Assembly: GCA_017618075.1 (NCBI GenBank)
Contig: JAFZUY010000001.1
Location: forward strand, 1-64,000
DNA: 64,000 bases
Direction: 5' to 3'
Source of the DNA: Lachnospiraceae bacterium
GTDB taxonomy: Bacteria; Bacillota; Clostridia; Lachnospirales; Lachnospiraceae
Part shown: positions 1 through 64,000 of the stretch, piece by piece
How the letters are laid out: each line of letters begins with the position of its first letter
Numbering within the stretch: the stretch's first letter is position 1
Translations under genes and position numbers: made by a program
Notes under the pieces: model-generated
What the model saw: the letters and a program-made list of their open reading frames with translations, nothing else
Told to the model about the DNA's origin: nothing
The model's database searches: none

Positions 1-732
1 AAAAAAGCTTGGGAATTTGATGCATATGATTTTTGGGTAAAACAATCCGGGACTCCGGAAGAAAGAGCTGCTGAGGATATTAAAGACCCGATTGGAATGC
101 TCAGAAAATATTCCAAATATTTCGATTCGTATAATGGTGTGAAAATAGCAAATATATGCGGATCGTGTGGCAAAAAGGCAATTCCGCTGGCCCTGCTTGG
201 AGCAAAAGTCACAGTGTTTGATATTTCCGAAGATAATAAAAGATATGCGATTGAAGTTGCCAAGGCGGCTGATACAGAAATAGAATACGTTGTCGGAGAT
301 GTGTTGGATATTGATAATGAAAAGTATTCCGAATACTTTGATGTGGTTTTTATGGAGGGAGGAATACTCCATTATTTTCATGATATAGATGAATTTATGA
401 AGGTAATGAATTCTATTTTAAGAAAAGGTGGAAAGATTATCTGCAGTGATTTTCATCCTTTTACAAAGATAAATGACAGCCTGAGTTTTCAAACGCCGAC
501 AATGAGTTATTTTTCTACGGATATATATGAAGGTGAAATGGCTCATGCGCGTTTTTATGATGAAGAAATAAGAAAGACAATGCCTAAGTGCAGTTACAGA
601 AAGTACACCATCAGTGAAATCATTAATTCGATGATTCGAAATGGATTCGTGATAAAACAATTCGATGAGCATCCGTCATGGGTTAATGAAAATCTTCCCG
701 GTGAGTTTACGGCAATAGGAATCAAATCGTGA
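1..732 (+). CDS. class I SAM-dependent methyltransferase, 5' end missing
   Basis: The frame is already open at base 1 and reads KKAWEFDAYDFW upstream of the first in-window ATG at 97, so the real start lies just outside the window, probably one codon away. A Rossmann-type SAM domain is visible: a glycine-rich loop (ICGSCGKKAIPLA), an acidic residue ending the second strand (VTVFDIS), GDVLDI, and a later FDVVFMEGGILHY segment. The length of about 243 residues fits small-molecule or ubiquinone-type methyltransferases. The substrate is unknown. The stop at 730-732 nearly touches the next gene, so the two are probably co-transcribed. Confidence 0.8.
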   Translation, partial: KKAWEFDAYDFWVKQSGTPEERAAEDIKDPIGMLRKYSKYFDSYNGVKIANICGSCGKKAIPLALLGAKVTVFDISEDNKRYAIEVAKAADTEIEYVVGDVLDIDNEKYSEYFDVVFMEGGILHYFHDIDEFMKVMNSILRKGGKIICSDFHPFTKINDSLSFQTPTMSYFSTDIYEGEMAHARFYDEEIRKTMPKCSYRKYTISEIINSMIRNGFVIKQFDEHPSWVNENLPGEFTAIGIKS

Positions 733-764
733 CACTTAAAAAGAACCAAGGAGTAATCCGGAAT

Positions 765-1559
765 ATGACATATTTTGTTGAAGGTATACAGGGAAGCGGT
801 AAAAGCACCCTTTTAAAGCTTTTATCAGAGAAATGTCCCGACCATAAAGTACTGGAGGAAGGTGATTATTCTCCGATTGAACTTGCATGGTGTGCATATA
901 TGGGAATGAAAGATTATCAGGCTGCGCTGGAAAAGTATCCTTATTTGAGAGCGGAGATTGAACTAAAAACCCATTTTGAAGATGAGCATGCGGTTGTCTG
1001 TTATACAAGGATCAGGACTGATGACCGGAGTTTTTATCAGGAAATGGAAAAATATGAGATTTATAACAATCGTGTGTCTCCGGAACATTTCAAAGAAATT
1101 GTTTTGAATCGTTTCATTAGATGGAACGGCGCTCCAATGATCACTGAGTGTGCTCTTTTTCAAAATATCGTTGAGGATATGATACTCTTTAGGGATATGA
1201 AGGACGAAGCCATCATAGAGTTTTACAGAGATATTAAGAAGGCCATAGGTGATAAGCAGATACACATTGCATATCTTAAGGCAGAATCTGATGATATAAG
1301 AAGAAATCTTGAGACTGCACGGCACGGCCGGGTTGACGACAAAGGCAATGAAGTTTGGTTTGCAATGCTTTGTGACTATTTTGACAACAGTCCTCATGCA
1401 GTCAGAAACGGACTTGTGGGCGAGGATGGTTTGGTCAGACACTGGGTGCACAGACAGGATCTTGAACTTAGGATTTGTGAAGAACTGTTTCCTGATCAGC
1501 ATACGGTATTGCCCTCGAAATTGTATGAGGAGAAGGATATTGAAAAAATGTTTGGATAG
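765..1559 (+). CDS. P-loop NTPase/kinase-like protein
   Basis: The protein of about 264 residues opens with a Walker A motif (EGIQGSGKST), as in nucleoside and small-molecule kinases. I chose ATG 765 because AAGGAG lies at 748-753. A GTG at 729 would add 12 residues and overlap the methyltransferase stop, and cannot be excluded. The rest of the chain (for example HGRVDDKGNEVWF) contains no motif I recognise, and the substrate is unknown. It probably forms a two-gene unit with the upstream methyltransferase. A hairpin terminator follows. Confidence 0.65.
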   Translation: MTYFVEGIQGSGKSTLLKLLSEKCPDHKVLEEGDYSPIELAWCAYMGMKDYQAALEKYPYLRAEIELKTHFEDEHAVVCYTRIRTDDRSFYQEMEKYEIYNNRVSPEHFKEIVLNRFIRWNGAPMITECALFQNIVEDMILFRDMKDEAIIEFYRDIKKAIGDKQIHIAYLKAESDDIRRNLETARHGRVDDKGNEVWFAMLCDYFDNSPHAVRNGLVGEDGLVRHWVHRQDLELRICEELFPDQHTVLPSKLYEEKDIEKMFG

Positions 1560-1637
1560 TGGGTTATTACGGAAGATAATTAACTAAGAGAATTTTGGTT
1601 TTTCTAAACAGACTAACTTTCAGATAATCGCACAAAG

Positions 1638-1677
1638 GAGCTTCTGCCCAAGTAGGACAGAAGCTCATATTTTTATT
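1638..1677 (+). terminator. intrinsic terminator after the methyltransferase/P-loop pair
   Basis: GAGCTTCTG (1638-1646) pairs with CAGAAGCTC (1658-1666). An inner CC/GG pair extends the stem, and ATATTTTTATT follows. The T-rich tail is on the plus strand only. Confidence 0.75.
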
Positions 1678-1694
1678 CTGGAAGTTATAATCTG

Positions 1695-4271
1695 TCAGCA
1701 GATATCTTCTTTAAGTACGTCAACGATTGTTTCGTTGTGCATCTTTCCTGTCGATAAAAGCATGCTGATTCCGACGATTGCAAATACTCCTAAGGATACG
1801 AGAATGTATGTTAAGAAGTTAATCTCGAATGCGGAATTCGGAGAAGGTACGTTTTTATAGATAAAGAAACTTATAAATGCCGAAATCGGAAGGCCGAATA
1901 AAAGCGCTCTTAATCCGTAGAGGAAGGTCTCGAGGAAAAGCATTTTCTTAAAGCAGAATCTTGTCATTCCGACCGACTTGAACATCGCAAATTCTTTTCT
2001 TCTTAAATGAACGCCCGTCGTGATTGTGTTCACGATATTTGCAATTACGATAAGCGAAATCAGAGCGATAAATCCGTACATAACGGTCTTTATCAGTGTC
2101 AGAAGGGTCTTCATTATTATAAGACTGTCTTCCACATCCGAAGCAAATGCGTTGGTATAGCCGTCGTAAGTTAAAATATCCGCTATTTTTGCATGCACTT
2201 CTTCATGGTTTTTACACTGAATTCCGTATGTGCAGGTAAGATCTTCTATATCAACACATTTAACATATTCGCGGTCCATGACTGATGAAGGAACGTAAAC
2301 CGAGATGCTTCCTTTGGGTGAAAGTCTGTATTCTTCGATATTTTTATCCCACTTTACAAAATCCGTGATAGTGACTGCCGGAGGATTGCCTTCGGCTTTA
2401 TCATAAAAGAGTTTCTGGCCGAGGATCTTGTCGTTAAATACATCTTTTCTGGAGGGCTTATGAGAGTAATTGTTTAACAAAACTCCGCGAAGCTCGTCAC
2501 CGAAATATTTTGAATAGTCGATGTTGTTTTTCTCGCAGATCTTTATAAAATCCGCATCCTCTACCGGAATAACCCAGATATCGTATGTTGAGTCAAAAAG
2601 ATAATCGTAATCTCTGGTAAGAAATTCCGGGTTTCTTATTGCGGTATTGGGTATCTCACGATCTTTTCCCTCGTCATCCTTCGGATAGTAATTAAAGGAA
2701 ATCATTTCTGCGACAAATACTTTTTCCACGCCGTCGATTTTTGAAATATCCTCTTTTAATCTTTCACGTTCGGATAAAGAAGCTGAAGCGAAAACCTGGA
2801 AAGGAATTTCAATCTCATAACTGTTTTCTTTGTTGTAAAGCTCCACCAGATACATGACGGATAATAATAAAACAATCGAAACAGCCATCGAAACGGTTAT
2901 TACAAAACCTTTTGCGCCGTTTCTTTTTATATTCTTTGAAGCAAGTTCGCCCTCGTATCCGAAGAATAATTTAACAAAAGGAAGAACTTTCAGTTTCCAC
3001 GCGCGAAGCTTGATGGTATTGCTCTGTCTGATGGCTTCGATTGCCGTAATGCGGCTGGCCCTTAAGGCAGGGATAAAGGATGAAATAAATATGGTCAGCG
3101 CGGAGAAGAATATTATGGCAAGTACGATGACGGGATGTGTTTTAACAGGTATATATCCCATCTCGGTCGTTTTAATTCCGTAAAGCATTCTGGAATTAAG
3201 GATAAGAGATCCCGTAAAACGAAGCGTAGCCATACAGCCGAGGATTCCGATTATGTAGCCGAGAGGAATGCCTACGATTCCAAGCAGCAAACCTTCATAA
3301 TATACGCTTGCTTTCTTCTGTCTTCTGGTCGCACCCACACTTGAGAGCATTCCGAGGTATTTCATTCTCTCTGTAAGTGACATTGCAAAAGCGTTATAAA
3401 TCATAATCGAAGAAGCTATGATAACTATTACAAGCGCGGTTGCGATAAGCTTATATATTGAGTTTACAGGGTTGGATGGAATATCTTTTACGAACAAACT
3501 CATCAGATATTCCGTATTTATTTCATGTAAATTAAGATTATGGGTAGCAGCTATGCCCCTTAAGGTTTTTATAGCATTTCTGTCGATTTTTTTAAGAGTA
3601 ATAAAAACCATGTTTTTCTCGGGGAAGCGTTCCATTCCGCGAAGCATATCATAGGCTTTGGTAGGTTCGTTATTATGAAGAATCGCTGTAATAGTGCAGG
3701 TTTCGTCGCTAAGCGAGACGAAATCTTCTGAAGATTTGTAGTTGCCTGCAATATAGATAAGTTCCTCTGCTTCATAGACATAACGGTATCCCTGATGAAA
3801 AGAAAATGTGTCACCGATGTGAAGATCGAGATTATTGTCTTTTAAATATTCTTCCTCAATAGCAATTTCATTTGCGTTTTCAGGAAGTCTTCCTTCATAT
3901 TCGCAGGTTACTTTCTGGGAAAGCATATCGGGATTTCCGTGGAAAACGTTTCCCAGTCTGAATCTTTTTTCCGTATCACCGTCTATATAAAAGCCTGTTT
4001 TTTCGTTGTCGGTATCTGTTACTCCGACATATTTAAGCAGCGAATCGTTTTTTAAACTGTTGTATTCTTCCTCGGTTAAATTTTTAAAATCCGCATGCTG
4101 GTTTCCGTCAACATATACTGAAACATCACCCACGAACATAAATGCCGAATAAATACCGGTTAACATTGCGGTAATAAGAGCGGTTGATGCAACGATTCCG
4201 AATATTGTTACAATGGTTCTTTTAAGATTGGATTTTAAATGCTGCAAGGTCAATTTCATTATAATATTCAT
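1695..4271 (-). CDS. ABC transporter permease with two FtsX domains
   Basis: This 858-residue membrane protein starts with a transmembrane helix (about 18-46) and a large extracellular region. An FtsX block follows at about 275-420 (ALVIVIIASSIMIYNAF, then LGMLSSVGATRRQ). A second helix, a second extracellular region and a second FtsX block at about 730-850 (LIVIANIVNTITTG, FAMFKSVGMTR) complete it. The duplicated layout is that of MacB/LolC/YknZ-like permeases, which move lipids or peptides by mechanotransmission rather than ordinary channel transport. The ATG overlaps the stop of the ATPase gene by one base (TAATG), implying translational coupling. The substrate is unknown; antimicrobial peptide defence or lipoprotein handling are possible. 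Confidence 0.88.
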   Translation of the reverse strand: MNIIMKLTLQHLKSNLKRTIVTIFGIVASTALITAMLTGIYSAFMFVGDVSVYVDGNQHADFKNLTEEEYNSLKNDSLLKYVGVTDTDNEKTGFYIDGDTEKRFRLGNVFHGNPDMLSQKVTCEYEGRLPENANEIAIEEEYLKDNNLDLHIGDTFSFHQGYRYVYEAEELIYIAGNYKSSEDFVSLSDETCTITAILHNNEPTKAYDMLRGMERFPEKNMVFITLKKIDRNAIKTLRGIAATHNLNLHEINTEYLMSLFVKDIPSNPVNSIYKLIATALVIVIIASSIMIYNAFAMSLTERMKYLGMLSSVGATRRQKKASVYYEGLLLGIVGIPLGYIIGILGCMATLRFTGSLILNSRMLYGIKTTEMGYIPVKTHPVIVLAIIFFSALTIFISSFIPALRASRITAIEAIRQSNTIKLRAWKLKVLPFVKLFFGYEGELASKNIKRNGAKGFVITVSMAVSIVLLLSVMYLVELYNKENSYEIEIPFQVFASASLSERERLKEDISKIDGVEKVFVAEMISFNYYPKDDEGKDREIPNTAIRNPEFLTRDYDYLFDSTYDIWVIPVEDADFIKICEKNNIDYSKYFGDELRGVLLNNYSHKPSRKDVFNDKILGQKLFYDKAEGNPPAVTITDFVKWDKNIEEYRLSPKGSISVYVPSSVMDREYVKCVDIEDLTCTYGIQCKNHEEVHAKIADILTYDGYTNAFASDVEDSLIIMKTLLTLIKTVMYGFIALISLIVIANIVNTITTGVHLRRKEFAMFKSVGMTRFCFKKMLFLETFLYGLRALLFGLPISAFISFFIYKNVPSPNSAFEINFLTYILVSLGVFAIVGISMLLSTGKMHNETIVDVLKEDIC

Positions 4272-4951
4272 TAGTTTCTCGCCTCATCTTTCGTAATCTG
4301 ACCGTCTTCGATTGTAATAACTCTGTCCGCGCTTAAAGCAATTCGTTCGTCATGTGTGATAATGATGACTGTCTGGTTGTTCTCGCGGTTAAACTTTCTT
4401 AAAAGTGAGATAATTTCCTTGCTGTTTTTGGAGTCAAGGTTACCTGTAGGTTCATCTGCTAAAAGAAGCGCAGGATGATTAATCAAAGCACGGCCGATGG
4501 AAACTCTCTGCTGCTGTCCGCCGGATAACTGGTTGGGTAAATGTTTAAGTCTGTCTTTAAGACCGAGCTTTTCAACTAAATCTTTTAAGAGCTTCTTATC
4601 GGGTTTCTTTCCGTCTAAAAGAATCGGAAGAGTCATGTTTTCCTCGACATTTAAGATAGGAATCAGATTGTAAAACTGATAAATAAGGCCTATCTGTCTT
4701 CTTCTGAAAATCGCAAGGTTGTTTTCGTTTAATTTGCCGATATCGGTTCCGGAGATGATGACTTCGCCGGATGTGGGTGTGTCAACTCCGCCGAGTATAT
4801 GAAGAAGTGTGGATTTACCGCTTCCGGAAGGTCCGACGATGGCAACAAACTCGCCCTGTTCAACTTCAAAGGAAACATCCTTTAAGGCATCAACTTTGGT
4901 TTCGCCTTTTCCGTATTCCTTACAGAGATTTTTGATTTCAAGTATTTTCAT
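4271..4951 (-). CDS. ABC transporter ATP-binding protein, LolD/MacB type
   Basis: The 226-residue ATPase has all the expected motifs: Walker A GPSGSGKST (40-48), Q-loop Gln92, signature LSGGQ (142-146), Walker B with catalytic Glu (LLLADEPTGNLD, about 162-171) and an H-loop (THDERIA). The ADEPTGNLD form is typical of the MacB/LolD/BceA group that works with FtsX-type permeases. AAGGAG lies just before the ATG. It is the first gene of a two-gene unit with the downstream permease. No two-component system sits next to it, unlike classical Bce modules. Confidence 0.93.
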   Translation of the reverse strand: MKILEIKNLCKEYGKGETKVDALKDVSFEVEQGEFVAIVGPSGSGKSTLLHILGGVDTPTSGEVIISGTDIGKLNENNLAIFRRRQIGLIYQFYNLIPILNVEENMTLPILLDGKKPDKKLLKDLVEKLGLKDRLKHLPNQLSGGQQQRVSIGRALINHPALLLADEPTGNLDSKNSKEIISLLRKFNRENNQTVIIITHDERIALSADRVITIEDGQITKDEARN

Positions 4952-5060
4952 TTTGTACTCCTTAGAATATATAAATTGTTTTACCGGGTCCGGCTATCGA
5001 TATTTCGAAGCCGTTTTTAAACGCGTTTTTTGATGGATTTTTCATCTTACAAGGACATAA

Positions 5061-5096
5061 TAAAAAAGCCACCTTACAATCAGGTGACTTTTTTAT
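5061..5096 (-). terminator. intrinsic terminator after the XRE membrane regulator
   Basis: CACCT (5070-5074) pairs with AGGTG (5082-5086), flanked by AAAAAAG and CTTTTTT. It can act in both directions. On the minus strand it follows the stop of the XRE gene by about 35 bases. Confidence 0.8.
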
Positions 5097-5132
5097 TACA
5101 GTTTTGTAATATTTCAAAAATTCAGAGTTATA

Positions 5133-6020
5133 TTATTCGTTTTCTTTATTGCCCGATGTTTTAACCTTTTTTCTCTTGATAAGAAGCGTAACGGTCTGGA
5201 AAATGAATAATCCGTATATGATTATAGTCAGAACCAGACTCAGAGAATGATTCAGGGTGAACGCTTCGCTGTAACGATAAAGCAATTGTATTTTGCCCAT
5301 TACAGCAATCAAAATATTAAACAAACCGGCCAAAATTATCATAATAGGCCAAATTGTCTGTTTTTTCCCAAAAAGGAAATAACAGCAGGCCGCTACTGCA
5401 CCGATTAAGTTCGGAATAAGCGGAATCAGTATAACAACTATTGTCTGCCAGCCGATACCTCCTAAGAATAATTCATGCCATGATGTCAAAAACGGCCAAC
5501 AACTGAATGCAGAAATACTCATTGCTATAAAATCTCCCACAATCACAACACCCATTCGCTTGGGTGAAAACATACCTCTTAAAGCGTTCACCAATCCAAA
5601 TATAAAACAAATTATCTTGATTACCGTTGCGATCATAAGGAGTTGCTCATTCGGAAATCTTAATAAAGAAAAAATCGGGTTGTCGGTTCCGGTTATTCTT
5701 ATCAACTGATCAAATACAGGAACCATCATCGACAATACTACTGCCGCATAAAGCGCAATCATTATATTGTTTGCGACTTTATTTTCAATTACAGGGTTTC
5801 TTTCAACTACTTTCTCCATTTCTTTACCGGATAACAGGTCGTCAAGACTCACTTCCAGAATTTCAGATATTTTTTTAGTAGTAAGTAAATCGGGATAACG
5901 GTCTCCGCACTCCCACCTCGAGACAGACTGTCTCGTTACATATAACTGCTCGGCAAGGGATTGCTGGGTCATTCCTTTTTCTTCTCTCGCTCTTCTTAGT
6001 TGTTCGCCAAATTCGACCAT
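5133..6020 (-). CDS. XRE-family regulator with a membrane-spanning C-terminal half
   Basis: Residues about 5-65 form a Cro/CI-type helix-turn-helix (MTQQSLAEQLYVTRQSVSRWECGDRYPDL), a very common form in Firmicutes. From about residue 90 the 295-residue chain has several hydrophobic helices, so the DNA-binding domain is probably tethered to the inner face of the membrane. AAAGGAA precedes the ATG. Its promoter holds two palindromes with TCACC/GGTGA half-sites, which makes autoregulation likely (inference). No transporter follows it directly. The signal sensed is unknown. Confidence 0.8.
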   Translation of the reverse strand: MVEFGEQLRRAREEKGMTQQSLAEQLYVTRQSVSRWECGDRYPDLLTTKKISEILEVSLDDLLSGKEMEKVVERNPVIENKVANNIMIALYAAVVLSMMVPVFDQLIRITGTDNPIFSLLRFPNEQLLMIATVIKIICFIFGLVNALRGMFSPKRMGVVIVGDFIAMSISAFSCWPFLTSWHELFLGGIGWQTIVVILIPLIPNLIGAVAACCYFLFGKKQTIWPIMIILAGLFNILIAVMGKIQLLYRYSEAFTLNHSLSLVLTIIIYGLFIFQTVTLLIKRKKVKTSGNKENE

Positions 6021-6039
6021 TTCTAATCCGTTCCTTTCG

Positions 6040-6130
6040 TTTATTCACCTGCAGATGTGATTTTAGTATCTCCCCAAGGTGAATAAACATCAAGCACCAC
6101 CCTGTAATTCTTTGTCACCAATATGGTGAC
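6040..6130 (-). promoter_or_regulatory. promoter and two palindromic operators upstream of the XRE gene
   Basis: A perfect 12-bp inverted repeat, GTTTATTCACCT (6040-6051) and AGGTGAATAAAC (6077-6088), brackets a minus-strand promoter. That promoter has -35 TTGATG (6088-6093), a 17-bp spacer and -10 GATACT (6065-6070). A second perfect palindrome, GTCACCA/TGGTGAC with a 3-bp spacer (6114-6130), lies just upstream. Both share TCACC/GGTGA half-sites. The second palindrome is not followed by a T-run, so it is not a terminator. Confidence 0.6.
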
Positions 6131-6153
6131 ATGCTTATTTTATCATAAAATTG

Positions 6154-6969
6154 TTACTCTATCGTTAAAGCATCAAGAACCGTATGGATATCTTCGTCTG
6201 TAAAATCAGAGAAATGGATGGCGCCGTAATAATTGTCGTAAGAAATCATCACTATGGATTCTCTGCCCATTACGGTCTCATTGTCAATTATGGTGTATAC
6301 ATTTTTGCCCTTGGCTTCATAGGTCCTTTTGTTTGAAGGATTGTCAAGTTCGATATTAAACTGATGAACAGTATCATTGGGATTAAGGTAATATTCTTCG
6401 CTGTAATAGTAGAATTTGCCTTCCCAGTCAACTCTTACAGTTGCTGTTACGGATTCAAGAATGTCACTGTCTTCATGATAATTTACACCTACGGTCTGCA
6501 CATCTCCGACATGATTTTCAAACCATCTGTCCATCGGATTGTCAGCTATAGCTTTTTCGTAATCATCATACAGATAAGAAGTGTTCTTAAATACTCCGTA
6601 TAATAAATCAACTCTTTTATGAATCCAGTTTACGCTTCCGTCTCCGTCGACATCTTCCAGAATCTGGTCTTCCAGGGAATAGTCCGGAAGCCTCTTCTCG
6701 GGATCGGGAGTATCTCTTTGAACGTAACTGTCATTTTCCACATACATTTTATCCGGTTCGGTATGTGTTTTTCTGATAATTCTGGATGCGGCGATAACCG
6801 TAACCGAGACTGCAACAATCGCTACCATTATTATTGCGGCACTTCTTAAAGCGGTTTTAACTGCGGGCGGAAGCGCACGTAAGGCTTTGCTTTGTTTATA
6901 ATTTAATGCTTCATTTATATATGAATCGTCAATGCCCGAAAGCATGATTTCAATCTGTTCTTTATTCAT
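6154..6969 (-). CDS. putative membrane-anchored anti-sigma factor
   Basis: The 271-residue protein has a short cytoplasmic N-terminus (about 40 residues), one transmembrane helix (about 43-62, IIMVAIVAVSVTVIAAS) and an extracytoplasmic domain of about 200 residues rich in Asp and Tyr. I recognise no family in the outer domain. It overlaps the ECF sigma gene by 8 bases on the same strand, the usual arrangement of an ECF sigma factor with its anti-sigma factor. The role is inferred from this arrangement and topology only. No zinc-binding anti-sigma HxxxCxxC motif is visible. Confidence 0.6.
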   Translation of the reverse strand: MNKEQIEIMLSGIDDSYINEALNYKQSKALRALPPAVKTALRSAAIIMVAIVAVSVTVIAASRIIRKTHTEPDKMYVENDSYVQRDTPDPEKRLPDYSLEDQILEDVDGDGSVNWIHKRVDLLYGVFKNTSYLYDDYEKAIADNPMDRWFENHVGDVQTVGVNYHEDSDILESVTATVRVDWEGKFYYYSEEYYLNPNDTVHQFNIELDNPSNKRTYEAKGKNVYTIIDNETVMGRESIVMISYDNYYGAIHFSDFTDEDIHTVLDALTIE

Positions 6970-7519
6970 AGTATCCCTCCTTCGTCAAGTGGGCTTTTAA
7001 TCGTTCTTTGGTTCTGTGAAGATGTACATTGATATAGTTTTTCGAATAACCCGTTTCTTCGGAAATCTCTTCCAAAGTCATATTAAACCAGAATCGTTTT
7101 ACGAATATTACACGGTCGGTCTTTTTAAGGGTTTTCAAAAAAGAATTGATTGAAGCCTGTAATTCTTCTGCTTCGATTTCTTTTTGCACATCCGAATTTG
7201 CTGTCAGAACTTCTTCGAGCTCACCTATCGAAACATCATAAAAGCTGTTTCTTTTATCAGCGGTATTGTATCTGAGCTTTTTTATGGAAATATTTCTTGC
7301 GAGTCTGCAGATATAAGCCACAAAAGGATCGGGATTTTCGGGCGGAATGGTATTCCAAAGTGCCATATAGGTATCACTTACGCATTCATCGGTATCTTCT
7401 TCGTTTCTTACGATGCGATATGATACACTTCGTGTTAATTTTCCGTATTTTGAAGATGTTTCTTCAATGGCCTGTTCTGAGCGGTTAAAGTATAGTTCAA
7501 TTATTTGTTTGTCTTCCAT
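6962..7519 (-). CDS. ECF-type RNA polymerase sigma factor
   Basis: The 185-residue protein has a sigma region 2 (about 10-75, with DECVSDTYMALW and FVAYICRLARNISIKKLR) and a region 4 helix-turn-helix (about 120-175, MTLEEISEETGYSKNYINVHLHRTKERL). It lacks regions 1 and 3, as ECF sigmas do. AGGGGG precedes the ATG. The next gene, overlapping by 8 bases, is the likely anti-sigma factor, so release of the sigma by an envelope signal is a reasonable inference. Its target promoters were not identified. Confidence 0.9.
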   Translation of the reverse strand: MEDKQIIELYFNRSEQAIEETSSKYGKLTRSVSYRIVRNEEDTDECVSDTYMALWNTIPPENPDPFVAYICRLARNISIKKLRYNTADKRNSFYDVSIGELEEVLTANSDVQKEIEAEELQASINSFLKTLKKTDRVIFVKRFWFNMTLEEISEETGYSKNYINVHLHRTKERLKAHLTKEGYYE

Positions 7520-7581
7520 TTTGACCCCCTTTAACCATTAACTACCAATCGGAAAAAGAAAATTACACTTTTTTAAAAAAA

Positions 7582-8709
7582 TTATTCTGCATCGGGAGCA
7601 TATTCGGTAATCGTCATTACGTCATTGCTCTGAAGGTCGGGTTTTTCTTTCGTATTTTTAAGATATGTATCAAAGAATTCTATAAAGCATTTACAGAGAT
7701 TCTCATGCATTAAGTCTGCATCGAGCTTGCCCGTCAGGCTTCTGATGGATATCATGTGCTTCATATCGGAGAAGCCGACGTGTGCCATATCTCTGAAAAC
7801 TACGCTGTAGGCGGGAGCCTTGTGATAAATGAAAACTCTGGTTTCGGCTTTTAAGTTGCCCTTGCAGCTAATCTGAAGGAAGGGTTTTTCCTGGATTCTG
7901 CCGTGATTTTCCCCGAAAGGTGCGCCGTCTATATTGATACCGCATACAATTTCAGGCTCGTCAAAGCAGAGTGCATAGGCTGTGGCGCCGCCGAGTGAAT
8001 GACCGCAGGCTGCGATGCCGGGCTCAAAATCAATCATATCCGAAAGATTTTCTTTTGCATAATCTATGGCATTCATCGTATCTTTTTCCCATTCGGCGAT
8101 TCTGCTTCGAACGAACGCGCAGTAGTTCTGCTGCAGTTCCTCGAACTTTTCTGCAAGTTCGCGGTTATCTCCGTTATATTTTATGAGCTTGTATGCGTTA
8201 AAAAAACCGCCGAGCATAGGCTCGTACTGCTTGTTCTGGATTCCTTTCATGGCGAAAACATGGGAGCCGTCGTCGAATTCGGTGCAGACAGCATCATAAG
8301 GGTGTCCCACACTTATAACCACATAGCCTTTTGAAGCGAGTTCGATGCAAAGAAACGAATTTCCTTCCCTGAAAGACAAAAGTCCGTGATTAAACATTAT
8401 TAGAGGGAATTTTTTGCCTTCAATCCTCGGTGCATTTTCGTAACATTCCGAAAAATTATCGCCTTCGGCGTCGGCTTTTTTAAAATTCACCGGGACATGC
8501 ATTGTCTTTTTTAACCCGATGGCCATATTTTCAGTCATATATTTTGCCATGGTAAGGTTTGCAACCGATTCTTTTAAAACAGGATAGTAAACCCTGGCGG
8601 GAATATTTCTTTTAGTGCCGGGAGCCAGCGCCTCTTCTCTGTCTGTATTAACCGTATATGTAAATGTTCCGACTGCGTATTCGCCGGTAGGAGAGGGTTT
8701 CTTGGTCAT
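7582..8709 (-). CDS. alpha/beta hydrolase of the PAF-acetylhydrolase/dienelactone-hydrolase type
   Basis: The nucleophile elbow GHSLGGATA is at about residue 232, with an upstream oxyanion-type FNHGLLS strand at about 105. A candidate catalytic His lies in FRDMAHVGF. The protein is about 375 residues and has no signal peptide. The frame is open 116 codons further upstream, but I place the start at 8709: GCGGAGG stands just before that ATG, and the extra stretch is not protein-like. The substrate is unknown, probably a short-chain ester or oxidised phospholipid analogue. It precedes the ECF sigma gene on the same strand by 62 bases. Confidence 0.8.
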   Translation of the reverse strand: MTKKPSPTGEYAVGTFTYTVNTDREEALAPGTKRNIPARVYYPVLKESVANLTMAKYMTENMAIGLKKTMHVPVNFKKADAEGDNFSECYENAPRIEGKKFPLIMFNHGLLSFREGNSFLCIELASKGYVVISVGHPYDAVCTEFDDGSHVFAMKGIQNKQYEPMLGGFFNAYKLIKYNGDNRELAEKFEELQQNYCAFVRSRIAEWEKDTMNAIDYAKENLSDMIDFEPGIAACGHSLGGATAYALCFDEPEIVCGINIDGAPFGENHGRIQEKPFLQISCKGNLKAETRVFIYHKAPAYSVVFRDMAHVGFSDMKHMISIRSLTGKLDADLMHENLCKCFIEFFDTYLKNTKEKPDLQSNDVMTITEYAPDAE

Positions 8710-8800
8710 ATTCAAACCTCCGCTTAATTTTTCATAAACCATTTTATCAAAAACGATAATATAAAAAAACGGGACAAAGCATAGAAGAAATCTTAAAGTA

Positions 8801-8829
8801 TTGAAGCAAAAGGGCAGATTTGATATAGT
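8801..8829 (+). promoter_or_regulatory. promoter for the small membrane protein/XRE operon
   Basis: TTGAAG (8801-8806), a 17-bp spacer and TATAGT (8824-8829) predict a transcript starting near 8836. That places the 5' end exactly at a perfect 8-bp hairpin. Confidence 0.55.
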
Positions 8830-8835
8830 TTTTTT

Positions 8836-8992
8836 ATGAGACAAGGACTGTCTCATTCCGTAAAACAGGGCATTTGCTCGTTTTGTGTCCTGTAAAACAA
8901 TCTGTGTCCGACGTAGGATGTAATCACAGACAAGCCGAAGACGAAAAACAAAATCGGCGAAAAAAACAAATCGATTACAGGAGGACACAGTA
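8836..8992 (+). promoter_or_regulatory. structured 5' leader that can sequester the Shine-Dalgarno site
   Basis: The predicted leader of about 157 nt begins with a perfect hairpin, ATGAGACA/TGTCTCAT (8836-8843/8849-8856) with loop AGGAC. The SD AGGAGG lies at 8979-8984. CTGTGTCC (8902-8909) can pair with GGACACAG (8983-8990), and TGTAATC (8919-8925) with GATTACA (8973-8979); these nest into one helix burying the SD. TGTGTCCTGTAA (8884-8895) is a competing partner for 8975-8989. The AGGAC loop can pair with GTCCT (8887-8891). Pairings were read by eye. Confidence 0.5.
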
Positions 8993-9172
8993 ATGAAAAA
9001 AGAAATTATCTCAACAATTTTAAGAATGGTTTTTGCAGCAGCAGGTATGGTATTCATCATCTTATCGATGTGCCTTGACCAGACACAGCCTTATCTTACG
9101 ATAGGACTTGCATTTGTGGTTCTGGCAAACTTAATCTGCTGGGTTGCAAAGGGCTTAAAGAAAGGAAACTAA
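8993..9172 (+). CDS. small two-helix membrane protein (59 aa)
   Basis: The ATG at 8993 follows AGGAGG at 8979-8984 with ideal spacing. The 59-residue product has two hydrophobic segments (about 5-26 and 35-51) joined by a short CLDQTQPYL loop, and a basic tail (KGLKKGN). It ends one base before the ATG of the downstream XRE regulator, so the two are translated together. I do not recognise the family. A helper or sensing partner of the membrane-tethered regulator is an inference from position. Its translation may be controlled by the structured leader upstream. Confidence 0.7.
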   Translation: MKKEIISTILRMVFAAAGMVFIILSMCLDQTQPYLTIGLAFVVLANLICWVAKGLKKGN

Positions 9173-9173
9173 A

Positions 9174-9695
9174 ATGGATCAGCAGAAAATCGGAGCATTT
9201 CTTAAAGAATTAAGAAAAGAAAAAAATATCACTCAGGAAGAACTCGCAGAGAAAATGCTTGTATCCAGAAGAACAGTTTCCAGATGGGAAACAGGAACCA
9301 ATATGCCGGATATGGACATTCTGATTGATATCTCCGAATTCTACGACGTTGATCTTAGAGAGATCTTAGACGGAGAAAGGAAAAAAGAGCAAATGGATAA
9401 AGTTATGAAAGAAACCGTACTCAAAGTAGCGGATTTTGAAAATGAAGAAAAAGCGAAGCTTATGAAGAGAATGAATCTTCTGTTTGTGGCAGCGCTTGTG
9501 CTGATGACGTTTTTATTCGGAACATTCTTCTTAACCCCTTGGGAAGGGCCGGTTATGGATATCCTTCAGGGCGTGGCACTCGGTGTAGGCTACGGAATGA
9601 TTGTTGTCGGCGTGATAATGACCAGCAGATATGCAAAGCAGATCAGAGAATTCAAATTAAGACTTCTTCATAAAAAGAAAGAATTTGAAGATTAA
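9174..9695 (+). CDS. XRE-family regulator with two C-terminal transmembrane helices
   Basis: An N-terminal helix-turn-helix (about 5-62, ITQEELAEKMLVSRRTVSRWETGTNMPDM) is followed by a linker. Two hydrophobic helices lie at about 101-120 and 128-150, and the tail is basic, in 173 residues. The design (DNA-binding domain tethered by a helical hairpin) is frequent in Firmicutes. It shares an operon with the 59-residue membrane protein upstream (1-base gap) and ends at a strong terminator. The target and the signal are unknown. Confidence 0.82.
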   Translation: MDQQKIGAFLKELRKEKNITQEELAEKMLVSRRTVSRWETGTNMPDMDILIDISEFYDVDLREILDGERKKEQMDKVMKETVLKVADFENEEKAKLMKRMNLLFVAALVLMTFLFGTFFLTPWEGPVMDILQGVALGVGYGMIVVGVIMTSRYAKQIREFKLRLLHKKKEFED

Positions 9696-9779
9696 TCATA
9701 AAAGATTTAAGCCAAGAGGTGCATTTACGGAAATGTACCTCTTTTTTATTTAATGTACGATGTTTGCTTCTTTTATGAT
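9695..9779. repeat. inverted pair of the 11-mer TCTTTTATGAT around a terminator
   Basis: ATCATAAAAGA (9695-9705) and its exact reverse complement TCTTTTATGAT (9769-9779) flank the terminator at 9714-9750. The same 11-mer recurs at least ten more times in the window. Confidence 0.6.
9714..9750 (+). terminator. intrinsic terminator after the XRE regulator
   Basis: AAGAGGTGCATTT (9714-9726) pairs with AAATGTACCTCTT (9731-9743) apart from one mismatch. A T-tract runs to about 9750. Confidence 0.88.
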
Positions 9780-9821
9780 AAAATGAAAAAGTATTGAAAA
9801 AAGATGAACGGGGAGCGTTAC

Positions 9822-11207
9822 ATGGAGCAGTTTTTAAGCAAATTTGATGATATTTTATACACTTGGTGTCTGATTTATCTCTTAGCCGGCGCGGGAATTT
9901 ATTTTACGATCAGAACAAAGTTTGCGCAGATTCGTCTCTTAAAAGATTCAGTCAAATGGATGTTTGAGAAAAAAGACGGCAAAGGCATTTCTTCGTTTCA
10001 GGCGCTGATGGTTGCAACCGCATCGCGTGTCGGTACGGGAAATATGGCGGGAGTTGCCACGGCAATTCTTCTTGGCGGTCCCGGTGCGGCTTTCTGGATG
10101 TGGATTATGGCGATAATCGGTTCTTCATCCGCGTTCGTGGAAAGTACTCTGGCACAGATATACAAGAGAAAAGAAGGCGACATATTTAAAGGCGGCCCTG
10201 CTTATTATATTGAGAGAGCCCTTCATTCAAGAGTGCTCGGTGTTCTTTTTGCAATTTCTCTGATTGCCACATTTGCGTTCGGATTTAACGGACTGCAGGC
10301 TTACAATATCGTATCTTCGCTCGATTATTATTTCCCGAATATCGGATCAACGAGAGTTCCCTTAATTGTGGGCGCAATACTTTTTGGAATTGTAATGTTT
10401 CTGTTTTTTGCCGGAACCGATAAAATCGGCTGGCTTTCATCGGTGCTCGTTCCGATTATGTCGGGACTTTATATTCTGATGGCACTCCTTGTCATAATCA
10501 TGAACTTCGGCAAAATTCCCGAAGCTTTGTCACTGATTATAAAATCGGCCTTTGACTTCAAGGCAATTTTCGGCGGAATGGCAGGCTCGTGTATGGTGCT
10601 GGGTATCAAGAGAGGGCTCTTTTCAAACGAAGCAGGTATGGGTTCCGCACCCAATGCCTCAGCATCCGCGGAAGTCTCACATCCTGCCAAGCAGGGACTC
10701 GCACAGATTGTGTCGGTTTATATCGATACTCTTATGATCTGTTCCGCGACAGTATTCATTGTACTGTTAACAGGTCAGTATCAAAACGGCGCAGCAGACG
10801 GCATTCCACTTATTCAGCAGTCCGTAGCTTCACAGTTCGGCCCTTTTGCAATTCACATCATCACCATTTCTGTCTGCCTCTTCGCATTTACGTCAATTTT
10901 GGGTAATTTCTTTTATGCGGAAGCAAACATTTTATTCATTACGAAGAATAAAGCCGTTATGATTATCTTTAAAATTCTGGCGGCGGTTATGGTATTCGTC
11001 GGTGCGAACAACAATATCACGGTGGCCTGGTCTCTGGCGGACATTACCATGGGTATAGAAGCGATTATAAATATTATCGCAATAACCATTCTTTCGAACA
11101 TAGCGGTTAAGGCCCTGAAAGATTATGAAAAGAAGAAAAAAGCCGGCGGAGAGATAACATTCCGTGAATCGGACATAGGCCTTTCAAATACGGATGTATG
11201 GAAATAA
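9822..11207 (+). CDS. alanine/glycine:cation symporter (AGCS family)
   Basis: The 461-residue protein has about ten hydrophobic helices and the AGCS signatures: FQALMVATASRVGTGNMAGVATAI near residue 65, GGPAYYIER, and FSNEAGMGSAPNASASAEVSHPAKQG near residue 275. The family imports alanine or glycine with sodium ions. I start at ATG 9822 because GGGGAG at 9810-9815 is correctly spaced; the ATG at 9804 has no ribosome site. It stands alone between two terminators, so it is probably a single-gene transcript. Exact substrate specificity cannot be read from the sequence. Confidence 0.93.
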   Translation: MEQFLSKFDDILYTWCLIYLLAGAGIYFTIRTKFAQIRLLKDSVKWMFEKKDGKGISSFQALMVATASRVGTGNMAGVATAILLGGPGAAFWMWIMAIIGSSSAFVESTLAQIYKRKEGDIFKGGPAYYIERALHSRVLGVLFAISLIATFAFGFNGLQAYNIVSSLDYYFPNIGSTRVPLIVGAILFGIVMFLFFAGTDKIGWLSSVLVPIMSGLYILMALLVIIMNFGKIPEALSLIIKSAFDFKAIFGGMAGSCMVLGIKRGLFSNEAGMGSAPNASASAEVSHPAKQGLAQIVSVYIDTLMICSATVFIVLLTGQYQNGAADGIPLIQQSVASQFGPFAIHIITISVCLFAFTSILGNFFYAEANILFITKNKAVMIIFKILAAVMVFVGANNNITVAWSLADITMGIEAIINIIAITILSNIAVKALKDYEKKKKAGGEITFRESDIGLSNTDVWK

Positions 11208-11210
11208 AAA

Positions 11211-11247
11211 ACGGGCTCGGAAAAAATCCGAGCTCGTTTCTTTTATG
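11211..11247. terminator. bidirectional terminator between the symporter and the binding protein
   Basis: ACGGGCTCGGA (11211-11221) pairs with TCCGAGCTCGT (11227-11237), with one G-T pair. It is preceded by A-rich and followed by T-rich sequence, so it serves both converging genes. Confidence 0.85.
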
Positions 11248-11261
11248 ATTTGAGAAAACAA

Positions 11262-12056
11262 TTATTTGATTACGTCTACGCCGTATTTCTCGCCGAGTTC
11301 TGCAAGCTTGCCGTTCTCTACGAGTTTGTCGATTGCGTTATTGACGATTTCAACAGTCTTGGTATCTTCAAGTCTGAAGCCGATAGCGTATTCCTCGCTC
11401 TGAAGGCTTGCGCCCTCGAGAATCATGAGGTCGCTGTAGTCGGTATCTTCGTTGATAACTGCCTTTGCAAGTGTTAAGTCAAGTACTGCTGCGTCGCATG
11501 TGCCGGCCTTTACTTCAAGAAGAGCATCCTTCTGAGCGGAAACTCCTAAATAATTGCCTGTTGAAAGGTGTGCATCTGCCTCGATTGCGCTCTCACCTGC
11601 GGAACCGCTCTCTGCACAAACATTGATTCCGTCCATATCTGCAAGTGATTTGAACTTGTCTGCATTGCTCTTGTTGATAACTACTACCTGCTCGTTAACA
11701 ACGTATGACTTTGAGAAAGCCATGTTTTCTTTTCTGTCTTCTGTTACGGTAAGACCGTTCCAGATACAGTCAATTGATCTTGACTTAAGTTCAACTTCCT
11801 TCTGATCCCATTCAATTTCCTGGAATTTAACGGGAACGCCAACAATTTCTGATACTGCCTCAGCAAATTCGGTATCAAATCCGATAAGTTTGCCGTTTTC
11901 ATCATAATAGTTCATCGGCTCGTAAAGAGTCATTCCGACAACCAATTCATTTTTGTTTTTGATATAGTCCCAGTCTGTAGCAGCCTGCTTAGAGCATCCG
12001 ACAAGCATTGTTCCAATCATTGCTGCCATTAATAATACAGAAATAATTTTCTTCAT
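11262..12056 (-). CDS. polar amino-acid ABC transporter substrate-binding lipoprotein
   Basis: The 264-residue protein has a lipoprotein signal peptide (MKKIISVLLMAAMIGTM) with lipobox LVGC, so Cys21 would be lipidated. A family 3 solute-binding domain follows (LVVGMTLYEPMNYYDENGKLIGFDTEFAEAV). I place the start at 12056, with TAAGGAGG before it; the frame runs 50 codons further upstream but that stretch is not signal-like. The permease and ATPase that should complete this importer lie at 15047-16519 on the other strand, separated by a GntR-ABC operon. Confidence 0.92.
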   Translation of the reverse strand: MKKIISVLLMAAMIGTMLVGCSKQAATDWDYIKNKNELVVGMTLYEPMNYYDENGKLIGFDTEFAEAVSEIVGVPVKFQEIEWDQKEVELKSRSIDCIWNGLTVTEDRKENMAFSKSYVVNEQVVVINKSNADKFKSLADMDGINVCAESGSAGESAIEADAHLSTGNYLGVSAQKDALLEVKAGTCDAAVLDLTLAKAVINEDTDYSDLMILEGASLQSEEYAIGFRLEDTKTVEIVNNAIDKLVENGKLAELGEKYGVDVIK

Positions 12057-12148
12057 TTCTATCCTCCTTATAAAACCTAATAGGTAGAGATACATACTAC
12101 ACGCATATTGATTTTTTGTCAATTCTGAAGAAATTTTTAAAAAAGGTG

Positions 12149-12193
12149 TTGACATTAACTGTATATTGCTGTATATATAACACATAAACAGTT
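12149..12193 (+). promoter_or_regulatory. promoter and likely operator of the GntR-ABC operon
   Basis: A consensus -35 TTGACA (12149-12154), a 17-bp spacer and -10 TATATA (12172-12177) precede the gntR gene. AACTGT (12157-12162) and ACAGTT (12188-12193) form an inverted repeat around the -10. GTATAT occurs twice, 10 bp apart. Autoregulation by the GntR protein is likely, as in ytr operons (inference). Confidence 0.65.
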
Positions 12194-12207
12194 GTGAGGT
12201 AATCAAT

Positions 12208-12585
12208 ATGAAATTATTACAAAACAGCGGAATTCCTATTTATAAACAGATAAGTGAACAGTTAAAGGAAGAGATTCTTTCCGGAAAAATAAAAGAAGGA
12301 GAGTATCTTCCTTCCATAAGAGGACTGGCTCAGGATTTGCGAACCAGCGTCATCACGACCATAAAAGCTTACGAGGAGCTTGAAAGCGAGGGCCTCGTAA
12401 CAGCGGTGCAGGGCAAAGGCTTCTATGTCAATGCGCAGGACAGCGAACTTTTGCGCGAGCAGCACATAAGAAAGGTCGAGGAAGATCTGACGCAGGCTAT
12501 TAAGGCTTCAAAGGTTGCAGGAATGACAGAAGAAGAACTGATTGAAACACTCAAAGTTCTCATAAAACTGTCAGAGCAGGAATAA
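12208..12585 (+). CDS. GntR-family transcriptional regulator, YtrA type
   Basis: The 125-residue protein carries an N-terminal winged helix of the GntR family (PIYKQISEQLKEEILSGKIKEGEYLPSIRGLAQDLRTSVITTIKAYEELESEGLV). Only a short helical C-terminus of about 45 residues follows, the hallmark of the YtrA subfamily, which has no ligand-binding domain. Members usually repress the ABC operon they begin and respond to cell-wall stress. Here an ABC ATPase and two membrane proteins follow directly. TGAGGT precedes the ATG. Confidence 0.9.
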   Translation: MKLLQNSGIPIYKQISEQLKEEILSGKIKEGEYLPSIRGLAQDLRTSVITTIKAYEELESEGLVTAVQGKGFYVNAQDSELLREQHIRKVEEDLTQAIKASKVAGMTEEELIETLKVLIKLSEQE

Positions 12586-12607
12586 AGAAAGCAGAATGGA
12601 GATTAAC

Positions 12608-13510
12608 ATGAACTACACAGACGTTATTACAGGCAGCAATATAAATAAGAAATTCGGAAAATTTGAACTGAACGTTCCTGAAATCCATATTCCCGAAGGA
12701 TTTTCGACAGCCCTCGTCGGCGAGAACGGCGCAGGAAAGACCACTCTTTTAAATATTTTAAGCGGTCTAAGAAGAGACAACGACGGCGAAGTAACATATT
12801 TTGGAGAAAAGAAAATTACCGACGACGGCGTTATGGAAAGTATCGGATTTACCGGAACCAAGAATTACCTGCTTCCTCACTGGACAGGCGATCAGGTAAG
12901 AGAATTATCGGCTTTGCTTTTCGATAACTTTGACAAGGATAAGTTTGATGCAATCTGCAAATCCTTAAACATAGATTCAGCCATCTTCGGTGCAAAAGCA
13001 AAACGAATTTCCAAACTTTCCGACGGTAATATTATGAAGCTGATGCTTGCGAGTGTATTTGCGAGAAAGACAGACCTGCTTATTTTAGACGAGCCCGCAT
13101 CACCCTTAGACCCTCTGATGAGAGATCTGCTCGGTGATATTTTAAGAACATATATCGCAGAAGGCAACGGAAAAAGAAGCATTCTTTTCTCCACACACAA
13201 TATCTCCGACATGGAGGATGTGACGGATTACATTATCGTCCTTGATGACGGAAAAATACTCGAGCAGGGTTTTGTAACGGACATAAAAGAAAAGTATGTC
13301 ATCGTAAAAGGCGACTGCGAGTTAACAGAAGAGCTTAAGAAAAACATGGTTTCCGTAAATCCCGGAAAATACGGCTTCGAAGGAGTGGCTCTTTCGGAGA
13401 AAACAGAAGCTTTTACGGGTATGAATATTTCCTTCGAGACACCGGATCTTTTCCAAATCTGCGTGGCACTGCTTAAGCAGAATTCCAAACTTCAGATGCC
13501 TGTATTGTAG
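12608..13510 (+). CDS. ABC transporter ATP-binding protein with atypical signature motif
   Basis: The protein of 300 residues has Walker A GENGAGKT (38-45) and Walker B with DEPASPLDP (161-169). The H-loop reads FSTHNISDMED. The signature is LSDGN (137-141) instead of LSGGQ, a form of the YtrB-like group. GGAG at 12598-12601 fits ATG 12608 better than the ATG at 12596, which lacks a ribosome site. The last 80 residues form a C-terminal extension of unknown role. It works presumably with the two membrane proteins that follow. Confidence 0.87.
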   Translation: MNYTDVITGSNINKKFGKFELNVPEIHIPEGFSTALVGENGAGKTTLLNILSGLRRDNDGEVTYFGEKKITDDGVMESIGFTGTKNYLLPHWTGDQVRELSALLFDNFDKDKFDAICKSLNIDSAIFGAKAKRISKLSDGNIMKLMLASVFARKTDLLILDEPASPLDPLMRDLLGDILRTYIAEGNGKRSILFSTHNISDMEDVTDYIIVLDDGKILEQGFVTDIKEKYVIVKGDCELTEELKKNMVSVNPGKYGFEGVALSEKTEAFTGMNISFETPDLFQICVALLKQNSKLQMPVL

Positions 13511-13528
13511 GCTAACAGAGGTGACAAG

Positions 13529-14236
13529 ATGATTAAAATGATTAAAAGCTACAATGCGTATACTTCAAAGTTAATAGTGTTTCTGGCATATATTCTGTTT
13601 CCGGTAGTTATGATTTCGGTTTTCTCTGTATTAACATTCTTTATAAGAACAAACAATTCTCAGGAATTCAATATACTGATTACGGTTTTAACGGCCATCG
13701 TTATGGCATATCTGATAGTTGTAAACGGTCTGGCTGACCGTTTCAGCATAGGAACAATTTTAGTAAATAATTTGCAGGCAAACGAAATGGTCAAGACTTC
13801 TCCCAAAGGAGAAAAGACGGTTTTAAATGTTGCCATATGGGATATATTTGTAAAATTCTTCTCAACAGCGGCCGTTTTCCTCGGAATCTTTATTGCCAGA
13901 TTTTATTTTAGACAGGGAACTGTTTTTCAACTAATCGGAATTATGATACTTTGCGTTTTTTCGACGCACTTTATCTGCAGCCTCGTCTGCTGGATATGCA
14001 GAAAGATAGAGAATACTTCAATAGCCGTAGTGATACAGAGTATCGGAACGCTACAAATTCTTCCGTATATCATTCTTTCGGTATTGCCCGTAAAAGCAGT
14101 TCCCGTCTGGATTTCCGGTCCGACGGCAGCGGTGTACTTAATCTTAGATGTGATAGTAAATGTTGTAGGAATGCTGATTTTAAGAAGATTTATCAAAAAA
14201 TCGTGGTATAAAGACATAAAGTCGAAAGGACAATAA
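13529..14236 (+). CDS. ABC-2-like membrane protein, first of two
   Basis: This 235-residue protein is almost wholly hydrophobic, with about six predicted helices (for example LIVFLAYILFPVVMISVFSVLTF near the N-terminus). It has no catalytic motif. Its place between a YtrB-like ATPase and a second membrane protein of the same size indicates a permease subunit. I cannot assign a family from sequence alone. GAGGTG precedes the ATG. The stop is two bases from the next ATG, so the two membrane proteins are probably made together. Confidence 0.65.
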   Translation: MIKMIKSYNAYTSKLIVFLAYILFPVVMISVFSVLTFFIRTNNSQEFNILITVLTAIVMAYLIVVNGLADRFSIGTILVNNLQANEMVKTSPKGEKTVLNVAIWDIFVKFFSTAAVFLGIFIARFYFRQGTVFQLIGIMILCVFSTHFICSLVCWICRKIENTSIAVVIQSIGTLQILPYIILSVLPVKAVPVWISGPTAAVYLILDVIVNVVGMLILRRFIKKSWYKDIKSKGQ

Positions 14237-14238
14237 AG

Positions 14239-14943
14239 ATGAAGCTTAAGGATACAATAAAATTATTTAAATTTACATATAACAAATCTGCTCTGATATT
14301 TTTAATGATATTCTTTTTCCTTCAGAACATAATGTATATATTTATGCCGTTAGGAACCATAATGCAGGGATTCATGGTCAGTCTCACAAGCACGTATTTT
14401 GTGAGTTTCGTATATCAGATTATGGTTTCATCAATGATACGCTCGTCCGAAAAAGTTGAGAAATCAACAATTAAAAATTTTACGATTATCCTTCTTATAT
14501 CAAATGTCGGCAGTTTCATTTTGTTTATGATACCAAGATTTATAGTCATGCTTGTCATGAGTCAGTACAATGAAAATGAAATAATAATATTCCTTTTAAA
14601 CTATATTTTATTCAATATTCTTGCATATGTTTCCGTTGCGGTAATGTATAAAAGGATGGCATTCGGTACGGCAATTCTGGGAGTTGCAGCGTTAGCATTT
14701 TTTATAGAGATGCCGTTTTTCGTTTACAGTTCAACGCAAAACTTAATAAAGTTTATACAGGGAATGAAAACCGCGGTAAAGCATTTCGAGGTTTTAATAA
14801 ATGCTCCGATTATAGGACTGCTGGTGGCATCATTTGCAGTATGCATTATTTCACCCTTCATTTTTTACCTTATATCGATCTTAATGAAAAATGTCCCTAT
14901 CAGTAAATTCCTGGAAGACAGACAGCCATGGGGCAAAATTTAA
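14239..14943 (+). CDS. ABC-2-like membrane protein, second of two
   Basis: The 234-residue product has about six hydrophobic helices (for example ALIFLMIFFFLQNIMYIFMPLG at the N-terminus). Its size and topology match the preceding protein, so the two could form a heterodimeric permease for the YtrB-like ATPase. The exact family is not recognised. It is the last gene of the GntR operon and is followed by a strong terminator. Confidence 0.65.
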   Translation: MKLKDTIKLFKFTYNKSALIFLMIFFFLQNIMYIFMPLGTIMQGFMVSLTSTYFVSFVYQIMVSSMIRSSEKVEKSTIKNFTIILLISNVGSFILFMIPRFIVMLVMSQYNENEIIIFLLNYILFNILAYVSVAVMYKRMAFGTAILGVAALAFFIEMPFFVYSSTQNLIKFIQGMKTAVKHFEVLINAPIIGLLVASFAVCIISPFIFYLISILMKNVPISKFLEDRQPWGKI

Positions 14944-14950
14944 GATAAGA

Positions 14951-14983
14951 AAACTGCCTTTTAAAGGGCAGTTTTTTATTTTT
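14951..14983 (+). terminator. intrinsic terminator of the GntR-ABC operon
   Basis: AAACTGCC (14951-14958) pairs with GGCAGTTT (14967-14974), followed by TTTATTTTT. Confidence 0.88.
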
Positions 14984-15009
14984 ACAAAGTATGAATAATC
15001 GTGTAAAAT
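14981..15009 (+). promoter_or_regulatory. promoter for the amino-acid permease operon
   Basis: TTTACA (14981-14986), a 17-bp spacer and TAAAAT (15004-15009) with a TG just before the -10. It lies directly behind the terminator of the previous operon. Confidence 0.65.
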
Positions 15010-15046
15010 AGTGAACTGTAGGATATTAAATGTTGTTGGAGGAATT

Positions 15047-15691
15047 ATGTTTCTTGAAGTAACACTGCAGCTTTTAGATGGGTTTAAATTGACCCTTTTG
15101 ATATTTTTCTTAACCTTAATCGGAGCGCTTCCGCTCGGACTTTTAATTACGTTCGGAAGTATGTCAAAAATTAAATTTATAAAAGGTCTGACCAAAGGTT
15201 TTGTCTGGGTAATAAGAGGTACGCCTCTGATGCTTCAGATAATTCTTGTCTTTTATGGTCCGGGACTTATATTTAAAACGACGGGCGTCGGCAGACTTCC
15301 TGCGGTAATTATCGCTTTTATCATCAATTACGCCTGCTATTTCTCAGAGATTTACAGAGGCGGTATCGAGAGCATTTCCCAGGGACAGTACGAAGCCGGA
15401 CAGGTGCTCGGTATGACTAAAACGCAGATTTTCTTTAAGATTATCCTTGCGCAGGTTATAAAGCGCATCATCCCTCCGATGGGCAACGAAATTATTACCC
15501 TCGTAAAAGATACCTCTCTCGCCAGAGTTGTATCCTGCGTGGAACTCCTTAAAGCGGCTCAGGATATCGTCGGACTTAAGGCAATCATCTGGCCAATCTT
15601 TTACATTGGTGCATTCTACTTACTCTTCACCGGCGTACTTACGATTATATTCGGAAAGATAGAAAAGAAACTCGACTACTACAAAGGTTAA
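15047..15691 (+). CDS. polar amino-acid ABC transporter permease
   Basis: The 214-residue permease has about five transmembrane helices and the HisM/GlnP-type motif: VIRGTPLMLQIILVFYGP near the N-terminus and the ATPase-contacting EAA loop (YEAGQVLGMTKTQIFFKIILAQ). GGAGG at 15038-15042 fixes the start at 15047; the GTG at 15011 upstream has none. The next gene is the cognate ATPase, and the binding protein lies about 3 kb upstream on the other strand. Substrate is likely a polar amino acid or cystine. Confidence 0.92.
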   Translation: MFLEVTLQLLDGFKLTLLIFFLTLIGALPLGLLITFGSMSKIKFIKGLTKGFVWVIRGTPLMLQIILVFYGPGLIFKTTGVGRLPAVIIAFIINYACYFSEIYRGGIESISQGQYEAGQVLGMTKTQIFFKIILAQVIKRIIPPMGNEIITLVKDTSLARVVSCVELLKAAQDIVGLKAIIWPIFYIGAFYLLFTGVLTIIFGKIEKKLDYYKG

Positions 15692-15709
15692 TTTTATAAA
15701 GGATAAAAT

Positions 15710-16519
15710 ATGGAAACAGTTTTAAAAGTTGAGAACTTAAGAAAAAGATTTGATAAAGAAGAAGTTTTAAAAGGTGTATCCTTTGATTTAAACAAAGGCG
15801 AAGTCCTTGCAATCATCGGTTCTTCGGGTGGCGGCAAGACGACTCTTTTACGTTGTCTTAATCAGCTCGTTATTCCCGACAAAGGAAAGATTACGGTTAA
15901 CGGCGATGTTATATTTGATGATGAGCTCGGCAAAGAAAACGAGAAAAACCTTCGTACCAAGAGACTTCATTTCGGACTTGTGTTCCAGCAGTTTAACCTC
16001 TTCCCTCAGTACAATGTTTTTAACAATCTGACTTTGGCTGCAAGACTTCTTGCTAAGGAAAACAACAAGAAAAACAAGGGAAGTGTTGAAGATTTAAAGA
16101 AGGAATATGCACGTATCGACGAAGAGGCAAAAGCAATTTTAACAAGAGTCGGTCTTAAGGATAAAATGAAAGCATACCCTTGCGAATTATCCGGCGGACA
16201 GCAGCAGAGAGTTGCAATTGCAAGAGCACTTATTTTACATCCCGACATACTCTGTTTCGACGAACCCACATCCGCACTTGACCCTGAACTTACAGGCGAA
16301 GTTCTTCGTGTAATCGAGGGCTTAAAATCCTCGGACAATACTATGATTATCGTTACTCATGAAATGGAATTTGCCAGAAGAGTTGCGAGCAAAATCATCT
16401 TTATAGCTGACGGAGTCATCGAGGAAATCGGAACGCCCGAGGAAGTGTTTGAAAATCCCCAGAGCGAAAAATTAAAGAATTTCTTCAACAAATCCGTAGA
16501 AGTTATAGCACAAAATTAA
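15710..16519 (+). CDS. polar amino-acid ABC transporter ATP-binding protein (GlnQ/HisP type)
   Basis: The 269-residue ATPase has Walker A GSSGGGKTT (37-45), a Q-loop in FQQFNLFPQYNV, signature LSGGQQQR, Walker B with DEPTSALDP and an H-loop (VTHEMEFARRV). These are the forms seen in GlnQ, HisP and TcyN. It is about 28 residues longer than usual because of a lysine-rich insertion (KENNKKNKGSVEDLKK) between the Q-loop and the signature. It follows its permease by 18 bases. Confidence 0.94.
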   Translation: METVLKVENLRKRFDKEEVLKGVSFDLNKGEVLAIIGSSGGGKTTLLRCLNQLVIPDKGKITVNGDVIFDDELGKENEKNLRTKRLHFGLVFQQFNLFPQYNVFNNLTLAARLLAKENNKKNKGSVEDLKKEYARIDEEAKAILTRVGLKDKMKAYPCELSGGQQQRVAIARALILHPDILCFDEPTSALDPELTGEVLRVIEGLKSSDNTMIIVTHEMEFARRVASKIIFIADGVIEEIGTPEEVFENPQSEKLKNFFNKSVEVIAQN

Positions 16520-16537
16520 AGAGAAAAGAGAATAAAA

Positions 16538-17212
16538 ATGACTGAGAAAAAAGCAAAGATAATATGCTTTATTTTATCAATACTGATTCTTATTTTTGCA
16601 TATATCGAGGAAATATATATTCAGCCCGGATATCTTATTAAGTGCATCATCAAGGTGAGCACTTTCGGCGGAGTGATTCTTTTATACGCCGCACTTTCAA
16701 AGAAAAAGATATTGGATATTATCAATCTTAAAAAACCCGAGAAAATCGGTGTTTTATTAGGCGGTATAGCATTCTTTTTCGTGGGAATGTTTGCCCTGTT
16801 TTTTATCTTCAAAAACCAGATTGAGTGGTCGGGCATAAAAGAAAGTCTGGTCGGAAAAGAAGGCTTTACCAGACAGAACTGCCTTTTCGCTTTCGCGTAT
16901 ATAATTATTTTCAATTCATTCCTGGAAGAGGCCTTTTTCAGAGGCTTTTTATCAGGTATTTTTACGAAGAAATGGGTCGGATATATTATAAGCGCGGTTC
17001 TTTTTTCGGCTTATCATATAGGAATAGTCGGAGGATGGTTTACCATTCCGATTTTCTTAATCTGCATCTTCGGACTGGTACTGGTTGCACTGTTTTTACA
17101 GTGGCTGAATAACCATTATAAAACCATCGTTGCAAACTGGCTCGTGCATGCAAGCGCCAATATTGCAATAAACATAATAGGAACACTGCTTATTTTTGAA
17201 ATCTTAAAATAG
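16538..17212 (+). CDS. CPBP-family intramembrane metalloprotease (CAAX protease-like)
   Basis: The 224-residue membrane protein has the three conserved CPBP elements: Glu130-Glu131 and Arg135 in FLEEAFFRG, His160 in SAYHIG, and His204 in WLVHASAN. These residues bind a metal inside the membrane. In bacteria such proteins are linked to bacteriocin self-immunity or to maturation of peptides and regulators. No bacteriocin gene is visible nearby. It lies in a tightly spaced operon behind the amino-acid transporter genes. Confidence 0.88.
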   Translation: MTEKKAKIICFILSILILIFAYIEEIYIQPGYLIKCIIKVSTFGGVILLYAALSKKKILDIINLKKPEKIGVLLGGIAFFFVGMFALFFIFKNQIEWSGIKESLVGKEGFTRQNCLFAFAYIIIFNSFLEEAFFRGFLSGIFTKKWVGYIISAVLFSAYHIGIVGGWFTIPIFLICIFGLVLVALFLQWLNNHYKTIVANWLVHASANIAINIIGTLLIFEILK

Positions 17213-17220
17213 GAGATATT

Positions 17221-18363
17221 ATGAAAATAACCTGCGAATTTTGCAAAGGGCTATACGACGATACTTTGGAAAAATGCCCGAATTGTGGGGCAGATAATCC
17301 TAACGTCAGAAAAGCTACTTTGGAAAATCCCACAACAATAGAAGGTCTGAAAGAGTGGTACGAGGCAATGAATCTGCCTCCCTATGAAACCACGCGCTTT
17401 TTCATCGGAATAGATTATAAAGAACCCAAAGCATTCGGTATTTACAAAGACGAAAATACCGGCAATTTTGTCGTTTACAAAAACAAAGATACGGGTGTCA
17501 GAGCCGTAAGATACGAGGGCACCGATGAGGCATTTGCGGTAAACGAACTGCAGACGCGTCTTAAACAGGAAATACTCCTGCAAAAACAAAGAAACGCAGC
17601 AGGGACTTCATCATCTAACGGAAGCTCTTCTAAAGGAAGTAAGAAATCCGGCAATTTGACCTTGGCATTAATGCTGACGGTTCTTTTCTTAGGACTCGGT
17701 TTCGGTTCTTTCTTTGTGCCGATGCTTTTGTTTTTTACGGACAATCCCATAAAGAAAGCAATCTGTCCTTCCGAGGGCTACTACGATGTAAACGACACCA
17801 TTTATTATCATATGTCCGGATACACCAAAGACGAATGGCTAGTATACGATGACGAAGCAGGTGAATGGAGTAAATGCTATATCACCTCAGGAGATGTGCT
17901 ATATAAAAAGAAGAGTTCAGAGGATTTCTTCTTGGCAAAAGACTGGGAGTCCGGTTTTGATTTTTCCGATGCGACAAAGGATATTTTATATCAGGATTAT
18001 AAAGACGGCTACAAAATAGATACCGGCTACTATTCTTACAATGGTGAAGAAATTTATCATCTTGAAAAATCGCAGTATGACGGCTGGTATTATTTCGACG
18101 ATGATAAGGGCGACTGGGATTATACATATTATGACGATATTCCCGCAGATCTCAGGCATCAGAATACCGCTGCGGATTTCTGGTATACTCCGACCTGGGA
18201 TTCGACCACGCAGATAACTGACTTTGAAGATACTGAATATTACGAGCAGTATCAGGAAAGTCAGAAAAGTACCTCATCAAGCAGTTCCTCGGACAGCAGC
18301 TATTCCTGGGACTCCGGAAGTTCCTGGGATTCAGGCTCGACGGACTGGGGAAGTGACTGGTAA
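17221..18363 (+). CDS. zinc-ribbon membrane protein with Ser/Tyr-rich outer domain, function unknown
   Basis: The first 25 residues form a zinc ribbon (Cys5, Cys8, Cys19, Cys22). A soluble region and a Ser/Gly-rich linker lead to one transmembrane helix at about 147-170 (LTLALMLTVLFLGLGFGSFFVP). The outer part is very rich in Asp, Tyr and Trp, and the chain ends in a low-complexity Ser/Asp/Trp tail. The 380-residue design resembles zinc-ribbon membrane proteins of Lachnospiraceae for which I know no function. It is 8 bases from the CPBP gene. Confidence 0.6.
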   Translation: MKITCEFCKGLYDDTLEKCPNCGADNPNVRKATLENPTTIEGLKEWYEAMNLPPYETTRFFIGIDYKEPKAFGIYKDENTGNFVVYKNKDTGVRAVRYEGTDEAFAVNELQTRLKQEILLQKQRNAAGTSSSNGSSSKGSKKSGNLTLALMLTVLFLGLGFGSFFVPMLLFFTDNPIKKAICPSEGYYDVNDTIYYHMSGYTKDEWLVYDDEAGEWSKCYITSGDVLYKKKSSEDFFLAKDWESGFDFSDATKDILYQDYKDGYKIDTGYYSYNGEEIYHLEKSQYDGWYYFDDDKGDWDYTYYDDIPADLRHQNTAADFWYTPTWDSTTQITDFEDTEYYEQYQESQKSTSSSSSSDSSYSWDSGSSWDSGSTDWGSDW

Positions 18364-18393
18364 TTCTTTTATGAGTAGAAATTGGAGTAAAGT

Positions 18394-18981
18394 ATGGACG
18401 AACGTTTACAAAAACAACTGGATTTTTCCCTTGAAATAGACAAAGAAAAAAACATATTCCGCCAGACCAGCCTAAGCGGTCACGGTCGTAAAGAAAACGA
18501 TGCCGAGCATGCATGGCATATGGCAATCATGGCTTATGTGTTAAAGGAATATGCCAACGAAGATGTGGATATTTCCAAAGTAATGATTATGTGTCTGATT
18601 CACGATATTGTGGAGATTGACGCGGGCGATACATATGCGTACGATCCCGAGGCAAAGAAAACTCAGAGGGAGCGCGAGGAAAGAGCCAAGGAAAGAATTT
18701 TCTCACTTCTTCCCGACGATCAGAAGAAAGACCTGACAGCACTTTTTGAGGAGTTCGAAGCATGCGAAACTCCCGAATCAAAATTTGCTCATTCGATGGA
18801 TAATTTACAGCCGCTTATTTTAAACAATTCAAATAACGGAAACGACTGGAAAGAACATGGAGTATCGGCTGCACAGGTTTATAAAAGACAGGGGCAGACG
18901 CAGCTTGGCTCCGAAAAACTTTTCGAAGTAACGGACACAATCATAAAAGAAAATATTGCCAAAGGAAACTTAAAGGAGTAA
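18394..18981 (+). CDS. HD-domain phosphohydrolase (YfbR/HDDC2-like)
   Basis: The 195-residue protein carries the metal-binding HD signature: His39 (DAEHAWHMA), His70-Asp71 (CLIHDIVEI) and a later Asp in HSMDNLQPL. The spacing and length fit the 5'-deoxynucleotidase YfbR and human HDDC2, which dephosphorylate deoxynucleoside monophosphates. The exact substrate is not proven by sequence. It shares the operon with a Nudix hydrolase, so nucleotide clean-up is a reasonable joint theme. Confidence 0.85.
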   Translation: MDERLQKQLDFSLEIDKEKNIFRQTSLSGHGRKENDAEHAWHMAIMAYVLKEYANEDVDISKVMIMCLIHDIVEIDAGDTYAYDPEAKKTQREREERAKERIFSLLPDDQKKDLTALFEEFEACETPESKFAHSMDNLQPLILNNSNNGNDWKEHGVSAAQVYKRQGQTQLGSEKLFEVTDTIIKENIAKGNLKE

Positions 18982-18984
18982 GCG

Positions 18985-19695
18985 ATGGAAGAAAAAAAGA
19001 AAAAAATATGGCCGATTATTCTGATAGCGGGAATAGTTGTTGTAATTGCGGCAATACTTCTTATCCTGGTTCTGGTTATAGCCGGAGCTCTTATAGCACC
19101 GCAAATTATTAAAAAATATACTGTTTCGAGTTCGTATTCATATGCCAATACAGTAGCAAATATGAACACGACCAATAAGCCTGCAACTGTTGTCGCAGCT
19201 ACCGGTACTCCGCAGGATTACACATTTATAAATAATGTTCTCACCAAGGATGAAACTCAGGTTGAAGCATGGGTAAACAATTTTTATCCGGGCAGTTCGA
19301 TACAGAAAACCGATTATGCGGGTTCCGAAACTTCATGGTGGGTTGTAACATCAACCAATCCGATGGACCCCGTATCAATTAACGGAGTAGTTATTACCTA
19401 CGATCAGGTTGAATTTCATTTAAGAGACGGTTATGCAGAGGAAATATCTTTTGTAAATCACGCAGGCGATACGGCCCTCTTTAACAGTCTATATAAAGAC
19501 TTTGAGGCTCTGTACGGTCCGCAGCAGATATATGTGGGAGATAAGGATTTTTTAACAAATCTGATGGACCCGAGCCAGGAGTATTTATCATATTCATGGT
19601 TTGAAAGTGATTTTGACGGATATTATTCTATGTTCTTAACCAAAAGTCAGCATAATAATCAGACGCAGGTTGACGTTTCAATCTACAAATATTAG
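18985..19695 (+). CDS. single-pass membrane protein with outer domain, function unknown
   Basis: A lysine-rich start (MEEKKKKIW) precedes one strong helix (about 10-37, PIILIAGIVVVIAAILLILVL). The outer domain has about 195 residues and is rich in Thr, Ser and Tyr. No known motif was found. The orientation (basic N-terminus inside) suggests the bulk faces outward. It lies four bases behind the HD gene and eight before the Nudix gene, so it is co-expressed with them. Confidence 0.6.
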   Translation: MEEKKKKIWPIILIAGIVVVIAAILLILVLVIAGALIAPQIIKKYTVSSSYSYANTVANMNTTNKPATVVAATGTPQDYTFINNVLTKDETQVEAWVNNFYPGSSIQKTDYAGSETSWWVVTSTNPMDPVSINGVVITYDQVEFHLRDGYAEEISFVNHAGDTALFNSLYKDFEALYGPQQIYVGDKDFLTNLMDPSQEYLSYSWFESDFDGYYSMFLTKSQHNNQTQVDVSIYKY

Positions 19696-19703
19696 GAGAC
19701 ACC

Positions 19704-20186
19704 ATGGAAATCTGGGACGCATATGATGAAAATTACAACATAATAGAAGGCATGACACTTGTCCGCGGCGACGAAGCTTTTATCCCCGAGGGCGTTTATC
19801 ATCTTGTGTGCGACATAATTGTAAAACATACAGATGGAACGTATCTTTTAATGCAAAGAGATCCGAGAAAGCACTACCCTTTGATGTGGGAAGCATCGGC
19901 AGGAGGTTCGGCGCTTAAAGGAGAAAGTCCTCTTGAAGCCGCAACCCGTGAGCTCTTCGAGGAGACCGGCATTAAGTCATCCACCCTAAAAGAAATAGGA
20001 AGGAAGATAAGTCCTAAAAACAGGACTGCATATGCTGATTTTTATTGTGAAACAGACTGTGACAAAAACAGCATCGTCTTACAGGAAGGCGAAACGGTAG
20101 CTTACCGCTGGGTAACAAGAGAAGAACTGTTCAGTCTCAAAGATGATGAGATTGTCACCAAACGTGTAATACAGTTTTTGGATTAA
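19704..20186 (+). CDS. Nudix hydrolase
   Basis: The 160-residue protein contains a complete Nudix box at 68-90 (Gly68, Glu74, Arg82-Glu83, Glu86-Glu87, Gly89), the Mg-binding helix that cleaves nucleoside diphosphate-linked compounds. The N-terminal part (YLLMQRDPRKHYPLMWE) resembles the MutT/IDI-like group. Substrate is unknown. AGGAG precedes the ATG; the neighbours are the membrane protein (8 bases) and the cyclase (21 bases). Confidence 0.92.
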   Translation: MEIWDAYDENYNIIEGMTLVRGDEAFIPEGVYHLVCDIIVKHTDGTYLLMQRDPRKHYPLMWEASAGGSALKGESPLEAATRELFEETGIKSSTLKEIGRKISPKNRTAYADFYCETDCDKNSIVLQEGETVAYRWVTREELFSLKDDEIVTKRVIQFLD

Positions 20187-20207
20187 TGTATTAGGGAGAG
20201 TGGATAA

Positions 20208-20801
20208 ATGAAGGTATTTGATATTTCGCAGGAGGTTTTTTCCTGCAATGTATTTCCCGGTGATCCGAGTCCCGAGCGAGAAATAAAATTAAGTATAAGT
20301 GAAGGTGCGGTTTGCAATCTGACCGCATTTAATATGTGCGCGCATAACGGAACTCATGTTGACGCGCCCTATCATTTTTTAAATGACGGAAAGACCATAG
20401 ATGAGGTATCTCTTGATAAATTCGTCGGCTACGCATATGTCTTCGAGCACGAAGGAGATGTAACAAAAGAAGATGCTTTATCATTTATAAAAACCGCAAA
20501 AAGCATCGATGAAAGAGCAGCAGAGAGAATACTTGTAAAAGGAAAAGCTACAGTCACAAAAGAGGCGGCAGAAGTTTTTGCCGCAGAAAAAATCAAACTT
20601 TTTGGCAACGAATCACAGACTGTCGGACCCGAAAATGCACCGATGGAAGTGCATTTAATAATGCTTGGTGCAGAAATAGTTTTGCTTGAAGGAATAAGGC
20701 TTGAAGGGATAGAAGAAGGCGTGTACATTCTTAACGCAGCACCTATTAATCTTGGCGGTTCGGACGGCGCGCCCTGCAGAGCAACGCTTATGAAATTATG
20801 A
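20208..20801 (+). CDS. cyclase-family metal hydrolase (kynurenine formamidase-like)
   Basis: The motif HNGTHVDAPYHF (46-57) matches the HxGTHxDxPxH signature of the Cyclase family (PF04199), whose members include bacterial kynurenine formamidase and isatin hydrolase. The His and Asp residues bind the metal. The length of 197 residues is typical. No tryptophan-catabolism genes are nearby, so the true substrate (an amide or ester) is open. It is the last gene of the operon that begins at the amino-acid permease. Confidence 0.88.
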   Translation: MKVFDISQEVFSCNVFPGDPSPEREIKLSISEGAVCNLTAFNMCAHNGTHVDAPYHFLNDGKTIDEVSLDKFVGYAYVFEHEGDVTKEDALSFIKTAKSIDERAAERILVKGKATVTKEAAEVFAAEKIKLFGNESQTVGPENAPMEVHLIMLGAEIVLLEGIRLEGIEEGVYILNAAPINLGGSDGAPCRATLMKL

Positions 20802-20865
20802 TTTTATAAAAGAAAAAATTTACCATCGGTATAAAAAAATATTTGAAAATCATAAAAGAATATGA

Positions 20866-20893
20866 TTGACAAAAGAAATCTGATTGATATACT
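20866..20893 (+). promoter_or_regulatory. promoter of the ABC exporter/DUF1854 operon
   Basis: A consensus -35 TTGACA (20866-20871), a 16-bp spacer and -10 TATACT (20888-20893) predict a start near 20900. This leaves a leader of about 240 nt before the first exporter gene. Confidence 0.75.
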
Positions 20894-20940
20894 GAATTAA
20901 CGGATTAAAAAAAAAGGCAAGGAAAGGAGGACGAAAAAAA

Positions 20941-21060
20941 ATGAAGAAATTATACTCAGAAATTATTACAAGAACTATTGCGACCGTGCATGTATTTGCG
21001 TACGGCTTTGGAATATCTCGCACTGATTTTGCTTTTCGTACTCCCGGTATTGAAATATAA
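20941..21060 (+). CDS. leader peptide of the ABC exporter operon (39 aa)
   Basis: A very strong ribosome site (AAAGGAGG) precedes an ATG at 20941. The 39-codon frame starts MKKLYSEIITRTIA and ends FRTPGIEI. It is not hydrophobic and has no domain. It ends 24 bases before an intrinsic terminator that itself precedes the exporter gene. Short frames of this kind control drug-exporter operons by ribosome-dependent transcription attenuation, as bmrB does for bmrCD in Bacillus subtilis. The regulatory role here is inferred from layout. Confidence 0.6.
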   Translation: MKKLYSEIITRTIATVHVFAYGFGISRTDFAFRTPGIEI

Positions 21061-21084
21061 AAAGGATTACGATTTGATACTTGT

Positions 21085-21119
21085 GAAGTCACTGTGCGAA
21101 ACGGTGACTTCTTTTTTTT
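21085..21119 (+). terminator. attenuator: intrinsic terminator between leader peptide and exporter gene
   Basis: GAAGTCAC (21085-21092) pairs perfectly with GTGACTTC (21104-21111), followed by eight T. The loop holds GTGCGA (21094-21099), which is complementary to TCGCAC (21018-21023) inside the leader frame. That gives a possible competing pairing. Confidence 0.8.
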
Positions 21120-21138
21120 ACAACTTGAGGAAAACGAC

Positions 21139-23475
21139 ATGAAAGACAACAAACTAACCAAAAACATCTTAAACAAAATAAAAGAATATAAAATACACGA
21201 ATCAGACATACTGTCTGTTTGTCCTATAGATTTATCTTTTGAGGGTGAATATATTTTAGGATATATTTTTTTGACAAAGGATTATCTCGGTGTCTGCACA
21301 AGCGACATTCCTAGCGGATATACTCATTTCTTCAGAGGAACCAAGGTTCATAAAAAAGACGAGGATGAGGATCTTGCGGAATATGAAGTTAAGCTTTTTG
21401 ATTTAAAAAAGATTGAGCATATTCATGTTGAGAGAATGATAGGCGCGGTTCTTTTATCAGCCGAATATGACGGTGCTCCGATTAAAATCGCATCGCTTAC
21501 CAACACCTATCTTGAGCAGTTAAATCTCTTTGTCAGACATACCAAAAACATCAAAAACGGCAAAGATTTTGATGCGGATATCGTCGGAAAAGAAGTTGAA
21601 GAAGAGGATGAGGAACTGCTTTACTGTCCGATATGCGGGACTATGTACCCCGACCCTGCGAAGAAAGTTTGTCCGAAATGTACCAACAAAAGAACAATAT
21701 TTGCAAGGGTGCTTAAGTATTTTTTCAAATACAAATTCTCGATTGCGATTCTGTTTTTATCATATGCACTCGGCGCTGCAATAAGCGTTGTATGGCCGTA
21801 TTTAACAGGTAAAGTACTCTTTGACCATGTGCTGGAAAAAGACAGTGAATACTTAGCAAGATTCGGACTGGCAGGAAAATTTATGCTCGCACTTGCGATT
21901 CTTGCACTGATTATGATCGGAAGCAGAATTATAGAAGAGATTACCAACACTGTTCAGATGGCACTTATGGCGCGCGTTGCGACATCGACCGTAAATGATA
22001 TCAAAACAGATGTGTTCTCTGCAATGAGCAGACTCTCGCTCAACTTTTTTACGAGCAAGCAGACAGGCGGGCTCATGACACGAGTTTTAAGCGATTCGAA
22101 CAGGGTTACCGAATTTTTCATAGACGGCATACCTTCGATATTTATTCACGGAATGACCATCATAATAACATTTGTTGTTATGTACAGACTCAACTGGCAG
22201 ATGGCGCTCATCGCATGCATTCTTTTACCGTTGCTCGTGTTTATGACGGTTAAGCTGCGTCCCGGTCTCTGGAACCTTTCAGGCAAGAGACACCGCGCTG
22301 AAAAAGCGGTTTCGTCAAAGGCAAATGACAACTTAACAGGTGCGAGAGTAGTAAAGGCTTTCGGTCAGGAAGAAGCCGAAATAGAAAGATTTACGAATCC
22401 AAATAACAACCTAAAAGAAGCAGAGATAAACATAGTTAAACTAAGAAACAAGTTTACTATTCTTTACAGTCTGGTACAGGAAATATCGAGTATATGGATT
22501 TGGATTATCGGCGTATTCTTCGTACTTAAAACCGACAAAATCGACCTCGGTGTACTTCTTACTTTCGTAGGCTATGTGGCACATTTAAACGGTCCGATGA
22601 ACTTCTTTTCAAGAGTGTTCAGAATGTGGTCGGAGAGTATCAATGCCGCACAGAGACTCTTTGAAATCATCGATTCGATACCCGAAATCGTTGAAAAAGA
22701 AAATCCCATACATCTTATGAAGCCAAGGGGAGAAATCGAACTTTCGAATGTAACATTCGGATATACGGTCAGCAGAAATGTCTTAAAAAATATAAATCTT
22801 AAAGTCAAAGAAGGCGAAGTTTTAGGAATCGTCGGCCGTTCGGGTGCGGGCAAATCAACGCTTGTAAACCTTATTTCAAGACTCTACGACGTAAAAGAGG
22901 GCTCGATAAAAATAGACGGAGTCGACGTAAAAGATTTGTCGCTTTCGGACTTAAGAAAAAATGTAGCTATGGTTTCGCAGGATACATATATCTTCATGGG
23001 TTCGGTTGCCAAAAATATTGCTTACGGCAATGAAAATGCCACGGGCGATGAGATTATAAGGGCAGCAAAACTTGCGGGCGCACATGATTTTATATCGAAA
23101 ATGCCCGACGGATATGACACTGTAATCGGCGCTTCCGGAAAGGACTTATCCGGCGGTGAGAAACAGCGAATATCCATTGCAAGAGCAATACTTGCAGACC
23201 CGAAGATCCTTATACTTGATGAAGCTACGGCGAGCGTGGATACAGAGACGGAGAAAGCAATTCAGAATTCACTGAAGCTCCTGGTAAAGGGAAGGACGAC
23301 CCTTTCCATAGCGCACAGGCTTTCGACGCTTCGTGATGCAGACAGACTCATTGTTATAGACAACGGCCGCATCGTTGAGGAAGGAACGCATGCCGAGCTT
23401 GACCAAAATGAGGAAGGCTTCTTCCACAAGCTGAATGAACTGCAGAACAAATCGCTGGCAGTAACCAACTTTTAA
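21139..23475 (+). CDS. ABC exporter half-transporter with N-terminal zinc-ribbon extension
   Basis: The 778-residue protein starts with a soluble domain of about 160 residues. A four-cysteine zinc ribbon follows (CPICG and CPKC, about 165-185), then a six-helix exporter domain (about 200-490). The nucleotide-binding domain is complete (Walker A GRSGAGKST, LSGGEKQR, ILDEATASVD, AHRLS). The catalytic Glu is present. GAGG before ATG 21139 fixes the start; the upstream GTG at 21094 lies inside the terminator loop. The fold is that of multidrug or peptide exporters, with an unusual cytosolic extension. The partner is probably the 721-residue exporter two genes downstream. Confidence 0.9.
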   Translation: MKDNKLTKNILNKIKEYKIHESDILSVCPIDLSFEGEYILGYIFLTKDYLGVCTSDIPSGYTHFFRGTKVHKKDEDEDLAEYEVKLFDLKKIEHIHVERMIGAVLLSAEYDGAPIKIASLTNTYLEQLNLFVRHTKNIKNGKDFDADIVGKEVEEEDEELLYCPICGTMYPDPAKKVCPKCTNKRTIFARVLKYFFKYKFSIAILFLSYALGAAISVVWPYLTGKVLFDHVLEKDSEYLARFGLAGKFMLALAILALIMIGSRIIEEITNTVQMALMARVATSTVNDIKTDVFSAMSRLSLNFFTSKQTGGLMTRVLSDSNRVTEFFIDGIPSIFIHGMTIIITFVVMYRLNWQMALIACILLPLLVFMTVKLRPGLWNLSGKRHRAEKAVSSKANDNLTGARVVKAFGQEEAEIERFTNPNNNLKEAEINIVKLRNKFTILYSLVQEISSIWIWIIGVFFVLKTDKIDLGVLLTFVGYVAHLNGPMNFFSRVFRMWSESINAAQRLFEIIDSIPEIVEKENPIHLMKPRGEIELSNVTFGYTVSRNVLKNINLKVKEGEVLGIVGRSGAGKSTLVNLISRLYDVKEGSIKIDGVDVKDLSLSDLRKNVAMVSQDTYIFMGSVAKNIAYGNENATGDEIIRAAKLAGAHDFISKMPDGYDTVIGASGKDLSGGEKQRISIARAILADPKILILDEATASVDTETEKAIQNSLKLLVKGRTTLSIAHRLSTLRDADRLIVIDNGRIVEEGTHAELDQNEEGFFHKLNELQNKSLAVTNF

Positions 23476-23488
23476 AAAGGAGATAAAA

Positions 23489-24019
23489 ATGGCAGAAATT
23501 AATACTTACGAAAAAGAAGCCGAAGAAATGACGAGAATGACTGTCATTACCGATAAAGACAAGTTCGAACGTACAAACGGCGGCTTTGTTAATTTAACCA
23601 AAGACGGCATATTGTTTGAGAGGGTAAAAGTCGTGAGACTCTTCCCTTTCACCGATGCCGACAAATACATATCCATCAGGGAAAACTCGGCCAAAGCCAA
23701 GGAAATAGGCATTATCGAGGACCTTGGTGCACTTGATGAAAACACACAGGAGATCTTAAGAGAACAGTTAAGATTAAATTATTTTACTCCTGTAATAGAA
23801 AAGATTTACAACATTAAGGACGAGTACGGTTATGCATATTTTCATGTATTAACCGACAAGGGCGAGTGCAAATTTGCGATCAACATGGCATCCAATGCGG
23901 TTACCAAACTTTCCGATTCGAGGCTTATCATCATGGATCTGGATGAGAACAGATTCGAAATCCGTGATGTAAACGCACTCACTCAGAAAGAGAGACGAAA
24001 ACTCGATTTGTTCTTATAA
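23489..24019 (+). CDS. DUF1854-family protein encoded between two ABC exporters
   Basis: The 176-residue soluble protein has the look of DUF1854: a FPFTDADKYISIRE segment, an EDLGALDE element, REQLRLNYFTPVIEKI, then a strand-rich half (YAYFHVLTDKGECKF) ending in DVNALTQKERRKLDLFL. From memory, DUF1854 genes often sit beside ABC exporters, including ones tied to cyanophycin metabolism in proteobacteria. AAGGAG precedes the ATG. The gaps of 13 and 21 bases to the two exporter genes show one operon. An accessory or cargo-linked role is inferred. Confidence 0.75.
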   Translation: MAEINTYEKEAEEMTRMTVITDKDKFERTNGGFVNLTKDGILFERVKVVRLFPFTDADKYISIRENSAKAKEIGIIEDLGALDENTQEILREQLRLNYFTPVIEKIYNIKDEYGYAYFHVLTDKGECKFAINMASNAVTKLSDSRLIIMDLDENRFEIRDVNALTQKERRKLDLFL

Positions 24020-24040
24020 TACCTACGGAGATGAGACAAG

Positions 24041-26206
24041 ATGATTTTAAAATACGACATATCGCCAAAGATTTTGGAGAAGATTCCACTGTCGAATGAC
24101 GAAAGGCTATACTATGCGATACCTTACGACATCGACGGGGACGGTGCGTGGATAAAAGGAGCATATCTTTTAGTCACTACCAAAAATATCCATATATTCG
24201 ACGGCGAGATCATAAAAGAAACAATTGAAATAAAAGACTTAAGCCATGCAAAAGCCGAAGCAAAGGTCGGCGGCGGAATCCTTGTTGTCACAAAAGACGG
24301 CGAAGACAAAGTGCTGGTGCACTATTCCGCCAGGCATTTAAGCCGATATGCTTATATCGCCAGAGGAATCAATATTTTGATCTCGGGACGTTTCGAGGAA
24401 GCTGAAAGTAACGAGTACGAGAAAATGTGTCCCAAATGTGGCAGAGCGATTCCGGGCACCAAATACTGTCCCAAATGTTCCAAAGAGGGCGGTTTCCTAA
24501 AAGAGTTTATCGGTCTTGCAAAGCCTTACAAAAAGGACTTTTTCGGCGTATTTGTACTGATGGTTCTGGTTGCGATTACAACTCTTTTAAATCCTGAAAT
24601 ACAAAAGCATTTGATAAACGATGTGCTAAAAGGAAACGGCGGTTTTAAAAAGGCCATGGTATTCCTTGCAATCATGTTTTCACTGAGTGTGGCAATCGTT
24701 ATAATTAACTATTTAAAGAGCAATGCTTCCACCAAACTCGGTGCGAAGATATCCGCGGATCTTAGAATGAAGCTCTTTAAAAAGTATCAGGCGCTTCCGC
24801 TCAGCTTTATAAACGACAGGCGTCCCGGCGAACTTTTAAACAGAATCACTCAGGATACCACAGCTATCAGAGAATTTTTGGAAGATGTATTCTGTAACCT
24901 TTTCGCAGTGCTTTTTATCTTTATATGGGACATCATTTTTATGATGGTACTTAACTTTAAGCTTGCGATTTTAACCTTTATAACGGTTCCGCTTGTAGTA
25001 GTGTTAATCGTTGCATTCAGAAAAGCGGTTTACAGGATTTTCCATCTGCAGTTTCGTAAAAACGATGATGTTTCAAGCGACCTTCAGGACGTAATTTCTG
25101 GAATGCGTGTAGTTAAAACCTACGGCAGAGAAGAGGAAGAAGCAAACCGCTTCAAGAGACTATCCGGAGAATTTGCAAGAACTCAGAGAAGAAACGAAAC
25201 TTTCTGGGCTATCTTTTATCCGATGATCTCATTCCTCATGGGAATGGGCGCGGTAATAGTAGTTTATTTCGGCGGTCTGGATGTTTTTGCAGGCAAAATG
25301 TCAGCCGGAGAGCTGTATCAGTTTATCGCATATACCACTCTTTTATTCCAGTACATCAACTGGATGAGCTGGCTTCCGAGAGAACTGACGGTCTTAACTT
25401 CAAGCATTGAAAGAATCAACGATATTCTTAATCAGGAAATTGAAGAAAAAGATCCCGACACAATGAAGGATATAGAGATAGAGGGTGAAATTACCTTCAA
25501 TCACGCAACCTTCGGATACAAATCGTACGAGCCCGTGCTTGAGAACATTAACGTGGTTGTAAACAAAGGTGAAATGATCGGCATCGTCGGCGCATCGGGT
25601 ACAGGCAAATCAACACTTATTAACCTTCTGATGGGTCTCTACCAGGTCGATGACGGACGGCTTCTTATAGACAATACTGACATAAAAGACATCAACTCGA
25701 AGTCGTTTCACTCACAGCTTGGAGTAGTGCTTCAGGAAACATTCCTTTTCTCGGGAACAATACTAGATAACATCAGATTTTCGAAACCCGATGCGACATA
25801 CGAAGAGATCGTAAAAGCAGCCAAAACGGCGAATGCACATGATTTTATATGTAATACTCCCGACGGCTACAATACATATGTCGGCGAGAAAGGCTATACC
25901 TTATCCGGCGGCGAGAGACAGCGAATCGCTATCGCAAGAGCAATTCTTACCAACCCAAGGCTCTTAATACTTGACGAAGCGACCGCAAGTCTTGATACCG
26001 AAAACGAATTCATGATTCAAAAGGCGCTCGAGAGATTAACCGAAGGCAAGACAACATTTGCGATTGCTCACAGATTATCAACTCTTCGAAAAGCCGACAG
26101 AATCATGGTTATCGACGGTCACAATATCGCCGAAATCGGCACACACGAAGAACTTCTCGCAAAGAAGGGAATGTACTACAACCTGTATAAAGCACAGATT
26201 GGATAA
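24041..26206 (+). CDS. ABC exporter half-transporter with zinc-ribbon extension, second subunit
   Basis: The 721-residue protein repeats the plan of the first exporter: a soluble N-terminal domain (about 1-125), a zinc ribbon (CPKCG and CPKC, about 129-147), a six-helix domain (about 165-450) and a complete ATPase domain (GASGTGKST, LSGGERQR, LILDEATASLD, AHRLS). The two proteins are related but clearly different, as expected for a heterodimer. Unlike many heterodimeric exporters, neither copy has lost the catalytic Glu, so two homodimers remain possible. It ends at a bidirectional terminator. Confidence 0.9.
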   Translation: MILKYDISPKILEKIPLSNDERLYYAIPYDIDGDGAWIKGAYLLVTTKNIHIFDGEIIKETIEIKDLSHAKAEAKVGGGILVVTKDGEDKVLVHYSARHLSRYAYIARGINILISGRFEEAESNEYEKMCPKCGRAIPGTKYCPKCSKEGGFLKEFIGLAKPYKKDFFGVFVLMVLVAITTLLNPEIQKHLINDVLKGNGGFKKAMVFLAIMFSLSVAIVIINYLKSNASTKLGAKISADLRMKLFKKYQALPLSFINDRRPGELLNRITQDTTAIREFLEDVFCNLFAVLFIFIWDIIFMMVLNFKLAILTFITVPLVVVLIVAFRKAVYRIFHLQFRKNDDVSSDLQDVISGMRVVKTYGREEEEANRFKRLSGEFARTQRRNETFWAIFYPMISFLMGMGAVIVVYFGGLDVFAGKMSAGELYQFIAYTTLLFQYINWMSWLPRELTVLTSSIERINDILNQEIEEKDPDTMKDIEIEGEITFNHATFGYKSYEPVLENINVVVNKGEMIGIVGASGTGKSTLINLLMGLYQVDDGRLLIDNTDIKDINSKSFHSQLGVVLQETFLFSGTILDNIRFSKPDATYEEIVKAAKTANAHDFICNTPDGYNTYVGEKGYTLSGGERQRIAIARAILTNPRLLILDEATASLDTENEFMIQKALERLTEGKTTFAIAHRLSTLRKADRIMVIDGHNIAEIGTHEELLAKKGMYYNLYKAQIG

Positions 26207-26236
26207 AAAAATAACCGCTCAGGCGGTTATTTTTTC
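26204..26236. terminator. bidirectional terminator between the exporter and flavin reductase genes
   Basis: AATAACCGC pairs with GCGGTTATT around a TCAG loop, with A-rich and T-rich flanks. The stem overlaps the stop codon of the minus-strand flavin reductase gene. Confidence 0.85.
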
Positions 26237-26790
26237 TTTACTGAATATCCGAATTTTCCAATTTTTTTACCAAGACCGAAATATTCGCCGTGCGAGTATG
26301 TGACAAGTTTCGATGAGTTAAGCTCGAACTTACCGTTTTCATTCATATACTTATCATCGACCGTCACGCCTACAACCTCGGCGATGAACATATCATGACT
26401 TCCGAGTTCTTTGATTTCTTTTACCTTGCAGGCAAGATTCAAAGGACTCTCTTTTATTGCGGGCGCATTTACACCTTCGATTGCAATCGGTGTCAGGCCG
26501 CATTTCTTGAATTTATCCGTATCTCTGCCGGATTTGACTCCGCAGTAGTCTGTTGCATATGTCAAATCTTCGGTCACCAGATTGATGACGAATTCGCCCG
26601 AGTTTTTGATGATGTCATGGGAGAAACGCTCTTTCCTGACGGATATCGAAACCATTACGGGATCCGAGCAGATAGTTCCTGCCCATGCGACTGTAATTAT
26701 ATTAGGTTTTTGATTCTTTTCCTGACAGCTGATCATAACTGCGGGAAGGGGATAAAGCATGTTTCCGGGTTTCCAGTTTATTTTAGACAT
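26227..26790 (-). CDS. flavin reductase-like FMN-binding protein
   Basis: The 187-residue protein matches the flavin reductase-like domain: MLYPLPAVMISCQEKNQKPNIITVAWAGTICSDPVMVSISVRKERFSH at the N-terminus, then NLVTEDLTYATDYCGVKSGRDTDKF. Such proteins bind FMN and reduce it with NAD(P)H or act as small oxidoreductases. The neighbour on the same strand is a flavodoxin-like protein, which fits a flavin-redox pair. Physiological partner unknown. Confidence 0.9.
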   Translation of the reverse strand: MSKINWKPGNMLYPLPAVMISCQEKNQKPNIITVAWAGTICSDPVMVSISVRKERFSHDIIKNSGEFVINLVTEDLTYATDYCGVKSGRDTDKFKKCGLTPIAIEGVNAPAIKESPLNLACKVKEIKELGSHDMFIAEVVGVTVDDKYMNENGKFELNSSKLVTYSHGEYFGLGKKIGKFGYSVKKK

Positions 26791-26835
26791 TTGTGCTCCT
26801 AATTTGATTCTTTTATGATAGAAAATCTTTTGTGT

Positions 26836-27324
26836 TTATTCAGAGATTTTCGATGCGAATTCATCGATATCGCTGTCGGTCCCGTCGTTCTTTCTTGCAA
26901 GCGGATCAATGAAAATGCCTGTTATTTCAAACTTTTCGATTCCGATGAGTTTAGCCATTTTATCAAAGGATTTTTCCGCACCGCTTCCGCCCTGACATGC
27001 AAATGCAGCGAGAGATTTTTCAGCAATAGCATCTTTGTTATCTTCTATAAAAGTCCTGAGCGGCGGAGTAAATGTTCCTGCCCAAACGGGGAAGCCGAAG
27101 ACGATTTGCTCGTATGAAGAAAGGTCAACATCGTACTCTTCCAGGTCGGGCTTGTCTTTAAATACAGCGCTTTTTCCACCCCAGAAAAACTTCTTAAAAC
27201 CCTTGTCAGCGTAGGCTTTTTTGGGGATTAATCTGAGAAGATCGGCGCCTGTTTTTTCTTTTATCCTGTTTGCCGCATAATCGGTATTTCCTTCAAGCGA
27301 ATAGTAAACGATTAATGTTTTCAT
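26836..27324 (-). CDS. flavodoxin-like protein
   Basis: The 162-residue protein begins with the flavodoxin phosphate loop (TLIVYYSLEGNTDYAA). It continues with the second FMN-contact region (VFGFPVWAGTFTPPLRTFI) and a third (AAFACQGGSGAEKSF). GGAGG before ATG 27324 sets the start; the reading frame runs 12 codons further without a ribosome site. It probably carries electrons through bound FMN. It precedes the flavin reductase gene on the same strand, 45 bases away. Confidence 0.9.
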   Translation of the reverse strand: MKTLIVYYSLEGNTDYAANRIKEKTGADLLRLIPKKAYADKGFKKFFWGGKSAVFKDKPDLEEYDVDLSSYEQIVFGFPVWAGTFTPPLRTFIEDNKDAIAEKSLAAFACQGGSGAEKSFDKMAKLIGIEKFEITGIFIDPLARKNDGTDSDIDEFASKISE

Positions 27325-27360
27325 AATTAATTTCCTCCGATTAATTGAATTATAAGACAT

Positions 27361-27396
27361 TTGTCAATCAAATAAAATTAGAATATACTAAAAACA
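27361..27396 (+). promoter_or_regulatory. promoter placing the transcript start on the nth start codon
   Basis: TTGTCA (27361-27366), a 17-bp spacer and TATACT (27384-27389) put the expected start site near 27396. That is the A of the nth ATG. No ribosome site lies before that ATG. Confidence 0.6.
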
Positions 27397-28037
27397 TGAA
27401 TCAGAAAGAAAGAATTGAAAAAATAATAGAGGCACTGGATGCGCAGTACGGAACAGAGGCTATTTGTTATCTTGACCATATGAATGAGTTGGAACTTTTG
27501 ATAGCAACAATACTTTCCGCTCAGTGTACCGACGCGAGAGTAAACACGGTAACTCCGACACTTTTTGCGAAATATAAAAATGCTTCGGACTTTGCGAATG
27601 CAGATTTATCAGAACTTGAAGAGATTATTCATCCGCTTGGATTTTATCATGCAAAGGCAGTAAATATCATAGGTTGTTGTAAGAAGATTTGCTCTGATTT
27701 TGATGGCAAAGTTCCCGAGAAAATGGAAGATTTGCTAACTCTTCCGGGAGTTGGACGTAAAACTGCCAATGTTATTCGTGGCAATATCTACAACGAACCT
27801 AGTATAGTAGTTGACACTCATGTAGGTCGTATCAGCAGAAAACTCGGAATTACAAAAAAAGAGGATCCTACGGAAGTCGAGTTTGACCTGATGAAAAAAA
27901 TCCCTAAGGACCACTGGATTCTCTGGAATATGCACTTGATTACACTCGGCCGAACCATTTGCAAAGCTCCGACACCTAGATGCAGCGAGTGTTTTTTACG
28001 AGATTATTGTCCGACCGGACAAAAGAATAACGGGTAA
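27396..28037 (+). CDS. nth: endonuclease III (DNA glycosylase/AP lyase)
   Basis: The 213-residue enzyme has the helix-hairpin-helix LPGVGRKTANV with catalytic Lys122, catalytic Asp140 in VVDTHVGR, and the C-terminal [4Fe-4S] ligands Cys189, Cys196, Cys199 and Cys205 (spacing 6-2-5). It removes oxidised pyrimidines in base-excision repair. I use ATG 27396, because MNQKERIEKI aligns with the normal start of the family. The TTG at 27345 would add 17 residues. The ATG has no Shine-Dalgarno sequence and lies 7 bases after a good -10 box, so the mRNA may be leaderless. Confidence 0.95.
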   Translation: MNQKERIEKIIEALDAQYGTEAICYLDHMNELELLIATILSAQCTDARVNTVTPTLFAKYKNASDFANADLSELEEIIHPLGFYHAKAVNIIGCCKKICSDFDGKVPEKMEDLLTLPGVGRKTANVIRGNIYNEPSIVVDTHVGRISRKLGITKKEDPTEVEFDLMKKIPKDHWILWNMHLITLGRTICKAPTPRCSECFLRDYCPTGQKNNG

Positions 28038-28048
28038 AAGACTATAAC

Positions 28049-28077
28049 TTGCAAAAACGGTAAATATCATTTATAAT
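28049..28077 (+). promoter_or_regulatory. promoter downstream of nth
   Basis: TTGCAA (28049-28054), a 17-bp spacer and a perfect TATAAT (28072-28077) predict a start near 28084. This is 29 bases before the 33-residue frame. Confidence 0.7.
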
Positions 28078-28112
28078 CCTTTTCGTACACATAATTTTGA
28101 GGTGCACATATT

Positions 28113-28214
28113 ATGATGAATTTACATACAAAAAAAGCAAAAGTCATTATCGCGGCGGTCGCCATTGTACTTTGCCTTGCGATGATCATTCCTTTTCTGG
28201 TATCGATGTTTTAA
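28113..28214 (+). CDS. tiny single-helix membrane protein (33 aa)
   Basis: GAGGTG lies before an ATG at 28113 (a second ATG follows immediately). The 33-residue product has a basic start (HTKKAKV) and one hydrophobic helix (VIIAAVAIVLCLAMIIPFLVSM). It has its own near-consensus promoter, which argues for a real gene. Proteins of this size and shape are common in Firmicutes and mostly unstudied. Oddly, the frame stays open for 38 codons after the TAA stop. Confidence 0.6.
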   Translation: MMNLHTKKAKVIIAAVAIVLCLAMIIPFLVSMF

Positions 28215-28346
28215 TTAAGTCGGTGCCGGTCGAATGTTTCGCGTGCAAAGATTTTTGTATGCAGTTTAATAGTTGGCGACGAACCGGTAAGCGATGATGA
28301 AAAGGAAATCCCTTTGTGGGAGCGAAATTAATAAGAACAATAATCC
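28215..28346 (+). other. untranslated or readthrough region with local hairpins
   Basis: This stretch follows the tiny gene. It contains a 9-pair hairpin between GCGTGCAAA and TTTGTATGC (two G-U pairs) near 28245-28266. A CCGGT/ACCGG complementarity lies further apart. In frame with the tiny gene it encodes a 38-residue tail ending in DEKEIPLWERN before a TAA at 28329-28331. I do not recognise an RNA family here. Confidence 0.3.
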
Positions 28347-28382
28347 GGCGCGTCTTTTGAAGACAGCGCCATTTTAATTTAT
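28347..28382 (+). terminator. intrinsic terminator after the tiny membrane protein gene
   Basis: GGCGCGTCTT (28347-28356) pairs with AAGACaGCGCC (28360-28370, one bulged A), followed by ATTTTAATTT. Confidence 0.7.
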
Positions 28383-28961
28383 ATGACGTCAAACAATAAA
28401 GAAAATAAGCCTTATATCAACAGGAATATCCGGCCGGGCGATTTCATTGTTGCCAGCAAATGGATCGGAATCGAAGGCGCGCTTGAGATTATAGATCATA
28501 AAAGAGATGAAATTGAGAAACGCTTTTCGCCTTCTTTTATGAGGTATTTTAAAGACTACGAAGCGAGTCTTTCTACCGAAAAAGAGTGCAGCACGGGCGA
28601 TTCTTTTATGATAAAAGAAACCATTTGCGTCGCGGAGGGCGGAATATTCAAGGCACTCGGAGAACTTGCAAAAATTTCGGGCAGAGGGCTGGAAGTTGAT
28701 ATAAAGAAAATTCCCGTCAGACAGGAAGTAATTGAAATTTGCAATTTCTTTGATATTTCTCCGTATGAAATGAAGTCGAGGGGGATGGTGCTGATGGTGC
28801 TAAAAGAGCCCGAAGCACTTGTAGAATACTTAAAAAACGAAGGTGTTCCCGCTACGGTTATCGGAAAAATAAGAGACGATAACGACAAGTTAATCTTAAA
28901 CGGCGAGGCCGTAAGATATCTTGATAAAATAAAGCAGGATTCAGTAGAAAAAATACTATAG
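28383..28961 (+). CDS. AIR synthase/HypE C-terminal-domain-like protein
   Basis: The 192-residue protein resembles the second half of PurM/HypE/SelD-type proteins: GDFIVASKWIGIEGALEII, AEGGIFKALGELAKISGRGLEVDIKKIPV, and a segment around YEMKSRGMVLMVL. The usual N-terminal ATP-binding half with its glycine-rich loop is missing. No ribosome site precedes ATG 28383, which lies only 12 bases behind a terminator stem. The neighbouring Lrp, aminotransferase and TrmL genes follow on the same strand. Function unknown. Confidence 0.6.
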   Translation: MTSNNKENKPYINRNIRPGDFIVASKWIGIEGALEIIDHKRDEIEKRFSPSFMRYFKDYEASLSTEKECSTGDSFMIKETICVAEGGIFKALGELAKISGRGLEVDIKKIPVRQEVIEICNFFDISPYEMKSRGMVLMVLKEPEALVEYLKNEGVPATVIGKIRDDNDKLILNGEAVRYLDKIKQDSVEKIL

Positions 28962-28985
28962 ATTAAATCTGAAAGGATGAAAGAT

Positions 28986-29468
28986 ATGCGCGAACAAATT
29001 TTAAAAGCAATTGAAAAAAACAGCAGAATCGATTTGAAGGAACTGGCGATAATGCTCGGCGAGGAAGAGATTGATGTAGTTAACGAAATAGCCGCGATGG
29101 AAGCGGAAGGCGTTATCTGCGGATACCACACTCTTATCGACTGGGAAAAAACCAGCATCGAAAAAGTCAGTGCGCTTATTGAAGTTCGTGTAACACCTCA
29201 GAGAGGTCAGGGCTTTGATACAATTGCGGAGCGTATTTACAAATATCCCGAGGTTAACAGTGTTTATCTTATCTCGGGTGGCTACGATCTTTTGGTATCT
29301 CTTGAAGGCAAATCCCTTAAAGAGGTTTCGAATTTCGTTTCCGACAAATTGTCGACGCTTGATACGGTTTTAAGTACCGCGACACATTTTATCCTTAAAA
29401 AATACAAGGATCACGGTACAATACTTGCTAAAAAATATGTGGATGAAAGGTTGAAAATGACACCATGA
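28986..29468 (+). CDS. Lrp/AsnC-family transcriptional regulator
   Basis: The 160-residue protein has an N-terminal helix-turn-helix (about 3-60, REQILKAIEKNSRIDLKELAIMLGEEEIDVVNEIAAMEAEGVICGY) and a RAM-type ligand-binding domain (ALIEVRVTPQRGQGFDTIAERIYKYPEVNSVYLISGGYDLLV). I start at ATG 28986 because AAAGG at 28972-28976 leaves no spacing for the ATG at 28977. Lrp-type regulators respond to amino acids. The overlapping aminotransferase gene is its likely target or partner. Confidence 0.92.
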   Translation: MREQILKAIEKNSRIDLKELAIMLGEEEIDVVNEIAAMEAEGVICGYHTLIDWEKTSIEKVSALIEVRVTPQRGQGFDTIAERIYKYPEVNSVYLISGGYDLLVSLEGKSLKEVSNFVSDKLSTLDTVLSTATHFILKKYKDHGTILAKKYVDERLKMTP

Positions 29469-30631
29469 GAAATCCTTTGTCAGATAAAATAACCAATATA
29501 AAACCATCCGGCATCAGGAGGTTTTTTGATATAGTCAGTGAGATGGAAGATGCTATCTCTCTCGGTGTGGGCGAGCCCGATTTTGACACGCCCTGGCACA
29601 TCAGAGACGAGGGTATCTACTCACTCGAAAAAGGCAAAACTTTCTACACATCCAATGCCGGACTTAAAGAATTAAGACAGGAAATCTGCAATTACTACGG
29701 CAGAAAACAGGGAGTTGTTTACAATCCCTTAACCGAAACACTTGTTACTGTGGGCGGCTCGGAAGGCATCGATCTTGCGCTTCGCTGCATGCTCAATCCC
29801 GGAGAAGAAGTTATCATTCCCACACCCTGCTATGTTTCGTATGAGCCCTGCACAGTAATGGCAGACGGAGTTCCTGTGATTCTTCCCTTGAAGAATGAAA
29901 ATCAGTTCAGACTCACACCCGAAGAACTCGAGGGAGCAATAACCGAAAAAACAAAGATTTTAATCCTTGCGTTTCCTAATAACCCTACAGGTGCAATCAT
30001 GGAAAAAGAGGATCTCGAGGCAATTGCGCCCATCATTGAAAAGCATGATTTATTCGTTATTTCCGATGAAATTTATTCGGAGCTTTCGTATAAATCAAAG
30101 CATGTTTCGATTTGCTCCATCCCCGGTATGAGAGAAAGAACCATTATCATAAACGGTTTCTCGAAAGCATACGCAATGACAGGCTGGAGACTCGGCTATG
30201 CACTCGGACCGGAAGTGATCATAAAACAAATGATCAAGCTTCACCAGTTCGCAATCATGTGTGCTCCGACAACGAGCCAGTATGCAGCTATCGAAGCTTT
30301 GAAAAACGGCGAAGAAGACGTAATCGAAATGACCGAGGCATACAACCAGAGAAGACGATTCCTCATGAACGAATTTAAGAAAATGGGCCTTCCCTGCTTT
30401 GAACCCTTCGGAGCATTTTACGTATTCCCCTGCATAAAAGAATTCGGTATGACGAGTGAGGAATTCGCACTTAAATTCCTCGAGGAAGAGAAGGTTGCTG
30501 TAGTTCCCGGAACAGCTTTCGGAGACTGCGGCGAAGGCTTCCTTAGAATCTCCTATGCATACTCGATAGAGGATTTGAAAGTTGCCATCGGCAGACTTAA
30601 GAATTTTATAGAAAAACTAAGAAATCAGTAA
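29465..30631 (+). CDS. class I/II PLP-dependent aminotransferase
   Basis: The 388-residue enzyme has the fold type I signatures: GVGEPDFDTPWHI (substrate arm), AFPNNPTG, SDEIYSELSY, and the PLP lysine Lys234 in NGFSKAYAMTGWRLGY. It converts amino acids to 2-oxo acids. The nearest look is the aromatic/aspartate aminotransferase group (PatA-like), but specificity is not certain. Its ATG overlaps the Lrp stop by 4 bases, indicating coupled translation. A terminator follows. Confidence 0.93.
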   Translation: MRNPLSDKITNIKPSGIRRFFDIVSEMEDAISLGVGEPDFDTPWHIRDEGIYSLEKGKTFYTSNAGLKELRQEICNYYGRKQGVVYNPLTETLVTVGGSEGIDLALRCMLNPGEEVIIPTPCYVSYEPCTVMADGVPVILPLKNENQFRLTPEELEGAITEKTKILILAFPNNPTGAIMEKEDLEAIAPIIEKHDLFVISDEIYSELSYKSKHVSICSIPGMRERTIIINGFSKAYAMTGWRLGYALGPEVIIKQMIKLHQFAIMCAPTTSQYAAIEALKNGEEDVIEMTEAYNQRRRFLMNEFKKMGLPCFEPFGAFYVFPCIKEFGMTSEEFALKFLEEEKVAVVPGTAFGDCGEGFLRISYAYSIEDLKVAIGRLKNFIEKLRNQ

Positions 30632-30635
30632 AATT

Positions 30636-30661
30636 AAAAGCCTTCCCAACGGGAGGCTTTT
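30636..30661 (+). terminator. terminator-like hairpin between aminotransferase and trmL
   Basis: AAAAGCCTTCCC pairs with GGGAGGCTTTT (one bulged T) around an AAC loop. The T-run is short, so readthrough into trmL is possible. Confidence 0.6.
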
Positions 30662-30676
30662 GTTGAAAGGAAAATC

Positions 30677-31165
30677 ATGAACATAGTTCTTTTAGAACCG
30701 GAAATTCCGTTCAATACGGGAGCCATAGGAAGAACCTGCGTGGCTACAGGTACCACGCTTCATTTAATTGAGCCGTTCGGTTTTATATTAAATGATAAAA
30801 GCGTCAAAAGAGCAGGTATGGATTACTGGGACAAGCTGGATGTTAAAAGATACATCAACTATAACGACTTTCTTGAAAAGAACCCCGGAGCGCATATCTA
30901 CTTCGCAACAACCAAGGCAAAGCATGTTTATACCGACGTAGAGTATTCGGATAACGATTACATTATGTTCGGAAAAGAGAGTGCTGGAATTCCCGAAGAG
31001 ATACTCGTTGAGCATCCGGACGACTGCATCAGAATTCCGATGCTTCCGGAAATAAGATCGTTGAATTTATCCAATTCCGTTAATATTGTTTTATATGAGG
31101 CGCTTCGTCAGAACGGTTTTAAAGGCCTTGAAGAAAAGGGTGAACTCCACAGACTTCACTGGTAA
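30677..31165 (+). CDS. trmL: tRNA (cytidine/uridine-34-2'-O)-methyltransferase
   Basis: The 162-residue protein is a minimal SPOUT methyltransferase: NIVLLEPEIPFNTGAIGRTC at the start, then FGKESAGIPEEIL and the knot element MLPEIRSLNLSNSVNIVLYEA. These are the TrmL (YibK) motifs. It methylates the wobble ribose of some leucine tRNAs using S-adenosylmethionine. The length equals that of the family. AAAGGAAA precedes the ATG. It may be read from the aminotransferase operon. Confidence 0.93.
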   Translation: MNIVLLEPEIPFNTGAIGRTCVATGTTLHLIEPFGFILNDKSVKRAGMDYWDKLDVKRYINYNDFLEKNPGAHIYFATTKAKHVYTDVEYSDNDYIMFGKESAGIPEEILVEHPDDCIRIPMLPEIRSLNLSNSVNIVLYEALRQNGFKGLEEKGELHRLHW

Positions 31166-31187
31166 AAGATTTATAAGACAAGAAAGA

Positions 31188-31261
31188 TGCCGACTTATCC
31201 CCATAGTCGGCACCTTAAACAAGAAAAGTGCCTCGCACCAGAATGATTGCCAGACACTTTT
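31188..31261. other. two hairpins in the gap between converging genes
   Basis: TGCCGACT (31188-31195) pairs with AGTCGGCA (31205-31212), and AAAAGTG (31224-31230) with CACTTTT (31255-31261). Neither is followed by a clear T-run on the plus strand. The second also holds GTGCCTCGCACC, close to the palindrome GTGCCTGGCACC. Confidence 0.45.
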
Positions 31262-31296
31262 GCCAGAATTGTTTAGTTTGAATAAAGCAATTCGTA

Positions 31297-31644
31297 TTAT
31301 TTAATTTCTTCGGGAAGAACTTTATTCAGTCCTGCCAGATATGCTTTTAAGAGCTTTTTATTGCTTTTTGAAGTCGCGCGGTATTCAACCAGGAGATTTA
31401 TCTCATCCGCGGATAAATCTACAAATTCCGGTGTTTTTTCATATGCGAAGAAATCCGAAAGAGATATTTTAAAACCCTGACATATCTTTCTGAGGGTTGG
31501 CAGCGTTGGTTCGTTATTTCTTTTAAAAAGGGTGTTTAAACTGCTTTCGGGAATATTGGATTCCACTGATAATCTGTATACAGACCAGCCCCGAGCGGAT
31601 AACAATTCTTTAATTCTTTGTAAAGTCTCGTTATATTCCTTCAT
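31297..31644 (-). CDS. XRE-family transcriptional regulator (115 aa)
   Basis: An N-terminal Cro/CI helix-turn-helix (about 10-70, LLSARGWSVYRLSVESNIPESSLNTLFKRNNEPTLPTLRKICQGF) is followed by a short helical tail of about 45 residues. There is no membrane segment. The ribosome site is weak (GGAAG, far from the ATG). A nested inverted repeat lies about 100 bases upstream and could be its operator. Target genes are unknown. Confidence 0.85.
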   Translation of the reverse strand: MKEYNETLQRIKELLSARGWSVYRLSVESNIPESSLNTLFKRNNEPTLPTLRKICQGFKISLSDFFAYEKTPEFVDLSADEINLLVEYRATSKSNKKLLKAYLAGLNKVLPEEIK

Positions 31645-31746
31645 TTTTTTTGAAAATCTTCCAATGTATGATAACTGCCTGATTAAGCAGGGAATTATTT
31701 ATTCTTTATAAAACTATTTTACCTTTATAAAAATATAAATTGTAGT

Positions 31747-31795
31747 ACGACAAGGCGTGACAACAATTACTAAAAATACCACGCAAATGTGTCGT
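31747..31795. repeat. nested inverted repeat upstream of the XRE gene
   Basis: ACGACA (31747-31752)/TGTCGT (31790-31795) encloses GCGTG (31755-31759)/CACGC (31780-31784). It lies in an AT-rich gap of 244 bases between two minus-strand genes and could be an operator or an RNA hairpin. Confidence 0.4.
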
Positions 31796-31850
31796 AAATT
31801 TGTTTTTAAGGATATTTTTTCTATATTGTATTAAGCAGAGACAATAAAAA

Positions 31851-31876
31851 AAACCGCCGAATCCGGCGGCTTTTTT
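31851..31876 (-). terminator. intrinsic terminator after the ABC-2 permease
   Basis: CCGCCG (31854-31859) pairs with CGGCGG (31864-31869), with A and T tracts on both sides. On the minus strand it follows the permease stop by about 15 bases. Confidence 0.88.
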
Positions 31877-31888
31877 AAATGCTGTAAT

Positions 31889-32800
31889 TTAGTTCTTTTT
31901 ATATACTCTCGTGTACAGGAAAATCATTACGAGGAGGCTTAATAATGTGAAGATTCCGATGTAAATGCACATTGCGTTTACGGGAAGGCTCTTTTCAAAT
32001 ATCGATGCGTTGAAGGTCATTGACTGACGGATGGCTTCGACGAATACGCCGTTGTCGACGCCGCCGATTGAGCGATTCATTTCATCAAGACAGCCGGTTA
32101 ATAGCATGTTTCTAAGAAGTGCGCAGATGTGACTTGCGGGGAAGAGGTTGCAAACGGTCTGAATCTTTGTGGAAAACCGTGAAAGAGGAATGTATGCACC
32201 GATTACAAAACCTGCTGCAGCAGAGAGGATTCCGAAGAATGCGCCTGCTGCCGAAGAGGATTTAAAGAACAAAACCACCGTCATAAAAAGTGCGCTTGAT
32301 GACATACATCCTAAAAGAATCACTCCGTATGTTCCAAGGATACTGAGTGCGCTTAAATGCATGTTTCCCAGGAAGCCTAATATCACAAGGCCTACTGTTA
32401 AAAGAAGCGATGTCATAAGGAAAGAAGAAATAACTGCTGCCGAAAGATAAGAGAGAATTATCTGCCATCTTTTTACGGGTGTTGCGAGGATGTCGTAATC
32501 AACTTTTCTTTCGCGGTCTTTTACGATTGTTGTTAAGCAGTTGTAAGGAATTGTGATTGTTGCCGAACCTAAAATTCCGACAAGAAGCAGACCGTTTACA
32601 AACATATTGGTATCGTCTGCGTTGATAAAAGCTTCCAGTCCCTGCATGCTGCCTTCGATTGCTTCTACGAAAGTTCCCTTTAAGAAGAGAAGGTAAAGTA
32701 CGAATACGATAATCGATGTAAGCATCGAAAAAATCACTGTATGAACGTCCTTAAAATATATCTGTATGTTTCTTTTTGTTAATCCTGTAAAGCCTTTCAT
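31889..32800 (-). CDS. ABC-2-type transporter permease
   Basis: The protein of 303 residues has six hydrophobic helices and the ABC-2 layout: an N-terminal amphipathic start (MKGFTGLTKRNIQIYFKD), a first helix, a central KDRERKVDYDILATPVKRWQII loop that contacts the ATPase, and a C-terminal helix. I choose ATG 32800: AAGGAG is 8 bases before it but only 2 before the ATG at 32806. The preceding gene encodes the ATPase. Drug or lipid export is likely; substrate unknown. Confidence 0.85.
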   Translation of the reverse strand: MKGFTGLTKRNIQIYFKDVHTVIFSMLTSIIVFVLYLLFLKGTFVEAIEGSMQGLEAFINADDTNMFVNGLLLVGILGSATITIPYNCLTTIVKDRERKVDYDILATPVKRWQIILSYLSAAVISSFLMTSLLLTVGLVILGFLGNMHLSALSILGTYGVILLGCMSSSALFMTVVLFFKSSSAAGAFFGILSAAAGFVIGAYIPLSRFSTKIQTVCNLFPASHICALLRNMLLTGCLDEMNRSIGGVDNGVFVEAIRQSMTFNASIFEKSLPVNAMCIYIGIFTLLSLLVMIFLYTRVYKKN

Positions 32801-32816
32801 TTTCATGTCTCCTTTT

Positions 32817-33722
32817 CTAGTTTGCTATCATTCTTCCCGTGAGGTTTAAAAATACGTCGTCCATGCTTCCTTTTATGATTTCGAAATCCTTAAATTTGTT
32901 TCTATTTCTTGAAATCACATCCAGAATGTCTCCGTCAAAAAGAATGTTGTAATGGTCCGCATCGTAGATGATGTTGGGATTTATTGCGCCTGCTGTTTTG
33001 TCGTTTTCTTCACTTTTTTTGGCGTACCAGAGGAATTTCGATGAAGAGTAATTGCTCTTTAGTTCTGCGGGCGTGCCGCGGGCAATGACCTTTCCTTTAT
33101 CAAGGATTACAACGTAATTTGCATCCCTCGTTTCTTCCATGTAATGCGTGGTTAAGAAGATTGTCATGCCTTTTTCTTTTCTTAAATATTCGATGTAGTC
33201 CCAGACGATTTTTCTAGATTTCGGATCAAGTCCGGTGGTCGGCTCGTCTAAGAAAAGAATCTTCGGATTGTTTAAAAGCGCTCTTACGATATCAACTCTT
33301 CTTCGCTGGCCGCCGGAGAGTTTTTCGTACTTTCTTTTCATGATTTCTTCAAGTTCGAATTTCTCATAAAAGGAACTAAGCCTCTCCTCGATTTCTTTTT
33401 TGGTCAATCCGTAGTAGCTGCCTCTTGTGAAGAGATTTTCTTTTACGGTGAGTTTATCGTCGAGCACCGAGTTCTGGAAAACAATTCCGATTTCTTTTCG
33501 TATAAGATCGTCTTCCCTGCCGAGTTCGTGGCCGCAGATTTTTACGTCTCCCGCAGTCTTTTCAAGTATTGTGCAGAGTATGTTGATCGTAGTGGATTTG
33601 CCTGCTCCGTTTTCACCAAGGAATGCGAAGAGCTCGCCTTCTTTTACGTTAAAATCTATTCCGTCGACGGCCAAGTGTTCGTTATATTTTTTTACGAGAT
33701 TTCTTACTTCGATTACGTTCAT
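32817..33722 (-). CDS. ABC transporter ATP-binding protein, drug/lipid exporter type
   Basis: The 301-residue ATPase has Walker A GENGAGKST (36-44), signature LSGGQRRR, Walker B with DEPTTGLDP and an H-loop (LTTHYMEE). This is the DrrA/CcmA-type form that pairs with ABC-2 permeases. AAAGGG before ATG 33722 fixes the start; the frame runs 56 codons upstream across a terminator, which is not credible as coding. The permease follows 16 bases later. A LytTR/DUF3021 pair lies upstream and may regulate it. Confidence 0.93.
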   Translation of the reverse strand: MNVIEVRNLVKKYNEHLAVDGIDFNVKEGELFAFLGENGAGKSTTINILCTILEKTAGDVKICGHELGREDDLIRKEIGIVFQNSVLDDKLTVKENLFTRGSYYGLTKKEIEERLSSFYEKFELEEIMKRKYEKLSGGQRRRVDIVRALLNNPKILFLDEPTTGLDPKSRKIVWDYIEYLRKEKGMTIFLTTHYMEETRDANYVVILDKGKVIARGTPAELKSNYSSSKFLWYAKKSEENDKTAGAINPNIIYDADHYNILFDGDILDVISRNRNKFKDFEIIKGSMDDVFLNLTGRMIAN

Positions 33723-33784
33723 TTTTATGCCCTTTCTTTTGTGCGTTTTCTTTGTATGAACCCATTGTATCGAAGAGCGGCAAT

Positions 33785-33840
33785 AAAAAAAGAGCAACTC
33801 GACCAAGATGCAAAAAAGGTCTACCAAGTTGCTCATTTTT
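33785..33840 (-). terminator. terminator between the DUF3021 gene and the ABC genes
   Basis: GAGCAACT (33792-33799) pairs with AGTTGCTC (33827-33834), extended by GACC/GGTC inside. A-rich and T-rich flanks allow termination on the minus strand (TTTTTTTATTG) and, less well, on the plus strand. Confidence 0.75.
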
Positions 33841-33864
33841 GATAAATTAAATTGTTTCAGGCAT

Positions 33865-34284
33865 CTATTCTTCGTCGCGGATTGAATCAAGCGCTGTGTT
33901 AATTTCTTTGTCTTCTTTTATATAAAACCATTTCGCCATTACCCAGACGAACACATATACGAAGACGAAAATCAGAATCACAAACGCATAGTCTATAAAT
34001 CCCGTGTACCATTTAAACAGCCATCCGAGCAGTGAAACCGCAGCGAAAACCAGAGTAAAATGAATGAGTATTTTTATGAAGAACGGCTTTATTTTCTCGT
34101 TGTAAAGAATAAGTGAAGGCAGTGAACAAAGCACGCCGGCAAATATTACGCTTAAAAGAAAATACCAGTCTGTAGCATAAGTATTTCCAAAGAAATGCAA
34201 AACCGTCTGCGCGATGCCGACCGCAAGGAAAATGCCGAGAGATATAAAGCTTGTCTGTAAAAACAGCATTTTTAGTTTGCTCAT
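33865..34284 (-). CDS. DUF3021 family membrane protein
   Basis: The 139-residue protein has four transmembrane helices (for example TSFISLGIFLAVGIAQTVL and FVILIFVFVYVFVWVMA) and a basic/acidic C-terminal tail, the pattern of DUF3021. It starts inside the stop of the LytTR gene (ATGA overlap). LytTR-DUF3021 pairs are known as membrane-coupled regulatory units in Firmicutes: the membrane protein restrains the DNA-binding partner. That role is inferred here. Confidence 0.85.
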   Translation of the reverse strand: MSKLKMLFLQTSFISLGIFLAVGIAQTVLHFFGNTYATDWYFLLSVIFAGVLCSLPSLILYNEKIKPFFIKILIHFTLVFAAVSLLGWLFKWYTGFIDYAFVILIFVFVYVFVWVMAKWFYIKEDKEINTALDSIRDEE

Positions 34285-34715
34285 AAGTCAAGCCTCCTTT
34301 TAATCTCTTTCACATAGCTTCTTGAAATGACGATTTTCTCGCCGTTTAACATTGTTGCTTCCATTCGACCGCTCAAATCGGATTTTACGCCTTTAATCTT
34401 TTTAAGATTAACAATCATGGATTTTGACACTCGTAAAAAATACGCGCCGAGCGTTTCTTCGAGTTCATACAGTCTTAACTTTGTCTCGAAGCAGTCGTCC
34501 TTTGAATATACAAAGGTTCTTTTGTCTACGGACTCGATATAATAAAATGCCGTGGTTTCCAAAAGGACCGTCTCGCTGTCTTTTATGAGCGGTAACTTCC
34601 TTTTCCCGCCTTCGAGAAGTTCGATTGCCGCTTTGATATCGTCGGTATTTGATTGTGCTTTTATGATGGCTTCCTCTTTTTCGGGGGAATCAACCTTCTC
34701 GAATTTTACCTGCAT
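34281..34715 (-). CDS. LytTR DNA-binding regulator without receiver domain
   Basis: The 144-residue protein consists of a short N-terminal region and a LytTR domain (about 40-144: FYYIESVDKRTFVYSKDDCFETKLRLYELEETLGAYFLRVSKSMIVNLKKIKGV and a C-terminal SRSYVKEIKRRL). There is no phospho-acceptor receiver domain. It overlaps the DUF3021 gene by 4 bases. It presumably regulates its own operon and perhaps the ABC genes downstream. Confidence 0.9.
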   Translation of the reverse strand: MQVKFEKVDSPEKEEAIIKAQSNTDDIKAAIELLEGGKRKLPLIKDSETVLLETTAFYYIESVDKRTFVYSKDDCFETKLRLYELEETLGAYFLRVSKSMIVNLKKIKGVKSDLSGRMEATMLNGEKIVISRSYVKEIKRRLDL

Positions 34716-34733
34716 TATTTGCTCCGCGTGGGT

Positions 34734-36161
34734 CTATTCTTCTTCGTCGTTAATATCGGATAATGTAAGAGTGAAGATAAATTCGGTACCTTCGCCTTCG
34801 GTACTGATTACATTGATGTTTTCGCCGTGTGCACGGATGATTTCACGGGTGATTGAAAGTCCGAGACCCGTACCTTTTTTATCTTTACCACGGGATAAAT
34901 CCGTCTTGTAAAATCTGTCCCAGATCTGATTCAGACTTTCTTTCGGGATGCCGATTCCCTGGTCTTTTACGCTGACGAAAACTTTTTTGTGCTTTTCCTT
35001 GGTCTCAACGAAAATCTCTGAATTCTTGTTGCTGAATTTGATTGCGTTGTCTAAAAGATTGTAAAGAACCTGCTGTATTTTTGACATATCGCCCTTAACA
35101 AAGAGCTGGTCTCCGGTAAGGGTTAAATTGACTGTGATTTTCTTTTTCTGACATGCCCCTTCAAAGGTCGCGAGAGTTTTTCGTATAACCGTATTTATGT
35201 CGAAGTCTGTAAGCTCCAGTATCATTCCTTCGGTATTTAAGTTATTTAAAGTAAGGAGTGAGTTGGTGAGCTTAATCAGTCTGTCGGATTCGTTGGTGAC
35301 AATTTCAAGATATTTGTTGTGAAGCTCGGGTGGAATCGTTCCGTCAAGCATTGCCTCGGAATAGCCCTTGATACTTGTAAGAGGCGATCTGAAATCGTGT
35401 GAAACATTGGCAACAAGCTGCTTCTGATTGTCCTCTCCTTTGGAGAGTTCGCTGGCCATATAGTTAAGCGATGCCGCCAGGTATCCCAGCTCATCCTCCG
35501 AGTCAATCTGGAACTGGTAACGTAAGTTTCCCGCAGCATATTCCTCGGTTGCTTTGGTGATTTTACGAAGAGGTCTGTAAACGTTACTCGTAAAGAAAAT
35601 AAGTATTATCAGCGAGAGTACAAACAGAATGATGAAAAGATAATACGAAAGTGTAAGCAACTTTTCGGAAAGCCTTTTAAGTTCAGAAACGTTCTTATGG
35701 ATTATAACGTAACCGAGTACCTGATAACCGTCGGTAATCGGAGCGAAAACGCTTAATACATCTTCGTCAAACATGCCGTAAAAATTGCCGACCTTATAAT
35801 AACCGCCGATATTGTCTGCGGGATTGAAGTTATTGACATGTACGGGATTTTCGACATCCACGGGACTGTCGGAAGAAAGAACAATAAGACCCGAGGGGTT
35901 CATTATCCAGAGGGTCGAATCAAAATAAAGCGCCAGAATATCGAACTGTTTTTTAACGGATTCAAGACTCGTTTCGGAACCGTACAGATCTTTGGCGTAT
36001 GTATCTGCGATAATAATTGCTTCTTTATACAGTTTGTCGGCTTCGGTCTTTGTAACCAGATTGTTAATGGCTCTGGATGAAAAGGTTGCAACAACCATAA
36101 ATCCGAAGAGCGCAAACAAAAGATAAGCAAATATGAACTTGGTGTAGATGGTTTTTTTCAT
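34734..36161 (-). CDS. membrane sensor histidine kinase
   Basis: The 475-residue kinase has two transmembrane helices (about 8-28 and 167-190) around an outer sensing domain of about 140 residues. A HAMP linker, a HisKA domain with phospho-accepting His (VANVSHDFRSPLTSIKGYSEAML, about residue 255) and a complete HATPase_c domain (NLLDNAIKFS, DQGIGI, GTGLGLS) follow. No response regulator gene adjoins it: a degenerate HtrA-like gene lies upstream and a receiver-less LytTR gene downstream. Its partner must be elsewhere or is missing. Confidence 0.92.
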   Translation of the reverse strand: MKKTIYTKFIFAYLLFALFGFMVVATFSSRAINNLVTKTEADKLYKEAIIIADTYAKDLYGSETSLESVKKQFDILALYFDSTLWIMNPSGLIVLSSDSPVDVENPVHVNNFNPADNIGGYYKVGNFYGMFDEDVLSVFAPITDGYQVLGYVIIHKNVSELKRLSEKLLTLSYYLFIILFVLSLIILIFFTSNVYRPLRKITKATEEYAAGNLRYQFQIDSEDELGYLAASLNYMASELSKGEDNQKQLVANVSHDFRSPLTSIKGYSEAMLDGTIPPELHNKYLEIVTNESDRLIKLTNSLLTLNNLNTEGMILELTDFDINTVIRKTLATFEGACQKKKITVNLTLTGDQLFVKGDMSKIQQVLYNLLDNAIKFSNKNSEIFVETKEKHKKVFVSVKDQGIGIPKESLNQIWDRFYKTDLSRGKDKKGTGLGLSITREIIRAHGENINVISTEGEGTEFIFTLTLSDINDEEE

Positions 36162-36173
36162 TTATGCTCCGTA

Positions 36174-37496
36174 CTATTCGGACAAAGTTACTTTTATATC
36201 CATATCAATATAGGTATCGCCGTTTAAACGCGAAACGGTAACAACCACCTCATCCTGCGGTTTGAATGTATTTATTTCACGTTCATAATCCAGCGCACTG
36301 GTAATAACCGCATCATTCATGGCTGTAATGACATCACCCTTGTGAATGCCGCCCTGCATTGCGGGCGAATCCATCTGGATGTCGGTAATATATGCTCCGA
36401 CGGGAACTTTGTAAATATGCATTGCCGTGGAAGATACGTTGGTCACGGAAACGCCCATGTGAGCACGGTGAACGTCGTTGCACATATCTTCGATAAGTTT
36501 TGTCAGTTCTGAGATACCGACAGCTGAAATAAGGTTTTTGTTTTCCTGTTTATTATAAGTCTGGTCTATAATTCCGATGACTCTGCCGTTTTTGTTTATA
36601 AGAACGCCCGAGCCGTCTTCGGAACCGTAAATATCGGTGGTGAGCAGCGCGTAATTATGGTCGATTCCGTTAATTTCGTATCCTGTGGAAGTCAACATTC
36701 CGTAGCCGATGGAAGAGCCGTATCCCAACGGATCGCCGATTGCTATAACAATGTCACCCGGCTTGCATGAAAGCTGCGAACTGGCTAAAGATGCATAAGT
36801 TATGGCACTCTTGGTGGTGTCATTAAGTTCGGAAAGAGGAATCGTAAGTATGGCATAATTCGTAAAAGGATCGACCGCCTTCAAGGTAGCCACACACTCC
36901 TGGGTATTTTGGAAAGATACCACGATTTCATTTGAGTCGGACAGTATTTCGGCGTTGGCCAGAATAAAGAGATCTGTTCCGTTATCTTCCATGATAAGGC
37001 CCATGGTCTGGGTCTTGTTTTCATATGATGAATTAAGCCAGGTGGTCCTATCCTGAATGGCCGTGACGGTTACCATGGATTTTCTGGATTCCGCCGCGAG
37101 CGCTTTCATTTTGTTAAAGATTCCCTGGTAGTCTTCAATATCCGGCTGATATGCAGCGATTGCGTTTTCGATAGCTTCGGTATTGTCGGGAATTTCAATC
37201 ACGGGCTCGGGCTCGACCACGTCCTCGATTAACATATCCTCGGGAAGAATTTCTTCTGTGGGTTCCAACAGCTTTAACTCGATTTTCTCGGGTTCGGGCT
37301 CTTTGTTGAAACCTTCTATAGTTCCCTTTTCAAAAAAGAAAAAGACAAAACAGGCAACCAAAGCAAATGTTACCGCAAGGGCAATCGTTAAAAGAGACTG
37401 CCTGAAAACCTTACGCTTGTTGATGGGGCGTTCGGTTATTTTTTCACGTAAGAATGTATAATCGTTATTTTCATGTGAACTGTTCTGTTCGCTCAT
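36174..37496 (-). CDS. HtrA-like PDZ protein with degenerate protease site
   Basis: The 440-residue protein has a short cytosolic start, one transmembrane helix (about 35-55), a Glu/Pro-rich outer linker, a trypsin-like domain (about 140-320) and a C-terminal PDZ domain (about 345-438, SPAMQGGIHKGDVITAMNDAVI). Against HtrA, the catalytic His position is Glu183 (ANAEIL for TNNHVV), the Asp position is Asn213 (TNYAIL), and only Ser296 (DGSGV) survives. It is therefore probably not a protease. It lies 12 bases before the sensor kinase gene. A sensing or scaffold role is an inference. Confidence 0.78.
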   Translation of the reverse strand: MSEQNSSHENNDYTFLREKITERPINKRKVFRQSLLTIALAVTFALVACFVFFFFEKGTIEGFNKEPEPEKIELKLLEPTEEILPEDMLIEDVVEPEPVIEIPDNTEAIENAIAAYQPDIEDYQGIFNKMKALAAESRKSMVTVTAIQDRTTWLNSSYENKTQTMGLIMEDNGTDLFILANAEILSDSNEIVVSFQNTQECVATLKAVDPFTNYAILTIPLSELNDTTKSAITYASLASSQLSCKPGDIVIAIGDPLGYGSSIGYGMLTSTGYEINGIDHNYALLTTDIYGSEDGSGVLINKNGRVIGIIDQTYNKQENKNLISAVGISELTKLIEDMCNDVHRAHMGVSVTNVSSTAMHIYKVPVGAYITDIQMDSPAMQGGIHKGDVITAMNDAVITSALDYEREINTFKPQDEVVVTVSRLNGDTYIDMDIKVTLSE

Positions 37497-37539
37497 TTTC
37501 TGCTATTTCCTCATAAAATATATAAAACAATACACTGTA

Positions 37540-37568
37540 ATAATAACACCCGCCGATTAATGCTTCAA
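37540..37568 (-). promoter_or_regulatory. promoter for the HtrA-like/sensor kinase operon
   Basis: On the minus strand TTGAAG (37563-37568), a 17-bp spacer and TATTAT (37540-37545) lie 44 bases before the ATG. Confidence 0.6.
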
Positions 37569-37587
37569 GCGTAATGCAAAAACTGTA

Positions 37588-37693
37588 TTTTACCGACAAA
37601 GTATAGGTAAAAACACCACAAACTATAGATGTCATTTTTAACAAAAGAAATGGGAAAAGATTTAATTTACCTATAGTTAATTTTATGTATAAT
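37588..37693 (+). promoter_or_regulatory. promoter and repeated half-sites upstream of the arabinofuranosidase gene
   Basis: TTTACC (37666-37671), a 16-bp spacer and a perfect TATAAT (37688-37693) form the promoter. The -35 is one arm of a perfect 10-bp inverted repeat: TATAGGTAAA (37602-37611) and TTTACCTATA (37666-37675). A third half-site, TTTTACC, lies at 37588-37594 and pairs with GGTAAAA (37606-37612). This arrangement suits looping or cooperative repression. Confidence 0.6.
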
Positions 37694-37708
37694 AATAAGT
37701 GTGGGTTT

Positions 37709-37728
37709 TTGCTTAAATCCTTAAGCAA
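37709..37728 (+). other. hairpin in the arabinofuranosidase mRNA leader
   Basis: TTGCTTAA (37709-37716) pairs perfectly with TTAAGCAA (37721-37728) with a 4-base loop, about 33 bases before the ATG. It ends upstream of the ribosome site, so it may stabilise the mRNA. Confidence 0.45.
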
Positions 37729-37761
37729 CTAACCGCAATATTTTTTTCTTAGGAGACTTTT

Positions 37762-39273
37762 ATGTACAGACATATCATAAATCCCCAGATCAAAAAAGGT
37801 CACATCAATCCCGAAATTCAGGGGCATTTCAGTGAGCATCTCGGCAGATGTATTTACGAGGGTATTTTTGTTGGGGAGAATTCGGACATTCCGAATGTTA
37901 ACGGTATGCGTACCGACGTTGTCGAAGCTCTTAAGGAAATGAAAATCCCCGTGTTAAGATGGCCCGGCGGATGTTTTGCCGATGAGTACCACTGGATGGA
38001 CGGTATCGGTGAGAAAAAAGACAGAAAGAAAATGATTAACACCAACTGGGGCGGAGTAGTCGAAGACAATTCCTTCGGCACACATGAATTCATGGAACTC
38101 TGTCGTCAGCTTAACTGTAAAACATATGTTAACGGTAACGTTGGAAGCGGTACCGTAAAAGAAATGAGCGAATGGGTTGAATACATGACCTTTGAAGGCG
38201 TGTCACCCATGGCTGATTTAAGAAGAAAAAACGGCCACGACGAAGCGTGGAATCTTGATTATTTCGCAATAGGAAACGAGACCTGGGGCTGCGGCGGAAA
38301 CATGAGTCCCGAGTATTATTCCGATCTTTACAGACACTATCAGACATTTGTCAAAAATTACAATCCTGATAAAAAAATCAAAAGACTTGCGGTTGGACCG
38401 AGTGACAGGGATTACGAATGGACCGAAACTCTTTTAAAGAAATGTTTCGAAAGAGCAGGCTCCTGGAACAACGCGCACGGATTTATGGACGGCCTTACCC
38501 TCCATTATTATACGCTGCCTTACGACTGGTCTAAGAAGGGTGCGGCTACGGGCTTCAATGAAAAAGAGTGGTACATGACCTTAAGAAAGACTCTTTTCAT
38601 GGAAGATTACATCGCAGGTCATTCGGCAATCATGGACCGTTACGATCCCGAAAAGCAGATTGGACTCATGGTTGATGAGTGGGGCACCTGGTACGACGTT
38701 GAAGAAGGCACCAATCCCGGCTTCCTCTATCAGCAGAACACCATCCGCGATGCACTTGTTGCCGGAATCAACTTAAATATCTTCAACAAGCATGCCGACA
38801 GAGTAAAGATGGCCAACATCGCACAGCTTGTAAACGTGCTTCAGGCAGTCATCCTCACCGAAGGCGAGAAGATGATTAAGACACCTACATATTATGTATT
38901 TAAGATGTACAGCGCACATCAGGACAACGATCTTTTAGAGAGCTTTATCGACACCAAGAAAGTCGGTCTTGAAGACGAATACATGGTTCCGAATCTTACC
39001 GAATCCGTATCGGTAGACAGAAGCGGAAAGATAATCATGACCGTGACCAACCTTTCACTCGACGAGGAAGCAATGGTTGAAAGCGTTATCCTCGGAGCAA
39101 ACATCAAGGAAGTTAAGGCACAGATCGTAAAAGGAAAGATGGATGACCACAACACCTTCGACAATCCCGATGTTGTAAAGGATGAGGAATTCAAGAATAT
39201 TTCTTTTAAGAACGACAAGATCAGATACACGATTCCTCCCTGCAGCGTAATGTGCATCGAAGTTACCGCTTAA
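37762..39273 (+). CDS. abfA: alpha-L-arabinofuranosidase, GH51
   Basis: The 503-residue enzyme has the GH51 landmarks: [19 protein letters not shown] near residue 65, the acid/base Glu173 in [11 protein letters not shown], and the nucleophile Glu306 in VDEWGTWY. It has no signal peptide, so it acts inside the cell on imported arabino-oligosaccharides and releases L-arabinose. TAGGAG precedes the ATG. It is the first gene of a pentose operon whose later genes encode a kinase, a transketolase pair and an isomerase-like enzyme. Confidence 0.95.
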
Positions 39274-39274
39274 T

Positions 39275-39526
39275 ATGGAATATAAAAAAATCTGCAGACG
39301 CTGCCTCATCTCGGAAATGGGTAAGGAAGCCTATGAAGAGATGATAAAAAAACATACGGACATCATAAGAGCCGAAGACAAAAGCGACGAAGCGACATAC
39401 AAAGCCAGGCTTAATGTGTGCAAGGAGTGCGAAAAATTAAACGCCGGCACCTGCGCTTCCTGCGGATGCTACGTGGAAATAAGAGCAGCTCTTAAAAAAT
39501 CCGCGTGTCCTAACAAAAAATGGTAA
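39275..39526 (+). CDS. small cysteine-rich protein, DUF6171-like
   Basis: The 83-residue protein has eight cysteines in metal-binding pairs (Cys7/10, Cys49/52, Cys60/63/65, Cys78). The C-terminal core CASCGCYVEIRAALKKSACPNKKW matches the style of DUF6171. It probably binds zinc or an iron-sulfur cluster. Its ATG is one base after the arabinofuranosidase stop. There is no known function; a nucleic-acid or chaperone role is only a guess. Confidence 0.75.
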   Translation: MEYKKICRRCLISEMGKEAYEEMIKKHTDIIRAEDKSDEATYKARLNVCKECEKLNAGTCASCGCYVEIRAALKKSACPNKKW

Positions 39527-39584
39527 ATAAACTCTCATTTTGAAAACGAATTAAAGAGAGAAAAAAATAAAAGGAGAAAAAGCT

Positions 39585-40202
39585 ATGGAAATCAAAAAAG
39601 TAACAGACCCGTCATTTAAGAAGTATGGCAAGATTATCGAAGGAATCGATTTTTCCGAAATCCTCAAGAACCTTGAAGCACTTCCCATGCCCGCAGAAGG
39701 AGTTGAATACTTCCCCGGAGTAGAGGCACTTGAGTGCACACCTGCAACACAGATTATTTCCGAAAGCCTTTACGGCGGAATGCCCATCCAGATCGGTATG
39801 TGCAACGGACATAACAAGGCACTTAACGCAGTTGAGTATCACAGAGATTCCGAAATCAATGTGGCTCTTTACGATATGGTTCTTCTTATCGGCGAATTAA
39901 AGGATGTTACCGAAGATTTCAAATACGATACATCCAAGATCGAAGCTTTCCTTGTACCTGCAGGCACAGCAGTTGAAATGTATGCAACAACTCTTCACTA
40001 TGCTCCCTGCCACGTAGAAGAAAAGGGCTTCAAAGCAGTAGTAGTTCTTCCCAAGGGAACCAACTACGACCTCACATTCAAGAATTCCTACACCAAGGAA
40101 GACAAGCTTCTTACAGCAGTCAACAAGTGGCTCATCGCTCACGAAGACGCTAAGATTGACGGCGCTTTCAACGGACTTGTAGGCGAAAATATTACAATCT
40201 AA
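39585..40202 (+). CDS. DUF4867 family protein, cupin-like, in a pentose operon
   Basis: The 205-residue protein looks like a small cupin: EYHRDSE at 84-90 and FLVPAGTAVEMYATTLHYAPCH with His138 suggest a metal centre. It resembles DUF4867 as I remember it. It lies between the arabinofuranosidase/DUF6171 genes and xylulokinase, with a strong ribosome site (AAAAGGAG). Since the operon lacks an obvious L-ribulose-phosphate epimerase, a sugar isomerase or epimerase role is attractive but unproven. Confidence 0.65.
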   Translation: MEIKKVTDPSFKKYGKIIEGIDFSEILKNLEALPMPAEGVEYFPGVEALECTPATQIISESLYGGMPIQIGMCNGHNKALNAVEYHRDSEINVALYDMVLLIGELKDVTEDFKYDTSKIEAFLVPAGTAVEMYATTLHYAPCHVEEKGFKAVVVLPKGTNYDLTFKNSYTKEDKLLTAVNKWLIAHEDAKIDGAFNGLVGENITI

Positions 40203-40216
40203 AAGGAGAAGGTTTT

Positions 40217-41686
40217 ATGTATTATATCGGAGTTGATCTCGGTACATCGGCTGTAAAGCTGATCATGATGGAAAAAGACGGTACAATCGTAAGCTCGGTA
40301 TCAAAGGAATATCCTTTGTATTTCCCTAATCCCGGCTGGTCGGAGCAGAAGCCCGAAGACTGGAAAACGGCTGTACTCGAAGGTTTAAAGGAACTCGTAA
40401 AAGATTTTGATGCGACTAAAGTTGCAGGAATCAGTTTCGGCGGACAGATGCACGGTCTTGTAGTTCTCGATGAGAACGACAATGTTATAAGACCCGCTAT
40501 TCTTTGGAACGACGGACGTACACAGAAAGAAACAGATTATCTTAACAACGTAATCGGCAAAGATGTTCTTTCTGCAGAAACAGCAAACATCGCATTTGCA
40601 GGTTTCACCGCTCCCAAGATTCTCTGGATGAAAGCCAACGAGCCCGAGAACTTTGCAAAGATTAAAAAGATTATGCTTCCCAAGGACTATATCGCATATA
40701 TCCTTTCAGGCGTATTCTCAACAGATTATTCTGATGCTTCAGGTATGTTGCTTCTTGACGTTAAGAATAAAAAATGGTCCAAGAAGATGTGCGATATCTG
40801 CGGCGTAGACGAATCAATGCTTCCCAAACTCTATGAGTCTTACGAAGTAACAGGTACGGTAAAACCCGAAATCGCAAAAGAACTCGGATTTACAGATAAC
40901 GTTAAGGTTTGCGCAGGTGCAGGCGACAATGCGGCAGCAGCTGTAGGTACAGGCGTTGTAGGCGACGGCGGATGCAACATTTCACTCGGTACATCCGGAA
41001 CTGTATTTATTTCTTCCGCAAAATTCGGTGTTGACGAAAACAACGCACTTCACTCATTTGATCATGCAGACGGAAACTTCCATTTAATGGGATGTATGCT
41101 TTCCGCAGCTTCATGTAACAAATGGTGGATGGACGAAATCATCAAGACAAAGGATTACGCAGCAGAGCAGACCAATATTACAAAACTCGGCGAGAATCAT
41201 GTATTCTTCCTTCCTTACTTAATGGGCGAGAGATCACCTCACAACAACCCTGATGCAAGAGGAACATTCATCGGTCTTACAATGGATTCAACCAGAGAAG
41301 ACATGACTCAGGCAGTTCTCGAAGGCGTAGCATTCGGTCTTCGTGATTCCATCGAAGTTGCAAGAAGCCTCGGTATTCCTCTTACCAAGACCAGAATCTG
41401 CGGCGGCGGTGCAAAGAGCCCTCTCTGGAGAAAGATGATTACCAACATTATGAATATGGAAGTTGAAAGAATCACTTCCGAAGAAGGTCCCGGACTTGGC
41501 GGCGCTATGCTTGCAGCAGTAGGATGCGGCGAATACGCATCTGTTGAAGAAGCTGCAAAGGCTATCGTAAAAGTTCTCGATGTAGAGAAGCCCGATCCCG
41601 AACTCGTTGCTAAATACGAGAAGAAGTATCAGCAGTTCAAGACCATCTATCCGGCTTGCAAGCCTATATTTGACATCATCAAATAG
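40217..41686 (+). CDS. xylB: xylulokinase (FGGY family)
   Basis: The 489-residue kinase has the FGGY/ASKHA fold: phosphate loop DLGTSAVKLIMME at the start, GGQMHGLVVLDE, LWNDGRT, and a C-terminal ATPase half with LSLGTSGTVF and GGGAKSPLWR. The form fits bacterial xylulokinase, which makes D-xylulose-5-phosphate. It is 14 bases behind the DUF4867 gene. In this operon it could serve xylulose or, less typically, ribulose. Confidence 0.92.
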   Translation: MYYIGVDLGTSAVKLIMMEKDGTIVSSVSKEYPLYFPNPGWSEQKPEDWKTAVLEGLKELVKDFDATKVAGISFGGQMHGLVVLDENDNVIRPAILWNDGRTQKETDYLNNVIGKDVLSAETANIAFAGFTAPKILWMKANEPENFAKIKKIMLPKDYIAYILSGVFSTDYSDASGMLLLDVKNKKWSKKMCDICGVDESMLPKLYESYEVTGTVKPEIAKELGFTDNVKVCAGAGDNAAAAVGTGVVGDGGCNISLGTSGTVFISSAKFGVDENNALHSFDHADGNFHLMGCMLSAASCNKWWMDEIIKTKDYAAEQTNITKLGENHVFFLPYLMGERSPHNNPDARGTFIGLTMDSTREDMTQAVLEGVAFGLRDSIEVARSLGIPLTKTRICGGGAKSPLWRKMITNIMNMEVERITSEEGPGLGGAMLAAVGCGEYASVEEAAKAIVKVLDVEKPDPELVAKYEKKYQQFKTIYPACKPIFDIIK

Positions 41687-41710
41687 TCGGTTTGGTTAAT
41701 AAGTTAAAAA

Positions 41711-41742
41711 GGTGCCCGGCTCACTTTAGTGTGCCTGGCACC
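41711..41742. repeat. GTGCC/GGCAC hairpin between xylulokinase and transketolase genes
   Basis: GGTGCC-c-GGC-t-CAC (41711-41724) pairs with GTG-t-GCC-t-GGCACC (41729-41742) around a TTTA loop, twelve pairs with two symmetric mismatches. No T-run follows, so it is not an ordinary terminator. It could process or stabilise the mRNA. Confidence 0.6.
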
Positions 41743-41768
41743 AATAAATAAAAAACAGGAGATTAAGT

Positions 41769-42599
41769 ATGAACGAATTGGAACTTAAGAAAAAGGCCAA
41801 TGATGTCAGAAAAGGAATCGTAACCGCGGTTCATGCCGCAAAAGCCGGACATCCCGGCGGATCGCTTTCCGCAGCTGATATCATGACATATCTCTATTTT
41901 GAGGAGATGAACATCGATCCCGCCAATCCTAAAAAGGACGACAGAGACCGTTTCGTATTGTCAAAGGGACATGTTGCTCCCGCACTTTATTCAACACTTG
42001 CCAACAGAGGATACTTCCCCGTTGAAGAACTCGAGACATTAAGAAAACTCGGCTCCAGACTTCAGGGACATCCCTGTATGCAGGAAACACCCGGCGTTGA
42101 TATGTCTTCAGGTTCACTCGGACAGGGACTTTCCGCAGCAGTTGGTATGGCTCTTTCCGCAAGACTTTTAAACAAGGATTACAGAGTATACGCTCTTTGC
42201 GGCGACGGTGAAATCCAGGAAGGTCAGATCTGGGAAGCAGCTATGTTTGCAGGTCACAGAAAACTCGACAATCTCTGCGTTATCGTTGATAACAACGGAC
42301 TTCAGATTGACGGTAAGATTGAAGACGTATGTTCTCCTTATCCCATCACCGACAAGTTCAAAGCATTCAATTTTAATGTAATCGAAATCGACGGTCATGA
42401 TTTCTCACAGATTGCAGACGCTTTCAAGAAAGCAAGAGAATGCAAGGGTATGCCTACAGCAATTATTGCAAAGACAACAAAGGGCAAGGGCGTATCATTT
42501 ATGGAGAATCAGGCTTCATGGCACGGCACAGCTCCCAACGACGAGCAATATGCAATAGCTATGGAAGATTTGGAAAGGATTGGTAAAGAGTATGTCTGA
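41769..42599 (+). CDS. transketolase, N-terminal subunit
   Basis: The 276-residue protein is the thiamine-diphosphate-binding half: HAAKAGHPGGSLSAADIMTYLYF, SKGHVAPALYSTLA, and the TPP motif GDGEIQEGQIWEAAMFAGHRKLDNLCVIVDNNGLQIDG. Split transketolases are usual in clostridia and archaea. With the partner encoded next it moves two-carbon units between sugar phosphates and links xylulose-5-phosphate to glycolysis. It overlaps its partner gene by 8 bases. Confidence 0.95.
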   Translation: MNELELKKKANDVRKGIVTAVHAAKAGHPGGSLSAADIMTYLYFEEMNIDPANPKKDDRDRFVLSKGHVAPALYSTLANRGYFPVEELETLRKLGSRLQGHPCMQETPGVDMSSGSLGQGLSAAVGMALSARLLNKDYRVYALCGDGEIQEGQIWEAAMFAGHRKLDNLCVIVDNNGLQIDGKIEDVCSPYPITDKFKAFNFNVIEIDGHDFSQIADAFKKARECKGMPTAIIAKTTKGKGVSFMENQASWHGTAPNDEQYAIAMEDLERIGKEYV

Positions 42600-43533
42600 T
42601 GTTGTAAAAATAGCAACAAGAGAGAGCTACGGTAACGCTCTTGTTGAATTAGGAAAAATCAATGATAAAGTATATGTACTGGATGCCGATCTTGCAGGTG
42701 CCACAAAAACAGGTACTTTCAAGAAAGCCTTTCCCGAAAGACATATCGACTGCGGTATCGCTGAATGTAACATGACAGGCATCGCAGCAGGTCTTTCTAC
42801 AACAGGAATAATTCCTTTCTGCTCATCCTTCGCAATGTTCGCTTCGGGACGTGCTTACGAGCAGGTAAGAAACTCAATCGGTTATCCTCATCTTAATGTT
42901 AAGATTGGTGCCACACATGCAGGCGTTACAGTCGGCGAAGACGGTGCTACACATCAGTGTAACGAGGACATTGCTCTTATGAGAACAATTCCCGGTATGG
43001 TAGTTATCGTTCCTTCAGACGACGTTGAAGCTAAGGCAGCAGTTAAGGCAGCAGCAGAATATGTAGGTCCCGTTTACATGAGATTCGGCAGAAGTGCGGT
43101 TCCCGTAATCAACGACAATCCCGATTACAAATTCGAAATCGGCAAAGGAATCACACTTAAGGAAGGCAAAGACGTAACAATTATCGCTACAGGCGTTTGC
43201 GTATGCGAAGCATTAAAGGCAGCAGAAGCACTCGCAGCAGACGGAATTGATGCAGAAGTTATCAACATCCATACAATCAAGCCTCTTGACAAAGACCTTG
43301 TAATCGCAAGTGCAAAGAAGACAGGCAAGGTTGTAACCGTTGAAGAGCATTCCGTTATCGGCGGCCTCGGAAGTGCAGTAGCAGATGTCCTTGCAGAGAC
43401 AGGTGTTGCAACTCTTAAAAAGATTGGGGTACAGGATGTATTCGGTGAGTCCGGTACAGCCGCACAGCTTCTTCACAAGTTCGGTCTTGATGCAGAAGGC
43501 ATTGCAGCCGGCGTAAAAGATTTTGTAAAATAA
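42592..43533 (+). CDS. transketolase, C-terminal subunit
   Basis: The 313-residue protein carries the pyrimidine-binding and C-terminal domains: VLDADLAGATKTG, FPERHIDCGIAECNMTGIAAGLS with the catalytic Glu, and VEEHSVIGGLGSAVADVLAE. I use ATG 42592, which overlaps the stop of the N-terminal subunit gene by 8 bases; a TTG at 42580 has no usable spacing. It forms the active enzyme with the preceding subunit. Confidence 0.94.
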   Translation: MSDVVKIATRESYGNALVELGKINDKVYVLDADLAGATKTGTFKKAFPERHIDCGIAECNMTGIAAGLSTTGIIPFCSSFAMFASGRAYEQVRNSIGYPHLNVKIGATHAGVTVGEDGATHQCNEDIALMRTIPGMVVIVPSDDVEAKAAVKAAAEYVGPVYMRFGRSAVPVINDNPDYKFEIGKGITLKEGKDVTIIATGVCVCEALKAAEALAADGIDAEVINIHTIKPLDKDLVIASAKKTGKVVTVEEHSVIGGLGSAVADVLAETGVATLKKIGVQDVFGESGTAAQLLHKFGLDAEGIAAGVKDFVK

Positions 43534-43635
43534 TCGGAAGAAGAGTAAAATAGTTTATGAACTCTGTACGGCTAAGACAAAGGAGTTTGTAATATAAAAT
43601 CAAAAGAAAAAATTATAAAATGGGAGGCTAACATT

Positions 43636-45120
43636 ATGAACAACATTCCTAAGATTAAACTTGGTATCGTGGCTGTAAGCCGTGACTGTTTCCCCGAATC
43701 ACTTTCGGTTAACAGAAGAAAAGCACTTGTTGATGCTTACAAGGCAAAATATGATGCAGCAGATATCTATGAATGCCCTATCTGTATCGTTGAGAGCGAA
43801 ATCCACATGGTTCAGGCTCTAGAAGATATCAAGAAGGCTGGATGTAACGCACTTTGCGTATACCTTGGAAACTTCGGTCCCGAAATTTCCGAAACACTTC
43901 TTGCTAAGCACTTTGACGGACCTAAGATGTTCTGTGCAGCAGCAGAAGAGACACAGAACGACCTTTGCGGCGGCAGAGGCGATGCATACTGCGGTATGCT
44001 TAACGCAAGCTACAACTTAAAGCTTCGTAACGTTGGCGCATACATCCCTGAGTATCCCGTAGGTGATGCAGAGGACTGCGCTAAGATGATCAATGATTTC
44101 ATCCCCGTTGCAAGAGCACTCGTTGGTTTAAGCAAACTTAAAATTATATCATTCGGTCCCAGACCTCTTAACTTCCTTGCTTGTAACGCTCCTATTAAGC
44201 AGCTTTACAACCTTGGCGTTGAAATTGAAGAGAACTCTGAGCTCGATCTTTTCGAATCCTTTAACAAGCATGCAGGCGATGAAAGAATTCCCGCAAAGGT
44301 TAAAGAGATGGAAGAAGAACTCGGCGCAGGCAACAAGAAGCCCGAAGTACTTGCTAAGTTAGCTCAGTACGAATTAACACTTCTTGACTGGGTTGAAGGA
44401 CACAAGGGTTACAGAGAATACGTTGCAATCGCAGGTAAGTGCTGGCCCGCATTCCAGACACAGTTCGGATTCGTTCCCTGCTATGTTAACTCTCGTTTAA
44501 CAGGTATGGGTATTCCCGTATCTTGTGAAGTTGATATTTACGGATGTCTTTCCGAGTTCATCGGTACATGCGTATCTGATGATATCGTAACACTCCTTGA
44601 TATCAACAACTCAGTTCCCAAGGATATGTTCAAAGAGTCTATCGAAGGCAAATTCGATTACAAGCATACAGACACATTCATGGGATTCCACTGCGGTAAT
44701 ACATGCTCCAAGAAGCTTGCATTCCATGAGATGAAGTATCAGATGATCATGGCAAGAGCACTTCCTATCGAAGTTACAAACGGTACTCTTGAAGGCGACA
44801 TCGTTCCCGGAGATATCACATTCTTCAGACTTCAGTCAACAGCTGATGCTAAGATCAGAGCATATCTTGCAGAAGGTGAAGTACTTCCCGTTGCAACCAG
44901 ATCATTCGGTGGTATCGGTGTATTCGCTATTAAGGAAATGGGACGTTTCTATCGTCACGTACTTATTGAGAAGAATTATCCTCATCACGGTGCTGTTACA
45001 TTCGGACATCACGGCAAGGCACTCTACGAAGTATTCAAATACATCGGAGTTCCCATCGAGGATATCAACTACAATCAGCCCGCTTCACTTCCTTATCCTA
45101 CAGAGAATCCTTTCAAGTAA
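43636..45120 (+). CDS. L-fucose/L-arabinose isomerase family protein
   Basis: The 494-residue protein resembles FucI/AraA-like isomerases: KLGIVAVSRDCFPESLS at the start, an ALCVYLGNFGPE strand, the conserved Asn/Asp-rich core and a C-terminal HHGAVTFGHHG. The family interconverts aldoses and ketoses with Mn. In this operon the natural substrate could be L-arabinose or D-xylose. No classical araA or xylA is in the window, so it may fill that step. GGGAGG precedes the ATG, and a strong terminator follows. Confidence 0.82.
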   Translation: MNNIPKIKLGIVAVSRDCFPESLSVNRRKALVDAYKAKYDAADIYECPICIVESEIHMVQALEDIKKAGCNALCVYLGNFGPEISETLLAKHFDGPKMFCAAAEETQNDLCGGRGDAYCGMLNASYNLKLRNVGAYIPEYPVGDAEDCAKMINDFIPVARALVGLSKLKIISFGPRPLNFLACNAPIKQLYNLGVEIEENSELDLFESFNKHAGDERIPAKVKEMEEELGAGNKKPEVLAKLAQYELTLLDWVEGHKGYREYVAIAGKCWPAFQTQFGFVPCYVNSRLTGMGIPVSCEVDIYGCLSEFIGTCVSDDIVTLLDINNSVPKDMFKESIEGKFDYKHTDTFMGFHCGNTCSKKLAFHEMKYQMIMARALPIEVTNGTLEGDIVPGDITFFRLQSTADAKIRAYLAEGEVLPVATRSFGGIGVFAIKEMGRFYRHVLIEKNYPHHGAVTFGHHGKALYEVFKYIGVPIEDINYNQPASLPYPTENPFK

Positions 45121-45148
45121 AATAAGGTTAAATTTTTACGGCAGATTC

Positions 45149-45182
45149 AGTGCCGGGTACCATTGGTGCCCGGCACTTTTTT
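45149..45182 (+). terminator. intrinsic terminator of the pentose operon
   Basis: AGTGCCGGGTACC (45149-45161) pairs with GGTGCCCGGCACT (45165-45177) with one G-T pair, followed by TTTTTTCC. It shares the GTGCC/GGCAC core with the hairpin at 41711-41742. Confidence 0.9.
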
Positions 45183-45221
45183 CCTTTATAACATACTGTA
45201 TTTGTGATAAAATGATGGCGT

Positions 45222-47009
45222 ATGAGAAAAGCGTTCAGATTTCTTGCAAAACCTATAGAAAAGATTTTTAACAATCTGAGATTTAGACACAAATTTTTTG
45301 TGCTTTATTTTACGTGCGTTTTTGTACCGCTTATCGTAACGGATATCATTATTTTAAACGCTGTGTACAAGCAGGAAATCAACGCAATTAAATACGATAT
45401 GGAATATATCGCAGGCGTTTATCAGAACTATTTTGAAAACATGCTTTCAAGCGATGTTACTTTGGCAGAAAGTTTAAATAAAAACCCTAAAATAAACGAT
45501 TTTGTCATAAAAGAATTCTCTGACAGTTACGATTACTGGGTGGATTATTACGATGTTATCAATGACTCGTTTCTTGAAACAACTTCGGGCTTAAACAGAA
45601 ACGTAATTGTTGTATATGCAGACAATGATACGCTCTTGGATTCCCAGTTTGTGAAAAAATTATCCGGTGTATACACACAGAAATGGTATAAGGATTTTAT
45701 CGACAGCGAAAGAAAAGACTTAATAAGCGCATACTACGATGTGAATGAGAAAAGTGAATTCCGTTCCAAAAGAAAGTTTTACTATATAAGAAGAATGGAT
45801 TATGACAGAGACTCGGGTGTGGCCAAGATTGCAGTGATCGGACATGACTCCAGTACGCTTCAGAGCACACTTAAATCCTTCAACTCAAAATATCCCGCAT
45901 ACGTTATCATCGATGATTACGTAGTTTTCTCTACAGAAGGAGATTCGGTTATATACAGATCTCAGGTGGATTTAACCAACAAAAACAATGTAGTTAAAAA
46001 CGTAAATATCGCAGGTGCTAAGGTTGATATCATAATCGTTAACGAAACAAAAATAATTTCCACAGCCATCAGGGATCACTGGCAGATTCTTGTGCTGCTT
46101 TTTGTGTTTACGATTATCATTCCTCTGTTCATGTTAATGATGATTGAAAATACGGTTATAAAAAGAATTGCCATCCTCGAAAATGCATTCGGAAGCGAGA
46201 AAACCAACACCTTTAATTCCATTCAGAATGTAGAGGGAAACGATGAGCTTGCATCCCTCATGAAAAAATACAACAAGATGGTTGATATCACGAACGAACT
46301 GGTAACAACCGTTTACAAGGATAAAATCAAGGAACAGGAAAGCGATATCGCAAGACAGAAGGCTGAACTTCTGGCTTTACAGAGTCAGATTAATCCGCAC
46401 TTTATGTTTAACGCACTTGAAAGTATCAGAATGCATTCGCTCCTAAAAGGAGAGACCGAAACCGCCACCATGGTTGACAAGCTGGCGGTTATGGAAAGAC
46501 AGAACGTAGAGTGGGGCAAGGATTTCGTTACCGTCAAAAACGAAATCGAATCCATTGAAGCATACCTTGCACTTCAAAGCTACAGATTCGGCGACAGACT
46601 TTCGTTTGATATCGATGTTGAAGAGGAATGCGAAAACTATCTTGTTCCCAAGCTTACCATAGTTACGTTCGTTGAGAATGCCTGCGTTCACGGTATTGAA
46701 TCCAAGGCTACGCAGGGTTGGATATTTGTTAGAGTATATAAATCCGAAAAGATTCTTTTTATAGAAGTTGAAGATACCGGCGAAGGCATGAGCGAGGAAA
46801 AGGTTCAGGAAATGCTAAACGATATCGAGAATGCTTCGATTGAAACAATCAAAGCCAGAAAGCATGTTGGTATCATGAATGCATGCTTAAGACTTAAGAT
46901 GGTTACCGAACATGCGGTTAAATTTGATATTGAAAGCGAAGTCGGAGTCGGAATGAGTGTTATCATAAAGATTCCGCTTGATAAACTAAAAAAGCAGGAG
47001 GGCGAGTGA
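45222..47009 (+). CDS. YesM-type sensor histidine kinase
   Basis: The 595-residue kinase has two transmembrane helices (about 27-50 and 287-307) around an outer sensing domain of about 235 residues. A HAMP-like region and a His_kinase domain of the YesM/LytS type follow (phospho-His in QINPHFMFNALES, about residue 389), then HATPase_c (FVENACVHGIE, DTGEGM, GIMNACLRL). Such kinases usually sense extracellular carbohydrate through a binding protein. Its regulator is the next gene, and an oligosaccharide importer follows. Confidence 0.93.
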   Translation: MRKAFRFLAKPIEKIFNNLRFRHKFFVLYFTCVFVPLIVTDIIILNAVYKQEINAIKYDMEYIAGVYQNYFENMLSSDVTLAESLNKNPKINDFVIKEFSDSYDYWVDYYDVINDSFLETTSGLNRNVIVVYADNDTLLDSQFVKKLSGVYTQKWYKDFIDSERKDLISAYYDVNEKSEFRSKRKFYYIRRMDYDRDSGVAKIAVIGHDSSTLQSTLKSFNSKYPAYVIIDDYVVFSTEGDSVIYRSQVDLTNKNNVVKNVNIAGAKVDIIIVNETKIISTAIRDHWQILVLLFVFTIIIPLFMLMMIENTVIKRIAILENAFGSEKTNTFNSIQNVEGNDELASLMKKYNKMVDITNELVTTVYKDKIKEQESDIARQKAELLALQSQINPHFMFNALESIRMHSLLKGETETATMVDKLAVMERQNVEWGKDFVTVKNEIESIEAYLALQSYRFGDRLSFDIDVEEECENYLVPKLTIVTFVENACVHGIESKATQGWIFVRVYKSEKILFIEVEDTGEGMSEEKVQEMLNDIENASIETIKARKHVGIMNACLRLKMVTEHAVKFDIESEVGVGMSVIIKIPLDKLKKQEGE

Positions 47010-48604
47010 TGTTAAAAGTCATGCTTGTCGATGACGAACCCTTTATACTTCAGGGTTTGAAAATTCTGGTTGACTGGAACAAGGAAGGTTTCGAGATAGT
47101 AAATACCGCTTCCAACGGCAAAGAAGCACTCGAATATCTAAAAAACAACGAGGTTGATTTAATCATCTCGGACATTCAGATGCCTGTTATGAACGGACTG
47201 GAACTTCTTGAGAATATTCAGAAAACAGGAGTTTCCAAAGCGAGATTCGCAATCCTTACGGGTTACGATGATTTTTCGTATGCCCAGAGAGCGATTAAAT
47301 ACAATAGTATGGACTATATATTAAAGCCCGTTCAGAAAAAGGATATTCTTGCTCTTTTAAGAAATGTATCCAAACTTGAAAAGGTTTCCAAGGAAAAAGA
47401 AGACGACCGAGCAAAAATGGAAGACGCATATCTTGCCAGAAACGTTATCGCGCTTATTAAAGGCAAATACGATGACTCGAACATCGAATATGTTAAAAAA
47501 CATATGCAGCTTTCCGGCAAAATCAGATATGTGGATATCGAACTCGCCGATGAAACCAAAGAAAGCGACGAGGATGATTATGATGCAAGAGTACTTCAGC
47601 ACCAGTTGCACAGCACCTGTCGTGAAGTATACAAAGACAATGAAAACCATTTTATCTTTGACGTTTCATATGACGAGTCAAGTTATGATGTAGGTTTTAT
47701 TTACTGCGACAATATGGCTACAAGATACGATATGTCGGATGAAGATTTCTTTGAGAGTATGATCAAGAAAATCGAAGGAATTCTTTTAAAGCCCGTCAGA
47801 ATGATCTGCGGCAAAAAGGTCGGAGACATATCTCAGATTGCCAAGTCATATTCATCCTGCAGAATGCTTAACAGTATCAAGGGTTTCCACAACGAAAAGA
47901 GAGTATATATTTACGAGGACGAAGTTCAGATAGAGCAAAAGAGTGCGTATCTTTGCAAGAAGAGCCTTGACGAATGTATTGCAGCCATTGAGAAAAACGA
48001 AAAAGAGCAGATTGAAAAGAGCGTGGAAAAACTTTACGAAGAAATTGCCAACGTAGGCGAAAACTACAACCTCGTCAATATGAATATCAATTATCTTCTT
48101 TTCCAGCTTATACATCTGGCTACCGAGCAGGATGACAATGTCAATCAGGAAGAAGTTATTCAGTATATTTCCGAGAATTCTGTCGGCGGCGAGACGCTTT
48201 CGAGAGGCTCAAGTCAGCATCTTAAAAACTTTGCTCTTCAGTATGCCGACTATCTTATGAGCTTAAGAAAGAATGTTTCGAGAGGTATCCTGTCAAACAT
48301 CGAAAAAGATATCGCAGAGCATTATGCGGAAAACATTTCCTTAAGAAACCTTGGTGAAAAGTATTACATGAACAGCTCTTATCTCGGCCAGGTTTTCAGA
48401 AAGAAATACAATGTTTCTTTTAAGGACTATCTTACCAACATCAGGATCAACGAAGCGGCCAAGCAGCTTATAATGACCGATAAAAAGATCAATCAGATAG
48501 CCGAGGAAGTAGGCTATATGGACTGCGACTATTTTATCAGAAAGTTTATTGAAATTAAGGGCTGCACACCGTCCAAGTACAGAAAAAACAACAGTCATCA
48601 GTAG
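47009..48604 (+). CDS. YesN-type response regulator with AraC DNA-binding domain
   Basis: The 531-residue protein begins with a receiver domain (phospho-acceptor Asp55 in ISDIQMPVMNG, Lys in YILKPVQ). A long middle region of about 300 residues follows, then two AraC-type helix-turn-helices (about 430-530, ending in VGYMDCDYFIRKFIEIKGCTPSKYR). GGAGGG fits ATG 47009, which overlaps the kinase stop by one base (TGATG). It is the likely activator of the sugar importer at 49.5 kb, whose promoter holds three copies of a 12-mer. Confidence 0.93.
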   Translation: MLKVMLVDDEPFILQGLKILVDWNKEGFEIVNTASNGKEALEYLKNNEVDLIISDIQMPVMNGLELLENIQKTGVSKARFAILTGYDDFSYAQRAIKYNSMDYILKPVQKKDILALLRNVSKLEKVSKEKEDDRAKMEDAYLARNVIALIKGKYDDSNIEYVKKHMQLSGKIRYVDIELADETKESDEDDYDARVLQHQLHSTCREVYKDNENHFIFDVSYDESSYDVGFIYCDNMATRYDMSDEDFFESMIKKIEGILLKPVRMICGKKVGDISQIAKSYSSCRMLNSIKGFHNEKRVYIYEDEVQIEQKSAYLCKKSLDECIAAIEKNEKEQIEKSVEKLYEEIANVGENYNLVNMNINYLLFQLIHLATEQDDNVNQEEVIQYISENSVGGETLSRGSSQHLKNFALQYADYLMSLRKNVSRGILSNIEKDIAEHYAENISLRNLGEKYYMNSSYLGQVFRKKYNVSFKDYLTNIRINEAAKQLIMTDKKINQIAEEVGYMDCDYFIRKFIEIKGCTPSKYRKNNSHQ

Positions 48605-48613
48605 GGTGAAAAT

Positions 48614-49309
48614 ATGAAAAGTATTGCAATCATTACCGCCAGAGGCGGCAGCAAGAGAATACCGAGGAAAAACATAAAAGATTTTTTGGGCAAACCGATA
48701 ATAGCCTATTCAATAGAGGCTGCGCTTGAAAGCAATGTATTTGACGAAGTCATGGTTTCCACCGACAGTGAGGAAATCGCGGAAATTGCCAAAAAGTACG
48801 GAGCAAAGGTTCCCTTTTTTAGGAGCGAAAAAACCAGTAATGATTTTGCCACCACAAACGACGTTATTCTTGAAGTAATAGACGAATATGAAAAAAGAGG
48901 CGAAGTATTTGACTATGGAGTATGCATCTATCCGACAGCGCCTTTTGTGACCGGAGCTAAGTTAAAGGATGCGCTCACAAAACTTAAGGAAAGCTCTGCG
49001 GATACGCTTATTCCCGTAGTTGCCTTTTCGTATCCGCCGAAGCGCGCCCTTGTAATAAGGGAAGGGAAACTTGTTTTCGAATATCCCGAGTTTATGGATT
49101 CGCGTTCTCAGGATCTTGAAAGCGAATATCATGATGTCGGTCAGTTTTACTGTTTTAATATAGAAGCATTTAAAAAGAACAGGAAACTTATGAAAGGCGA
49201 TATTCTTCCATATATAGTGGATGAAACCGAGGTTCAGGACATAGATAATGAGTCTGACTGGAAGATTGCCGAAATCAAGTTTGAAAAATTAAAAATGAAG
49301 GACAAATAA
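48614..49309 (+). CDS. pseF: CMP-pseudaminic acid synthetase (cytidylyltransferase)
   Basis: The 231-residue enzyme belongs to the acylneuraminate cytidylyltransferases: IITARGGSKRIPRKNIKDFLGKP (CTP-binding loop), STDSEEIAEIA, and RSQDLESEYHDVGQFYCFN, a form typical of PseF rather than NeuA. It activates pseudaminic acid with CTP for protein glycosylation, often of flagellin. It lies only 9 bases behind the yesN-like gene, although pseI is 10 kb away on the other strand. Confidence 0.82.
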   Translation: MKSIAIITARGGSKRIPRKNIKDFLGKPIIAYSIEAALESNVFDEVMVSTDSEEIAEIAKKYGAKVPFFRSEKTSNDFATTNDVILEVIDEYEKRGEVFDYGVCIYPTAPFVTGAKLKDALTKLKESSADTLIPVVAFSYPPKRALVIREGKLVFEYPEFMDSRSQDLESEYHDVGQFYCFNIEAFKKNRKLMKGDILPYIVDETEVQDIDNESDWKIAEIKFEKLKMKDK

Positions 49310-49333
49310 GCTGTTTTTTGATAAATAATAAAA

Positions 49334-49351
49334 AGCCCTAAAAATAGGGCT
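49334..49351. terminator. hairpin after pseF
   Basis: AGCCCTA (49334-49340) pairs with TAGGGCT (49345-49351) around AAAA. The T-run is on the minus strand side (TTTTTATTATTT), so it is a weak terminator for pseF unless the following GTAAA/TTTAC element helps. Confidence 0.45.
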
Positions 49352-49366
49352 GTAAAGGCACTTTTT

Positions 49367-49460
49367 ACCCGATAAAATGCAGGACAAAAACCACCTATAT
49401 TTTATCGGGTTATTTATTTAATTTTATCGGGTTATAAAAAAACAATAACAAAAGTATAAT
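49367..49460 (+). promoter_or_regulatory. promoter with three copies of a 12-mer upstream of the sugar importer
   Basis: ATTTTATCGGGT occurs at 49399-49410 and again at 49421-49432, exactly 22 bp apart, and inverted (ACCCGATAAAAT) at 49367-49378. The -10 TATAAT (49455-49460) lies 17 bp from a weak -35 TTATAA (49432-49437), which abuts the last repeat. This is the layout of an activator site next to a poor -35, fitting an AraC-type regulator such as the one at 47009-48604 (inference). Confidence 0.6.
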
Positions 49461-49511
49461 TTAAAGTACGATTAGCCGTAGTGACGGCATAGTTTTATAG
49501 GAGGTAAAAAA

Positions 49512-51293
49512 ATGAAAATGAAGAAATTCATTGCACTCGGCATGGCTGGTATGCTTAGTGCAACAACGTTGGTTGGCTGTGACAAGGGCACAGGAAATGT
49601 TACTACAACTCCTGATGACACTACTTCTACAACAACAACGACAACAACAACTACTACTCCTGATGACGGTGTAGTAGAAGAAGCAAAAGAGTATTCAGAA
49701 GACGAAATCGTTAACTGGACAATGTTCGTAGCAATGCCTGGTTCCGAAATCAATGACGGAAACGACATCCAGGAAATCATCGCTAAGAAGACAGGTGTCA
49801 GAGTTAAAGAGACATGGCTTACAGGCCAGACAGCAGCTGAAGCTGTTGGTGCTATCCTTGCTTCAGGCGAACTTCCTACTTTCATCGATGCAGGTGAAGG
49901 ATTTAAGGAAATGTATGAAGCTGATACTCTTGTAGCTTGGGATCCTTACATTGAGAAGTATCCTAACCTTAAGGAAATGTATTCAGATTATGAATGGGAT
50001 ATGTTCCGTCAGGACGATGGAAAGATCTACTGGGCTAACGTATTCAACAACACATACGGCGAATCAAAGGCTACAGGTCATAATGACGAAGCATTCTGGA
50101 TTCAGGTTAGAGTTCTTGAAGAGTTCGGTTATCCTGAAGTTAAGACACTTGACGAATACTTCGATCTTCTTGAGAAGTACTATGCAGCTCATCCTAACTT
50201 CGTAGATCCCGAAGGCAATACAATTGACATTATCCCTTACACAATCCTTTGTGATGACTGGAGATATTTCTGTCTTGAGAACGCAGGTCAGTTCCTTGAT
50301 GGTTATCCTAACGATGGTTCTGTAATCGTTGATCCTTCTACAATGAAGATCGTTGACTACAACACCACACCTACCACAAAGACATACTTCGCTAAACTTA
50401 ACGAAGAGTACAACAAGGGTATGATCGACAAAGAGTTCGCTACTCAGAAGTACGATGACTATATGAACAAGCTTTGCACTGGTGCTGTACTTGGTATGGT
50501 TGACCAGAACTGGGACTTCAACTACACAGTAACTCCTGCTTTCGCTTCTTCAGGCTTAGCAGATATGGGTTGTGAATATGTTCCTTTAGGACTTACAGTT
50601 GAAGGCGTAACAGAGCAGAGATGGCATACATATGGTGATACAGTTAACCAGTCATCAGGTTGTGCAGTTACAACAGCTTGTGAAGATCCCGACAGAGCAT
50701 TCCAGTTCTTAAGCGATATTCTTAACCAGGATATTCATGATCTCCGTTACTGGGGCGTTGAAGGCGTTGACTACTTAGTAGACGAAGATGGTATGTACTA
50801 CAGAACTCAGGAAATGAGAGACAAACTTAACGATACATCTTACAAGGCATCTCACGTATGTAACTACTCATACATGCCTCAGTGGCTTGGAACAAGCAAA
50901 GACGGTAAGAACGCAATGCAGCCCGCAGAGCAGGCTTCAGAGTTCTATGCAGGTCTTTCAGAGCCTCTTGCAAACTGCTTCAAGGCATACAATGCAGGCG
51001 GTTATCCCGACATGATCGGTTCAGTCGAAGAAGATGTTAATGTTACACATCCTTGGTTCCCGATGTGGTCATGGTCCAACGAACTTAACAACGACACACC
51101 CGGTGGTGTTGCTTGGGGTAAGATGGGCGAGACAAAGCACAAATGGCTTCCCGCTGTAGTTATGTCCAAAGACTTCGAAGGTGAATGGGCTAAGTACATG
51201 GATGCATACAGTGCATGTAAGCCTGAAGACTTCCTTAACGAAGCTCAGGAAACACTTGATGCACGTATGGCAGCATACAACGCAAGCAAGTAA
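49512..51293 (+). CDS. CUT1 oligosaccharide ABC transporter substrate-binding lipoprotein (LplA-like)
   Basis: The 593-residue protein has a lipoprotein signal with lipobox LVGC (Cys23) and a Thr-rich linker of about 20 residues that projects the domain from the membrane. A large family 1-like solute-binding domain follows (VNWTMFVAMPGSEIND, IIAKKTGVRVKETWLTGQ). The size fits LplA/YtcQ-type proteins that bind oligosaccharides. The two permease genes follow. The ATPase is not encoded here; such importers often share an MsmK-type ATPase. AGGAGG precedes the ATG. Confidence 0.92.
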   Translation: MKMKKFIALGMAGMLSATTLVGCDKGTGNVTTTPDDTTSTTTTTTTTTTPDDGVVEEAKEYSEDEIVNWTMFVAMPGSEINDGNDIQEIIAKKTGVRVKETWLTGQTAAEAVGAILASGELPTFIDAGEGFKEMYEADTLVAWDPYIEKYPNLKEMYSDYEWDMFRQDDGKIYWANVFNNTYGESKATGHNDEAFWIQVRVLEEFGYPEVKTLDEYFDLLEKYYAAHPNFVDPEGNTIDIIPYTILCDDWRYFCLENAGQFLDGYPNDGSVIVDPSTMKIVDYNTTPTTKTYFAKLNEEYNKGMIDKEFATQKYDDYMNKLCTGAVLGMVDQNWDFNYTVTPAFASSGLADMGCEYVPLGLTVEGVTEQRWHTYGDTVNQSSGCAVTTACEDPDRAFQFLSDILNQDIHDLRYWGVEGVDYLVDEDGMYYRTQEMRDKLNDTSYKASHVCNYSYMPQWLGTSKDGKNAMQPAEQASEFYAGLSEPLANCFKAYNAGGYPDMIGSVEEDVNVTHPWFPMWSWSNELNNDTPGGVAWGKMGETKHKWLPAVVMSKDFEGEWAKYMDAYSACKPEDFLNEAQETLDARMAAYNASK

Positions 51294-51331
51294 TTTACAA
51301 AACATCTTGTAAAAAATAATAATTAATGAAG

Positions 51332-51370
51332 TGGCAACCACGGTTGTATAATGCTGTGGTTGCCATTTTA
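51332..51370 (+). terminator. hairpin between binding-protein and permease genes
   Basis: TGGCAACCAC (51332-51341) pairs perfectly with GTGGTTGCCA (51356-51365), followed by TTTTA only. Partial termination or 3'-end protection would give more binding protein than permease, a common pattern in importers. Confidence 0.65.
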
Positions 51371-51390
51371 AAGGAAAGGGAGGCTTAAAA

Positions 51391-52617
51391 ATGGCAAACG
51401 AAGCGGATCAGATCGTCAATACTGAAGAAGCAGCAGTAGAAAACGAGATTAATGCCGAAGCCGAAACAATGGAAACCGCCGCAGAAGCTATAGCAGAAAA
51501 TGTTGAGACGGTTACGGAAGCTGCAGAATCAACCGAAGGTAATGCTATCGATGAAGCATATGAGGTTGAAAACTATGCCAAAGAGGCATATGAACACAAA
51601 TCTACATTAGACGACAAACAGATTAAGGCTTTGTCCAAAAAGAGAATATCCAAAGGCGAATTAAAGAGACAGTGGATATTACTTTTAATCGGATTCATAT
51701 TTGTTTTATACGGATTGTTATTCTACTATCTTCCCCTTGGCGGATGGATTATGGCATTCCAGAATTATAAGTTAAAAACAGGACTTCTTCACTCGAAATT
51801 TGTAGGTTTTGATAAATTCAAATTCATGTTTGAGTTCGATGTTTTCGAATGGGGTATGGAAACCACAGGAAACTTCTTCAAAGCCATGAAAATATGGATA
51901 GACAAAGTTGTATTCGTAAGAACTATCAGAAATACCATCGGTATGGGTATTCTTAACCTGGTTACAACTTTTATCATGGCAATTGTATTTGCCATCTTAC
52001 TTAACGAAGTAAGAAATAAATTAGGAAAGAGACTGGTTCAGACAATTTCTTACCTGCCTCACTTCCTTTCATGGATTATCGTGTGCGGTATCGTACATGA
52101 CTCTTTATCAAGTACAGGTATCGTAAATGATATTTTAAGATTATTCCACATTGTTGATGACAGTTATAACTTCTTCGCCCACCCGGCCTGGTTCTGGCCG
52201 ATTGTTGCCTTTGCCAATGTTTGGAAAGAGACCGGTTGGAACGCAATCATTTATCTTGCTGCTATTACAGCTATCGATCCTTCACTTTATGAAGCAGCAG
52301 AAATCGACGGCGCAGGCAGATGGGGCAAGATCAGATACATTACTCTTCCGAGTATCGCACCTACTATCGTTATCTTACTCGTTATGAACATTGGTAACCT
52401 TCTTAACTGTGGTTTCGAAGTTCAGTACTTACTTGGTAACGGTCTTGTACAGGACGTTTCACAGACCATCGATATCTACGTTCTTAACTGGGGTGTTGGT
52501 CAGATGGACTACTCGTTGGGTACTGCCGCGGGTATATTTAAGAGTTTGGTTGCAATTCTTCTGATTGTAATATTTAATACAGTCGCCAAGAAGATGGGCC
52601 AGGAAAGTTTGTTCTAG
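51391..52617 (+). CDS. CUT1 sugar ABC transporter permease (LplB-like) with acidic N-terminal extension
   Basis: The 408-residue permease has six helices from about residue 97 (WILLLIGFIFVLYGLLFYYLPLGGW) and the EAA loop (YEAAEIDGAGRWGKIRYITLPSIAP). This matches LplB/YtcP-type subunits. The first 90 residues are an unusual cytosolic stretch, very rich in Glu and Ala (for example AENVETVTEAAESTEG), absent from the ordinary 300-residue form. Role of the extension is unknown. GGGAGG precedes the ATG. Confidence 0.9.
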   Translation: MANEADQIVNTEEAAVENEINAEAETMETAAEAIAENVETVTEAAESTEGNAIDEAYEVENYAKEAYEHKSTLDDKQIKALSKKRISKGELKRQWILLLIGFIFVLYGLLFYYLPLGGWIMAFQNYKLKTGLLHSKFVGFDKFKFMFEFDVFEWGMETTGNFFKAMKIWIDKVVFVRTIRNTIGMGILNLVTTFIMAIVFAILLNEVRNKLGKRLVQTISYLPHFLSWIIVCGIVHDSLSSTGIVNDILRLFHIVDDSYNFFAHPAWFWPIVAFANVWKETGWNAIIYLAAITAIDPSLYEAAEIDGAGRWGKIRYITLPSIAPTIVILLVMNIGNLLNCGFEVQYLLGNGLVQDVSQTIDIYVLNWGVGQMDYSLGTAAGIFKSLVAILLIVIFNTVAKKMGQESLF

Positions 52618-52632
52618 GAGGGAGAAAAAAGT

Positions 52633-53628
52633 ATGAAAATAAAAAAAGACGATTTCGCCCTCAATTATACAAACTCCCATGGCGGAGAGAAAATGAGCGA
52701 CGAAGAATTAAAAACCATAAAAAGAATGGCCCGCAAGAATTCCAGAAAGATGGATGGATGGGGATGGGCATTTGTAATTTGCAATACCATTTTCCTTATT
52801 GGATTTACAATCATCACCCTTTATCCTGTTTGGAACACAGTTGCGTACTCATTCAATGACGGACTTGACGCCTTAAGAGGCGGAATCTATTTCTGGCCGA
52901 GAAAGTTCTCAACAGAAAGTTATGTTAAAGTATTAAATATCCAGGGATTCCTGGTTGGTGCAAAGATTACGGTTTTAAGAACCGTTCTCGGTACACTGAC
53001 TTCACTTATCGCAAACGCACTCCTTGCATTTGTTATAAGCCGTAAGAGATTTCTTTTCAGATCTTCTCTTTCGCTCTTCTGGGTTATTACAATGTATGTT
53101 AACGGTGGTTTGATTCCCGTAATGTTACTTTTCAGATATTTACATCTTACCGGTACATTCTGGGTATACATCGTTCCCGGTATGATCAGTGCATTCAACG
53201 TAATGGTACTTAGAACATACATGGAAGACCTCCCGGATGAACTTGAGGAATCCGCTCAGCTCGACGGTGCAGGATATATTACGATTTTCATTAAAATCAT
53301 ATCTCCTCTGTGTAAACCCGTTTACGCAACAATCGCTTTGTTCGTAGCAGTTTGGCAGTGGAACTCATGGTTTGATGCAATGCTCTATAACCGTATGAAA
53401 ACAGAATATACGACATTGCAGTACGAATTGATGAAATTGCTCAATTCGGTAACTCAGACAAGCGGCAGTGCAAACGGAAACAACACAACTACTGCTGCAA
53501 AGCAGGTAACACCTGTATCAGTTAGATCCGCAGCTACAGTTGTTACTATGGTACCTATCATCTGTATTTACCCTTTCTTACAGAGATACTTTGTAACCGG
53601 TCTTACAATCGGTGGCGTAAAAGGTTAA
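52633..53628 (+). CDS. CUT1 sugar ABC transporter permease (LplC/YtcP-like)
   Basis: The 331-residue permease has about six helices and the EAA loop (LEESAQLDGAGYITIFIKIISPLCKP). It ends in the typical QRYFVTGLTIGGVKG. GGAGGGAG precedes the ATG. Together with the preceding permease it forms the membrane channel for the binding protein at 49.5 kb. The N-terminal 45 residues are soluble and charged. A terminator follows. Confidence 0.93.
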   Translation: MKIKKDDFALNYTNSHGGEKMSDEELKTIKRMARKNSRKMDGWGWAFVICNTIFLIGFTIITLYPVWNTVAYSFNDGLDALRGGIYFWPRKFSTESYVKVLNIQGFLVGAKITVLRTVLGTLTSLIANALLAFVISRKRFLFRSSLSLFWVITMYVNGGLIPVMLLFRYLHLTGTFWVYIVPGMISAFNVMVLRTYMEDLPDELEESAQLDGAGYITIFIKIISPLCKPVYATIALFVAVWQWNSWFDAMLYNRMKTEYTTLQYELMKLLNSVTQTSGSANGNNTTTAAKQVTPVSVRSAATVVTMVPIICIYPFLQRYFVTGLTIGGVKG

Positions 53629-53651
53629 CCAAATTTCTAAAATATATTTTT

Positions 53652-53688
53652 ACCGCTTCGGAACTGCTTATTCCGGAGCGGTTTTTTT
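53652..53688 (+). terminator. intrinsic terminator after the sugar permeases
   Basis: CCGCTTCGGAA pairs with TTCCGGAGCGG (one G-T pair) around a 7-base loop, followed by seven T. Confidence 0.9.
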
Positions 53689-53706
53689 CTAAGACAGTTT
53701 GTCTGA

Positions 53707-53741
53707 TTGAAAAAAGAACGGGAGATATGATATAATTCCCG
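53707..53741 (+). promoter_or_regulatory. promoter of the YesL-like fusion gene
   Basis: TTGAAA (53707-53712), an 18-bp spacer and TATAAT (53731-53736). CGGGA (53719-53723) and TCCCG (53737-53741) form an inverted repeat around the -10 and could bind a repressor. Confidence 0.6.
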
Positions 53742-53771
53742 AAGATTTATTAAGCTTGAAGGGATTCCTTT

Positions 53772-55199
53772 ATGAACATTTTTAAATTTGACAGCCCTGT
53801 AATGCAGTTTATGGCTAAGGTTGCGGATATGATTATCCTCAATATCTTAACACTCGTGCTAAGTATCCCCATAGTCACATTCGGTGCGGCTTATACAGCT
53901 AAATACTATGTGTCTATGAAGATTATCCGCGGGGAGGAAAGCACGGTTTTTAAACCGTATTTCAAGGCTTTTAAAGACAATTTTAAACAGGCTACGCTTA
54001 TCTGGATGATCCAGCTGGTAATCCTTGTTCTGCTTGGAATTGACTGGCTCTGGATTTTCCTGGTCAAGGGTATCGGCAATGCGAATGAAATATATATAAT
54101 TGCGCTCGGCCTTGTTTCACTGTTTATATTATGCATTACTGCCACAGTTTTTCCCTTCATAGCCAGATTTGAAATGACCATAAAAGAAGCGTTCAAGGGA
54201 GCAGGTCTCTTTTCGTTTCTTTATTTCATAAAACTTGTATTTATTATTGCGCTTGAATTTTTTACAATAGTTGCCTGCATGAAATACGCAGCTTGGCTTC
54301 CCGCAATTCTTTTATTCGGAACCACCACCGCGTTCTACTTTATGAACCTGACCCTCATAAAAGGCTTTAAAAAGCTTGAAGCAAAGGTTGAGAAAGAAGA
54401 GGAAGAAAAGGCAGAGGAAGCAAAGGCTGAAGAAGCAGAGAGCGAAGAAGACTCTGAGAGCGGGCTTGGCGATACTCTTGTTATAAGAGAAGACGAGCAT
54501 ACCATAAAAGGAAAAATCGAGGCTGAAAAACAGACCTTTAAATCGCTTTCAACCAAGGAAAAAATCACTTTCATAAAAGATTACTATCTGCTTAAGATTA
54601 TTCTTATTGCGGTGGCCGGATTTTTCATACTGTGGTTTTTATACGATGCATTTATCGCTCAGAAAGAAATAATATATTCGGGTGGCCTTCTTTTATGTAC
54701 TGTTAACGACGAAGGCAGAGAATACTTAACGGATGATTTGTTTGACAAGATCGGAACGAAGAAGAGAAAGCAGCAGGTAAATCTGTCCGAAGACCTTTCA
54801 ATGACCTTTGTGGAAGGCCAGGAAGCTAAACCCGATCCTTCGCAGGATCAGTACTTATTCCCTTCGATTGTGGCCGGATATTATGATTACTTTTTCATAG
54901 ATGCCAAATACATCGACCATTATATGGATCTGGACTGCTTCAAAGATATAAGTTCATACGCGGATAAATACGATATTCCCGAGGAAGACAGATACTGGTA
55001 TGTTTCCGAGAGTGTGAAGGAAAGCTTACCCGAGGGAGAAGAAGCTACAGGAGATATTGAAGCAATTAAGCTTTCCGATGAAGTATGCGAGAAAATCGGT
55101 GTTCAGAGTTTAACGGGCGAAGGTGTATATGTAGTGCTTATCATGAACGACAAGACCCGGGAAACTGATGATGCATTTATGGCACATATATTCGAATAA
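53772..55199 (+). CDS. YesL-like (DUF624) membrane protein fused to an outer C-terminal domain
   Basis: Residues about 1-205 form a DUF624/YesL-type membrane domain (VADMIILNILTLVLSIPIVTFGAAYTAKYY and four further helices). A Glu-rich charged linker (about 205-270, KEEEEKAEEAKAEEAESEEDSESG), one more helix (about 275-295) and an outer domain of about 175 residues follow. YesL proteins accompany CUT1 importers and YesMN kinases, as here. Ordinary YesL is only about 200 residues long; the extra outer part is unexplained. It has its own promoter and terminator. Confidence 0.75.
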   Translation: MNIFKFDSPVMQFMAKVADMIILNILTLVLSIPIVTFGAAYTAKYYVSMKIIRGEESTVFKPYFKAFKDNFKQATLIWMIQLVILVLLGIDWLWIFLVKGIGNANEIYIIALGLVSLFILCITATVFPFIARFEMTIKEAFKGAGLFSFLYFIKLVFIIALEFFTIVACMKYAAWLPAILLFGTTTAFYFMNLTLIKGFKKLEAKVEKEEEEKAEEAKAEEAESEEDSESGLGDTLVIREDEHTIKGKIEAEKQTFKSLSTKEKITFIKDYYLLKIILIAVAGFFILWFLYDAFIAQKEIIYSGGLLLCTVNDEGREYLTDDLFDKIGTKKRKQQVNLSEDLSMTFVEGQEAKPDPSQDQYLFPSIVAGYYDYFFIDAKYIDHYMDLDCFKDISSYADKYDIPEEDRYWYVSESVKESLPEGEEATGDIEAIKLSDEVCEKIGVQSLTGEGVYVVLIMNDKTRETDDAFMAHIFE

Positions 55200-55213
55200 A
55201 AAGACATAAAAAT

Positions 55214-55245
55214 AAAAAAACGATGCTTTCGGGCATCGTTTTTTA
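55214..55245. terminator. bidirectional terminator between the YesL-like and kinase genes
   Basis: AACGATGC pairs with GCATCGTT, with A7 before and T6 after. It ends the plus-strand gene and serves the converging kinase gene. Confidence 0.85.
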
Positions 55246-55273
55246 TGTGCATTTCTTTTATGATATTAAATCT

Positions 55274-56377
55274 TTATTCTCCTTTATTCTGCAAAGGAAG
55301 AGACACCGTAAAAGTGCTTCCTTTTCCGAGTGTACTGTCAACGGAGATACGTCCGTCCATCATTTCCACAATTCGTTTTACGAGCGATAAGCCGAGGCCG
55401 TTTCCTGCGGTCGCATGAGAGGTATCGCCCTGATAGAATTTTTCGAAGATGTGTTTTTTCGTCTCTTCATCCATGCCCGTACCGTTGTCGGAAACGGACA
55501 CGAAAACAGCATCGTTAGCGGTATGACACGCTACTCTTACTGTGCCGTTTTCCCGTGTGAATTTAACGGCATTGGAGAAGAGATTCATCCATACGTGGTA
55601 TAAAAGATCTTTGTTTTGATAATAATTTATTTCGTCGAGATCCATATCTATGGTTAAATTCTTTTCGCTCCACTGTTCTTCCATTAAAAGCATACATGTT
55701 CTAAGTTGTTCGTCGAGAGAAAAGGTTTCTTTGTCCGATACGATTTCCTGTGATTCGAGTTTTGATAAAAGAAGTACGTTTGATGACATATTGGCGAGGT
55801 GTTCGCTCTCGTCCATAATGATTTTGGCGAATTCGCTCTGCTGCTCGGGTGTCAGATTTCCTTTGTAAAGCTGTCTTGCAAAGCCTCTTATCGAAATAAT
55901 CGGAGTCTTGAATTCGTGCGAGAAATTGTGAATAAAATCGTTTCGAAAGATTTCCGTTGAGGAAAGCTCGTGTGTCATATCGTCAAATGCATTTACCAGA
56001 TTACCAAGGTCGGACTTTCTGGTGAAGAAATTCGTAATACCTTCTACATTTACATCATAATTTCCTTCAGCAACCTGTTCCGTAAGCTTGGTAAGCTTTC
56101 TCAAAGGCTTGAATACGTTTCTGTTTATAACGATTGAGAGTGCCGCGGAAGAAAGGTAACTGAAAACAAGAACGATGATTGTAAGTTTAAGAGGCGTGAT
56201 TCCGAGTTTGTCTCTTAAAGAGGTCTGATAGAGAATCATCATTATGCCGCCGGCTAACACGTTTGATACCGTAAGGGCGAAAATGATAAAAAAGCTGATT
56301 CGAAAGATGATACTTTCAATCAGCTTTTTAATTAGATTTCCTATTGCAGTTGTAAGTTTCTTAAACGCCTTACGCAT
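55274..56377 (-). CDS. membrane sensor histidine kinase
   Basis: The 367-residue kinase has two transmembrane helices close together (about 24-48 and 60-82), so almost no outer domain. A HAMP linker, HisKA (FIHNFSHEFKTPIISIRGFARQL) and HATPase_c (MNLFSNAVKFT, DNGTGM, GNGLGLSLVKRI) follow. A short loop suggests that it senses the membrane or a partner protein. It is paired with the regulator gene one base upstream. No target is apparent apart from the preceding ligase gene. Confidence 0.92.
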   Translation of the reverse strand: MRKAFKKLTTAIGNLIKKLIESIIFRISFFIIFALTVSNVLAGGIMMILYQTSLRDKLGITPLKLTIIVLVFSYLSSAALSIVINRNVFKPLRKLTKLTEQVAEGNYDVNVEGITNFFTRKSDLGNLVNAFDDMTHELSSTEIFRNDFIHNFSHEFKTPIISIRGFARQLYKGNLTPEQQSEFAKIIMDESEHLANMSSNVLLLSKLESQEIVSDKETFSLDEQLRTCMLLMEEQWSEKNLTIDMDLDEINYYQNKDLLYHVWMNLFSNAVKFTRENGTVRVACHTANDAVFVSVSDNGTGMDEETKKHIFEKFYQGDTSHATAGNGLGLSLVKRIVEMMDGRISVDSTLGKGSTFTVSLPLQNKGE

Positions 56378-56378
56378 A

Positions 56379-57053
56379 TCAATCCTTTTTTACAGCCTTG
56401 TATCCCAAACCTCTTACGGTAACTATTTCAAAATCATCGTTATTCTTGAATCTGTCTCTCAGACGGTTTATATGAACATCGACGGTACGTTCTTCGGACT
56501 GTGTTTCCGAATCCCAGAATTCTTCCATTAACTGCTTTCTCGTAAAAGTTTTATTGGGATAGGAGAGCAGTTTGAAAAGAAGCTGGAACTCTTTTCTCGG
56601 AAGTTCGTATTCCGAATCGCCTTCCCTTACTAAGAACGAATCATAAAAGAGTGTGGTATCGCCGATAACAAGTTCATGCTCCGCAGCTATATGGGCGCGC
56701 CTTAAAAGCGCCTGGATACGAAGAAGAAGTTCGACTTCGTCAATCGGTTTTACCATATAATCGTCGGTACCGGTTAAAAAGCCTTTTCTTATATCTTCCT
56801 GGCTGTCCTTGGCGGTTACCATGATAATCGGAATCTGAGAACCTGAGTTTCTTAAAACTCTCGTAAAAGTAATGCCGTCCATTACAGGCATCATGATATC
56901 CACAAGGATTAAATCCACATGGTTTTCGTCGAGGATTTTTAAGGCCTGCTCACCGTCGGTTGCATGCAGAGTATGGTAGCCGTTCTGTGTGAGAACGACT
57001 TCCATTAATCTTGCGGTATTCTTGTTGTCTTCAACGATGAGAATATTAAACAT
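56379..57053 (-). CDS. OmpR-family response regulator
   Basis: The 224-residue protein has a receiver domain (Asp52 in LILVDIMMPVMDG, Lys in MVKPIDEVEL) and a winged-helix DNA-binding domain (ELPRKEFQLLFKLLSYPNKTFTRKQLMEEFWD and VDVHINRLRDRFKNNDDFEIVTVRGLGYK). It is the partner of the kinase gene that follows by one base. It lies 6 bases after the ligase stop, so all three are co-transcribed. Confidence 0.95.
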   Translation of the reverse strand: MFNILIVEDNKNTARLMEVVLTQNGYHTLHATDGEQALKILDENHVDLILVDIMMPVMDGITFTRVLRNSGSQIPIIMVTAKDSQEDIRKGFLTGTDDYMVKPIDEVELLLRIQALLRRAHIAAEHELVIGDTTLFYDSFLVREGDSEYELPRKEFQLLFKLLSYPNKTFTRKQLMEEFWDSETQSEERTVDVHINRLRDRFKNNDDFEIVTVRGLGYKAVKKD

Positions 57054-57059
57054 GGTTTA

Positions 57060-58685
57060 TTATTTTGCCTGCTCGTCCGAATTTGCCTTGGGGATATTTA
57101 AATATCTGACAATCTTCATGCTGCCGTTTTTGATAAACTCTTCATTGCGCAGTTTAACAATGGCAATACGCTTAAACATCGGACGTTTATTGTTGATTTT
57201 TTCTTTAAGTTCGTTAAAGTATGCCTGATTGCCAAGGTAATCGTCTTCAGGGAAAATCTCTGCAACGATCTTGCTGTTCTCGTCATATACGAGGACTTCC
57301 TTGACAGCGGGATCACGTGCGAAATCTTCTTCGAGTTCTTCGGGAGAGAGGTTTTCACCGTTTGAAAGAATGATAAGGTTTTTCTTACGGCCTGTAAGTG
57401 TGATAAAGCCTTCCTCATCCACGTAACCCAAATCACCTGTATGATACCAGCCATCGATAATAACAGCATTTGTAGCTTCTTCATCTTTGTAGTAACCCTT
57501 CATGACATGGTCGCCTTTAAAGAGGATTTCGCCCTCTTCGGAGACTCTGACTTCGGTATCGGGGATAAGTACTCCGACACTTCCGTCCTTGTGATGGAAA
57601 GGTCTGTTTACTGCGGTACAGGGAGAACATTCCGTGGTGCCGTAGCCGTTTAAGATTTCGATACCCCATGAACGGAATTCCTTAACGTACATCGGATCGA
57701 GAGCGGCACCGCCACAGATGATATATTCGAGATTACCGCCGAATACTTTATGAATAGCGGAATATGTTTTCTTTCTTACATCCACACCTGTCTTAAGGAG
57801 TAAATCCGTTGAAGCCATAAGACCTTTGGTAGCGGCTGTTTTGCCCTTTTTGTCGATTTCAGCCCAGATCTGTTTGTGGAAGAATTCAACAAACATGGGA
57901 ACCATAAAAATGGTCTGGGGCTTGAAATCCTGCAGGTTTTTCTTAACGTATTTCGGAGACTTGTTGATATAAATAGGCTCCTCGTAATTAACCGCCATGA
58001 AAATGCCCACGATAAGACCGAAAGCATGATGGAAGGGAAGTATTGCGAGAACATTTCCCGAAGGCTTGTAAAGCTGGCATGTACGGTTCAGTTCAAATGC
58101 TATATTGTGATTGGTAAGTTCAACACCCTTGCTCTTGCCGCTTGTTCCCGATGTGAAAAGAATCGCTGCTGTTTTCTCGGGAATTATCTGGTATGTAAGG
58201 AAATCGTTGTTCTTTTCTTTGAGTAATTTTCTTCCTTCGTAAAGAATGGTATCGAAAGTTCCGAGATCAAATACCTTTTTTACAATTTTGGTATCAACCT
58301 TTTCGACATACTGGTCGGTTACCATGGCACAGTCTACATCGGCGAGCTTGAGAAGTTCGGAGATTTCGTTGGCGGGAAGGGACTTATCGACTGCAACCGC
58401 AACATTTCCGCCGTTAACACATGCAAGGAAAGCCACGAGCCATTCGTATGAGTTCTTTCCGATGATTGCCACATGTTTATCCTTGATTTTGTTTTTGTAC
58501 ATCCATGTTCCGAATGCGTTGATATCCTCTTTTAAGTCATGATATGTTTTACGCATTTCACCGGTTTCGCAGGGGTATACAAAAGCGATTTTATCGGGCG
58601 AGTCCGCTGCTTTTGTAAGGATTAAATCCTTTAAGTCCGAGATATCTTCAAGCGTGTCATAGTAAGGGTATTTTTTGTTTTTCAT
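57060..58685 (-). CDS. AMP-forming acyl-CoA synthetase/acyl ligase
   Basis: The 541-residue enzyme of the ANL superfamily shows the P-loop AILFTSGTSGKSKGVELT, GYGTTECSPC, YHTGDLGYVDEEGFITLTGRKKN and a C-terminal domain with the catalytic Lys region (IKNGSMKIVRYLN). It activates a carboxylic acid as its adenylate and probably loads it on CoA or ACP. The substrate is unknown; a fatty acid is likely. No carrier-protein gene lies beside it. It leads an operon with a two-component system. Confidence 0.88.
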   Translation of the reverse strand: MKNKKYPYYDTLEDISDLKDLILTKAADSPDKIAFVYPCETGEMRKTYHDLKEDINAFGTWMYKNKIKDKHVAIIGKNSYEWLVAFLACVNGGNVAVAVDKSLPANEISELLKLADVDCAMVTDQYVEKVDTKIVKKVFDLGTFDTILYEGRKLLKEKNNDFLTYQIIPEKTAAILFTSGTSGKSKGVELTNHNIAFELNRTCQLYKPSGNVLAILPFHHAFGLIVGIFMAVNYEEPIYINKSPKYVKKNLQDFKPQTIFMVPMFVEFFHKQIWAEIDKKGKTAATKGLMASTDLLLKTGVDVRKKTYSAIHKVFGGNLEYIICGGAALDPMYVKEFRSWGIEILNGYGTTECSPCTAVNRPFHHKDGSVGVLIPDTEVRVSEEGEILFKGDHVMKGYYKDEEATNAVIIDGWYHTGDLGYVDEEGFITLTGRKKNLIILSNGENLSPEELEEDFARDPAVKEVLVYDENSKIVAEIFPEDDYLGNQAYFNELKEKINNKRPMFKRIAIVKLRNEEFIKNGSMKIVRYLNIPKANSDEQAK

Positions 58686-58751
58686 TTATTTTTTCCTTTC
58701 GGTAATTTTTGATAGAAAACAATGATAAAAATTAAGAATACACTGAGTACA

Positions 58752-58780
58752 ATTATACTAAATTCGGGAGTTTATAACAA
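58752..58780 (-). promoter_or_regulatory. promoter of the ligase/two-component operon
   Basis: On the minus strand TTGTTA (58775-58780), a 17-bp spacer and a perfect TATAAT (58752-58757) lie about 67 bases before the ligase ATG. Confidence 0.6.
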
Positions 58781-58795
58781 GTCAAATTCCGTTTT

Positions 58796-59383
58796 TCAGA
58801 TAATCCCCGCATCCTTTAAAGCCTTCTTAAAATCGGTTATTTTCATGTCGTAAGAATCGATAACCGAGAGAAGTTTTTTGGTGTCGGCCACGGAGTGATA
58901 ACTGCCTTTGCCGGACACTTTTTTCTTTATCTTCTGCCACTTCGGATAATATTCAAAAGCCTCCATGAAAAGGTCGATGGCATTCTTATCAAGATTAGCA
59001 TAACTTGATGCCAGTGTTTCGCCGTCGCCTTCGGTTACAAGACGCCTTGCAATCACATAACCCTTGTCGAGCGCGGCGTCCATGTAGTGAAGCGTGACAC
59101 CTCTTGGCGTGTCTTCGGCGATACTCCAAAGATTGGGAGAAGCGCCGCGGTTATAAGGCAGATATGAGTTATGCAGATTAACCACATTTCCGCCTAAGGC
59201 CGACAATATTTCTTCCGGCAGAATATATTTGTACGTGTAACTTACGGCAAGATCGAAGTTTCTGCTTTCGCAAAAAGAAACATCCAGCCGCTCGCTCATT
59301 CTTACAACCTCATGGCCTTGTTCCTCAAGTTTGTCGAAAAGAGGAATGGCACAGTCGTTATTGTATAAACCGAGTATTTTCAT
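58796..59383 (-). CDS. formyltransferase-family protein (sugar N-formyltransferase-like)
   Basis: The 195-residue protein has the formyltransferase core: a Rossmann-like start (MKILGLYNNDCAIPLF), the catalytic Asn-His pair in VVNLHNSYLPYNRGASPN, and LHYMDAALDKG with the Asp. It transfers formyl from N10-formyl-tetrahydrofolate to an amine. It is far shorter than Fmt (about 310), so methionyl-tRNA is unlikely. Next to pseudaminic acid synthase, N-formylation of an amino sugar is the best guess. Confidence 0.8.
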   Translation of the reverse strand: MKILGLYNNDCAIPLFDKLEEQGHEVVRMSERLDVSFCESRNFDLAVSYTYKYILPEEILSALGGNVVNLHNSYLPYNRGASPNLWSIAEDTPRGVTLHYMDAALDKGYVIARRLVTEGDGETLASSYANLDKNAIDLFMEAFEYYPKWQKIKKKVSGKGSYHSVADTKKLLSVIDSYDMKITDFKKALKDAGII

Positions 59384-59407
59384 TTTTTATCCTTTCCCGT
59401 AAAAGGG

Positions 59408-60439
59408 TTATTTCAAAAACTCTTCGGTAATCGGTTCGCCGCGTTTAAGGCTTTTTACGGCTTTCTTTCCGATAAGTTCGTTTAAATGCTTGGGAAGAAT
59501 TCCGTAGCCGGGACGGATGGCCTTGATGTTTTCATATGTAAATTCTTCGCCTTCGGCGATATCTTTTACGGCAAAAAGGCTTCGTCTGAAAATAGTTGAA
59601 CTTCTTTCTTTTTCGGAGAGTGTATAATCGGGGCCTTTTGCAATTCTGGTCGCATTACGAACGTCGGTAACCATCTTTGCAAAATCCTTCATGTTCATAC
59701 TGAATTTGCTGTCGGCACTTTCTATTCCGGGGAGACAGACATGCTTTTCAACCACGCATGCGCCTAAGGAAACTCCGACTACGGCACCGAGGCTTCCTTC
59801 GGAATGATCTGAAAGACCGATAGGAAGATTGAAGCGCTTTTTCATATCGGGAATGTTGCCAAGATGCATTTCATCCCAGGGTGCGGGATAAGCAGAGCAG
59901 CATTTAAGAAGCACAATCTGTTCGTTTCCGGCTCTTTTACAAGCGGCTACGGCATCCTCGATTTCCTCGGGACTTCCCATACCAGTGGAAATTATCATCG
60001 GCTTTCCTTTGGAAGCCGCATATTCAACCAGGGCAAGATCCACCATTTCGAAGCTGGCTATTTTATAAGCCTCGACTCCGAGCTTTTCGAGGAAATCCAC
60101 ACCTGCATTATCAAAGGGGGTGGAAAGAAAATCTATATTGCATTTTTTACATTCGTCTTTAATAGCCTTGTGCCATTCATAGGGCGTGCAGGCATCCTTG
60201 TAAAGGTCGTAGAGCTTGTAGCCGCCCCAGAGACCGCCCTTTAATTTGAAATATTCGTTATCGCAGTCAATGGTGAGACTGTCTGCGGTATAAGTCTGGA
60301 TTTTGACGCAGTCGGCACCTGCAGCGGCAGCCTGTCGCACAATCTCCAAAGCATTGAAAATATTGCCGCCGTGATTGGCACTCATTTCTGCGATTATATA
60401 TACTTCACCTTTGTTTATTCTGTCATAAATATGAAACAT
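59408..60439 (-). CDS. pseI: pseudaminic acid synthase
   Basis: The 343-residue enzyme has an N-terminal NeuB-type barrel and a C-terminal SAF domain (about 285-343). It shows the PseI form IQTYTADSLTIDCDNEYFKLKGGLWGGYKLYDLY and TPYEWHK, rather than that of NeuB. It condenses phosphoenolpyruvate with 6-deoxy-AltdiNAc to give pseudaminic acid. I start at ATG 60439 (GAGGTG before it). The frame upstream to 60499 begins at the -10 box and would precede the transcript start. The formyltransferase gene follows by 24 bases. Confidence 0.88.
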   Translation of the reverse strand: MFHIYDRINKGEVYIIAEMSANHGGNIFNALEIVRQAAAAGADCVKIQTYTADSLTIDCDNEYFKLKGGLWGGYKLYDLYKDACTPYEWHKAIKDECKKCNIDFLSTPFDNAGVDFLEKLGVEAYKIASFEMVDLALVEYAASKGKPMIISTGMGSPEEIEDAVAACKRAGNEQIVLLKCCSAYPAPWDEMHLGNIPDMKKRFNLPIGLSDHSEGSLGAVVGVSLGACVVEKHVCLPGIESADSKFSMNMKDFAKMVTDVRNATRIAKGPDYTLSEKERSSTIFRRSLFAVKDIAEGEEFTYENIKAIRPGYGILPKHLNELIGKKAVKSLKRGEPITEEFLK

Positions 60440-60454
60440 TTTGACACCTCGCGC

Positions 60455-60487
60455 GTGGCATTTTGTAACCCATTTTTCGTATGCCAC
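60455..60487 (-). other. hairpin in the pseI mRNA leader
   Basis: GTGGCAT (60455-60461) pairs perfectly with ATGCCAC (60481-60487) across a 19-base loop, just upstream of the ribosome site. Confidence 0.4.
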
Positions 60488-60497
60488 ATTTGATGTC

Positions 60498-60527
60498 ATT
60501 ATACCATAAATACCCCCTTATTCGCAA
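60498..60527 (-). promoter_or_regulatory. promoter of the pseI/formyltransferase operon
   Basis: On the minus strand a TATAAT with TGG before it (extended -10; 60498-60503) and TTGCGA (60522-60527) are 18 bp apart. The start would be near 60490. Confidence 0.6.
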
Positions 60528-60663
60528 AAAAGGTTTCAATTGTGATTTTTATATTAAATATAATGACTTTTTGCGCATTTTCTGTTAAATTATTAAATGG
60601 TGTCTTATGTGCGGATAATAGAATTCCTAAAAGACATAACATTTATTTTGACAGGGTATTGTA

Positions 60664-61512
60664 ATGAAAACCGGACTTATACTTGAGGGCGGCGGACTTC
60701 GCGGAAGTTTCAGCGCCGGTGTGCTGGATGTTTTTATAAGAGAAGGAATAACTTTCGATTACGCCTGTGGTGTTTCTGCAGGTGCGGGAGTACTTTACAA
60801 TTTTATAGCGGGACAGGAAGGACGTACAAAGCAGGTCTTTTTATGTCCGAGAGAGCATTCTTATTACGGCTTCAGAGAATTATGCCGAAGTGGCCATTTT
60901 ATGAACTTAAACAAACTCTACGGTGAAATGGCTTTTGAAGAACCTCCCTTTGAATTTGATAAATATTTCGCATCCGAAACGGAAGTTGAGGTTGTGGCAA
61001 CCAACTGTGTCACGGGTAAGGCCGAATATTTAAAAGATGACGGAACCATTGACAGTCTTTTTGACTGCGGTCGTGCGACAGGGTCCTTACCTTTTATCAG
61101 CGGTCCTTATAAAATAGGCGAAAATTATTACATGGACGGCTCCGTATCGGATCCTATTCCCATCAAAAGAGCCATGGAAAAAGGGTGTGAGAGAATCGTA
61201 GTTATATCCACCAAGGCAGAGGGGATGAATCCTTCAAATATGAAAAAATACCTTCCCGCAATGAAGGTAAAATATCCGAAGTTTAAGGGCTTCAGAGAGT
61301 CCATCAGAAACAGAATTCCGCTTCTTTTAGGACAGTATGAAATGATGGAAGAGATGGCCAAGGAAGGCACGGTGCTTATATTCCAGCCCGAGGGACACTG
61401 GGACGTTTCCCACATGGAAAAAGACATCGAAAAAATACATGCGCTTTATGATGAGGGCGTAAGAGAAGCAAGCGTCAGACTCGAAGAAGTTAAAAAGTTT
61501 ATTAATATATAA
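60664..61512 (+). CDS. patatin-like phospholipase (YjjU/RssA type)
   Basis: The 282-residue protein has the patatin elements: oxyanion loop GGGLRGSFSAG (9-19), nucleophile Ser38 in GVSAG, and catalytic Asp158 in MDGSVSDPIP. The Ser-Asp dyad hydrolyses acyl esters of lipids. There is no signal peptide, so it acts inside the cell. The last 100 residues match the tail of YjjU-type proteins. It lies 11 bases before the activase gene. Confidence 0.92.
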   Translation: MKTGLILEGGGLRGSFSAGVLDVFIREGITFDYACGVSAGAGVLYNFIAGQEGRTKQVFLCPREHSYYGFRELCRSGHFMNLNKLYGEMAFEEPPFEFDKYFASETEVEVVATNCVTGKAEYLKDDGTIDSLFDCGRATGSLPFISGPYKIGENYYMDGSVSDPIPIKRAMEKGCERIVVISTKAEGMNPSNMKKYLPAMKVKYPKFKGFRESIRNRIPLLLGQYEMMEEMAKEGTVLIFQPEGHWDVSHMEKDIEKIHALYDEGVREASVRLEEVKKFINI

Positions 61513-61523
61513 GTGAGCAGGAT

Positions 61524-64000
61524 ATGCAGCAGTCAGGCAAAACAATCAATGTAGGTGTGGATATCGGTTCCACCACCGCTAAAATCGTAATACGCGACGG
61601 CGAAGAAGTCTTATACAAAAAGTATGAGAGACATTATTCCCAGGTAAGACAGAAAACCTTAGAGCTCCTAAAAGAAGCCGAACCGTATTTAAGCGACAAA
61701 AAAATAAAGATAGCAATTTCCGGTTCCGCAGGACTCGGTGTGGCAGAGATAGCAAGACTCCAGTTTGTGCAGGAGGTTTATGCGACATTTGCACTCGTTG
61801 AGGAAAAAGAGCCCGACACCGAAGTCGTTATAGAGCTTGGCGGCGAGGATGCCAAAATAATCTTCCTAAAAGGCGGAGTCGACGAGAGAATGAACGGAAC
61901 CTGCGCCGGCGGTACGGGCGCATTCATCGACCAGATGGCGTCTCTTTTAAACGTAACTCCCGATGAATTGGACGAAATGAGTCTTAAGTGCGAAAAGGTT
62001 TATCCTATCGCATCAAGATGCGGCGTATTCGCCAAAACAGACATTCAGCCCCTTATCAATCAGGGCGTTTCAAAGAACGATATTGCCGCAAGTATCTATA
62101 TGGCAGTCGTAAATCAGACGATTGCGGGTCTTGCACAGGGCAGAAAAATAAAAGGCAAGGTAATGTTCTTGGGCGGTCCTTTGTTCTACAACAAGGGCTT
62201 AAGAAAAGCCTTCAGGGAAACATTAAAACTTGAAGACGAAAACGCACTTTTCCCCGAGTACTCGTTATATGCGGTAGCTCTCGGCGCTTCGATTTTCGCG
62301 GAGAAATCCGAGAAGACCTACGAATACGGCAAACTTATCGAAATGATGGAAGATGCTGTGGCACAGCGAAGAGAAGTTGCCCACATGAGCGCTCTTTTTG
62401 AAAACGACGAAGAGTTAAAAGAGTTTAAAGACCGTCACGGCAAGGAAACGGTTGAATTTAAGGATATCGCAGCATATTCGGGCGATGCGTATCTGGGTAT
62501 CGACTGCGGTTCCACGACCACAAAACTCGTGCTTATAAACAATCAGAAGGAAATTCTCTGGCATTACTACAATTCCAACAAGGGAAATCCCGTAGACGTC
62601 GTAAAAGAAAAATTAAAAGAAGTCCGCACACTCTGTGGAGACAGAATCAAAATCCGCGCATCGGCTGTTACCGGATACGGCGAACAGCTTATATTAAACG
62701 CATTTCATGTGGACAGAGGACTCGTTGAAACCATGGCGCATTTCATGGCTTCCAAGCAGTTCCTTCCCAATGTGGATTTCATTCTTGATATCGGAGGTCA
62801 GGATATCAAGTGCATCAAGATTAAAAATGAAGCCGTAGACAGCATTATGCTTAACGAGGCATGTTCCTCGGGCTGCGGTTCTTTTATAGAGACCTTTGCC
62901 AAATCAATGGGCTATGATTCAAAAGAATTCGCTACCCTCGGACTCAAGGGAAATGCGCCCGTGGATTTGGGCTCCAGATGTACGGTATTTATGAACTCGT
63001 CCATCAAGCAGGCTCAGAAAGACGGTGTTTCCGTAGAAAACATTTCCGCCGGAATCTCCGTATCGGTTATTAAAAACGCCATTTACAAGGTAATCAGAGC
63101 AAACTCACCGACAGAACTCGGTGAACATATTGTCGTTCAGGGCGGTACGTTTTTAAACGATGCCGTTCTTCGTGCGTTCGAAAAAGAAATCGGCCACAAT
63201 GTCGTGCGCCCTGCAATCGCAGGCATCATGGGTGCTTACGGCGCAGCCATTTATTCGATGGGACTCGGCATTGAAGAATCGACGTTAATGTCTCTTGAAA
63301 GCCTTGAAAACTTTACACATACTTCAAAAGCAGCAGTTTGCCAGGGCTGTACCAACCACTGCGCGCTTACAATAAACATCTTCTCCGACGGCGGCAAATA
63401 CGTCTCCGGTAACAGATGCGAAAAGATGACCTCCAAAGGCAAGATTGACGAAAAGCTCAACCTCTTCGAGTTTAAGAGACAGTATTTCATCAACCTTACA
63501 GCGCCTTTCGAAGAAGGCAAAAAAGTAATCGGTATGCCATTGCAGCTTGGTATGTACGATCTTGCACCGCTTTGGGTCGGAATATTCGAAAACCTTGGAT
63601 TTAACGTCAAACTTTCCGGACTTTCCTCGAGAGAGACATATCTTTTAGGACAGGACAGCATTCCTTCGGACACGGTCTGTTATCCCGCCAAGTTAATGCA
63701 CGGTCATATAGAACTGCTCGTAAAAGAAAAGGTAGACGCAATCTTCGCACCCTGCCTTACCTACAATATTGATGAAAAGGTCGGCGACAACCATTACAAC
63801 TGCCCTGTAGTTGCATACTATCCCGAACTTTTAAGAGTCAATATGGATATCTTAAACGAGGTTGAGTATCTGGCACCTTTCTTAAGCGTGTCCGATGAGG
63901 AAGAACTTGCAAGAGAACTTTCGATAAGTTTGCCCGAAAACCTCATAAAAGCAGATAAAAACCGCATGCTTGAAGCAGTAAAAGCAGGTTTTGAAAAATA
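61524..64000 (+). CDS. BadF/BadG/BcrA/D-type ATPase-activase fusion, 3' end missing
   Basis: ATG 61524 (GCAGGA before it) opens a frame that runs to the window end with at least 825 codons. Two ASKHA ATPase domains follow each other: one from about residue 8 (VGVDIGSTTAKIVIRDG, GTCAGGTGAFIDQMA) and one from about residue 325 (LGIDCGSTTTKLVLI, ILDIGGQDIKCIK, CSSGCGSFIETFA). From about residue 600 a DUF2229-like CoA-dehydratase-related part begins (CQGCTNHCALTINIFSDGGKYVSGNRCEK). Such proteins, about 1400 residues in full, are relatives of 2-hydroxyacyl-CoA dehydratase activators that carry an iron-sulfur cluster. The substrate is unknown. Confidence 0.9.
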   Translation, partial: MQQSGKTINVGVDIGSTTAKIVIRDGEEVLYKKYERHYSQVRQKTLELLKEAEPYLSDKKIKIAISGSAGLGVAEIARLQFVQEVYATFALVEEKEPDTEVVIELGGEDAKIIFLKGGVDERMNGTCAGGTGAFIDQMASLLNVTPDELDEMSLKCEKVYPIASRCGVFAKTDIQPLINQGVSKNDIAASIYMAVVNQTIAGLAQGRKIKGKVMFLGGPLFYNKGLRKAFRETLKLEDENALFPEYSLYAVALGASIFAEKSEKTYEYGKLIEMMEDAVAQRREVAHMSALFENDEELKEFKDRHGKETVEFKDIAAYSGDAYLGIDCGSTTTKLVLINNQKEILWHYYNSNKGNPVDVVKEKLKEVRTLCGDRIKIRASAVTGYGEQLILNAFHVDRGLVETMAHFMASKQFLPNVDFILDIGGQDIKCIKIKNEAVDSIMLNEACSSGCGSFIETFAKSMGYDSKEFATLGLKGNAPVDLGSRCTVFMNSSIKQAQKDGVSVENISAGISVSVIKNAIYKVIRANSPTELGEHIVVQGGTFLNDAVLRAFEKEIGHNVVRPAIAGIMGAYGAAIYSMGLGIEESTLMSLESLENFTHTSKAAVCQGCTNHCALTINIFSDGGKYVSGNRCEKMTSKGKIDEKLNLFEFKRQYFINLTAPFEEGKKVIGMPLQLGMYDLAPLWVGIFENLGFNVKLSGLSSRETYLLGQDSIPSDTVCYPAKLMHGHIELLVKEKVDAIFAPCLTYNIDEKVGDNHYNCPVVAYYPELLRVNMDILNEVEYLAPFLSVSDEEELARELSISLPENLIKADKNRMLEAVKAGFEK

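Follow-up and report, generated by a model that had tools for sequence, protein, structure and literature searches.

The DNA ahead of an ABC exporter operon in the window (the whole 64,000-nt stretch analysed here) appears to encode a ribosome-mediated transcription attenuator, and from sequence and modelling we put the probability that such a device controls this operon in Lachnospiraceae at roughly 0.8. By sequence and comparison, the predicted elements of the switch are present, their alternative pairing is kept, taken over the whole set, from lineage to lineage, the switch region is conserved within a clade and the leader is enriched for threonine. In rumen and gut Lachnospiraceae, the arrangement is very probably a switch through which the exporter genes are read only upon slowing or stalling of ribosomes. 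Attenuation of the exporter operon through leader translation had been proposed in the initial annotation. The proposal is well supported by the comparative evidence (layout, set-wise pairing, clade conservation, Thr enrichment) and by an occupancy folding model; we infer that termination and readthrough occur here, as well as the direction in which translation pushes the switch.

All elements lie on the forward strand. A sigma-70-type promoter (20866..20893) reads TTGACA-N16-TATACT with an extended -10 TG, matches 11 of 12 consensus positions (TTGACA at 20866, TATACT ending at 20893) and predicts a transcription start near 20900; it was present in eight of nine clade sequences, the ninth (L032) having no DNA at that position. 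An AGGAGG Shine-Dalgarno sequence (20925..20930), without variation in all nine sequences of the clade alignment A1, stands 10 nt 5' of the ATG at 20941 that opens a 39-codon leader frame (20941..21060; MKKLYSEIITRTIATVHVFAYGFGISRTDFAFRTPGIEI), identified from its reading frame and by comparison. The intrinsic terminator (21085..21119; stem 21085-21111, T8 21112-21119) begins 24 nt 3' of the leader stop codon and contains eight perfect pairs (GAAGTCAC/GTGACTTC), or 11 pairs when one G-U is included. The exporter ATG follows at 21139, 20 bases beyond the T8. The sequence holds what an attenuator requires, a short leader frame with its ribosome binding site 5' of a terminator, and the promoter, strong ribosome site, 39-codon frame, 8-bp hairpin with eight T and exporter ATG had all been placed correctly at the outset.

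The presumed operon comprises an ABC exporter half-transporter with ABC_membrane and ABC_tran domains (778 aa; 21139..23475), a DUF1854 protein (176 aa; 23489..24019) and a second ABC half-transporter (721 aa; 24041..26206), which would be carried on one transcript. Both ABC genes matched CphA_assoc_ABC best in NCBIfam (scores 545 and 507 against a cut-off of 880), and the sole NCBIfam match of the middle gene was CphA_assoc_prot (DUF1854; 87 against 150); as these scores fall below the cut-offs, the cyanophycin name is best not carried over to these genes. The two half-transporters resemble P-glycoprotein/Sav1866-type ABC exporters, their solved relatives including ABCB1, TM_0288 and Sav1866. 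A search of the open-licence literature for DUF1854 together with ABC transporters gave no paper.

The predicted rival of the terminator is a 15-bp antiterminator helix formed by 21018-21032 with 21083-21091 and 21094-21099, leaving 21092-21093 bulged. Its 5' arm (21018..21032), defined by folding, pairing tests and clade conservation, lies inside the leader frame within codons 26-31, and its 3' arm (21083..21099), defined by folding, consists of the terminator 5' arm and part of the terminator loop; by sequence and predicted structure, the helix and the terminator are mutually exclusive. The earlier suggestion that TCGCAC (21018-21023) pairs with GTGCGA (21094-21099) proved correct, these being the outer 6 bp of the helix. 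Nested within it, a hairpin termed P2 (21036..21072; 21036-21044 with 21064-21072, from folding) spans the leader stop codon. The antiterminator together with P2 (21012-21100) folds at -22.7 kcal/mol with a z of -3.31, equalled by none of 200 shuffles, and the longer stretch 20985-21100 reached a z of only -1.39, with 12 of 200 shuffles as good. For the inner hairpins, the combined Fisher p across 17 leaders was 7e-5, with individual values of p ≤ 0.05 in 4 of the 17 and a p of 0.239 for the window alone. Further 5', a hairpin of five pairs (P0, CCGTG/TACGG; 20984..21005) folds with a probability of about 0.99; three of its pairs are invariant in the nine clade sequences and the two varying pairs are unpaired in one and two of the nine. 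P0 is possibly an RNA polymerase pause hairpin. In equilibrium folding the full-length terminator wins completely, and antitermination must therefore be kinetic.

The finding rises above chance because relatives keep both the layout and a leader-terminator pairing that is specific across the set. When leaders were paired with permuted terminator partners, none of 100,000 permutations was as good as the leaders' own pairings, either for 15 leaders or for 17 lineage representatives (own-pairing sum -264.5 versus -192.9, sd 12.1). Omitted from both tests were L102 and L151 (poor pairing), the duplicate loci L131 and L133, second candidates in L079, L081 and L082, and near-identical clade members; L125 and L076 entered the permutation set with their pairing already known. 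A pairing-blind repeat, which retained L102 and L151 and excluded L125 and L076, gave 0 of 100,000 permutations for 17 leaders and 1 of 100,000 for the 15 left after removal of the two non-pairing candidates. These two have practically no leader-terminator pairing (p 0.651 and 0.804), and the duplex p also exceeded 0.05 individually in L035, L046 (0.213), L093, L094 (0.279), L100 and L110. One compensating change was found, a T-A pair in L100 versus C-G in the other eight clade sequences. The covariation score of a first 11-row alignment, in which most rows were near-identical and L037 and L046 misaligned, was reached by 58 of 500 shuffles and is not significant.

Within the clade, the same layout recurs in all nine sequences, the leaders differ in length by multiples of 3 only, and the switch region is conserved at the nucleotide level, wobble bases included. 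Leader codons 29-34 are invariant in all nine; in the 778-codon ABC gene, no more than three consecutive codons are invariant, and third positions are unchanged at 135 of 778 sites. It had been set beforehand that the proposal could fall if relatives with the exporter did not conserve the leader frame, and the outcome is mixed: a leader was recognised 5' of this exporter at 23 of 81 loci and went unrecognised at the remaining 58. Of 29 further family loci, 26 likewise gave no recognised leader (another had a candidate without the pairing), as did 12 of 16 loci of one related genus. A search model incorporating the antiterminator structure (R1) gave five matches at E ≤ 0.05 in 397 family genomes, of which those in the window and in G323 (the L081 locus) are genuine; G062, G068 and G200 were rejected, as by eye their surroundings lack the leader layout. 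Cultured relatives with the leader include Lachnospiraceae bacterium G41 (locus L031) and Eubacterium uniforme ATCC 35992 (locus L081). At E ≤ 1, matches were obtained in 14 of 31 genomes of the genus. Eleven matches, spread over ten genomes, reached E ≤ 5e-9; ten precede the exporter and the other (G024:C164) lies on a contig ending at the apparent exporter start. Two of the five weaker genus matches were inspected, and G021 (L125) is a leader while G015 (L126) is not; the others are G019, G025:C144 and G030. The Shine-Dalgarno-like string occurs at three places in the window's own genome, the other two showing no leader-like frame by eye.

The first part of the leader (codons 2 to 25; 20944..21015) shows little sequence conservation except P0, and we propose it as a sensing zone, with Thr at codons 10, 12 and 15 in the window. 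Across 17 leaders, the 320 early codons include 48 Thr versus 16.3 expected from gene N-termini (0 of 5000 resamples), and ACN triplets number 48, 16 and 5 in phases 0, 1 and 2 (controls 0.053, 0.056 and 0.044 per codon). At least one Thr was present in the zone of all 17 leaders and at least two in 15, at positions that differ among leaders. Against dinucleotide shuffles of 20 leaders, Thr was again in excess (59 versus 30.3, sd 4.3; 0 of 500); His showed no excess (23 versus 18.2; 57 of 500) and was raised only against gene N-termini. The Thr and His fractions were 0.147 and 0.058 in the 20 leaders and 0.055 and 0.013 in gene N-termini, with 15 other short Shine-Dalgarno-led frames in the loci lying between (0.083 and 0.027). 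Ile, Asn and Tyr were raised, Glu, Leu and Gly lowered, and neither Ala nor Ser was enriched in the early codons of the 17 leaders. Given the in-frame Thr enrichment, translation of the leader and selection on its early residues are both very likely.

How translation might act on the switch was assessed with the occupancy model. With the RNA ending at 21102, a ribosome at codons 1-21 gave an antiterminator probability of 0.72-0.99 (falling to 0.26-0.99 at RNA end 21105), one at codons 22-33 at most 0.05, and ribosome-free RNA 0.27-0.60. At codons 34-35 the outer antiterminator half was still allowed (0.91-0.93 at 21102), and at codons 39-40 the arm was largely free (0.67-0.83 at 21102), so that timing or blockage of P2 must matter. 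Transcription would begin near 20900, and a ribosome moving at normal speed would cover codons 22-33, that is the arm and P2, while polymerase makes 21083-21105; the antiterminator would be blocked, the terminator hairpin would form and the RNA would end near 21119. With the ribosome held earlier in the leader, or not loaded, the arm 21018-21032 would instead pair with the terminator 5' arm, P2 would close the antiterminator from within, and polymerase would read into the ABC-DUF1854-ABC operon.

The Thr enrichment fits either inducer proposed at the outset, a drug acting on the ribosome or starvation for an amino acid encoded in the leader, and in nature the switch probably responds to a translation inhibitor and not to a shortage of amino acids. 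A more speculative extension, of low probability, is a Lachnospiraceae family of two-zone attenuators whose early codons, rich in Thr (and less securely His) at drifting positions, stall ribosomes upon one specific insult, such as a peptidyl-transferase inhibitor specific for nascent-chain context or an inhibitor of threonyl-tRNA charging, with the controlled pump exporting that compound. Chloramphenicol and linezolid, according to the accessible part of PMC8987054, stall best with penultimate Ala and less with Ser or Thr; the lack of Ala or Ser enrichment here would suggest another inhibitor, one whose preference centres on Thr. If attenuation of this kind holds, these leaders would form an attenuator family of gut and rumen Lachnospiraceae, not met with in the literature searched, in which a pump is turned on by slowed translation, and the residue bias 5' of the switch would hint at the signal and thereby at what the exporter transports.

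Starvation sensed through the Thr codons in the first half of the leader (His codons less securely) would account for the 48 Thr and for their presence in all 17 leaders, and is nevertheless unlikely. Classical his or thr leaders contain runs of one codon, unlike this leader, the exporter operon is no Thr or His pathway, and the bias extends to raised Ile, Asn and Tyr and lowered Glu, Leu and Gly, with His at shuffle level. Arrest by the nascent peptide, which would itself be the sensor, is rather improbable; it would place the stall at a RAP-like FR-T-P-G, with Pro35 as the P-site and Gly36 as the A-site residue, as in ApcA, ApdA, ApdP and SecM. The leader peptide shares with such RAP(P/G) peptides an R-x-P near the end and a variable N-terminal part (available portions of PMC12992588 and PMC10951233), and in the known arrest core RAP(G/P) the third and fourth codons occupy the P and A sites (PMC12992588, same portion). 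All ten window-type leaders have an in-frame R-[T/A/S]-P, L076 has R-P-P, and a ribosome at codons 34-35 is compatible with the outer antiterminator half in the model. The R-x-P is absent, however, from nine of ten leaders not of the window type, and the RAPP-type core itself (R-A/G-P-P or R-A-P-G) is lacking, the window having R-T-P-G and related leaders R-A-P-Y, R-S-P-E and R-P-P-V; the substitutions reported as permissive for ApcA, ApdA and ApdP in the accessible text of PMC12992588 do not include Thr at the second place. FRTPG arrest was demoted as the main mechanism because the same nucleotides build P2, their wobble positions are almost all invariant, and related leaders shift frame yet keep the nucleotides near the leader end (L066/L069 versus L079/L109 and L082 versus L076, by eye). 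RNA constraint accounts for the C-terminal FRTPG at least as well as an arrest motif does.

Two readings dispense with ribosome control of the switch. A constitutive terminator behind an incidental leader, which would encode a stand-alone small protein or belong to a short RNA and leave the pairing unused, agrees with the thermodynamic dominance of the terminator and with the many relatives in which no leader was recognised; it is very improbable in view of a specific pairing kept across lineages as a set and of nucleotide conservation that falls mainly in the pairing elements. Least probable is a riboswitch, T-box or protein-bound antiterminator. The terminator/antiterminator layout would suit one, and a sub-threshold PyrR-site match was obtained (15.7 bits against a gathering score of 54, E 8.4), but the in-frame Thr enrichment and frame-preserving indels indicate translation, and no Rfam family reached its gathering score in the window (two sub-threshold matches, E 8 and 8.4).

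Control of this kind is already known, and PMC4335068 and PMC6851288 reportedly concern further resistance genes under attenuation; the Lachnospiraceae leader family was not found described, neither leader nor operon appearing in the titles and abstract beginnings returned by searches of the open-licence literature, which is weak evidence of absence. The initial comparison with the bmrB leader of bmrCD in Bacillus subtilis was right in kind: there too a translated leader lies 5' of an ABC exporter pair, and its translation decides between terminator and antiterminator (PMC4191407, as far as the available text goes). That text places the bmrB terminator structures inside the coding segment (nt 60-162) and predicts an anti-anti-terminator. 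In the window, by contrast, the terminator lies outside the leader frame, 24 nt past the stop, a hairpin surrounds the stop, no anti-anti-terminator stands out in the folds on a look short of a systematic search, and the operon is ABC-DUF1854-ABC. ABC-leaders derived from premature-terminator analysis, for example 5' of a multidrug export operon in lactobacilli, are similar in being predicted attenuators 5' of ABC transporter operons in Firmicutes (accessible part of PMC2965389); the main text of that paper, the part compared, contains no 'Lachno' words, and overlap with the present family is possible.

An overlapping 54-codon frame with a TTG start (20978-21142), for which no ribosome site was noted, was rejected: of the nine clade sequences, only the window and L034 keep it open throughout, and the other seven interrupt it with stops. 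Between 20000 and 22000, promoter-like sites were not in excess (6 versus 5.5 expected, sd 2.6), and terminator-like sites exceeded expectation (5 versus 1.8, sd 1.2).

All elements named in the initial annotation were found where it had placed them, namely a promoter matching 11 of 12 consensus positions upstream of the leader frame (20941-21060), the ribosome site AGGAGG 10 nt before that frame, a terminator (stem 21085-21111, then T8) and the exporter start, 20 nt beyond the end of the T run. The presumed operon of this Lachnospiraceae host runs ABC half-transporter, DUF1854 protein, ABC half-transporter, with ABCB1, TM_0288 and Sav1866 among the solved relatives of both ABC proteins; judged by the exporter protein, Lachnospiraceae bacterium G41 and metagenome genome RUG11047 come closest among named relatives (97% each). 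The DUF1854 gene (23489-24019) sits between the two half-transporter genes and scores well under the cut-offs, and the NCBIfam name of its family refers to cyanophycin metabolism. A further open frame (54 codons, 20978-21142) that overlaps the leader and the exporter start was discarded as it stays open in only two of the nine clade sequences (the window and eight close relatives).

Folding of 21012-21100 produced a 15-bp helix, the antiterminator (21018-21032/21083-21099), around an 8-bp hairpin, P2 (21036-21044/21064-21072), which encloses the leader stop codon. This fold reached -22.7 kcal/mol (z -3.31, 0/200 shuffles as good), and the longer stretch 20985-21100 gave z -1.39 with 12/200 shuffles as good. 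The six leader-terminator pairs proposed initially are correct, but in the fold they form only the outer end of the antiterminator and not the whole helix. In predicted folds of the growing transcript the antiterminator stood at 0.43 with the end at 21099, 0.60 at 21102 and 0.27 at 21105, and the terminator at 0.99 or above from 21108 onward, so antitermination must be a kinetic choice. When a ribosome footprint was masked codon by codon and the RNA folded to 21102, in a thermodynamic model that ignores queued ribosomes and polymerase pausing, antiterminator probability was 0.72-0.99 for ribosomes at codons 1-21 (0.26-0.99 with the RNA end at 21105), at most 0.05 at codons 22-33, restricted to the outer half of the helix at codons 34-36, and 0.51-0.98 at codons 37-40. 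Going by these probabilities, a ribosome held early would leave the antiterminator arm exposed, and one passing codons 22-33 would hide it.

Permutation of leaders and terminators among relatives (loci with L-numbers) gave own-pair sums of -232.1 for 15 leaders (permuted, -166.4, sd 11.3) and -264.5 for 17 leaders (permuted, -192.9, sd 12.1), with 0/100,000 permutations as good in either case, probabilities that are nominal because the leaders are partly related. Pairing was known when L125 and L076 were brought in, and its absence when L102 and L151 were dropped, so the test was repeated blind to pairing; it gave similarly nominal values of 0/100,000 for a 17-leader set that retained L102 and L151 and 1/100,000 for 15 leaders. 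The signal is collective, as a terminator's own leader was its best partner in just 7/17 cases in the first 17-leader set and 5/17 in the blind set. Related leaders cross-pair with one another's terminators, and single-leader duplexes had p > 0.05 in L035, L046, L093, L094, L100 and L110. In all of the 17 leaders except L093 the stretch inside the antiterminator forms a hairpin, which in L081 lies before the stop codon; the likewise nominal Fisher p over the 17 is 7e-5, with four of them individually at p <= 0.05 and the window at 0.239.

Within the clade, the ribosome site, leader 3' half and terminator are alignable in all nine sequences, and the promoter is present in eight (L032 has no DNA at that place). 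In the N-terminal part, which is variable, indel lengths are divisible by three. All 18 bases of leader codons 29-34 are invariant; across the ABC gene of the same genomes, 135 of 778 codons have an invariant third position and invariant codons come in runs of three at most. Conserved leader bases lie mainly within the hairpin P0 (20984-21005), the antiterminator arm and P2, with further ones in the opening codons, in the linker 21033-21035 and in the final codon plus stop. In L100 an antiterminator C-G pair becomes T-A, a change that also makes Arg27 Cys, and the L031 terminator is unlike that of the window, yet 13 pairs still form between its loop and the leader arm, which is unchanged. Speaking against this, the pair count in a first 11-row alignment was not significant, its covariation score being reached by 58/500 shuffles. 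L031:2761-3001 and window 20930-21139 share the same leader peptide up to residue 36, and their first exporter proteins have 97% identity, but from one locus to the other the terminator and the segment that follows it vary in both sequence and length.

Arrest of the nascent peptide at the leader end, R-T-P-G, was weighed against ribosome-mediated attenuation. This end resembles the RAP core reported as RAPG in ApcA and RAPP in ApdA and ApdP (PMC12992588, PMC10951233), although Thr at the second place is absent from the permissive residues reported in PMC12992588. The R-T-P-G codons are moreover RNA-constrained, and by eye nucleotides are kept while the frame shifts (L066 and L069 versus L079 and L109; L082 versus L076). 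Arrest thus appears improbable, and it retains some weight because R-x-P is in frame in 10/10 window-type leaders and L076 has R-P-P.

The early codons, from codon 2 up to the antiterminator arm (17 leaders, 320 codons), were compared with the N-termini of 369 control genes. Thr (48 versus 16.3 expected) and His (15 versus 3.8) were both enriched (0/5000 resamples each), and Glu (4 versus 30.3), Leu (16 versus 33.7) and Gly (3 versus 13.4) were low. When 20 leaders were compared with their own dinucleotide-preserving shuffles, Thr remained in excess (59 versus 30.3, sd 4.3; 0/500) and His did not (23 versus 18.2, sd 3.7; 57/500), which leaves composition as a possible cause of the His excess. 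AC dinucleotides fell 48/16/5 in codon phases 0/1/2 (controls, 0.053/0.056/0.044 per codon). At least one Thr occurs in 17/17 leaders and at least two in 15/17, at positions not common between leaders; the classical his and thr leaders carry runs of one codon. Together, the Thr excess, its persistence against shuffles, the AC phase bias and the presence of Thr in every leader support, at the sequence level, a leader that is truly translated and whose early codons are selected for Thr. As a clue to the inducer, this bias towards Thr is the most promising one.

This kind of control is already known from bmrB of Bacillus subtilis, the closest worked example (PMC4191407), and from ABC-leaders predicted in other Firmicutes (PMC2965389). 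We class the window leader as working like bmrB, within the general kind of ribosome-mediated attenuators and outside the bmrB family. Rfam returned no family at gathering score across the whole window, only sub-threshold matches, and titles and abstract starts of open-licence papers yielded no description of this leader or operon.

Leader, ribosome site and terminator were recognised together in 23 of 81 exporter loci (80 relatives plus the window; 22, with L102 left out, plus L076), the upstream DNA of L038, L097 and L101 being too short for judging leader presence. Among 29 further family loci (L131-L159) two had a leader, both counted already (L131 = L081, L133 = L079), and L151 had a leader candidate without pairing; in one related genus, four of the 16 loci L162-L177 had a leader, of which L170 and L171 had not been counted before. 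On an exporter tree of 79 tips the leader label needs 7 changes versus 20.1 in shuffles (0/500 as low), and it occurs either side of the drawn root. Sequences vary between groups, as in L066 and L109 (arm TATCAGAAG, terminator CTTCTGATA). L125:1439-1594 (genome and contig G021:C35) is a leader of the window type that contains R-S-P (MKYLIHIVTTDLYTSVKNRFMLIRCAQSMRSPEKYI) and has a terminator of its own with which it pairs; the gene downstream lies beyond the contig end, and the exporter of that genome carries another leader (L099/L013). Another assembly holds two differing leader copies, both near contig ends (L129, G024:C164; L120, G024:C151), possibly a strain mixture. In L075 (2752-3000), about 250 bases of repeated and inverted GC-rich motifs, identified by eye, lie between the terminator and the exporter start.
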